The notes under the pieces were generated by a model. The model did not search any database. It was not told the DNA's origin and saw only the letters and a list, made by a program, of their open reading frames with translations. Below, one piece after another: positions 1-29,603 of a stretch of 29,603 nucleotides of DNA. Source of the stretch: a virus; IMG/VR virus record IMGVR_UViG_3300044705_000015, positions 1 through 29,603 of that record. One strand, given 5' to 3'. Positions within the stretch are counted from its first letter, which is position 1. Every line of letters begins with the position of its first letter. Position numbers and translations under genes: made by a program.

Positions 1-96
1 TCGAGGCGTGGGGGTCGAGCAGCGTCGAGGCGTGGGGGTCGAGCCGCGTCGAGGCGTGGGGGTCGAGCCGCGTCGTGGCGCGGGAGTCGAGCAGCG
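1..96 (+). repeat. Four 24-bp tandem repeats inside a coding frame
   Basis: Four consecutive 24-bp units begin at 1, 25, 49 and 73. Units 2 and 3 are identical, unit 1 differs at one base and unit 4 at a few; a fifth copy decays after about 8 bases at 97. Because 24 is a multiple of three, the repeats stay in frame and give an octapeptide of the form EAWGSS(R/S)V in the frame that ends at 248. More copies may lie left of the window. Confidence 0.9.
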
Positions 97-248
97 TCGA
101 GGCGAAAGAAAACACCACGATCCTCGTCACATGGGGCGATCCCAAGGTGCAGCTCGATGGGTTCGCGTTGCTCATCGATCGCCGCGACACCTATGGGCCG
201 CCAAAGGTCACCGGCAATCACCAGGGCGTTAGAGCGGAGGTAGCGTGA
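3..248 (+). CDS. 3' end of an unrecognised early gene with octapeptide repeats
   Basis: The frame beginning at base 3 is open to a TGA at 246-248. It shows four EAWGSS(R/S)V octapeptides followed by a compact tail starting TTILVTWGDPKVQLDGFALL and ending GVRAEVA. The start lies outside the window. The stop overlaps the GTG of the next gene in a GTGA tetranucleotide, the same coupling seen through the rest of this operon. That coupling is the main reason for choosing this frame over another open frame at 8-232, which reads as Arg-rich repeats. The tail has alternating hydrophobic segments like a small beta domain, but I do not recognise a family. The repeat could be a flexible linker between an upstream domain and this tail. 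Confidence 0.6.
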   Translation, partial: EAWGSSSVEAWGSSRVEAWGSSRVVARESSSVEAKENTTILVTWGDPKVQLDGFALLIDRRDTYGPPKVTGNHQGVRAEVA

Positions 249-865
249 GCATCGAAGCCTTTCCTTTGTCGTGGCCGGAAGGTTGGCCGCGCACGACTTC
301 GCGCAGCCACGCACGCTATAGCGTCGGTGGTGGCCAGGCGAAGAAGCACCTGCTCAACAACCTGAAGCTCTTCAGCGCGAGCAACATCGTCATCTCGAGC
401 AACGTGCGAATCCGCCAAGACGGGCAGCCGTATGCGGCTGAACTCGGCAAGCGTCACAACGATCCGGGTGTCGCGGTGTACTTCAGCCGCAGCAAATGGG
501 TCGCAGGCAAGTGCGTCACGACCCCGTACGTTTTAGCGTGCGACAAGTGGCTCACTCCCGACGACAACCTCAGAGCAATCGGCCTCGCCGTCGAGCACAT
601 GCGTGGCCTCCATCGGACAGGTGCGAGCGATCTCTTTGAGCGCGCGTTCTCAGGCTTTCGTGCGCTGCCGCCGCCGAGCTCAGCGCCGTCGGCGCCGCAA
701 TGGTGGAACGTCCTGGGGTGCGGCCAGAGCACCAGCACCGACGAGGTGAAGAGTCGCTATCGCGATTTGGCGATCCGCAATCACCCCGACAAAGGTGGGG
801 ACGCTGGCGCCATGGCCATGATCAACCGCGCGTACGAACAATTTCAGAAAGAGAGAAACCTGTGA
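245..865 (+). CDS. J-domain (DnaJ-like) phage protein
   Basis: A 206-residue protein starting at GTG. Residues 1-150 form an N-terminal region of a type seen in phage J-domain proteins, with short segments such as NIVISSN, GVAVYF and LACDKW and several conserved aromatics. Residues 153-206 are a J domain: the HPD tripeptide lies at about 180-182, within NHPDKGGD, preceded by the helix YRDLAIR and followed by INRAYEQF. J domains stimulate the ATPase of Hsp70 (DnaK), so the protein probably recruits host DnaK to a phage process, perhaps the neighbouring ParB-like protein or replication; that target is inference. The gene overlaps its upstream neighbour (GTGA at 245-248) and the next gene (GTGA at 862-865), implying translational coupling. 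Confidence 0.85.
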   Translation: MSIEAFPLSWPEGWPRTTSRSHARYSVGGGQAKKHLLNNLKLFSASNIVISSNVRIRQDGQPYAAELGKRHNDPGVAVYFSRSKWVAGKCVTTPYVLACDKWLTPDDNLRAIGLAVEHMRGLHRTGASDLFERAFSGFRALPPPSSAPSAPQWWNVLGCGQSTSTDEVKSRYRDLAIRNHPDKGGDAGAMAMINRAYEQFQKERNL

Positions 866-2343
866 CCGCTTTAGCAATCAAGTACATTGGACTAGATCTC
901 ATCAACGAGAACCCCAACAACCCACGCCGTACATTCGTCGATATCGACGAGCTCGCCGCCGACATGAAGGTGCGCGGCGTGCTGCAGCCGGTGATGGTGC
1001 GACCGTCGGGCAAAACGTTCGAGCTCATCTTTGGCGCGCGTCGGTACCGCGCTGCGAAGCTCGCGGGCCTCGAGGCCATCCCGGCGATGGTGCGCGAGCT
1101 CACCGACGTCGAGGCGCTCGAGATCATGGTCGTCGAGAACGCCAAGCGCGCCGACGTGCATCCCCTCGAGGAAGCGCACGCGTTCCACGAGCTGCAGACG
1201 AAGCACAAGCACGACGTCGCGAAGATCGCCGCGAAGGTCGGCCGCTCGGTGAACTACGTCTACGATCGGTTGAAGCTCTTGAACCTCACCAAAGAGGCGC
1301 AAAAGCTGTTCCTCGATAACCGCTTCACTGCAGGCCACGCGGTCATCTTGGCGCGGCTCGAGCCGAAGGTGCAGGACATACTCACATCGACCACCGGGCC
1401 AGAGGGCCTCGGCTTCAATCGCGATTCGATGTTCGAAGAAGAGCGCACACTCTTCGACATGCGAAAAGAAGACAGCGACGGCGAGCCAACCTACAAGGTC
1501 AAGTCCGTCAAAGAGCTGCAGGCCTGGGTTGATCGCAACGTGCTCTTCGACGCCGGCGCCGACACCACGCCGATGTTGTTCCCCGAGACGTTTGCCGCTG
1601 TCGAGAACGCCACCAAAGCCGCTGAAAAGATCGTTCACATCACGCAAGAGCACCACGTCAATCCACTTTCGGAGTCCGGCGGCGGCCAGCGCATCTACGG
1701 TCCGCGATCGTGGAAGGATGCTAGCAAGGAGCCGTGCGATCACGCGGTGACCGGCGTCATCGTCATCGGCGCCGGCCGCGGCGAGGCGTTCAAAGTCTGT
1801 ATCGACAAGAAGAAATGCGGCACGCACTGGCGCGATGAGATCAGGGCCGCAAAGCAATTTGAGAAGAAGCAGGGCACGGCGTCGGCGACCAACGGCGAAG
1901 ATCGCTACGCTGCGCAGCAGAAGAGTTGGGAAGAGCAACGCGCGAAAGAGGAGGCCGAGCGCCAGCGCGTGATCAAAGCGCGCAAGCAAATCACCGACGC
2001 CATCGTCGAGCGCATGGAGAAGCTGACCGTTAAAGCAGACGGACCGCTCGTCGAGCTCATCGAGAGCTTGCTTGCTGTCTACGGCAAGAAGATGCCGGCG
2101 GTTCCGGCTAAGGCCACGCCCGAGGCCATCGTCAGAAACCTCGCGAACCAAGCGCTTCTTAATCGGTTCAATGACGAGTGGACGTTCGCGCGCAACTACA
2201 AAGACGTCGCGAAGCTCTTCGGCGTTGATGCCAAGAAGATCATCGACGAAGTGTCGCCGAAAGAGAAGGCAGCGAAAGCCGACGCCGGCGACGCGAAGGC
2301 GAAGGGCAAGAGCAAGGCGAAGTCCGCGAAAGCGAGCGCGTGA
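862..2343 (+). CDS. ParB/RepB/Spo0J-family protein
   Basis: A 493-residue protein from GTG 862. The N-terminal ParB/sulfiredoxin fold shows NPNNPRR near residue 17, then the CTP-binding signature GARRYRA (58-64) and ENAKRADVHPLEEA (92-105). A helix-turn-helix of the ParB type follows at about 118-140 (VAKIAAKVGRSVNYVYDRL). A Cys/His patch lies further on (EPCDH, then VCIDKKKCGTHW). The C-terminus is a long charged coiled coil ending in a Lys/Ala-rich tail. The family loads as a CTP-dependent clamp at parS-like sites. No ParA partner is visible in the window. It could act in partition of a plasmid-like prophage, in transcription control or in DNA protection; an integrase in the same operon argues against simple plasmid maintenance. 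See the dispersed palindromes at 14316, 19688 and 24962. Confidence 0.9.
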   Translation: MTALAIKYIGLDLINENPNNPRRTFVDIDELAADMKVRGVLQPVMVRPSGKTFELIFGARRYRAAKLAGLEAIPAMVRELTDVEALEIMVVENAKRADVHPLEEAHAFHELQTKHKHDVAKIAAKVGRSVNYVYDRLKLLNLTKEAQKLFLDNRFTAGHAVILARLEPKVQDILTSTTGPEGLGFNRDSMFEEERTLFDMRKEDSDGEPTYKVKSVKELQAWVDRNVLFDAGADTTPMLFPETFAAVENATKAAEKIVHITQEHHVNPLSESGGGQRIYGPRSWKDASKEPCDHAVTGVIVIGAGRGEAFKVCIDKKKCGTHWRDEIRAAKQFEKKQGTASATNGEDRYAAQQKSWEEQRAKEEAERQRVIKARKQITDAIVERMEKLTVKADGPLVELIESLLAVYGKKMPAVPAKATPEAIVRNLANQALLNRFNDEWTFARNYKDVAKLFGVDAKKIIDEVSPKEKAAKADAGDAKAKGKSKAKSAKASA

Positions 2344-2591
2344 TGGGTGGTAGACCAAAGTCACAACGCCGCCCCGACCATCGAAGTTTTCAAGGACCGT
2401 CGGGAAGCACGCCCAAGCCGGGCCGTCGACTACCGAAGTGGCGTCCACCAAAGAAGACATTCATGGGCAAGCTTCAAGCGGAGCTCGACGAACTCGAGCG
2501 CACCGATCCGAAGGTCCGCGCAGCCAGAGAGAAGTACGACAAAGCGGTCGCGAAGATTCTGAGCCAGCCACTTCCGGAGCGCAAAGGATGA
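2340..2591 (+). CDS. Small basic hypothetical protein
   Basis: About 83 residues if started at GTG 2340, or 82 from the ATG at 2343; both overlap the stop of the ParB-like gene. The N-terminal half is rich in Arg, Pro, Gly and Lys and is probably disordered. Residues 42-78 form a charged amphipathic helix (GKLQAELDELERTDPKVRAA...). It ends in an ATGA overlap with the excisionase-like gene. I do not recognise a family. Its place between parB and xis/int, and its basic N-terminus, would suit a small nucleic-acid-binding accessory protein, which is inference. Confidence 0.65.
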   Translation: MMGGRPKSQRRPDHRSFQGPSGSTPKPGRRLPKWRPPKKTFMGKLQAELDELERTDPKVRAAREKYDKAVAKILSQPLPERKG

Positions 2592-3055
2592 GCAACGCCG
2601 CCGAAAAACCAACGCCGGCGCCACGTTGCTACTGCCATCGCTGGGACGACACCGCGCGACTTTGCCGTTATTGCGCGGCGCGTCGTCTCGGCGTCTCGGT
2701 GTCGTGGCTGGACAAAGCCGGCGCCGCTGGGCCAGTAGCTGTGAGGTTCGCCCGGCAGGTGAGCTTCTACAAATTCGATCTCGACGAGTGGACCAGACGG
2801 CAGCGGGAGAAGAGAGCATGGGTGCCGAAAAGCGAACCGTCTACAAAGACGGACTCTTCAAGCCACACGACTCCGACGTCTGGCACTACGTCGTCGAGGT
2901 CAACGGGCACCGGATCAAGAAGTCGAGTGGAGAAAGAAGTCTCCGAGCGGCTAAGGCAGCGCGGGAAACGCATCGCGCGCAGCTCCGCGCCGCAGCCCCT
3001 GTTCGTCGTGACCGGAGCGGTGGAACCCTCGCCGAGCTCGCCGGCAAAGACGTAG
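2588..3055 (+). CDS. Excisionase-like HTH protein, overlapping integrase
   Basis: Starts at ATG 2588 in an ATGA overlap. Residues 13-29 carry CYC and CRYC, a possible small zinc site. A winged-HTH-like stretch follows (AARRLGVSVSWLDKAG, then VSFYKFDLDEWTRRQ), as in Xis/MerR-type proteins that recognise DNA and bend it. The frame does not stop before the integrase start at 2818 but runs to 3055 (155 residues), giving a 238-bp out-of-frame overlap. The tail after residue about 77 is Ser/Thr/Arg-rich and looks like a shadow of the integrase frame, so the functional part is probably the first 75 residues. Position directly before int and the HTH favour excisionase; repressor is an alternative. 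Confidence 0.7.
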   Translation: MSNAAEKPTPAPRCYCHRWDDTARLCRYCAARRLGVSVSWLDKAGAAGPVAVRFARQVSFYKFDLDEWTRRQREKRAWVPKSEPSTKTDSSSHTTPTSGTTSSRSTGTGSRSRVEKEVSERLRQRGKRIARSSAPQPLFVVTGAVEPSPSSPAKT

Positions 3056-4176
3056 CGCGCGCCAAAGCCAAGGGCGCGACCAAGCAGCAACAAGACGCGA
3101 TCGAATTCCTTTGGAGCATCGTCACCGCGCACTTCGGTCCGGATGCCAGCCCGCGTGTGATCACGCACGACAGCGTCGTCGAGTTTCTCGCCGCCAACCG
3201 GCTCGTCATCACCGTAGGCGCCGACGGCAAACCGGTGCGCAACGGCTATGCCGGGCAATCGCTGCGCCGATGCGTGCATGCGCTCAAGCGCGGCATGAAG
3301 TCGGCGAAGCGACTAGGCTGGGTGGCAACGGTTCTCGACGAGTGGCCCGAGGTCGCGAGTGACCCGAAGAAAGCCGACCAGGCCGGCAAGCTCCATCCCC
3401 CCGAGATTCTGGCGAACTGGATTGCCGCTATTGCAGACCGCAAATCACGCGACGTCGCGCGTCTCTATTACGTCGCAGGCCTTCGGCGCTCGGAGATGCA
3501 GCGCCTCGCGCGCAATTGGGTGCACCGACTGCCGGCGCCGCTCGAGCTCGCCGGCGTCAGGTTCGTCGCTCTGTTACGCGCGCCCGACTGGGCGACGAAG
3601 ACGCGCGACGCGCGAGAGATCTTGCTCGACCAAGAGAGCGTCGACGCCATCGAGCGGGGCGCGGCCGAGCTCGACGACAAGCTCGACCCCGACACGACGC
3701 CGTGCATGGTCGGCCACTTCCGCAAATCGTGGGCGTCGGCGCGCAAGGCCATTGGCTACAAGCCGCAGATCACGCCACGCGACCTGCGCCACTGCTGCCG
3801 CACCTACGGCGGCGGCGGCGACGCAGCTCGGCACTCACTCGGTCACAGCGACGAGCGCACGTCGGCAATCTACGATCACCCGTTCCTTGAGCGGCTCGCG
3901 ACCTTCAGCGCCGGCGTTCACGGCGCCGTTTTCGGTGCATCGATCCACCCTAGCCAATCCACCCCAGGGTCCGGAGATGCGGTAAAAAGGTCGGGGCAGT
4001 GGGATTCGAACTCACGGCCCCCTGCTCCCAAAGCAGAGTCCGCGTTGGCGGAGCACGTAAGTGGCTGTTTGTACTGCCAGCGAGTCGTTGCCAAACACAT
4101 CGAGTTGCAGCGAAACGCACCCCGCATCCACCCCAGGATACCACCCCAGGCAACGCAAAAGCGGAGTGCATCGTGA
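2818..4176 (+). CDS. int: Tyrosine recombinase (phage integrase)
   Basis: 452 residues from ATG 2818, which is preceded by GGAGAAGAGAGC. Residues 5-60 resemble an arm-site-binding N-terminal domain (WHYVVEVNGHRIKKSSGERS); 75-170 is the SAM-like core-binding domain; the catalytic domain follows. Visible active-site residues are Arg223 (AGLRRSE), Arg324 in TPRDLRHC, His343 in SLGHS and Tyr352 in AIYDH. The usual box II His (H-x-x-R) is Arg321 here. It catalyses integration and excision between attP and a host tRNA-Pro gene. Residues after about 375 are not recombinase-like: the DNA there carries the attP core and arm-type repeats, so the last 75 residues largely translate att sequence. Integration should therefore replace the C-terminus. 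Confidence 0.92.
   Translation: MGAEKRTVYKDGLFKPHDSDVWHYVVEVNGHRIKKSSGERSLRAAKAARETHRAQLRAAAPVRRDRSGGTLAELAGKDVARAKAKGATKQQQDAIEFLWSIVTAHFGPDASPRVITHDSVVEFLAANRLVITVGADGKPVRNGYAGQSLRRCVHALKRGMKSAKRLGWVATVLDEWPEVASDPKKADQAGKLHPPEILANWIAAIADRKSRDVARLYYVAGLRRSEMQRLARNWVHRLPAPLELAGVRFVALLRAPDWATKTRDAREILLDQESVDAIERGAAELDDKLDPDTTPCMVGHFRKSWASARKAIGYKPQITPRDLRHCCRTYGGGGDAARHSLGHSDERTSAIYDHPFLERLATFSAGVHGAVFGASIHPSQSTPGSGDAVKRSGQWDSNSRPPAPKAESALAEHVSGCLYCQRVVAKHIELQRNAPRIHPRIPPQATQKRSAS
3943..3968 (+). repeat. Paired arm-type integrase-site candidates, left of attP
   Basis: Two direct copies of a CCACCCCAGG-type repeat sit at 3945-3954 (CCACCCTAGC) and 3959-3968 (CCACCCCAGG), each preceded by AT and spaced 14 bp apart. 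They lie about 20-40 bp from the tRNA-identity core and have the same orientation as the pair on the other side, as expected for sites bound by an integrase N-terminal domain. Confidence 0.65.
3989..4036 (-). other. attP: attP core: 3' half of tRNA-Pro(UGG)
   Basis: Read on the minus strand, this segment matches the 3' half of a bacterial tRNA-Pro. The anticodon arm is CTGC/TTTGGGA/GCAG with anticodon TGG, a T-loop TTCGAAT follows, and then acceptor strand TGCCCCG with discriminator A and CC. A T5 run follows at 3983-3987, as after many tRNA genes. The 5' half (acceptor, D arm) is absent: bases before the anticodon stem do not form those arms. This is the expected structure of an attP core that restores the host tRNA on integration. 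The T-stem has one A-C mismatch. The segment lies inside int codons 391-407. Confidence 0.85.
4126..4150 (+). repeat. Paired arm-type integrase-site candidates, right of attP
   Basis: Two exact CCACCCCAGG copies at 4128-4137 and 4141-4150, spaced 13 bp apart, in the same orientation as the left pair. Together the four copies flank the 48-bp core asymmetrically, with the near left copy about 20 bp away and the near right copy about 90 bp away. This is a typical P/P' arm layout. Confidence 0.65.
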
Positions 4177-4304
4177 CCGAGTGTTGGTGGTCGCGAGCAA
4201 TGGGGATCCAGGGCGAGTATCTGGCGCTTCACGGATGCGCTCACGGACCGCACTGGATCCGTATGTGGGCGATCGTTGCGGCGACTCGGGGAGGTAGCCA
4301 ATGA
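4173..4304 (+). CDS. 43-residue hypothetical protein
   Basis: Starts at GTG 4173, overlapping the integrase stop (GTGA 4173-4176), and ends with TGA overlapping the next ATG (ATGA 4301-4304). The product is Trp- and Cys-bearing (TECWWSR, GCAHGPHWIRMW) with no recognised family. Tetranucleotide overlap at both ends is the main support for it being a gene. The two Cys and two His could bind a metal, but there is no clear motif. Confidence 0.5.
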   Translation: MTECWWSRAMGIQGEYLALHGCAHGPHWIRMWAIVAATRGGSQ

Positions 4305-4501
4305 TATCCGCTAAAGCAAACCAGCCTCTCGGCCGCCACCGCTGTTACTGGTGTGGACGGCGCGTGCTCGGGTGCTGGACCGGTATCGACGGATGGCCGC
4401 GCAAGCGCGTCTGGATGTGCCGCGACCAGCGCGCGGGTCGCGATTGCTGGGATTTGGCAGCACGCAAGACCATCTCAAAACGCCCCAAATCGCCGATTTG
4501 A
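4301..4501 (+). CDS. Small zinc-finger-like protein
   Basis: 66 residues from ATG 4301. A CYWC pair at about 15-18 and later Cys residues (WMCRD, RDCWD) give a CxxC...C...C arrangement that could hold one zinc. It ends in a basic tail (KTISKRPKSP). Such small zinc proteins are common and uncharacterised in phage early operons. It is coupled to the upstream gene by ATGA. The following 130 bp have no gene, so this is probably the last cistron before a new promoter. Confidence 0.6.
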   Translation: MISAKANQPLGRHRCYWCGRRVLGCWTGIDGWPRKRVWMCRDQRAGRDCWDLAARKTISKRPKSPI

Positions 4502-4631
4502 CGCGCTTTACGAAAAATCGACACGGACCCCAAATAAATTGTAGACACGATAATTGGGCTGTGCGATAACTCAATTGTCAGCACGGAGCAGACGGCGCGC
4601 CTCGGCAGACTGGGGCAGGAGAGATAGACAG
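4502..4631 (+). promoter_or_regulatory. Intergenic AT-rich control region before 4632
   Basis: This is the longest gap in the left operon and is visibly richer in A/T around 4505-4580. It contains an imperfect inverted repeat, GATAATTG (4549-4556) and CAATTGTC (4572-4579), enclosing GCGATAACT, so an operator overlapping a promoter is plausible. I could not place a convincing -35/-10 pair. A good Shine-Dalgarno (CAGGAGAG) lies at 4615-4622 before the 4632 ATG. Confidence 0.4.
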
Positions 4632-4853
4632 ATGGCCACCACCTACCACATCCGCATGACCGACACTGATGCCACCCCGAGCTGGGTGCGCTACTGCGAT
4701 ACGATGCGCGTGCTCGGCCAGGACGACGGCAAATGCACGCTGGCTGTCACAGCGACTCGCTGGGATCTCCTGGAGCCAGCGCTCGATGCTGACGATGACG
4801 TCATCAGCTATCAGGAGATCGAGCACGATCCCCGCGAGGACGCAGCCGAGTAG
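4632..4853 (+). CDS. Hypothetical acidic protein
   Basis: 73 residues from ATG 4632, with an AGGAGAG ribosome-binding site about 10 bases upstream. The product is soluble and acidic, ending DPREDAAE, with a central segment TLAVTATRWDLLEPALDADDD. No family is recognised. It is the first gene after the 4502-4631 control region and is not overlapped by its neighbours, so it may start a second small operon of accessory genes. Confidence 0.65.
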   Translation: MATTYHIRMTDTDATPSWVRYCDTMRVLGQDDGKCTLAVTATRWDLLEPALDADDDVISYQEIEHDPREDAAE

Positions 4854-4892
4854 CCCCGCCTGACGATGGCCCGCGTACCAGCGCCGGCCGAA

Positions 4893-4910
4893 ACGCCTCG
4901 ATTGAGGCGT
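4893..4910. other. Perfect 7-bp hairpin in a 100-bp gap
   Basis: ACGCCTC and GAGGCGT are separated by the tetraloop GATT. No T-tract follows on either strand, so it is not a standard intrinsic terminator. It lies between the 4632 and 4954 genes and could be an RNA processing or stabilising element, or an operator. The rest of the gap (4854-4953) shows nothing else. Confidence 0.5.
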
Positions 4911-4953
4911 CGCGGGAACTGGTCCTAGCCCCGAGCGCCGGGGGACGCGGCGC

Positions 4954-5211
4954 GTGAGTGAGACTGAGATGAGCGAATTTATGTTCGGCGTCGGTCGTGG
5001 TGCCCCGAAAAATCAACGTCGCATCAATGCGATCGCCAAGCGTCACGACGCATATCTCGTGGTCGCTGACATACCCGGTGAGGGCGTCAAGCACTGGTTT
5101 TGCGCGCCAAACATGGGCCATCCGTTCGACGCGGCGACCGCCAAAGCGGTCAAAGACGATTTGCGCGCCGCTGGTCTGGCTGATGCTGACGGCGTGTTGG
5201 CGGTCAAATGA
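4954..5211 (+). CDS. Conserved-type phage hypothetical protein
   Basis: 85 residues from GTG 4954, or 80 from the in-frame ATG at 4969; GGGGGA at 4939-4944 suits the GTG. Short features are GVGRGAPKNQRR, HDAYLVVADIP, HWFCAPNMGHPFD and AVKDDLRAAGLAD. I recall this overall pattern (basic start, aromatic PN-x-G-x-PFD centre, C-terminal helix) from unnamed phage proteins, but no function is known to me. It ends in ATGA overlap with the next gene. Confidence 0.7.
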   Translation: MSETEMSEFMFGVGRGAPKNQRRINAIAKRHDAYLVVADIPGEGVKHWFCAPNMGHPFDAATAKAVKDDLRAAGLADADGVLAVK

Positions 5212-5459
5212 GCCGCACCAACCCCCACGATCCCGAGCTGCACTTGCTGCGCTCGATCGCCAAGTCGGCCGGCGAGAATCGCGGACGCACCGAGATCGAG
5301 GCGGCCCGATTTGGCGTCTACGCCGCAATCGAGGCTGGCGACGAGGATACCGCACGACGCTGGCTCACTGCTCTGCGAGTCGCGGTGACGACGTACGCCG
5401 CGGAGTCGGTGCGCGCCGAGGCAATCGCGGCGATCGAGCGCATCGAGGCGCGGCTGTGA
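5208..5459 (+). CDS. Hypothetical all-helical protein
   Basis: 83 residues from ATG 5208 (ATGA overlap). Predicted to be mostly helical and Ala/Arg/Glu-rich (HLLRSIAKSAGENRG, ARRWLTALRVAVTTYAAESVRAEAI). No motif or family is recognised. Its stop overlaps the next start (GTGA 5456-5459), placing it in the same coupled series of accessory genes. Confidence 0.65.
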   Translation: MSRTNPHDPELHLLRSIAKSAGENRGRTEIEAARFGVYAAIEAGDEDTARRWLTALRVAVTTYAAESVRAEAIAAIERIEARL

Positions 5460-5662
5460 GCCGCTACACCGCGTCACACTGCGTAGCCGAGCCGCTGGGC
5501 GGAGGCATATGGGTGATCACTACCGCGCCCCGTGGGATCCTCGACGTCGAGGTCATGCTCGACGAGCGCGCCGGCGATCACACATGGGCCACACTCGTGC
5601 GCTGGGATCCAATGGCACTCCCTGATCCGGACGCGCCGGCCGCCAACGAGGATGGGTCTTGA
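5456..5662 (+). CDS. Small hypothetical protein
   Basis: 68 residues from GTG 5456. Beta-rich pattern (GGGIWVITTAPRGILDVEVML, split by charged turns) and an acidic C-terminus. No family is recognised. GTGA overlap upstream and TTGA overlap downstream (5659-5662) support the call, although both neighbouring starts are non-ATG. Confidence 0.55.
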   Translation: MSRYTASHCVAEPLGGGIWVITTAPRGILDVEVMLDERAGDHTWATLVRWDPMALPDPDAPAANEDGS

Positions 5663-5865
5663 TTGTCCGCAAAAGCAAACGCGGCCCGGGGCGACCGAAG
5701 GGCACGCTCCGCGGCCGCAAGGAGCGCGAGGTGATCGCCTGCTCGCCCGAGGCCAAGATGCGCCTCATGCGCTGGGCTCTCGACCACGAGGTGACGCTGC
5801 ATCTGGCGGCGGACACGGCGATCGGGATGCTGACGATGGACCAGGATCGGGATGGCGAGCCATGA
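5659..5865 (+). CDS. Small basic protein with AT-hook-like start
   Basis: 68 residues from TTG 5659, chosen because it overlaps the previous stop as TTGA and because the basic N-terminus RKSKRGPGRPKG contains an AT-hook-like GRP core. The remainder is helical (EVIACSPEAKMRLMRWAL) and could be a ribbon-helix-helix-type segment. It may bind DNA; this is inference from the GRP motif only. It ends in ATGA overlap with the next gene. Its last codons lie in a 27-bp repeat also present at 6001-6027. Confidence 0.55.
   Translation: MIVRKSKRGPGRPKGTLRGRKEREVIACSPEAKMRLMRWALDHEVTLHLAADTAIGMLTMDQDRDGEP
5820..5846 (+). repeat. 27-bp direct repeat, copy 1 (copy 2 at 6001-6027)
   Basis: GATCGGG, two variable bases and then GCTGACGATGGACCAGGA occur here and again at 6001-6027 (25 of 27 identical). 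The first copy is inside the end of the 5659 gene; the second covers the stop of the 5862 gene and the ribosome-binding site of the 6031 gene. Confidence 0.85.
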
Positions 5866-6014
5866 AAGAGGCGCTCCTGGCGGCGGCTATTATGGTCGCC
5901 GTCTTCGCGTGGTCAGATCTGCCGACCGACTGGCGCGCACTAACCGCGGGGCTCGCTGCCGGCACGTGCATCGTGCTGATTGCGGCGCACTTCGAGCGCA
6001 GATCGGGCCGCTGA
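5862..6014 (+). CDS. 50-residue membrane protein
   Basis: ATG 5862 overlaps the previous stop as ATGA. Two hydrophobic segments are separated by a short polar turn: about residues 4-17 (LLAAAIMVAVFAW) and 26-43 (LTAGLAAGTCIVLIAAH). It ends in a basic tail. It is probably a two-pass inner membrane peptide. Function unknown; a superinfection-exclusion role would be typical for such an early-operon membrane gene, but nothing in the sequence proves it. Confidence 0.6.
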   Translation: MKEALLAAAIMVAVFAWSDLPTDWRALTAGLAAGTCIVLIAAHFERRSGR

Positions 6015-6030
6015 CGATGGACCAGGACTA

Positions 6031-6285
6031 ATGGCCAAAAGCAAGCGCCAAATTCACCTCGACCGCTATAATAGACTCACGGCATCGCGACGCTGCGTGA
6101 AATGCGGGCGAGCGTCCAGCGGTCAGACGCGCTGCAAGCGCTGCGCTGCGAAACAGCGCGGCATCTATCAGGCGCGACGCGAAGCAGGCCTCTGCACAAA
6201 ATGTGGGCGCGATGCTGGCGGGCGCGTGCGCTGTGTCGGATGCGCTCGCAGACTCAGTGACTCCCGCCGCGTGACCGATATTTAG
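6031..6285 (+). CDS. Double zinc-ribbon small protein
   Basis: 84 residues from ATG 6031, preceded by CCAGGA. Four CxxC pairs are arranged as two ribbons: CVKC...CKRC at about 22-44 and CTKC...CVGC at about 60-80, each with a basic GR/GG-rich loop, preceded by a Lys/Arg-rich N-terminus. The fold should bind two zinc ions and probably nucleic acid or protein. No specific family is recognised. It is the last plus-strand gene of the left block; the late genes end convergently 55 bp further on. Confidence 0.75.
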   Translation: MAKSKRQIHLDRYNRLTASRRCVKCGRASSGQTRCKRCAAKQRGIYQARREAGLCTKCGRDAGGRVRCVGCARRLSDSRRVTDI

Positions 6286-6340
6286 CCTGCGGGCTACGGC
6301 TACGCGACGCGACAATCAGGGCGGCCCTGGGCTGAATTGG

Positions 6341-6928
6341 CTAGTGCGTCGCGATCAGCGTCGCGACAGCTCCGAGAATTGCGGCCACAGCACCAATCCC
6401 GAGCACGCGCCCCAGGGTGAGCCGGTGTGCCTCGGCGGACGCTGAGCGTTGATCGCTAGCGAGCGCAGCTTGTGCAGCGTCGACCCTGCGCTGCTCCGTG
6501 CACTCGGTGTCTTTGACGGCGGCTAGCGCATCCAGTGCGACCTGCGCCTGCTCGGGGTAGTGCTCCCACTCCACGACGTAGACGTGCAGCGCGTGCGCCG
6601 TGTTGGTCGGGACCATGACGCCGCCGGCAACGCGCTGGGCGAGCGGCAGGCCTCGAGGGAGTTTTGGCGCAGGTGGCACGAGATGGAGCGACTCGACCCT
6701 GGGCGCGGGCGCTGTCGGATCGAGGTCGCGCTTGATTGCGCGCCAGTCAATCGTGTCCGCTGTTGCATACTTGGCGCACTCGGGGCCCTTCGGTCCAGCG
6801 CTCGGCCAGCGCTCGCAGACGATCCGCTCTAGCTCAGCGTTGCCCTGCTCGCGCGCCTGCGTCGGCGTCTGCTGGGCCCACGCGTTCGTTGAGCCAGTCA
6901 GCAAAATCAGCATCGCCACCAGTCTCAT
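6341..6928 (-). CDS. Secreted protein with C-terminal membrane anchor, next to the spanin
   Basis: 195 residues from the ATG at 6928; GAGG about 7 bases upstream favours this over an in-frame ATG at 6946. A signal peptide (RLVAMLILLTGSTNAWA, cleavage before QQ) and a C-terminal hydrophobic segment (LGIGAVAAILGAVATLIA) frame a periplasmic domain with Cys residues in IVCERW, PECAKY and DTECTE. It overlaps the upstream spanin-like gene by about 95 bp out of frame, as spanin pairs often do. There is no lipobox Cys, so it is neither a standard Rz1 nor a u-spanin. It may be an unusual spanin partner; otherwise unknown. It is the last gene of the late operon. Confidence 0.7.
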   Translation of the reverse strand: MRLVAMLILLTGSTNAWAQQTPTQAREQGNAELERIVCERWPSAGPKGPECAKYATADTIDWRAIKRDLDPTAPAPRVESLHLVPPAPKLPRGLPLAQRVAGGVMVPTNTAHALHVYVVEWEHYPEQAQVALDALAAVKDTECTEQRRVDAAQAALASDQRSASAEAHRLTLGRVLGIGAVAAILGAVATLIATH

Positions 6929-7169
6929 GCGCCACCTCGACTTCAACGTGCCGCGCGACCGCGGAGCGCTTGGCCGCGGCTTGTGTCTTCGCTTCCTTGA
7001 CTACCTCGGCACCGAGCTGCTCGGTGGTCGTCACAAGCTGCGTGTCCGCTTTCGTGGCCTGGGCCGTCTGCGTCGCTAGCTTGCGCTCGAATTGGCAGCG
7101 CTGGAACGCGAGGCCGCCGAGGAACAGCACGAGCAGCGAGCAGACTGCGATGGCGGAGGTGCGGCTCAT
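6834..7169 (-). CDS. Rz-like inner-membrane spanin candidate
   Basis: 111 residues starting at ATG 7169, which overlaps the endolysin stop (ATGA). An N-terminal transmembrane segment (AIAVCSLLVLFLGGLAF, about 6-22) precedes a charged helical/coiled-coil region (FERKLATQTAQATKADTQLV...), the layout of i-spanins that bridge the periplasm to disrupt the outer membrane at lysis. The C-terminal part, from about residue 80, overlaps the next gene in another frame and is Ala/Gly/Asp-rich. Position right after the endolysin supports the call. No family-diagnostic residues exist for spanins, so the identity rests on topology and position. Confidence 0.7.
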   Translation of the reverse strand: MSRTSAIAVCSLLVLFLGGLAFQRCQFERKLATQTAQATKADTQLVTTTEQLGAEVVKEAKTQAAAKRSAVARHVEVEVAHETGGDADFADWLNERVGPADADAGARAGQR

Positions 7170-7612
7170 GTATACGTCCGCTCCGGCGCACCGTCGAAGA
7201 TGTTCTTGCCGTCGACGAGGTACTCCCAGTGCCAGCGCTCGGATTCGACGGTGCGGTGAAATCCGAACTCATGCGCGCGGCGGCACATCCATTCGTACGA
7301 CGGCTCGTGGATGCCTTGCGTCTCGACGTCGACGGTCGTGCCGCACTGGTGGTTGGACCAGCCAGGGCGCGCGACGACAGCGTGAGGCCTGCCCTCGGCG
7401 AGCGCATCCTTGTACGCGCGATAGAGCGCGTCCTGTTTCGGCAGCGAGCGCCACCCCTGCGTCGCGACGATATCGACACCATCCGCTTTGGCGGCCAGAC
7501 GCATCGCGGTGAACGCGGCCGCAACAGGGCGGTGCAGCATGATGCCGTCGCCGACGTCGACGAGGTCGAGATGCACGATGCGCCCATGGCGCCATCCTGT
7601 CGCGGCGGTCAC
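7166..7612 (-). CDS. M15-family peptidase endolysin (VanY/L-Ala-D-Glu type)
   Basis: 148 residues from GTG 7612, overlapping the previous stop as GTGA; a longer frame exists upstream but would overlap the zinc-ribbon gene. The M15 zinc site is clear: SNHQCGTTVD gives His88 and Asp95, and ERWHWE gives His128 with Glu125 as the likely catalytic base. The TQGWRS motif (51-56) is also typical. Such enzymes cleave peptide bonds in peptidoglycan stem peptides during phage lysis. No signal peptide is seen, so a holin or other export route is needed. It sits between two small zinc/membrane genes and the spanin-like gene. Confidence 0.9.
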   Translation of the reverse strand: MTAATGWRHGRIVHLDLVDVGDGIMLHRPVAAAFTAMRLAAKADGVDIVATQGWRSLPKQDALYRAYKDALAEGRPHAVVARPGWSNHQCGTTVDVETQGIHEPSYEWMCRRAHEFGFHRTVESERWHWEYLVDGKNIFDGAPERTYT

Positions 7613-7905
7613 GCGTCCTCCGAATCGTCGTTGGCTCCAATGCGGTCGATGCGCTCGCGGACCGCGACCGACTCCGGGACAAACACGCACGACATGCGGC
7701 CCCATGTGCCAGTGCCCGCATGGATCGGCGTCGAGCACACTGGACAGGTCACCGCCTCGAATTTCGACTCCACGTAGACCGCAACCTCGATGCCGGTGCA
7801 GCCGCGCGGACACTCGAGACGCAACACCGACTCGACGCGCTCGATCGTCTCGCCGTCCGGGTTGGTGTAGCGCTTGCGGGCGCGGCGTTCGCGATTGCGG
7901 TCCAT
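7609..7905 (-). CDS. Zinc-ribbon hypothetical protein
   Basis: 98 residues from ATG 7905. A basic N-terminus (DRNRERRARKR) is followed by a zinc-ribbon-like pair: CPRGC at about 32-36 and CPVC at about 54-57, with the beta segment GIEVAVYVESKFEAV between. The C-terminal third is acidic (NDDSEDA). It starts 2 bp after the stop of the MshEN-like gene and overlaps the endolysin start. No function is recognised, but its place within the lysis segment suggests late expression. Confidence 0.7.
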   Translation of the reverse strand: MDRNRERRARKRYTNPDGETIERVESVLRLECPRGCTGIEVAVYVESKFEAVTCPVCSTPIHAGTGTWGRMSCVFVPESVAVRERIDRIGANDDSEDA

Positions 7906-7907
7906 CG

Positions 7908-8159
7908 TTACCTCGTCGCCACGCTGCGCGCAGCGGAGCGCATCATCTGGAGCACGGCCCGGGACTTGGCGAACAGCGACGGCGCCCGCATGCGCTGCTG
8001 CTCGCCGACGAAGATGCTCACCTTGTGCTCGTCAAGGATGCCGAGCGCCACGAGCGCTTCGCCGAATCGGCAGTTGTGCTCGAGCATGTGCGTTTCTGCG
8101 GACGCGGCTTGCTCCGCAGTGATCACACCGTGCGCGATGAGGAGCCGATCGAGCCTCAT
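7908..8159 (-). CDS. Stand-alone MshEN / GspE-N-like domain protein
   Basis: 83 residues from ATG 8159 (ATGA overlap). Residues 2-25 and 31-54 are two 24-residue repeats separated by 5 residues. The first begins RLDRLLIAHGVI, the second RFGEALVALGIL and ends VGEQ. This matches the known MshEN architecture (two 24-residue RLGxxL...GxI...Q motifs with a 5-residue spacer), which binds cyclic-di-GMP in some type II secretion and pilus ATPases. The first motif is degenerate: Asp for Gly at its third position and Met for the final Gln. The rest is a basic C-terminal helix (residues 56-83). No ATPase domain is attached. It lies among lysis genes. Whether it binds the nucleotide is untested. Confidence 0.7.
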   Translation of the reverse strand: MRLDRLLIAHGVITAEQAASAETHMLEHNCRFGEALVALGILDEHKVSIFVGEQQRMRAPSLFAKSRAVLQMMRSAARSVATR

Positions 8160-8446
8160 GTGATGATGCCCTTCGCGCGCAAACCGTTCTCGATGGCGGT
8201 CAACCGGTCGCTCGTGCGCACGTCGGCCTTGGCCTGCTCGAGCGCGACGTCGGCGCCTGCCTTGAGATGCGAGACGAGCGCGCGGATCAGCCAGAAGCAC
8301 AGCGCTCCGAGCGCGACGCAGCCGGCGAGCTCGATGATGGCAACGGCCTTGTAGCCGCCCTGGTCGAAGGCCTTCACCGCCTCGTCAGTGACCGCCTGCG
8401 GTACCTGCTCGAGCGCCACGCTCGCTATGGCGGACAGCGGGGTCAC
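8156..8446 (-). CDS. Single-pass membrane protein, holin candidate
   Basis: 96 residues from GTG 8446, which overlaps the previous stop as GTGA; a longer in-frame start at 8530 would overlap that whole gene. A hydrophobic segment at about 36-58 (AIIELAGCVALGALCFWLI) is followed by an amphipathic helix (KAGADVALEQAKADVRTSDR) and a basic end. One membrane segment plus a charged C-terminus would suit a single-pass holin or pinholin-type protein. Its place at the head of the lysis segment supports this, but the family is not recognised. Confidence 0.6.
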   Translation of the reverse strand: MTPLSAIASVALEQVPQAVTDEAVKAFDQGGYKAVAIIELAGCVALGALCFWLIRALVSHLKAGADVALEQAKADVRTSDRLTAIENGLRAKGIIT

Positions 8447-8574
8447 TGGATGCACGCCGTGAGCAGCAGGTAGCAACCAGCGATCACGCCGCCAGCTAGC
8501 GCGAGCGCATAGCAGTCCCAGCGACGACACTCGGTGCGCAGCCTGAGATCTTCATGTTCGTCGGGGGTCATCAT
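8443..8574 (-). CDS. 43-residue membrane peptide
   Basis: Starts at ATG 8574 in ATGA overlap with the end of the large ejection protein and ends overlapping the next GTG. A polar, charged N-terminus (MMTPDEHEDLRLRTE) precedes one membrane segment (YALALAGGVIAGCYLLLTAC) that reaches almost to the C-terminus. The LTAC at the end resembles a lipobox, but only two residues would follow the Cys, so lipidation would be pointless; a simple membrane anchor is more likely. It may be a lysis accessory or holin partner. Gene status rests on the overlaps at both ends. Confidence 0.55.
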   Translation of the reverse strand: MMTPDEHEDLRLRTECRRWDCYALALAGGVIAGCYLLLTACIQ

Positions 8575-11423
8575 GGCTGGCCTCTGTCCGCTACGGCGGT
8601 ATCGCCGCGCTGCCTCTGAAGAGGTTCGCTGTCATCGGTCTGTGGTCCGGCGCTGAACAAACGACGGTCGCGCTCGAGGATGGCTTTGATGCGCGTCACG
8701 CCGGCGATCACCTGCTCTTGGGTGAGCGAACGCGGTTGCTTTGCAAGGCCCAAGTAGACCTTGGTCGCCTCAGGCGAGTTGAAGACGCGCGCGAACTCGG
8801 CCGCGTTCATCTTCGTGCCGACCGCTGTAGCGGCCTCGCGGATAGTGCGCCCTGGCGATTGTGAGATCACCTTCGGGCCGATGGTCATCGCCGCTTGAAA
8901 CAGGCCCTGGAACATTTGCACGGCAGCGGTGCGGCTGTTGCCCATGCCCATGTTGTTGTCGTCGCCGAGCACCTTGGCGGCTTGGATCGCCTTCTGCATG
9001 GCAGCGAAGCCTTCGTCGTCGCCGTGGAAGATCGCCTTGAGTCGCGGCAGCTCGCGCCCCATCTGCGTCGCGAATTTCTTGGGCGAATAGGGCACGCCTT
9101 CACGCCCAAAGAAGTCCGCTCCAGCGGGCGCCGTCTTCTTGAGCATCTCTTCGAGCACGGCGCCGCGCATCTGGCGCGCTGCCACGGGGTCGATGCGATT
9201 GAGCACCGCGAACGTTTTCTGGATCCGCTGCGTGCTATACGTGTTGCCGCTGGCGATCTTGGGGATGATGGTCTCAGGGTCGCCATTCTCGTCGACGAGC
9301 TGCGCGGCCTTGGTGAGGATCTTGTTTTTCTGGCCCTCGATGGCCCTGGTCATCTCTGCGTAGTGCGCGCGAGCATCCTGGAGCGCTCCAGCAGCATTCG
9401 CGAGCTCGGGGTGCGCGCCGCTGACGGCACCGTCCGCTGCATCGGCGAGATCGCGCTGAAGCGCACCATAGATGTCGCGCGAGATTTTCTTGTCGAGGCC
9501 GCGATCGAGCCCATCGATCAGCGCGCCTTCGCCCTGCGCAGCCTTCGAGAAAATCGAAAGCTCGCGCTGAAAGGCCTTCATCGGCACCAACAGGCTGCCG
9601 CTCGGTGGCGGCACGGTCTTGGCGTCGACGACGTTGCCGGCGACGTCGCCGGGGCGCACCAGTGCGGTCGATTCGCCGGCGTTCTGCGGCAGCGCGCGTT
9701 GGCCATTGGGCAACGCTTTAGCGTTCGGCTCGACGGTGGCCTTGAGCGCATCTGGATCTCGGCCGAATCGCGCTCGAGCGCTCTCGAGGCGCGCCATGAG
9801 CTTGCTGCGGATCGCGTCTGCGGCATCGGTACCGAACACCGACTCGTAGTCCTTGATGACCTTTTTGACCGCGGCTTCGGTGTGGTTCATCGGCATCACG
9901 GGCTTGTCGCCGACGACCTTGGTGACTTGTGCAAACGACTTGTCCGCAGCGGCGGACCTGGCTTGCAGCATCTTTTTCGCGAACGCGTTGTAGGCCGTGC
10001 CTGCGCGTGACGCGGCCTCGTTGGCGCCGACGTTGTCGCCTGCGGTCGCAGCGACTGTCTTGTCGACATAATTGCCGAGCTGCTTTGCGCGCTTCAGGTC
10101 GCCGGCGGCGAACTCGTTCATGCCTCCGGGCTGCGAGGCAATCGTGCGCTCGAGCGAGATCTGCTCGCGACCACCAGTGAGCTGGCCCGGCGTGAAGTCG
10201 ATCCCCGTCTGCTGGCCAAGACGCTCGGTTTCGGTCGCTGCCGCTTTACCGCTCACGGTGCGCGCGTTGGCCGCTTGTGCTGCCGCTTTGGCTGCATCGG
10301 CCGTGGCCTGCGCCGATGGCGCGCCCGTGTCGGCGGCTGCTTTTGCGGCAGCGGCTCGAGCTGCCTCTTGCTGGGCCTCGGTGGCGACCGTTTGGGCGGA
10401 CGCGTCGGCTGCTGCACGTGTCTCAGCGACGCCGGCGCCGCTTACTGCTTCGCGCGCGGCCGCGCGACCGAGCAGCTTCTGGCCTGGCCTCGCCGCTGTC
10501 TGCAGCAGTCTCGAGCCGACACGGCCAGCGCCCTCGCCGACAAGGCCGCCGACAACGTTGGCGCCTGCGGCGATAGCGCGGTCTTGCGGCGTCAGATTCT
10601 CGTCGCCTTCGAGCAGCGCGCCGACCCCCTGACGAATAGCGCTGCCAACAACTGAGCCGGCGGCATTGCCGAGCGCTACGCCACCAGCGGTTCCGGCGCC
10701 GGGAACTATTGACCCAGCCGTGCCGCCGATGGCCGCGCCGATTCCGGCCGGGATGCCTTCGACGACATCGCCAGCCATGTCGGCCACGTCGCCGAGCATG
10801 TCCCAGTGCCCGGTGTTCGCATCGGGCACTGGATCGAACCACGCGACCTTGCCGTCGGGCATGCGGATCTTGAAATTGACGACCTTGCGCTCGCTTTCGC
10901 GGTCGACGGGGATCGAGCCTGCTCGCGCTCGGTTGCGTGCCGCCTCGGCCGCGCGCGAGCGCAGTGCGCTATCGCGTTCGCTCGTCGATTTGAACTCATC
11001 GCCCTCGAGCACAGGCACCACGTTGTCGTCGCCGTAGAGCTTGCGCAGTCGGTTGTAGACGCCAACCTGCGAGCCCTTGAACGAGGCCAACGCGCGCTCG
11101 CCGGCGGGTATAGAAATGCCGTTGTCCGGGATAGCGTTGTGCAGACCCTCGATGCCACTGAGCTTCGCACGCTCTTCGGCGACGTTCGCGAGCTGCTGAT
11201 CGTTCGCCTTGCCAGTCTGAGCCGCAACAGCATCAGCGATGGCGCCGAGGTCGTCGCTTGCCGCTGCCCGCGTCGGCACCTGCACCTCATGCGGCGCCGG
11301 AGCCTCATCGAGCAGCGCGGCTATCTCTGGTGACGCTTGCGGCTTCGCCTTGGTGCGAGCTCTGTCGCGATGCACGGCCGCCGGCGGCGGAGCTTCGTCG
11401 AGCAGTGCGGCGACGCTCGTCAT
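8571..11423 (-). CDS. Large ejection (internal virion) protein
   Basis: 950 residues from ATG 11423 (ATGA overlap). The N-terminus contains two ALLDEAP repeats (about 6-12 and 35-41). Residues about 190-300 hold Gly/Ala-rich hydrophobic stretches (IPAGIGAAIGGTAGSIVPGAG and following) that could insert into membranes, followed by long Ala-rich helices. It is third in a row of three Ala/Gln-rich genes, like the P22 7-20-16 set, and its size and position suit the largest one, which is ejected with the DNA into the host envelope. No lysozyme or transglycosylase motif is visible. Function by position and composition; not by a catalytic signature. Confidence 0.75.
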   Translation of the reverse strand: MTSVAALLDEAPPPAAVHRDRARTKAKPQASPEIAALLDEAPAPHEVQVPTRAAASDDLGAIADAVAAQTGKANDQQLANVAEERAKLSGIEGLHNAIPDNGISIPAGERALASFKGSQVGVYNRLRKLYGDDNVVPVLEGDEFKSTSERDSALRSRAAEAARNRARAGSIPVDRESERKVVNFKIRMPDGKVAWFDPVPDANTGHWDMLGDVADMAGDVVEGIPAGIGAAIGGTAGSIVPGAGTAGGVALGNAAGSVVGSAIRQGVGALLEGDENLTPQDRAIAAGANVVGGLVGEGAGRVGSRLLQTAARPGQKLLGRAAAREAVSGAGVAETRAAADASAQTVATEAQQEAARAAAAKAAADTGAPSAQATADAAKAAAQAANARTVSGKAAATETERLGQQTGIDFTPGQLTGGREQISLERTIASQPGGMNEFAAGDLKRAKQLGNYVDKTVAATAGDNVGANEAASRAGTAYNAFAKKMLQARSAAADKSFAQVTKVVGDKPVMPMNHTEAAVKKVIKDYESVFGTDAADAIRSKLMARLESARARFGRDPDALKATVEPNAKALPNGQRALPQNAGESTALVRPGDVAGNVVDAKTVPPPSGSLLVPMKAFQRELSIFSKAAQGEGALIDGLDRGLDKKISRDIYGALQRDLADAADGAVSGAHPELANAAGALQDARAHYAEMTRAIEGQKNKILTKAAQLVDENGDPETIIPKIASGNTYSTQRIQKTFAVLNRIDPVAARQMRGAVLEEMLKKTAPAGADFFGREGVPYSPKKFATQMGRELPRLKAIFHGDDEGFAAMQKAIQAAKVLGDDNNMGMGNSRTAAVQMFQGLFQAAMTIGPKVISQSPGRTIREAATAVGTKMNAAEFARVFNSPEATKVYLGLAKQPRSLTQEQVIAGVTRIKAILERDRRLFSAGPQTDDSEPLQRQRGDTAVADRGQP

Positions 11424-12877
11424 TGCGGCGCTCCGCCGTGCTTGGCCACGTAGCCGCGGATGAATTCTTCGCGCTGCGCCGGCGTGAGCCTGCCCGCTTT
11501 GACGTACTGGTCTGCAAGGTGCTCGCCTGCGATGCGCACTTGTCCGCCCTGCGTCATGGTCGGCGCGGCGACGGTCTGCTTGTTCTTGCCTGAGCCTGCG
11601 GTGACCGTCGTCGATGGTTGAGCGGATTCGCCCTGCGCAAGCGCTGTCTCGTAGTCGGCGCCGCGGGCGCGTGCTGCGTCGAACGCTTTCGCAAACTCGT
11701 CCGTGCCGAGCTTGTAGCCATGCGCAAGCAGGTTGCTCTTGATCGCCTCGACGCGCTGATAGCCGGACTTGGCGTCACCCAAGAGCGCGTTGAACTCAGT
11801 GGGGCCGAGATTGCTGTTGAGGATGCTCGCCTCAAGGTCGTCGAGCTCGTTGGCTGATGCGCCGGCGCCGGTGATCGCCTTGCGGTAGGCGTTGAAGAAT
11901 TGCTTCAGGTTCGAGACGAAGATTTTCGCGTCGCCGAGGTATTGCTTCTGCTCGTCATCGAGCTGGCTCGTGTCGATGCGGTCGAGCTGCGATAGCGCAC
12001 CGATCTTGAGCTTGTTCTTGTAGCCGAGGAAGCGCTCGGGACTGAGTCCCTCGAGCTTCGCCAACATGTACTGCGTGTCGCGCGCATTGCCGAGTGCGTC
12101 TTGTGCGTCGCTCTCGTTTTTGAGCGTCAGCGGCGAGCTCGCGCTGCTCGAGCTGACGTTGTTGTTGATGTTGACCGCATTGCCCTTAGCCGCGCCGGCC
12201 GCGCGCTGATCGTTGCGCTGCTTTGAGAGCTGGGCGACGCGCGGATCACGCGCAGCGGCGTCATAGTCGTTGCCGTAGCCCAGGTCCGCCGCCGCGGACA
12301 TGAAGTCCTTGTCGTAGTTTCCGCTTGCAAGTCCGCGCTTTGTCGCATCGGTCTGCTCGACAATGGATTGAAGCACCTCGGGCGGCGGCGGATTGTTCGC
12401 GTCGACCCCCTGCAGAATGTCTTGATCGAGCACGCCACCTTGAACGCCAGCGACGAGGCTCTGGTACGTCGACGCCCATGGCACTTTGCCTTCGAGCGCC
12501 TCGCGCGCGTGGTGATTCAGGAAGTTCGCCTGGACGATAGTGCGGTCCTTGAATGCCGTGAAGCGCTTGTTGTTCGCTTCAGCGGTATCGTTGTCGGCCT
12601 GCTGCTGCTTGATGTCGAGCTCGCGCGACTTGTTGTTCGCCTCGGCCGCCTGCCGCTGCATGGCGATGCCCTCCTGCGGCGCGAGCGCCATCAGCGCGCG
12701 GTAATCTCCACCGAAGGCTTGCTGGCGCGCCTGCTCGAGCTGTGATCGCATCGCTGCGACACGCTTTTGCTCGTCGAGCGCGAGCTGGTTCGATTGGTTC
12801 TGCAGGGCGAGATTGCGGATTTGCTGGCCTGTGGCCAACGCGTCGCCGAGCTGCAGCCCTGGGCCGTTCGAATACAT
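11420..12877 (-). CDS. Ejection protein (gp20-like position)
   Basis: 485 residues from ATG 12877, sharing one base with the previous stop (TGATG). The N-terminal quarter is a Gln/Ala-rich helix (LALDEQKRVAAMRSQLEQAR, AEANNKSRELDIKQQQADN) typical of podoviral ejection proteins. A central region has EFNALLGDAKSGYQRVEAI, a sequence style I associate with P22-type DNA transfer proteins. The C-terminus ends with a helix REEFIRGYVAKHGG. It probably forms part of the channel that carries DNA across the cell envelope. The assignment rests on composition and order among neighbours. Confidence 0.72.
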   Translation of the reverse strand: MYSNGPGLQLGDALATGQQIRNLALQNQSNQLALDEQKRVAAMRSQLEQARQQAFGGDYRALMALAPQEGIAMQRQAAEANNKSRELDIKQQQADNDTAEANNKRFTAFKDRTIVQANFLNHHAREALEGKVPWASTYQSLVAGVQGGVLDQDILQGVDANNPPPPEVLQSIVEQTDATKRGLASGNYDKDFMSAAADLGYGNDYDAAARDPRVAQLSKQRNDQRAAGAAKGNAVNINNNVSSSSASSPLTLKNESDAQDALGNARDTQYMLAKLEGLSPERFLGYKNKLKIGALSQLDRIDTSQLDDEQKQYLGDAKIFVSNLKQFFNAYRKAITGAGASANELDDLEASILNSNLGPTEFNALLGDAKSGYQRVEAIKSNLLAHGYKLGTDEFAKAFDAARARGADYETALAQGESAQPSTTVTAGSGKNKQTVAAPTMTQGGQVRIAGEHLADQYVKAGRLTPAQREEFIRGYVAKHGGAPQ

Positions 12878-13989
12878 CAGCCGAACGCCCCCTTCGACGC
12901 GGCGATCTGGGCCGCGTTGTTGATAATGTTGTCGATACCATTGCCGATGCCAGCGAGCGTCTGTCCGCTATATTGGACAGGCATGCCCTGGGCGCCGATC
13001 ATCATTCCTGTCAGCGTCGATTGCTGCGCGGCGTTCTGCATTTGGTTATTCGCCTGCGCGTTGGCGATGCTCGTGTCGACCTGACCGAGGTTTTGACCGA
13101 GCTGATTCTGGTAGCCCGCTGCCTGCGCGCCCATTTGCTGCAGCGTCTGAGCGGTGTTCGCGCCGTAGTTTTGCGCCGCTCCGGCTTCCGCCTGCCCGAC
13201 ACCAAAGCCGAAGTTCGCAGCGTTGCCTGCGGCATTGTACGCAGCGTTGCCTGCGCCTGTTTGTAGAGCTCCTACGTTCTGTCCGGTCTGCGCTTCCAGG
13301 CTAGCGAGGTTGGTGCCGATGCCCGCGTTGTACGCGTCGTTGGTGGCGGCGTTGTTGTAGAGCGCGTTTTGGTTGTTGACGTACTGCTCGTAATCTTGAT
13401 TGGCGAGGCCGATGGCGTTGTTCTGAAGAGCCTTTAGCGTCGCACCGCTATAGCGACCGCCGCTTGCTGCGGCTGCGCGATTGATTGCCTGCTCACTCTG
13501 GTCGAGCGCGTATTGGTAGCCAGGGCTTGCCTGATAGCCACCATAGAGACCGCCGGGCTGATCGAGCAGAGCCCCGGCGCGGCCGCCAGTGAGGCCGCCG
13601 AGAGTATTCGCCGCTGCATTCGCACCTGCAATCGTCGACCCGATGGCCTGCCCGTAGCCGCCCTGTTGCGCGGCGTTGCCCTGAGCGAGCCGTTGCAGAC
13701 CTGCGCCGCCGCTGGTCATGAGATCGCTTTGCGCTACGTGATTGGCGTTGCCGAGCGCGTTCACGGCGGCGTTTCCGGCCCGCAGCGACGTGTTGATTGC
13801 GGCGTTGCCGTATTTGGTGAGGTCGTTCGTCGCGGCGTTGCCGCCCTTGTTCAGCAGGAAGTTGGCGTTGTTGAGCGAAACCTGGTTCTGATCCTGGCGC
13901 GCCTGCACCGCGGCCTGCTGCTGCGCAGAGACCTTTTTAGCGGTCTGCTCTTGCTGGTGATTGCCGAACGCAGTGGCTATAAAGCCCAT
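12877..13989 (-). CDS. DNA transfer protein (p32/gp7-like)
   Basis: 370 residues from ATG 13989. It is strikingly rich in Ala, Gly, Asn and Gln with repeats of GNAA type. The segment SPGYQYALDQSEQAINRAAA followed by GRYSGATLKALQNNAIGLA is characteristic of phage DNA transfer protein p32 homologues, which are ejected from podovirus capsids. It starts 1 bp after the acetyltransferase stop and is the first of three ejection genes. Most of the chain is probably helical; no enzyme motif is present. Confidence 0.8.
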   Translation of the reverse strand: MGFIATAFGNHQQEQTAKKVSAQQQAAVQARQDQNQVSLNNANFLLNKGGNAATNDLTKYGNAAINTSLRAGNAAVNALGNANHVAQSDLMTSGGAGLQRLAQGNAAQQGGYGQAIGSTIAGANAAANTLGGLTGGRAGALLDQPGGLYGGYQASPGYQYALDQSEQAINRAAAASGGRYSGATLKALQNNAIGLANQDYEQYVNNQNALYNNAATNDAYNAGIGTNLASLEAQTGQNVGALQTGAGNAAYNAAGNAANFGFGVGQAEAGAAQNYGANTAQTLQQMGAQAAGYQNQLGQNLGQVDTSIANAQANNQMQNAAQQSTLTGMMIGAQGMPVQYSGQTLAGIGNGIDNIINNAAQIAASKGAFG

Positions 13990-13990
13990 T

Positions 13991-14476
13991 TTAGAAAGCC
14001 CTCACCCAAACGTTTTCGATGGGCTCAAAGCCGAGAGCCGAGACAATCTTGCCGACGGCGCGCGCTGCCGCCGTCATAAGCGCGCCGGCCGCGATGCCGC
14101 GGCACCCGCCGGCCTTCGCCCACTCGCACGCAGCCGCGAAGAGCATGCCGGCGACACCGTTTTTGCGGTGCTCGTGGTCGCACCACACGAACATTTCCTG
14201 AGCCATGAGCGTCGTGGGTGCGAAGTAGACGGGCTGAATCGTCACGGCCAGGGCTCCGATCGGGCGGTCATCGTCGAGCGCTATGAACACTCTAACATCA
14301 CCTGCGCCCAAGTTTCCATTCAGTAGATTACACTGAATAGATTGATCGAACAGTTGGCCCATGGCCTCGATGTCGAGCTCTCCCCATTGCGACACACGGC
14401 CCTCGGCGTAGACGTCGCGGCACATCCGCAAGAACGCGTCGCGGTGCTCGGGCTGCGCATGGGTGACGGTGATCAT
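13991..14476 (-). CDS. GNAT-family acetyltransferase
   Basis: 161 residues from ATG 14476, which shares a base with the tail fiber stop (TAATG); an ATG at 14491 adds five residues. GNAT features are DDDRPIGALAVTIQP (strand with beta-bulge), FVWCDHEHRKNGVAGML (acetyl-CoA binding loop, Q/RxxGxG/A type) and a C-terminal AVGKIVSALGFEPIENVW strand-helix-strand. These enzymes transfer acetyl groups to amines. Similar genes occur among podovirus structural genes, where they may modify virion or host proteins; the substrate is unknown. The gene carries an AT-rich palindromic element at 14316-14344, unlike the rest of its sequence. Confidence 0.8.
   Translation of the reverse strand: MITVTHAQPEHRDAFLRMCRDVYAEGRVSQWGELDIEAMGQLFDQSIQCNLLNGNLGAGDVRVFIALDDDRPIGALAVTIQPVYFAPTTLMAQEMFVWCDHEHRKNGVAGMLFAAACEWAKAGGCRGIAAGALMTAAARAVGKIVSALGFEPIENVWVRAF
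14316..14344. repeat. Dispersed palindrome, site 1 (inside acetyltransferase gene)
   Basis: CCATTCAGTAG at 14316-14326 is followed by ATTA and then CACTGAATAG at 14331-14340. The half-site is identical to the right arm of site 2 (19702-19712) and differs by one base from that of site 3 (24976-24986). Arms here face each other in the opposite order. The AT-rich patch stands out in a GC-rich coding region. Confidence 0.6.
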
Positions 14477-15429
14477 TAGATTGTGATCCATTGCCTAACG
14501 GATGAGATTGTGACGGCCATGAGGCGCTTGGTCCCCCAGTTGGTATTGATGGTCTGCGTAAGCGCTCCGTCGATCAGCTCAGAGGCGTTCGCATCGATCG
14601 TGATGTTTTTCGTGGCGCCAGCGCCCCCGCCATCCTTGATCTGGATCTGATCCCCATCGGTCATATTGGCGATCGGCGGTAGCGTAATCGTCCGCGACGA
14701 AGATGGGCTCACCACCACCACGACCGCGTCGGTAGCCGCCATTGTGTAGTTGACGGTCGTGTATACCGGCGGCTCGCTTAGCCGCGCCTGAACAGTCGCA
14801 GCGGCAATCCGCATTAGCGCACCGGCCTGCTTGAATTGCAGCAGCGATGGCAGCGCGTCGCTGTTTACGAGCTGTGCGCCATTGCGCAGTATCAGCGGAT
14901 CGATGTTGAACGAAACGAACGACGTGCACCAATAGATGACCGCGACGTTGGCGAATCCAAGAAAAGGCAGACCTTGGTTGTTGTCGAACGCGAGACCGGC
15001 ATCAGGGCGCCCGGTAAAGCTATAGCCAGGATTCGCGGTGGCGTTTGCCGACAGACCGGCAACCACGGTGCCTGTGACGTCGAGATCGCCGGTGATCGTA
15101 TGGTCCGCTGTAACGTTCAGCCAGTCGAGCTTTTGCTTGTCGGCGGCGGCCAGGAATCCGGCGATAGCTGTTGTCGCCCCTGCATGGAGCGCTCCGCCCA
15201 ACAGATTGCCGTGCGCATGCGCGTGGTCGGCCCGCGCTGCGTCCGTGCTTGTCCCCACGACGGGCGCGCTCGACACCACGTCCGCCGGCGTCACGCTGGT
15301 GTCCAATGCTGCGCTCGTCGTGTTGACGCGATCGACGAGCTGCCGCAACCACTGCAAAAAAACACCGCTAAAACGGCCTTTGTCGCCGAGTGCCGCCATC
15401 GCATGGTTGAAGACCTGGAGCGCGCTCAT
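14476..15429 (-). CDS. Tail fiber / receptor-binding protein
   Basis: 317 residues from ATG 15429 (ATGA overlap). A short helical N-terminus (LQWLRQLVDRVN) would attach to the virion. A repetitive central part follows, with the His-rich ARADHAHAHGNLLGGALHAG, FLAAADKQKLDWLN and TGDLDVTGTVVAG, as in trimeric phage fibers. The C-terminus (SSSRTITLPPIANMTDGDQI, then INTNWGTKRLMAVTIS) resembles common fiber ends. It follows the gp10-like gene, where P22-type phages place tail proteins. No spike endorhamnosidase or depolymerase motif is recognised, so receptor specificity cannot be guessed. Confidence 0.75.
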   Translation of the reverse strand: MSALQVFNHAMAALGDKGRFSGVFLQWLRQLVDRVNTTSAALDTSVTPADVVSSAPVVGTSTDAARADHAHAHGNLLGGALHAGATTAIAGFLAAADKQKLDWLNVTADHTITGDLDVTGTVVAGLSANATANPGYSFTGRPDAGLAFDNNQGLPFLGFANVAVIYWCTSFVSFNIDPLILRNGAQLVNSDALPSLLQFKQAGALMRIAAATVQARLSEPPVYTTVNYTMAATDAVVVVVSPSSSRTITLPPIANMTDGDQIQIKDGGGAGATKNITIDANASELIDGALTQTINTNWGTKRLMAVTISSVRQWITI

Positions 15430-16904
15430 GCGCCACCAACCTCAAAGCGATGCTGCGCTCCGTTGATCGTGATGCGTGCGTTGGCCTGAATATCGAAGCG
15501 GTGCGTGCGTTGCCTGTAGGAGCCGCAGCGCGGCCATGCGAACCGATCTTGATCGGTGCTCTGTCCCGCACCCGCGCCTTGGTAGTCTGATGTGCCGTGT
15601 GTGATGAAGCCCTGCGCGGTCGCGAGATCTGGCGACGTCGAATCGCAGTACGCAAATGCGACCTTGCCGGCGACGCCCAAGGTTCGCGCCATGTCGAGTC
15701 GCACGTCCGACTCGAAAACTCGGCGTCCGCTCGCATCAAACGTCGGCAGCACCAGAGCGCGTGAGATGTCTTGCGCCACATTGCTATCGCGGAAAACAGT
15801 CTCGTCGAACACATAGACGTCGGAGTGCGCGCCTGCGGCGATCGAAGGGTTTGCGGCAACATAGGTGACGTCATTCAGCGTGACCGTGCCTGCGTAGTAC
15901 GTCACCGAATTGTCGGTCGTTGAATGCATCCGCAGATGCCATACATCGTCCGTTATTGAGTACACAGCGACGCCGAGCGACGGCACGCTCACGCACAAGA
16001 AATCGTGACCGGCGGCATCCGAATAGCTGCTCAGGCACGCTAGCTTGACGTGGTTCACGAACTGCTCGACATCGCGCGTCGAAATGCGCTTCGGCTGGTA
16101 GCCCTGCATGGCATACACGGCGCCATCGCGCGACGAAAAATAGGCGACTCCGTTGTGTGACGTTATAGCGCACGCATCGAGCAGTCCGACATTGACGGTG
16201 CCGGGCTGCTGGCGTTTGAACGGAAATGTGTTGTCGCCAGAGTCGTACCAAAACTCGACGTGCCGCTCGCCGAAAATCAGCAGTTCCTGGTTGACCGAGA
16301 TGATTCCGACATTGCGGTCTGCGACTGCATCAGCCGAGGTGAAATCGAGGCCGCCAATTGTCGTCGGATCATCGATCGCACTGATCCACCAGACGTTGGA
16401 ATTGGCCTCGAGGTAGATCGTCTGGCCATCTTGCCAAGCTACTGCGGCGATGCCGCGGCCGCTCGGCAGCGTGATGGCGGTAAACACCATCGTTCCCGTC
16501 GAGAAGTCGGCACACCACGCCATCTGCGATAATGGATCGCAGATCACTGCTTTGTTCTCGCCGGCGCCGATGATCTGTACCAATCCCGTCGCGAACGCGA
16601 TTCCGGGGAGAGCTCCTTCATCATTCGCGCCGCGCCACAAATGCGAGCCGACTACCGACCAGATGCTGTTCTCGTCGTTGTTGCCGCCATATATGTACGC
16701 AATGCCGCGAATGGCGCCGCCGGATACGCCGAACGGCGACGCAAGAGCCGGCGTATTGATTGCCGACCATCCACGTTTGTTGGGCATGCGGACGGGGATC
16801 AGATCCTGGAATAGCTGTTGTCCGGCATAGCGGTTATTCGCACCGCCGCCGGCTACTGAGGTCGCGCCGCTCGGGAGGAGCGGCAGATCTTGCCAGTCCT
16901 CCAT
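15426..16904 (-). CDS. P22 gp10-like packaged-DNA stabilisation protein
   Basis: 492 residues from ATG 16904 (TGATG overlap). The N-terminus (DLPLLPSGATSVAGG, then RYAGQQLFQDLIPVRMPNKR) and the repeated beta-strand segments (ELLIFGERHVEFWYDSGDN, FPFKRQQPGTVNVGLLD) are typical of the beta-propeller head-completion protein that plugs the portal tail after packaging. Length agrees with the family (about 470-490). It directly follows the gp4-like gene, as in P22. It is a virion protein with no enzymatic role. Confidence 0.88.
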   Translation of the reverse strand: MEDWQDLPLLPSGATSVAGGGANNRYAGQQLFQDLIPVRMPNKRGWSAINTPALASPFGVSGGAIRGIAYIYGGNNDENSIWSVVGSHLWRGANDEGALPGIAFATGLVQIIGAGENKAVICDPLSQMAWCADFSTGTMVFTAITLPSGRGIAAVAWQDGQTIYLEANSNVWWISAIDDPTTIGGLDFTSADAVADRNVGIISVNQELLIFGERHVEFWYDSGDNTFPFKRQQPGTVNVGLLDACAITSHNGVAYFSSRDGAVYAMQGYQPKRISTRDVEQFVNHVKLACLSSYSDAAGHDFLCVSVPSLGVAVYSITDDVWHLRMHSTTDNSVTYYAGTVTLNDVTYVAANPSIAAGAHSDVYVFDETVFRDSNVAQDISRALVLPTFDASGRRVFESDVRLDMARTLGVAGKVAFAYCDSTSPDLATAQGFITHGTSDYQGAGAGQSTDQDRFAWPRCGSYRQRTHRFDIQANARITINGAQHRFEVGGA

Positions 16905-17263
16905 CAGTAGTCCTTGATGCGCACGGGCACCTGCGGTGCCATTGACGCCGTGTTGGTGTCGATGGTCTGCCGCGCGCTCGCATCACCGCGCTCGAGCTCG
17001 GTGTAGCGATCGGGCGTCACGCCGTAGTCCGTCGCTATTGCGTACGCGAGCATGGCGGTCAGCGGCGTGTGGGCCCACGCCGGGATTTCATCGAAGGGGA
17101 AGGGTGCCTTTCCGCGCGCGCGCAAGTCGTCGTAGATTGATTGCAGCGCATAGATGGCGATGTTGCTATCAGCCGCGGACGGCGTCCCGCCCGCGGCGAT
17201 AGCGCCAACCTTCGCCAGGGCGCGGTTGGCTACATCAGTCGACGTCTGCGTCGCGAAGCCCAT
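16904..17263 (-). CDS. P22 gp4-like head-completion / tail accessory factor
   Basis: 119 residues from ATG 17263 (shares a base with the upstream stop). Features are NRALAKVGA near the start, a helix IAIYALQSIYDDLRARG, FPFDEIPAWAHTPLTAMLAYAI and DRYTELERGDASAR. The small, helical gp4 family binds the portal ring after packaging; some homologues have been reported to have muralytic activity, which cannot be judged here. Position between capsid and gp10-like genes agrees with the assignment. Length is somewhat shorter than P22 gp4 (166). Confidence 0.78.
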   Translation of the reverse strand: MGFATQTSTDVANRALAKVGAIAAGGTPSAADSNIAIYALQSIYDDLRARGKAPFPFDEIPAWAHTPLTAMLAYAIATDYGVTPDRYTELERGDASARQTIDTNTASMAPQVPVRIKDY

Positions 17264-17547
17264 CAGGCCTGGGCCGCCTCTAAGGACTCACGCTTGGCCT
17301 TGCGCGCAGCAGCCTCGTCGGCGAGCTTCTTGGCTTCTTTCGCCGCCTCGGCCGCCTCTTTGGCGTCAAGCTTCTCGAAGTCATGCATGCCGTCGAGCTT
17401 CTTGATGTTCGCCGAGCCGCGCACTTCTTTCGCCGGACCATCGACCTCGAAGTTGATGCCGCGGAAATGGAACACTCCCTTTGGGGAGTGGTCGCCGTGG
17501 CCTCCGGTATAGCGGAACCACGCTGTCTCTTCTTGCTTCGCTGCCAT
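17263..17547 (-). CDS. Small hypothetical virion-region protein
   Basis: 94 residues from ATG 17547, about 105 bp downstream of the capsid gene. The first 50 residues are a compact beta-type region (WFRYTGGHGDHSPKGVFHFR, NFEVDGPAKEVRG). The rest is a highly charged Ala/Lys/Glu helix (EAAEAAKEAKKLADEAAAR), probably coiled coil. Its place between capsid and gp4-like genes suits a head-associated protein. I do not recognise the family. Confidence 0.65.
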   Translation of the reverse strand: MAAKQEETAWFRYTGGHGDHSPKGVFHFRGINFEVDGPAKEVRGSANIKKLDGMHDFEKLDAKEAAEAAKEAKKLADEAAARKAKRESLEAAQA

Positions 17548-17585
17548 TCAAAACACTCTCTTGCTGGTGCGCAGTTGCAACGAGA

Positions 17586-17617
17586 GGGGCGGCCGACTTG
17601 CGCGTGCCGACCGCCCC
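17586..17617 (-). other. Strong hairpin after the capsid gene
   Basis: GGGGCGG pairs with CCGCCCC, and five more pairs (two G-U) extend the stem to 12 bp around an 8-base loop, in the 104-bp gap between the capsid gene and the 17547 gene. No T-run follows on the minus strand, so it is not a classical terminator. It could stabilise the 3' end of the highly expressed capsid message or act as a partial attenuator. The rest of the gap shows nothing clear. Confidence 0.6.
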
Positions 17618-17651
17618 ATGCCCCTAACCCGTCAGGACGAGGTGGTCCGCT

Positions 17652-18734
17652 TTAGCTGTTGGCCGGTGCCGCGACATACAGCGTCAGCATGCCGAACTGC
17701 TTCTGCTGATACATGATCTTCTTGAAGCCGCGCTTCTCTTGCACGCCGGTGCCGGTGATGATGCCGAAGTCACGCTTTTCGGAGATCTCTTTGGGCTTCT
17801 GCGCCCATGCGACCGCGAGCGCCGATCCGCCCATCACGTAGACCGGCTCGACATCGACACCGCCGCTGCCGACGCCGACGATCGGCCGAATCTCCGGGAT
17901 GTTGCGATAGACGTTGCCGTCCAAGATGATCTCGCCGCCCGTGAACAAGCGGTTGCTCATCCCGCGCGACGCCGCGTACTTGTACGAGTCGACGACGCGG
18001 GTGTCTTTCTTGAGATCGCGCCAGGCGCGATTGCCGAGAAGGAAGATGCGCCACTCTTGGTCGCTGTCTTCAACCTTCCACGGACGGATCGCCTGCGTTT
18101 GTTCGGTATCCGCGAACATGAACGCAGCCAGATCGCCGATGGCCGCCGACATGATATCGGCAGTCGAGTCGAGCGTCGCGAGAGCCGTGGCATGCACCAG
18201 CGACGACGCGTTGCCCACCGACGCGCCGAACAGCACGCGATCCGCGTTGGCGGCGAGCCATGCGTTCTTGTCTGACTCCGTCGTGCTCGCGTATGGCGTT
18301 TTTCCGTCCAGATTCGGCGAGCCAGCAGCCGATAACAGATCGTTGCGCAGCGTGACTGACAGCCAGTCCGTCGAGAGCGGCTCGACCTGCTCGGCGAGAT
18401 CGATCGAGCTCTTTTGCTGATCGGCCTCGTGAACCGCCCATGCGTTGCGCACGACTTCGACCGTTACGCGGTCGCCGTCGTTGATGATCTGCGACTCGGA
18501 GCCGGAAAGCGTCTGCGTGCCACGCTTGCCGCCGGTCCGATCGGCGAACACGACCGGGATGTTGATCGTGTCGCCCTGATTTTTCTGACCCTTCAGATCG
18601 TTGATCAGTTGGATCGGATCATCAGGGCTGTCGCCCATGAGTGTTTGCAGTCTGTTTTTGCGGACGTACTCGCGAAAAACTCGACTGCGGTACTTTACTG
18701 CCTGATTAGTCGCTGCTGCTCTTGAGACTGCCAT
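17652..18734 (-). CDS. Major capsid protein (N4 gp56/DUF4043-type)
   Basis: 360 residues from ATG 18734. Diagnostic stretches for this capsid family are the N-terminal RVFREYVRKNRLQTLMGDSP, GDTINIPVVFADR, GDRVTVEVVRNAWAVHEAD followed by QQKSSIDL, and LSTDWLSVTLRNDLL. The C-terminal half includes FLLGNRAWRDLKKD. It forms the icosahedral shell, presumably with the HK97-type fold known for phage coat proteins. The scaffold gene lies directly upstream in transcription order, as usual. Capsid identity is firm; assignment to this family rather than the P22 gp5 family is from recalled sequence patterns. Confidence 0.85.
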   Translation of the reverse strand: MAVSRAAATNQAVKYRSRVFREYVRKNRLQTLMGDSPDDPIQLINDLKGQKNQGDTINIPVVFADRTGGKRGTQTLSGSESQIINDGDRVTVEVVRNAWAVHEADQQKSSIDLAEQVEPLSTDWLSVTLRNDLLSAAGSPNLDGKTPYASTTESDKNAWLAANADRVLFGASVGNASSLVHATALATLDSTADIMSAAIGDLAAFMFADTEQTQAIRPWKVEDSDQEWRIFLLGNRAWRDLKKDTRVVDSYKYAASRGMSNRLFTGGEIILDGNVYRNIPEIRPIVGVGSGGVDVEPVYVMGGSALAVAWAQKPKEISEKRDFGIITGTGVQEKRGFKKIMYQQKQFGMLTLYVAAPANS

Positions 18735-18752
18735 GTACCGACTCGCTTTTGC

Positions 18753-19631
18753 TTAGCGACGCCGGCGCCCCAGTACGGTTTTGAAGTCCTCGTCTTCACC
18801 GTCCGTGTCGCCGCCGTCGTCCGCAGCCGCGGACGCGTCACGCGTGCCGGCGGTGCTCTGCGGAATGTCTTTGGCCGTGGCGAGCGCCTTCTCTTTGCGT
18901 GCAGCTTCGCGTTCTTCGGCGCGGATTTTCGCCCGCTCCTTCTCGCGCCATTCGTCGAGGTTCGTCACATCCTTCGGGGATTCGAGCAGTTTTCTTCCTT
19001 GTTCGGCCGCGAAAACGGACGGATGACGGTGGTCGTGCATCTCCTGCGCTAGCGGTGAAAAGCCACGGTACTTCTGCCTTTCCTCGCTGACGCGCTTGGC
19101 GAATGCGCCGAGATAGCTCTGCAGCTCATCCCCAAACTTCTCCTTGGCATCTTCGAAGCTCGTCGCGTAACGCTGGTTGTCCAGCGCCTCGCGCACGGTC
19201 TTCTCGATGAGCTCGGTGGGGCTGCCCGTCAGAAACTGCTCGTCAGCGGCCGCTCGCCGCTGTTCCGCCGTCTGTTCGTTCGTCGTCTGCCGTTGCGGAT
19301 TGATCTGCTCCCGAAGCTTGCGATTTTCCTCTTCGATCGCTGCAGCGCGCCGTTGGGCCTCTTGCCGCTTCGTGCGCTCTTCAATCAGTACCTTTCGGGG
19401 GACCGGATGCGGGTCGCTGTCGTCGAGATTCTCGCTGTCCGAGTTCGCGGTTTGCGAGTCCGCGTCTGACGTATCGCTCGTCGTCTCGGCATCGGCGCCG
19501 TTGTCCGTCTTTGTGGACGAATCCTCGGCAGCCGCTTCAGCTTCATCCGCGGCAGGCGTTTCGGACTCTAGAGAGCCCTCGTCGCCGTCGTTGAAGAAGC
19601 CGTCGAGTCTATCTTTCTGAGCAGCACCCAT
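18753..19631 (-). CDS. Capsid scaffolding protein
   Basis: 292 residues from ATG 19631, with an AGGAG ribosome-binding site. The first 75 residues are acidic and disordered (Asp/Glu/Ser/Thr-rich). They are followed by a long charged coiled coil (VLIEERTKRQEAQRRAAAIE), a central helical part and a basic end, LGRRRR. Acidic start, helical rod and basic C-terminal tail are the hallmarks of podovirus scaffolds such as P22 gp8, which binds the coat protein through its C-terminus and leaves the procapsid. The gene ends 18 bp before the capsid gene. Confidence 0.82.
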   Translation of the reverse strand: MGAAQKDRLDGFFNDGDEGSLESETPAADEAEAAAEDSSTKTDNGADAETTSDTSDADSQTANSDSENLDDSDPHPVPRKVLIEERTKRQEAQRRAAAIEEENRKLREQINPQRQTTNEQTAEQRRAAADEQFLTGSPTELIEKTVREALDNQRYATSFEDAKEKFGDELQSYLGAFAKRVSEERQKYRGFSPLAQEMHDHRHPSVFAAEQGRKLLESPKDVTNLDEWREKERAKIRAEEREAARKEKALATAKDIPQSTAGTRDASAAADDGGDTDGEDEDFKTVLGRRRR

Positions 19632-19687
19632 TCCGTGTCTCCTGAAGGCCTGTGTCGCCGGCCTGGCGTTTGGTACACGTCACAAAT

Positions 19688-19729
19688 CTATTGAATGGAT
19701 TCCATTCAGTAGATTCGCTTGAGTATAAT
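19688..19729 (+). promoter_or_regulatory. Promoter with overlapping operator-like palindrome (site 2)
   Basis: A consensus -10 TATAAT lies at 19724-19729, about 49 bp before the 19778 ATG. No TTGACA-like -35 is present at the right distance. Instead a palindrome with 11-bp arms occupies 19688-19712: CTATTGAATGG, 3 bp, then CCATTCAGTAG (10 of 11 complementary). A regulator bound there would cover or replace the -35. Related sites are at 14316 and 24962. The region also lies between divergent starts (19631 minus, 19778 plus). Confidence 0.6.
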
Positions 19730-19777
19730 GAGTGTACGCGGAGTCGGTTCGACTTCGCAACACAAAGGAAATCCGAG

Positions 19778-20287
19778 ATGGCGATCAGCTATACGAGTGA
19801 CAGCAACCGTTCCGTGCAGGTGTACGAAGGCCAGGGCCGACAGGTATGCCGCCAAAGCGTAGTCTTCAATGTCGCGAGCAACCCGGCGGCGAATGACCAA
19901 TTTCGTGTCATGCGCCTGCCGAAGTGCCGTGTCGTTGGCGGTATGATCTCGGGCCGCAAGCTCGACACCAACGCGAGTGAGACGCTGAAGCTCGACGTCG
20001 GCACGATCAGCGACTTCGTGTACGACGCGAACGGCAACCCCGCCGGCGGCACGCTCAATCAGACCACGCTGCACAAGAGCGGCGTAATCACGGGCGCCGG
20101 CGTCACCGATCACGTCGAGAGCGATGGTGCGTCGTTGTTCGTGCGCCACTTCAACAAGGTGATCGACGGCGACCTCGTGCTCACGGGCGACGACAATCTC
20201 GTCGTCGTGACTGCGGCCGCGACTGCGGCAACGTTCGCCGCGGGCAACATCCGCGTCGACGTCGATTACGTCTGCGACGACCAGTAA
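19778..20287 (+). CDS. Inverted virion structural / head decoration-type protein
   Basis: 169 residues from ATG 19778, with AAAGGAA upstream. Beta-rich sequence: VVFNVASNPAANDQFRVMRLP, VVGGMISGRKLDTNASETL, KLDVGTISDF, GDLVLTGDDNLVVV and a final strand NIRVDVDYVCDD. I recall this pattern (LP/VPKG-type loop, LDT-x(3)-TLKLDVG centre, VDY end) from roughly 130-170-residue structural proteins of podoviruses and siphoviruses, probably head-associated. It is the only plus-strand gene between 6341 and 29318. It has its own promoter and its stop is 3 bp from the convergent portal stop, so its transcript would run antisense into portal. Confidence 0.75.
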   Translation: MAISYTSDSNRSVQVYEGQGRQVCRQSVVFNVASNPAANDQFRVMRLPKCRVVGGMISGRKLDTNASETLKLDVGTISDFVYDANGNPAGGTLNQTTLHKSGVITGAGVTDHVESDGASLFVRHFNKVIDGDLVLTGDDNLVVVTAAATAATFAAGNIRVDVDYVCDDQ

Positions 20288-20290
20288 GCT

Positions 20291-22660
20291 TTAGCGCAGT
20301 GGCCCACCTGGCTGCTGCGGCAGGCCCTGCGCCTGCATCCCCGCCTCGGCCGCCGTTCGCAGGGTATCGGCGTGCGTCCTCGACATCCCCACCTTCTCGG
20401 CCTCGGTGAGCACGCGTGTGTGCTCGGCGTCCGCGAGATCTTTGTGCGCCTTGATGGGCGCGTGCTGGGCCTCGATGCTCGTCTTGACTGCGATGTTTTG
20501 CGCCTGCGCCTGCATGTGCGGAATTCCGGCGAGCGTCGCCTGCGCCGTGGCCGAGGCCTGGTCCGCTTGAGCGTTCGTCTTGCGGATGTTCGCCGCGACA
20601 AGCGCTTGTTGGCCAGGGTCGGGCGGGGGCGCTTGTGGTGCGCCGGCTTGCTGCTGTGCCTGCATCTGCTGCTGCATGCGCTCGGCGATCTCTTGCTTGT
20701 TGCGCAGCGAGCTCGACTCGATGAGCAGATCCATCGGGATCGGGATCCCCTTGGCCGCGAGCTCGGCGAGCTTGTCGAATTGCTGCTGCAGGATGGTCGC
20801 GTTGTCGGCAGCGTCGGCAAGATAGACGTCGGCGTCGACGTCGTGCAGATCGTTCTCGGTGATCGTGGCCTGCATCTCGGGCCACGTCTGCACTTGCGCG
20901 ACAACCTCGCGGTTGACGAGATGTGCGACCATCTCGGGCGGCACCTGCATGCCCTGCTGTGCTGCTGCTTGCGCTTGCTGCTGTGCTTGCTGGTTCGCCA
21001 TGCCGACGATCGGCGCGGCCTTGAGCACGAGATCGACGTCGCCCAGCATCGTGACGGCGTCCTGTATCGGCACTTTGTCCTCGAGGAGCTCTTGCAGCCG
21101 CTCGAGCCGCGTCATGCTTCCGTTTAAGCGGACCCAGCGCATGCCTTGCTTGTCGTCGCGGACACGGACCCATTTCTCTTTGGTCCAAAACTGCCGGATG
21201 CGATTGGCAATGGCGCGGTAGATGTTGCGCCGGAACGTGCGCAGCGTCTGCGATGGCCGCTCGTCCTGGAGCGAAGCGTACTGCTGCTGCGCCTGGCGCG
21301 AGATGCCGCTCAGTTGCGACGTGTCCTGCGCGGCGGTCGCGATGTCGGGGCCGGTATCGTTGAGCTCGGCGCCGGCGATCTGAAGGAACTGCACCTGCGC
21401 CTGGGCCTGCTCGAGGCCCGAGCGGATTTGAACCGCCGGCTGCGTGCCACCATTCAAGCCGCCGGTGAGCGCGCCGCGGTTGAACTTGACCGCACCGCCG
21501 GCGCGCCCGAGCTGATCGCGCGCATGGTTGACGTCTGGCACCGCCCAATCCTCATAGAGTAGCTGATTGGTGAGCGAAGAGCGCAGACCGCTGGATCGCC
21601 GCTTGTTGTATTCGCGCTGCGCGTCGAGCATCCACTCGAGTGCGCTATAGCGTTCGCCGCTGCGCGCAACAAAGCAGCTCGTCGCGATGATCGGGCACTC
21701 GTCGCGCCCCCATTTGTCGAGATAGCCGGTCGGCCGCGGCGGAATGATCCAATCGCTGTGCGTGAAGAACGCCACCCACCAGCGGCCGCCCTCGAGCCAA
21801 TACAGCTCCATGACGCGGACGCGCTTGTTTTCGCCTGCGTCGCCCCACCAGTCGCGTGGCTCGTCCTTGTACGCGTTCCAGTACTCGAAGCTGTTGTCGA
21901 CGGCGCGCTCGAGCGCGGCGATCTGGTCCGGCTTCGACCAGCGGTCTTTGGCGCGATCGAGGTAGTCCCAGTTGGCGATCCCGAGAAATCCGGCGTCTTT
22001 GAAGTGCCGGTCTTTCGAGTGTGGGTCCCTGATGAATCGTTCCTGATCGATGAACGCCGCAGTAATTTCGACTTCCTCGTTGTCGTTCGCCGGCTCTTTG
22101 GCGCCCGGTAGATTGGGAAGCACCTCATCGTCGGTGTTCGCTGCGTCGTCGGCGTCCGACGCGGGCGCACAGACCTTGATGCCGACATGGATCGCCGCGA
22201 TGCCTTCGACGTGAAACGTATCGACGCAGTCTGCGTACTTCTCGTCGAGGTCTTCCTCGTCCGCTACATAGCGGAATGCATCCGTGAGCGCTTCGGCCGC
22301 GGTCTGCTGTGATGGCTTCTTGGGCAGTGCTTCGGGCTCAGTGATCGCGCGCACGCAGCTCCCAATGCGCGTCGCCGTTTTTGGCGCGCATTTGTTGATC
22401 ACGACGGGCGACTGGCCCATGGCGCGGAAGTCTTTTTCCTCTTGCTCGGTCCATTGATTGCCGTCGATGAAGTCGCGGCGCGTGCGCATGTTGATGCGCT
22501 CGGCCTCGCCGAGCCTGACGGCGCTGTTGACCTTCTTGCGCAAGTCTTCGACCGTCATCTTCGACGTAGCCGCGAGCTTTTGCTTCTTGGACTTGGTGCC
22601 GGCGCGCGCGCGAACAACCGCGGTGCCATCGTCGTCTGTTTTTGCGTACGCGTCGGTCAT
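20291..22660 (-). CDS. Portal protein (P22 gp1-like)
   Basis: 789 residues from ATG 22660, overlapping the terminase stop as ATGA; a GTG at 22675 is also in frame. The N-terminal RRDFIDGNQWTEQEEKDFRA and the INKCAPKTATRIG segment, plus RFIRDPHSKDRHFKDAGFLG, EPRDWWGDA and LEWMLDAQREYNKRRS, are typical of P22-type portals. The last 230 residues are Gln/Ala/Pro-rich helices resembling the P22 barrel. Twelve copies form the vertex through which DNA is packaged and ejected. The length is close to that of P22 gp1 (725), with a longer C-terminal tail. Confidence 0.88.
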   Translation of the reverse strand: MTDAYAKTDDDGTAVVRARAGTKSKKQKLAATSKMTVEDLRKKVNSAVRLGEAERINMRTRRDFIDGNQWTEQEEKDFRAMGQSPVVINKCAPKTATRIGSCVRAITEPEALPKKPSQQTAAEALTDAFRYVADEEDLDEKYADCVDTFHVEGIAAIHVGIKVCAPASDADDAANTDDEVLPNLPGAKEPANDNEEVEITAAFIDQERFIRDPHSKDRHFKDAGFLGIANWDYLDRAKDRWSKPDQIAALERAVDNSFEYWNAYKDEPRDWWGDAGENKRVRVMELYWLEGGRWWVAFFTHSDWIIPPRPTGYLDKWGRDECPIIATSCFVARSGERYSALEWMLDAQREYNKRRSSGLRSSLTNQLLYEDWAVPDVNHARDQLGRAGGAVKFNRGALTGGLNGGTQPAVQIRSGLEQAQAQVQFLQIAGAELNDTGPDIATAAQDTSQLSGISRQAQQQYASLQDERPSQTLRTFRRNIYRAIANRIRQFWTKEKWVRVRDDKQGMRWVRLNGSMTRLERLQELLEDKVPIQDAVTMLGDVDLVLKAAPIVGMANQQAQQQAQAAAQQGMQVPPEMVAHLVNREVVAQVQTWPEMQATITENDLHDVDADVYLADAADNATILQQQFDKLAELAAKGIPIPMDLLIESSSLRNKQEIAERMQQQMQAQQQAGAPQAPPPDPGQQALVAANIRKTNAQADQASATAQATLAGIPHMQAQAQNIAVKTSIEAQHAPIKAHKDLADAEHTRVLTEAEKVGMSRTHADTLRTAAEAGMQAQGLPQQPGGPLR

Positions 22661-24150
22661 GGTGTCGAGCTCCACGTGCTGCTTGGTTCACTGATCGATT
22701 CGTAGCCGTCTTTTTTCTTGCTGTTGCTGCTCTCGCCGGCGCCACTGAGCGCTGGGTGCGCTTGGTCGATGACGTTGCACATGAGCGACATCACGTCGAA
22801 GGCGTCATCCTTCTTGTGCACCGGGAAGCCGACGCAGGTGGTGACGACGTGATCGACCCACTCCGCGTTAGAGGGCATGATGATCTTGCCCATGGCGCCG
22901 CGCGCCTGAAACGCGCGAGCGCGTGTGGCCTTGGCGCGCTTCGAGCGGTCGGCGAAGCCCTGTTTGGACGAGCCCTCGGCCTGCGTGCCGGGGTGGTTGA
23001 TCCACTCGAGGCGCGCCATCACTTTGCGCTCGTCCATGCGCTTGACGAGCGCGCCTTCGATCGACCGTCGGATCACGCCGCCCTCGCCGAACACGCACCA
23101 TGGCTGGTGCTTCGCCATCTTGTCGATGAGCCGCTCGATCCACACGTCGGGCTTCGTCTGCCCGTACCACCAGTCGATGACGTAGAGATCGTTGTTCGCG
23201 TCGACGCCAAAGACGCCGTGCTCGGTGAAGTCGGGCTCGCTCGCGTCTTCCTCGAGCTCGCGCACCGCGTAGTCGCTCGCCATGTAGACGCGCAGCGGCG
23301 GCAGTGCAGTCCAGCGCTTTTTGAACCACTCCGCTAAAATGAACTTGCCGGCCTGCGCCCGCACCATCCAGTTGCCGCGCAGCAAGCGCTCGCGCTCGAC
23401 CTCGGGGAGCGCCATCAGGCGCGAGCGATAGCCGGGGTCAGCGGCCATGAGCGCCTTGTTGTCGTCGAGGCGTGCCGAGATGAACGTGAATGAGATCGGC
23501 TCTTCGCCGTCGCGGCACTGCTCGAGCAGCTCGTCGCGCGTGTCGGCCCAAATGAGCGTGTCACCGCGGCGGATAAACCAGCGGATGACGCCGGAGCGCT
23601 CCGGTATCGCGAACCCGTCGGGACCAATCCACCAGGCGATCAGCTCGGCGACGAAACTGTCGGGGTCAGGGTTGCACGTGGCGCGCATGTAGGGCTTCAC
23701 GCCACTCACTGAGCGCATGCGGCTGACGAGATACCAAAACTGCGCCGGCTCGAAGTGCGTGAGCTCGTCCCAGCCGATGTACGCGTACTGCTTGCCCTGG
23801 TGATCGTAGACGTCGGTGACGTGTTGAAGGTGCAAGAGCTGCAGCAGGCCGCCGCGCGGGAACTTCACGCGAAGCGTCGGCGACTCGATGAGCGCGCAGC
23901 CAAGCGGCCGGAAGATGCTCTGCGCCTCTTCCCAGAGCGAGCCGGCGCCGGTGAGCTGTGGCGACGTTCTGCGAAAGATAACGCCGCCAAACTTCGGGTT
24001 GTTCAGGTGGCGCGCGGGCTCGAGCAGCAGCGCGAACGATTTGCCGCCGCCCGCCTGTCCGCCATAGACGGCAATATCCGCCGGCGTCGCGAGGAACTTC
24101 TCCTGCGGCCCTGGTTGCGGCCGGATCTGGCGTGGCTTCAGTGCGTTCAC
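22657..24150 (-). CDS. terL: Terminase large subunit
   Basis: 497 residues from GTG 24150 (GTGA overlap with terS). ATPase motifs are Walker A GGQAGGGKS at 30-38, Walker B YAYIGWDE with Asp128/Glu129, and coupling motif RATCNPD at 156-162. The nuclease half shows Asp in MASDYA, a strand GVFGVDANNDLYVIDWW and a late Asp in HKKDDAFDV. It powers DNA packaging through the portal and cuts the concatemer. Codons before 24150 in the same frame are the terS gene out of frame, so this start is preferred. Confidence 0.93.
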   Translation of the reverse strand: MNALKPRQIRPQPGPQEKFLATPADIAVYGGQAGGGKSFALLLEPARHLNNPKFGGVIFRRTSPQLTGAGSLWEEAQSIFRPLGCALIESPTLRVKFPRGGLLQLLHLQHVTDVYDHQGKQYAYIGWDELTHFEPAQFWYLVSRMRSVSGVKPYMRATCNPDPDSFVAELIAWWIGPDGFAIPERSGVIRWFIRRGDTLIWADTRDELLEQCRDGEEPISFTFISARLDDNKALMAADPGYRSRLMALPEVERERLLRGNWMVRAQAGKFILAEWFKKRWTALPPLRVYMASDYAVRELEEDASEPDFTEHGVFGVDANNDLYVIDWWYGQTKPDVWIERLIDKMAKHQPWCVFGEGGVIRRSIEGALVKRMDERKVMARLEWINHPGTQAEGSSKQGFADRSKRAKATRARAFQARGAMGKIIMPSNAEWVDHVVTTCVGFPVHKKDDAFDVMSLMCNVIDQAHPALSGAGESSNSKKKDGYESISEPSSTWSSTP

Positions 24151-24569
24151 TTCGGCAGCCCGCGCCCGTTGTCGGGCAGGTAGACGTGCACGACCTCGGC
24201 CTTCAGCGGGTTCTCGGGATCGCTCCCGTGCAACACCTTGTCCGTGAACATCCCAATGTGCCTGCCGATGAGTTCGAGTGCCTTGTTCGCCACTGCGCCG
24301 CCGTCCTTCACTCGCGCGCGCATCGCGCGTCTGTGATTGCGTTTCAGATTCTTGATGACCCACGCGGCATCAGTGTCGGTCTTCTTGGCGAGCGCAGCCT
24401 TGCGCTCTTCGATGGCGGCGGCGACTCCAGTTTTGTCTAGCAACTGCGATGCGATCTTGGCGGCCGTTCGTTTGCTATAGCCCGCGCGGATCGCCGCCTG
24501 GGTCGCATTCAGATCGACCATGTACTCGTCGACGAAGCGGCGCTGACGCGGTGTGAGCTCGGCCGCCAT
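24147..24569 (-). CDS. terS: Terminase small subunit
   Basis: 140 residues from ATG 24569, sharing a base with the previous stop (TAATG). The N-terminal ELTPRQRRFVDEYMVDLNAT followed by QAAIRAGYSKRTA is the DNA-binding HTH of the Terminase_2 family; a helical oligomerisation part follows and the C-terminus (VVHVYLPDN) probably contacts TerL. It recognises the packaging start. Adjacent terL and the coupled start confirm the assignment. Confidence 0.9.
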   Translation of the reverse strand: MAAELTPRQRRFVDEYMVDLNATQAAIRAGYSKRTAAKIASQLLDKTGVAAAIEERKAALAKKTDTDAAWVIKNLKRNHRRAMRARVKDGGAVANKALELIGRHIGMFTDKVLHGSDPENPLKAEVVHVYLPDNGRGLPK

Positions 24570-24943
24570 TACCGCCAGCACATGCCGTAGTCCCAAACCG
24601 GGATGCCGCCGTTGTGACTGTGAATGTGAATGAAATCGACGAGCGTGCGGCCGGTAGTCGTCGTGATGGTGTTCTTGATCCAGCCGCCGGTGCCTGTGAC
24701 GGTCACTTGCGTCTCGGCGGGCAGTCCGCTGACCGGGTCGTTGATGATCGTGGGGCTTGAGACCGTCACGCCGGCCTGGTCCCACGTGCTCGTCGAGATA
24801 CTTTCGTCGTTATCGAGATCGAGGTCGTCGATCCAATCGAAGCCGAGCGGCTTGACCTCGTCGCGCTGCATGACGATGCACAGGCGACCGTCGCCATCGC
24901 GGTAGAACTCGTTGCGGCGCAATGACCTGGCAGCAATCGGCAT
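24569..24943 (-). CDS. Fiber-tail adaptor-type structural protein
   Basis: 124 residues from ATG 24943. After a basic start it shows DEVKPLGFDWIDDL, ISTSTWDQAGVTV, QVTVTGTGGWIKNTITTTTG and RTLVDFIHIHS, a small Ig-like or beta-sandwich pattern that I recall from proteins labelled phage fiber-tail adaptor. It is the first gene of the packaging/head operon and is coupled to terS. The palindrome at 24962-24990 lies directly upstream and may control it. Confidence 0.65.
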   Translation of the reverse strand: MPIAARSLRRNEFYRDGDGRLCIVMQRDEVKPLGFDWIDDLDLDNDESISTSTWDQAGVTVSSPTIINDPVSGLPAETQVTVTGTGGWIKNTITTTTGRTLVDFIHIHSHNGGIPVWDYGMCWR

Positions 24944-24961
24944 GCGTCCAATGTAGCGCGT

Positions 24962-24990
24962 CTATTCAATGGAATCTATTCAGTAGATTC
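24962..24990. repeat. Dispersed palindrome, site 3 (before the late operon)
   Basis: It aligns with site 2 at 28 of 31 positions from 24961. Within it GAATCTA (24972-24978) and TAGATTC (24984-24990) form a perfect 7-bp inverted repeat around TTCAG. It lies just upstream of the 24943 gene and overlaps the end of the gene at 24976. A possible regulator or ParB target; no clear -10 is seen beside it. Confidence 0.6.
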
Positions 24991-25441
24991 GTTACGCGAC
25001 ACGCATTGATCCGCAACCGCCGCGAGTCGCCTCGACAGGTCCCGCGCCTCTTCTGGTGTTAAGCGCGCGGCCAACCAGCCGAGCTGGTTACCAAGCTTCG
25101 TCCCGATCGATAGCAAGACCAGCGTGTCGTAGTCATACAAATCGATCGCCGCGCCGTCGCCAGACCTGAAGTTGATGCGTCGGCCCGTCGTGCCGGCAGA
25201 TAGTTGGCTGCGGACGCGTTCGCATTCTCCGGCGATCTCCCCCCTCCAGCAGCTTCTTCACGCGCACGTAGCGGCAGTCGGGGGCGTGCTCGTACCGCGT
25301 CTCGCTGTCGCGCGGGTGTCGGTTCAGCCAAATAGGCTCCGCCCTGCATGCCTCACAGCATGAGTCATGGAGCATCCCGATTGTGCCTACCCAGGTATCT
25401 TCCACCTGCTCCAGCACCAGCTTCAGCTCGTCGAGAGTCAT
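24976..25441 (-). CDS. Small protein with an apparent frameshift at a G6 run
   Basis: Translation from ATG 25441 gives a sensible sequence (MTLDELKLVLEQVEDTWVG ... CRYVRVKKLLEGG) to the run of six G (minus strand; 25239-25244). Unshifted, the frame continues to 25133 as an Arg-rich tail (DRRRMRTRPQPT) that looks like noise. Skipping one G gives instead EIAGECERVRSQL ... GDGAAIDLYDYDTLVLLSI ... LTPEEARDLSRRLAAVAD, ending at TAG 24976, about 154 residues in all. The LTPEEARDL helix is a common end in small phage proteins, so the shifted frame is probably the true one. No in-frame start precedes the second part. Causes could be an assembly error, a mutation or programmed +1 slippage. Confidence 0.6.
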
Positions 25442-25599
25442 GGCTTAGGCTTCTCCGCGCCCTTGATTGCCGCAATCTCCGCAGCCGACGTCGCCCGTCG
25501 CTTCGACAGACCGCAGTCGCCGCATGTCACGGTGACGAAAAGCGCGCCGTTCGCATCAGGCACGGTCGTGATGTTCGCATGCTTGCATCGGTCACTCAT
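25438..25599 (-). CDS. Small zinc-ribbon-like protein
   Basis: 53 residues from ATG 25599, overlapping the lipoprotein stop and the next start as ATGA at both ends. CKH near residue 5 and CGDC at about 26-29 could form one zinc site around the strands ITTVPDANGALFVTVTC. A helical end follows (ATSAAEIAAIKGAEK). It is too short for confident family assignment, but the pattern resembles small zinc proteins of many phages. Confidence 0.6.
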   Translation of the reverse strand: MSDRCKHANITTVPDANGALFVTVTCGDCGLSKRRATSAAEIAAIKGAEKPKP

Positions 25600-26141
25600 T
25601 GCCCGCTCTGCCTCCATTCTTCAGCAATCGCCCACGTCGTTCCTGCCCGCGGCGCACCCGTCCCACAATACTCGCCCGTCGGCCGGCAAAAGATGTCGTG
25701 TCGTGCGTGGCCGTCGTCCGCGTCGCCTGTCGCCTGGTAGAGCTCGAGGTGAGCGACCTCGTGTGCAAGCAGCTCGACGTCACCGAATTCGGCGCCCGCG
25801 AGCCATGTCGTAAAAATCAGGTCTGGCTCGAGCATGCATCCCGATTCGCCGCGGTCGTGGCCGCATTGCTCGACCGTTTCATCGCGCACCGGGTGCAGCT
25901 CGAGGTACGCGCCGGCGTTGAACGCGATGGCGGATTGGTCGCCGCCGATGATGTCGCGGTGCGCGTAGATCAGGGTCGTGATCGCCGCGAGACGGTCCCA
26001 GCCGCCGGCGAGCTGCTCGTTGGCCGTGAGCGCAAACTCGCCCGCGTAGACCATGCGCGTGTACGAGCCGTCATCGAATGATTCGACTGGCGCGGTGCCG
26101 CATCCGAGTATGCTGACGAGCATCAGGGCAGACTTCACCAT
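25596..26141 (-). CDS. Putative HExxH metalloprotease-like lipoprotein
   Basis: 181 residues from ATG 26141. The N-terminus MVKSALMLVSILGCG looks like a lipoprotein signal with Cys14, though Leu at -2 is not the best lipobox residue. The mature part contains LLAHEVAHLELY: His127, Glu128 and His131 form an HExxH zinc site, and His145 or His148 downstream could be the third ligand. Four or more other Cys residues (EQCGH, GCMLE, FCRP, EYCG) may form disulfides outside the cytoplasm. A surface metalloprotease or a catalytically dead zinc protein would fit. It begins just after a terminator, so it may be transcribed separately as a moron (a host-modifying gene); that is inference. Confidence 0.65.
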   Translation of the reverse strand: MVKSALMLVSILGCGTAPVESFDDGSYTRMVYAGEFALTANEQLAGGWDRLAAITTLIYAHRDIIGGDQSAIAFNAGAYLELHPVRDETVEQCGHDRGESGCMLEPDLIFTTWLAGAEFGDVELLAHEVAHLELYQATGDADDGHARHDIFCRPTGEYCGTGAPRAGTTWAIAEEWRQSGQ

Positions 26142-26150
26142 TGAATCCTC

Positions 26151-26187
26151 GAAACAAAAGGCGCCGCGCCGGGCGAGCGGGCGCCTT
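26151..26187 (-). terminator. Rho-independent terminator of the replication operon
   Basis: On the minus strand AAGGCGCC (26187-26180) pairs perfectly with GGCGCCTT (26165-26158) around a GC-rich loop, followed by TTTTGTTTC. It lies 13 bp after the stop of the 26200 gene and before the lipoprotein gene start. This is the clearest terminator in the window. Confidence 0.85.
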
Positions 26188-26199
26188 GTTGCTTGGTTG

Positions 26200-26583
26200 C
26201 TAGTGAATGCGCTCGTTGCGCCCCACTTGCGGGGCCTTTACATTCTGCGCCAGCGTCTCGCCGCTCGTTGTTGGCGGCACGTAGTCTGCGTCGGGCAGCG
26301 CGTTTTCACCCGCCATGAAGCCCGTGATGCGCCGTTTGACCTCGGCGATCTTCTCGAGCTCGGCGACCGTGAGTCGCTTCAGCTCGAGATAGAACATGGA
26401 GTTATTGTGGTCTGGCTTCCAGAAGATGTCCGCGTCGATGGTCGGCACCTGCTCGCCGTTCTCGCTCGACACATTGAGCGACACTCGCGCGAACAGTCGA
26501 TCCGAGATCGACAAGAAGCGCTGAACGCTGGCTGCGCCTTGCTTCACTTTATCTGCCGCATCTGCAATTTCACTCCAATTCAT
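26200..26583 (-). CDS. Hypothetical protein
   Basis: 127 residues from ATG 26583. The N-terminal helix IADAADKVKQGAASVQRFL is followed by a beta-type part (RVSLNVSSENGEQVPTIDAD), a helix LKRLTVAELEKIAEVKRRI and a loose C-terminus. No family is recognised. It is the last gene of the replication operon before the terminator. Nothing in the sequence tells its function. Confidence 0.65.
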   Translation of the reverse strand: MNWSEIADAADKVKQGAASVQRFLSISDRLFARVSLNVSSENGEQVPTIDADIFWKPDHNNSMFYLELKRLTVAELEKIAEVKRRITGFMAGENALPDADYVPPTTSGETLAQNVKAPQVGRNERIH

Positions 26584-26596
26584 GCACTCTCCAAAT

Positions 26597-26612
26597 GTCC
26601 GCGACTGCGGAC
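26597..26612. other. Perfect 6-bp inverted repeat before the 26583 gene
   Basis: GTCCGC and GCGGAC are separated by GACT in the 31-bp gap between two operon genes. It is close to the ribosome-binding region of the 26583 ATG (about 15 bp away), so it could be a translational hairpin. A similar GTCC-type inverted repeat is found at 29457-29470. Confidence 0.5.
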
Positions 26613-26614
26613 GG

Positions 26615-26797
26615 TTAATATCTGTTGGTTCGCCGAAGCTTGCCGCTCGCGTCTTTGGTGTAACGAGCGCGTTTTTCCTTAGGCAGAAAAACAGTGAGCG
26701 TACGACCGTCGACTGACATACGCTCCTGCCAAGGAAGCTTCTTATCGCCTGGCGCATTGCGACCCGGCGGCGGCTTAGGTGGTGGCTGGCCGCTCAT
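26615..26797 (-). CDS. Small basic hypothetical protein
   Basis: 60 residues from ATG 26797, sharing one base with the upstream stop (TGATG). The first 20 residues are Pro/Gly-rich and probably disordered; the rest (WQERMSVDGRTLTVFLPKEK, then RYTKDASGKLRRTNRY) is basic with a short beta pattern. A longer frame upstream exists but would overlap the Acb2-like gene. No function is recognised. Confidence 0.6.
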   Translation of the reverse strand: MSGQPPPKPPPGRNAPGDKKLPWQERMSVDGRTLTVFLPKEKRARYTKDASGKLRRTNRY

Positions 26798-27063
26798 CAC
26801 TCGTTCGTGCGCTTCGGATCGTCGTCGACATGCACGCCGCGCGCCACCTGATTGTCGCGGATGGCTTTGCCAATCCACATGTAGACTTCCTCGAGATGCG
26901 TCAGCGCTAGCGACTGCGGACGCCCCGCGCCAAGGTCGTGCGTGATGAATAGCTCGACCTGGGTCATCAGGTCTTTCGCGCGCTGCTGATTCATCGCCGA
27001 CACATCGTCATAACGGACATAATCGAAACGACCGCCACCGCTGTTGCTAACTGCCTCTGCCAT
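26797..27063 (-). CDS. Acb2/Tad1-like hairpin-domain protein (anti-defence candidate)
   Basis: 88 residues from ATG 27063. The fold pattern is an N-terminal segment RFDYVRYDDVS, a helix QQRAKDLMTQVELFITHDL, and a second helix LALTHLEEVYMWIGKAIRD. The (L)ALTxLEExxMWxxKAI helix is the mark I know from small phage proteins with the Acb2/Tad1 helical-hairpin domain. Acb2 proteins bind cyclic nucleotides made by CBASS, and Tad1 binds the Thoeris signal, so either would protect the phage during infection. Its place directly after the primase-helicase suits early expression. Ligand-binding residues could not be verified; the assignment rests on this recalled pattern and size. Confidence 0.55.
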   Translation of the reverse strand: MAEAVSNSGGGRFDYVRYDDVSAMNQQRAKDLMTQVELFITHDLGAGRPQSLALTHLEEVYMWIGKAIRDNQVARGVHVDDDPKRTNE

Positions 27064-27086
27064 TGTCTTCCCTTGGTTGTGTCCGC

Positions 27087-29318
27087 TTACGCAGACGGAA
27101 CTTCGTAGACTGTTTTCGGGCGGCCACTCGTCTCGAGCACCGACGACACGACGTCGCCGGCCTCCATGAGTGTCTTCAGGGTGTCGTCGAGCTGGCGCGC
27201 CGACAGGAACCGCGTCTTGCGGATGAGCTGCTGACGACTGATGCCGCCCGATGCGCGCACGAGCTTGAGCACACGTTGGCCTGCCTCTTCGGTCTTGTTC
27301 TCGGGCGCCGCGTCCCCAACACGCGCTGCGAAATCTTCGGTGAGTCGCCACGCGAGTCCCGCACCCCATTGCGCTTCGCTCTCAGTGATCTCGGGATCAT
27401 CGTTTGAAATGCCGCACGCGCGAATCAGCGAGAGCTTCAGCGCCGTCGCGACGACGCGCGTGTACGGCCCCTGTTCGCCGCCTTTGCTGCGCACGGCATC
27501 GACGCGCTTGCGCATCGTCTGCTCGAGGTCGTCGAACACTTGGCGCGCCTGCGCTGTGCTGCATACCACCAGCGGATTCGGCACTTCGCGGCGCTCGATG
27601 TCGCCGGCGGTGGGGTCTGCATTGATGGGCGCGGCCGCCCAGGCCTTGCATATGCCAGTGAGCGACGCCGGCGCCTTCGGTGCTGCGACCATCCGCAGTG
27701 GCGGATAGGGATCGGTGCTCTCGAAGACGAGCAGCCGCGATAGCAGACCATTGGTGATGTGCGCCTTGGTGAGGTTCGCGTAGAGGTTGCCGGGCACCGT
27801 CGTGCCATAGATGCTGAGCGATGGCTCGCGCACCGTTACCGCGTCGGCCTCGCTGCTCGCGTACTCGCGCTTGCGATACGAGCTCGAGCTCGCCGAGTAC
27901 ATGCGCAAGAGCACCGGCACGATCGACTTGATGTGCGATGGCGCGCCTTCGTCGCGCACCGTGCCGAGCAGGTAGCCGATCTCGTCGATGAGAAAGAGAC
28001 GCACCGGTCGGCGCTCGATGGCGCTCTCAATGGCCGCGTCGGATGCGAACGCATCGCCGAGTATCGCCTCGGCACCGAGATCTTCGAAGAGCTTGCCGAT
28101 GGCCTCGCGCGCCCGCTCTTTGCCGCACCCTGTCTCGCCGATGCCGAGCACATACAGATTCGGACGCACGCCGCTTTCGGTCTGCACCTTGCGGCCGATG
28201 AGCGCGCTCACCGCAGCGATGCTGGCCGCTAAAGCGAGCACCGGTTGTGCACGCTTGGCGCCGGCTTCAATCCAGTCGGCCAGCTCGCCGATGGCACCTG
28301 GCACACGCATCAGCTCAGAGAGCGCTGGTGGCTTCGCCTCGCCACCGTCGAGAATGCGCGAGATATCGACCTCGGGGTCGGGCTGGGGGATTTCGAGTCC
28401 GTAGCCCTGGAGAGACAGCGCATGCGCGGCCGCGCTGAAGTCGCCGCCGTGGTTGAGCAACGAAAACGCCGAGAATTTCGAGTAGCCGCGCTCGGCATCA
28501 AACGTCGTCGACGTCGAGAATACGTAGAGCAGATCGCTGTTGGCGTAGTTCGTCGTCGCCGAGATGCCCTTGTCTTTGCCGGGCCGGCGCCAACTGGTGA
28601 CACCCAGGCGACCGAAGACGCGCACCCAGCCGTGCGGCTCGAGCACGTCTTCCCACGACGCTCGAGCGTTGAAGTCATCGCCCGGCCGGTTGTCGGCGCG
28701 CGGAGCTCGGCGCGTTTCCGTCGGCGCCGTCGACTCGTCGAAGATGCGAGCCACATCGAAGAGGGCACGACGCTCGTCTGGCGTGATGGTAACGATCGAC
28801 GCCGGCGCACCCGACTGCAGCACGTAGGCGCCGCGGGCGTTGACGCTGCCCGAGCTCGGCGCCACGATGATGAAGCCACCCTCGCCACGCGTCTCGATGA
28901 GGCTCTTCCACTCACGCTCGCTGACGCGGCGCTTGGCGAGCTTCGTGTTGCCGGCGATCTCCGAGCACCGATAGGCGAGGTGAGCGCCGTTCGGTGAGTG
29001 CTCGAGGTAGCCAGCGGCCACGCGCTCGAGCAGCGCTTCGAGACCAGCGTCGCGGCAGAGCCGCTGATACTCGGACCACACCGACCGATCGTCGAAGTCG
29101 AGCACCTCGAGGCCACCCGACACTGCGCCGGTGATCCAGCCGACGCCCGTGCGCCCCTCGGCGTACCAATGCGCGAGTCGCTCGGCATCAGCGGCAACCG
29201 ACTGGCCGATCTTCCACTCGCCGTCGGGCGCCTTGGTGCCGTCCTGCCTGGGCGGCCACACCGAGATACCAGAGAGGCGCGCCGATTCGGCGGCGTCGTG
29301 GGGGGATTGGGGGGTCAA
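27087..29318 (-). CDS. Primase-polymerase / helicase replication protein
   Basis: 743 residues from TTG 29318, chosen for GGGAAG a few bases upstream. N-terminal prim-pol domain: DFDD at 74-77 and HSPNGAH at 107-113, then GGFIIVAPSSG. A linker domain has WRRPGKDKG and LYVFSTST (240-300). Next is an NTPase: Walker A GETGCGK at 394-400 (followed by Glu, not Ser/Thr) and Walker B LFLIDE at 441-446. The C-terminus (SRQQLIRKTRFLSARQLDDT) is a winged helix. It probably primes and unwinds DNA at the phage origin. The AT-rich palindromic segment upstream is an origin candidate. The Walker A Lys-Glu ending is, as I recall, usual for this phage group. Confidence 0.87.
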   Translation of the reverse strand: MTPQSPHDAAESARLSGISVWPPRQDGTKAPDGEWKIGQSVAADAERLAHWYAEGRTGVGWITGAVSGGLEVLDFDDRSVWSEYQRLCRDAGLEALLERVAAGYLEHSPNGAHLAYRCSEIAGNTKLAKRRVSEREWKSLIETRGEGGFIIVAPSSGSVNARGAYVLQSGAPASIVTITPDERRALFDVARIFDESTAPTETRRAPRADNRPGDDFNARASWEDVLEPHGWVRVFGRLGVTSWRRPGKDKGISATTNYANSDLLYVFSTSTTFDAERGYSKFSAFSLLNHGGDFSAAAHALSLQGYGLEIPQPDPEVDISRILDGGEAKPPALSELMRVPGAIGELADWIEAGAKRAQPVLALAASIAAVSALIGRKVQTESGVRPNLYVLGIGETGCGKERAREAIGKLFEDLGAEAILGDAFASDAAIESAIERRPVRLFLIDEIGYLLGTVRDEGAPSHIKSIVPVLLRMYSASSSSYRKREYASSEADAVTVREPSLSIYGTTVPGNLYANLTKAHITNGLLSRLLVFESTDPYPPLRMVAAPKAPASLTGICKAWAAAPINADPTAGDIERREVPNPLVVCSTAQARQVFDDLEQTMRKRVDAVRSKGGEQGPYTRVVATALKLSLIRACGISNDDPEITESEAQWGAGLAWRLTEDFAARVGDAAPENKTEEAGQRVLKLVRASGGISRQQLIRKTRFLSARQLDDTLKTLMEAGDVVSSVLETSGRPKTVYEVPSA

Positions 29319-29320
29319 GG

Positions 29321-29338
29321 TTTCTTCCCGGGAAGAAA
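29321..29338. promoter_or_regulatory. Perfect 18-bp palindrome over the primase ribosome-binding site
   Basis: TTTCTTCCCGGGAAGAAA is fully self-complementary and contains the GGGAAG used as the Shine-Dalgarno of the TTG 29318 start. It could be an operator for a dimeric protein or, as RNA, could hide the ribosome-binding site. The half-site TTCTTCC / GGAAGAA recurs through the next 265 bp. Confidence 0.7.
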
Positions 29339-29553
29339 GGGGGCGCAGGAAGGAAGTAAGTCAAACTCTAAGTATGTGAATATATTGAATATAGTATAGA
29401 GAAGGGGGCTTTCTTCCTTTCTTCCTTCCGTGTCTCTGTTTTTCGAATCAAACATGACGGACCTGTCCGTTAAAAAAGACTTTCCCCTGATCATCTCTAT
29501 TAGGGGTAGAGAGAACAGACGGGGGGAAGAAAGGAAGAAAGGGAAGTATGTCC

Positions 29554-29603
29554 CTAACTGTCTGAAATCCTTTCAGATTCGGAGGTCGAGTCGTCGGGAA
29601 GAA
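29554..29603 (-). CDS. Possible 3' end of a gene entering from the right
   Basis: A minus-strand frame is open from the right edge to a TAG at 29554-29556 and reads as an acidic tail LPDDSTSESERISDS. Base composition returns to high GC at this edge (from about 29578), as for the rest of the coding sequence. Only 16 codons are visible, so this is weak; another possibility is an open plus-strand frame from ATG 29454 that also reaches the edge. Confidence 0.3.
   Translation of the reverse strand, partial: LPDDSTSESERISDS

Follow-up and report, generated by a model that had tools for sequence, protein, structure and literature searches.

The window analyzed here, the whole 29,603-nucleotide (29.6-kb) stretch of virus record IMGVR_UViG_3300044705_000015, encodes a P22-like head (portal, coat, terminase and head closure Hc3), with the relatives of the head-closure protein belonging largely to P22-like podoviruses. 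It also carries an integrase, so the phage is probably temperate; close to this gene, at positions 245-2343, a DnaJ-domain ORF precedes one for a ParB-like protein that has an HTH. Gene order runs from an acetyltransferase through ejection and internal proteins to the lysis genes. Pseudomonas phage PfAn1 has this order too, its acetyltransferase and internal virion proteins being followed by annotated holin, endolysin and Rz genes. The window's acetyltransferase is of the GNAT type (13991-14491) and is flanked by the tail/head-closure genes on one side and those for the ejection proteins on the other, a slot that an acetyltransferase also occupies in PfAn1.

The lysis genes are all encoded on the minus strand. 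A 43-aa ORF with one transmembrane segment (TM), a possible second small membrane lysis protein (8443..8574), shares a GTGA overlap with the gene for a 96-aa protein that has one TM and a charged C-terminal helix (8156..8446, GTG start at 8446), which we regard as the candidate holin; its TM scores 2.25 on the Kyte-Doolittle scale over residues 36-54, and a PHROG search with the protein returned no match. An ATGA overlap then leads into the gene studied here, which encodes the 83-aa protein P0001 (7908..8159). Next come a 98-aa zinc-ribbon-like protein with CPRGC and CPVC pairs and no convincing family match (7609..7905), and a 148-aa VanY-type endolysin of the D,D-carboxypeptidase fold (7166..7612; PF02557, 2.3e-18 on the longer ORF) whose GTG start at 7612 lies inside a GTGA overlap. 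A 111-aa Rz-like inner-membrane spanin candidate with an N-terminal TM (6834..7169; weak phrog_1152 match, E 0.05) follows through an ATGA overlap, and its gene is overlapped by that of a 201-aa protein carrying a signal peptide and a C-terminal TM (6341..6946). Judged by the endolysin, the weakly Rz-like protein, the coupled overlaps and the gene order of PfAn1, the P0001 gene lies in a phage lysis cassette, as the preliminary description had proposed; the operon is tightly coupled, and the phage is a P22-like podovirus. That description also placed the gene between a membrane protein and the endolysin, which is accurate for the upstream side, with the 98-aa CxxC gene intervening on the other.

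The 83-codon ORF probably begins with the ATG at 8159, given the GAAGGG upstream, the ATGA overlap with the preceding gene's stop and the codon-position GC, which across a possible N-terminal extension gives a GC3 of 0.47 in the P0001 frame vs. 0.93 in the upstream gene's frame. Within the ORF itself, codon-position GC (0.67/0.44/0.87) is like that of the phage's other genes.

P0001 and the MshEN_N domain

P0001 consists of a domain at residues 2-54 and a basic C-terminal helix at about residues 62-81; it ends at residue 83 and the next gene is unrelated, so that, as first described, the domain and helix stand alone, with neither an MshEN_C nor a Walker ATPase domain. The published MshEN motif, RLGxx(L/V/I)(L/V/I)xxG(L/V/I)(L/V/I)xxxxLxxxLxxQ, occurs twice with a 5-residue linker (PMC5013675). 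P0001 reproduces this layout, with two 24-residue motifs separated by a 5-residue spacer (LEHNC) in a stretch that aligns without gaps to MshEN_N: motif I (residues 2-25, 8085..8156, minus strand; RLDRLLIAHGVITAEQAASAETHM) is degenerate, having the substitutions G>D, L>A, L>E and Q>M, and motif II (residues 31-54, 7998..8069, minus strand; RFGEALVALGILDEHKVSIFVGEQ) fits the published relaxed motif (RFG...V...V..Q).

The likeness to MshEN/GspE-N profiles that the preliminary description had foreseen was borne out in part. NCBIfam NF053729 (MshE-related c-di-GMP motif) matches P0001 over nearly the whole profile length (E 2.8e-6), at a score below the curated cut-off (27 vs. 38 bits), and P0001 is its single match in a six-frame search of the whole record; Pfam PF05157 (MshEN) does not match P0001. 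Comparison by hhalign with a small MshEN alignment gave 97.1% probability over 55 gapless columns, against 0.1% for a neighbouring gene used as control, and in a phmmer search of the PDB, PilB and MshE rank first, at weak E-values (0.01 and 0.06). We also built a profile from seven MshEN sequences taken from the PDB phmmer matches and from phage-collection matches, which is not fully independent of P0001 because its CheX-fused seed was first met through a weak P0001 match. This profile scores P0001 at 36.4 bits, whereas 5,000 shuffled versions of its residues reach 11.9 at best; of 25,976 ORFs in 1.9 Mb of largely phage DNA, the only ones above 13 bits are P0001, the second-phage protein described below and MshEN proteins of bacteria. 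On these sequence comparisons, P0001 is an MshEN_N-type homologue beyond chance.

The closest point of reference is the MshEN_N domain of V. cholerae MshE (PDB 5HTL; NF053729, PF05157), to which P0001 aligns without gaps over 53-55 residues at about 29% identity, differing in that it lacks MshEN_C, the ATPase and the ligand residues of motif I and scores below the curated cut-off. Close homologues of P0001 were absent from the virus contigs, genome contigs and annotated phage collection searched. An Azospirillum plasmid match (7 bits, in a 327-aa frame) was attributed to chance, as were the three matches, in unrelated frames, that the virus contigs gave to a DNA pattern written for the motif II region.

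Two single-sequence AlphaFold2 models (pLDDT 77 and 82) break the helices at residues 10-14 and 39-43, which are the turns expected at the second glycine of each motif, and fuse helices 2 and 3, failing to reproduce the four-helix MshEN bundle. Foldseek found no confident relative for either model, the weak list for the first including PilF GSPII-A (E 6), and these models were left out of the evidence for the fold.

A second MshEN gene beside a one-TM protein in an unrelated phage

We additionally searched NF053729 against 109 virus records (2.9 Mb) that had been selected, without regard to MshEN, for similarity in portal, terminase or head-closure protein. This survey yielded one other convincing match, above the cut-off at 48.9 bits: a stand-alone 102-aa MshEN protein (L114:1402-1710, about 35.2-35.5 kb) in IMGVR_UViG_3300024520_000166, a myovirus-like record by its apparent tail-sheath and baseplate set, as read by eye from frames rather than by profile. 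There, a 94-aa one-TM gene leads into the MshEN gene through an ATGA overlap, and downstream a TM protein and a lipoprotein-like protein come before the Amidase_2 endolysin (E 6.9e-14). BLAST finds no similarity between the 83-aa and 102-aa proteins, indicating that the arrangement recurs, and the 96-aa and 94-aa one-TM neighbours neither align with each other nor match a holin profile. With both the MshEN proteins and their TM neighbours so dissimilar between the phages, the pairing would be either very old or the product of independent recruitment. Finding an MshEN gene at the same spot in two unrelated phages suggests that the domain is reused as a partner of membrane-lysis proteins; no frequency can be quoted from these two instances, since the records were picked partly by terminase similarity.

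Two weaker matches to the profile, one of 14.5 bits in Rhodoferax phage P26218 and one of 12.1 bits in record G053, fall in long unrelated frames and were rejected. The records of close terminase relatives, L022 (66%) and L034 and L035 (63%; the whole record of L035 is L120), stop short of the lysis block or lack it. Terminases of two other records (L023:3412-4968 and L024:5307-6731) match the window terminase at 42-45% over the C-terminal nuclease part only (query residues 336-554), their N-terminal ATPase half being apparently unrelated to the window's, a case of domain mosaicism.

The c-di-GMP site

At the ligand positions R L G G L L Q, motif I of P0001 reads R L D G A E M and motif II R F G G V V Q, so the residues R, L, G, L, L and Q, whose conservation in both motifs marks a c-di-GMP receptor, are incomplete. 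The preliminary description had noted that motif I lacks its Gly and final Gln; Gly3 and Gln24 are indeed absent, and to these must be added both cluster leucines (L>A, L>E). In V. cholerae MshE, substitution of Gly11 abolishes c-di-GMP binding, as does the loss of three cluster leucines together (PMC5013675). As the equivalent motif I Gly is Asp in P0001, with three further contact residues lost, c-di-GMP sensing is unlikely and the protein probably does not bind this nucleotide, judging from its residues. This agrees with the initial suspicion that nucleotide binding may be lost, and runs counter to the accompanying proposal that P0001 senses c-di-GMP to time lysis.

MshEN_N domains that retain the fold without binding c-di-GMP exist, such as those of XpsE (PMC5013675) and X. 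citri PilB (PMC8389850). In X. campestris XpsE/GspE and in X. citri PilB, the ND0 domain shares with P0001 both the MshEN_N topology and the loss of c-di-GMP residues, and differs in being part of an ATPase with ND1 and motor, whereas P0001 is an 83-aa phage protein.

In the 102-aa protein these positions are S V G G L L Q for motif I and Q L C H A L Q for motif II, so that each phage protein combines one good and one broken half-site while keeping the fold signature and spacer. This pattern leaves some room for a reading in which host c-di-GMP is bound, perhaps by a half-site dimer, and tunes the holin to host lifestyle. The fit of P0001 motif II to the relaxed motif and the nearly intact motif I of the 102-aa protein, changed only from Arg to Ser and from the first Leu to Val, would allow it, and PilF GSPII-B still binds tightly without the Arg (PMC11731258). 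The substitutions in P0001 motif I nevertheless include that of the Gly on which binding by MshE depends, together with both cluster leucines and the Gln, and motif II of the 102-aa protein has Cys in place of the equivalent Gly and His in place of the turn Gly, making such a sensor unlikely. That the fold signature and spacer are kept while one half loses its ligand residues instead favours a protein-protein role.

A possible role in lysis

We consider the best explanation, at a probability of roughly 0.4, to be that P0001 is a lysis-operon MshEN_N-type domain that docks on, or modulates, the adjacent one-TM candidate holin. A four-helix cytosolic domain of this type would have been split off from secretion/pilus ATPases and put to new use in a phage lysis operon, where it would dock on the cytoplasmic side of the translationally coupled upstream one-TM protein, the likely partner in view of its position, its coupling and the recurrence of the pair, and would modulate the timing or manner of that protein's action in the way of a cytosolic antiholin or holin chaperone. 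We infer that P0001 contacts the TM protein, that this neighbour is a holin and that c-di-GMP binding has been lost, and likewise the sign of the effect, which from gene position is possibly antiholin-like.

Cytosolic antiholin-type lysis regulators, e.g., T4 RIII, are small soluble proteins, and P0001 is likewise small and soluble, and is encoded beside a putative holin; to our knowledge the T4 lysis regulators are not of the MshEN type. For docking on a membrane protein, GspE offers a precedent in its contact with GspL, which is made through ND1/MshEN_C and not ND0/MshEN_N (PMC8389850), and which does not carry over directly since P0001 lacks ND1/MshEN_C. Against the lysis-partner reading we count that its two instances are both known from sequence alone, that the one-TM neighbours are unlike each other and any holin profile, and that the single-sequence models lack the MshEN bundle.

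The closest solved relatives of P0001 are the PilB/MshE N-domains, which could point to a competitor that displaces or poisons PilB/GspE assembly in the host, for superinfection exclusion or a pre-lysis envelope change, as might suit a probably temperate phage with an integrase. PilB-binding phage peptides are known, namely Tip and Aqs1 (PMC11656802), which like P0001 are small, helical, phage-encoded and linked to pilus ATPases; these bind the ATPase, whereas P0001 resembles a part of it and sits in a lysis cassette. We find this competitor improbable, as the gene belongs to a late, translationally coupled lysis operon rather than to the lysogenic genes, and the 83-aa and 102-aa proteins are too divergent for one obvious shared target. 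The preliminary description's idea that P0001 binds a host secretion or pilus ATPase gained no support from this analysis, and nothing in it spoke decisively against such binding. We likewise give little credence to a host-acquired domain that is merely decaying and has no lysis role: half of each ligand site is degraded and no collection searched holds a close P0001 homologue, but the ORF is intact, with strong codon-position bias, a ribosome-binding site, coupled overlaps and conserved helix turns, and an unrelated phage has an MshEN gene at the same position. A nucleotide sponge or anti-defence protein against cyclic-dinucleotide defence would draw on a fold class that binds such nucleotides, and is very improbable given the broken ligand site, the absence of a PADLOC match and the late lysis position, away from early anti-defence genes.

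Extending the lysis-partner reading beyond this phage, we tentatively propose, as a rather doubtful generalization, that phages have repeatedly recruited MshEN_N as a cytosolic lysis regulator acting with a one-TM holin-like protein, and that less degraded members may couple lysis to c-di-GMP. If two unrelated phages do use MshEN beside a holin-like protein, this would be a new sort of lysis partner, the pair exerting lysis control of an unreported kind, and the question of whether the lysis decision of phages heeds or evades host c-di-GMP could be put to a direct test.

MshEN domains are found in bacterial ATPases, glycosyltransferases and signalling proteins. Judged by titles and abstracts, the open-licence full-text literature contains no phage-encoded MshEN, and the papers that pair MshEN with phages appear, at that level, to concern the host receptor NfrB, pilus work or passing mentions. 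PHROG families give no convincing MshEN match (best E 0.05), nor does the annotated phage collection. Here a familiar domain occurs in a new setting that is apparently recurrent. The annotated-phage matches to an MshE query were rejected as bacterial PilB/GspE ATPases or a CheX-fused protein, all on unverified fecal contigs. Among them, the fecal "Bacteriophage sp." records MT836441, MT835655 and MT836798 (L027, L028 and L029) encode complete PilB/GspE-type ATPases and are therefore probably bacterial contigs, and MT836856.1 (L030:2415-3302), a phage deposit that is also probably bacterial, encodes a 296-aa protein with tandem MshEN-type motifs and, by eye, a CheX-like C-terminus.
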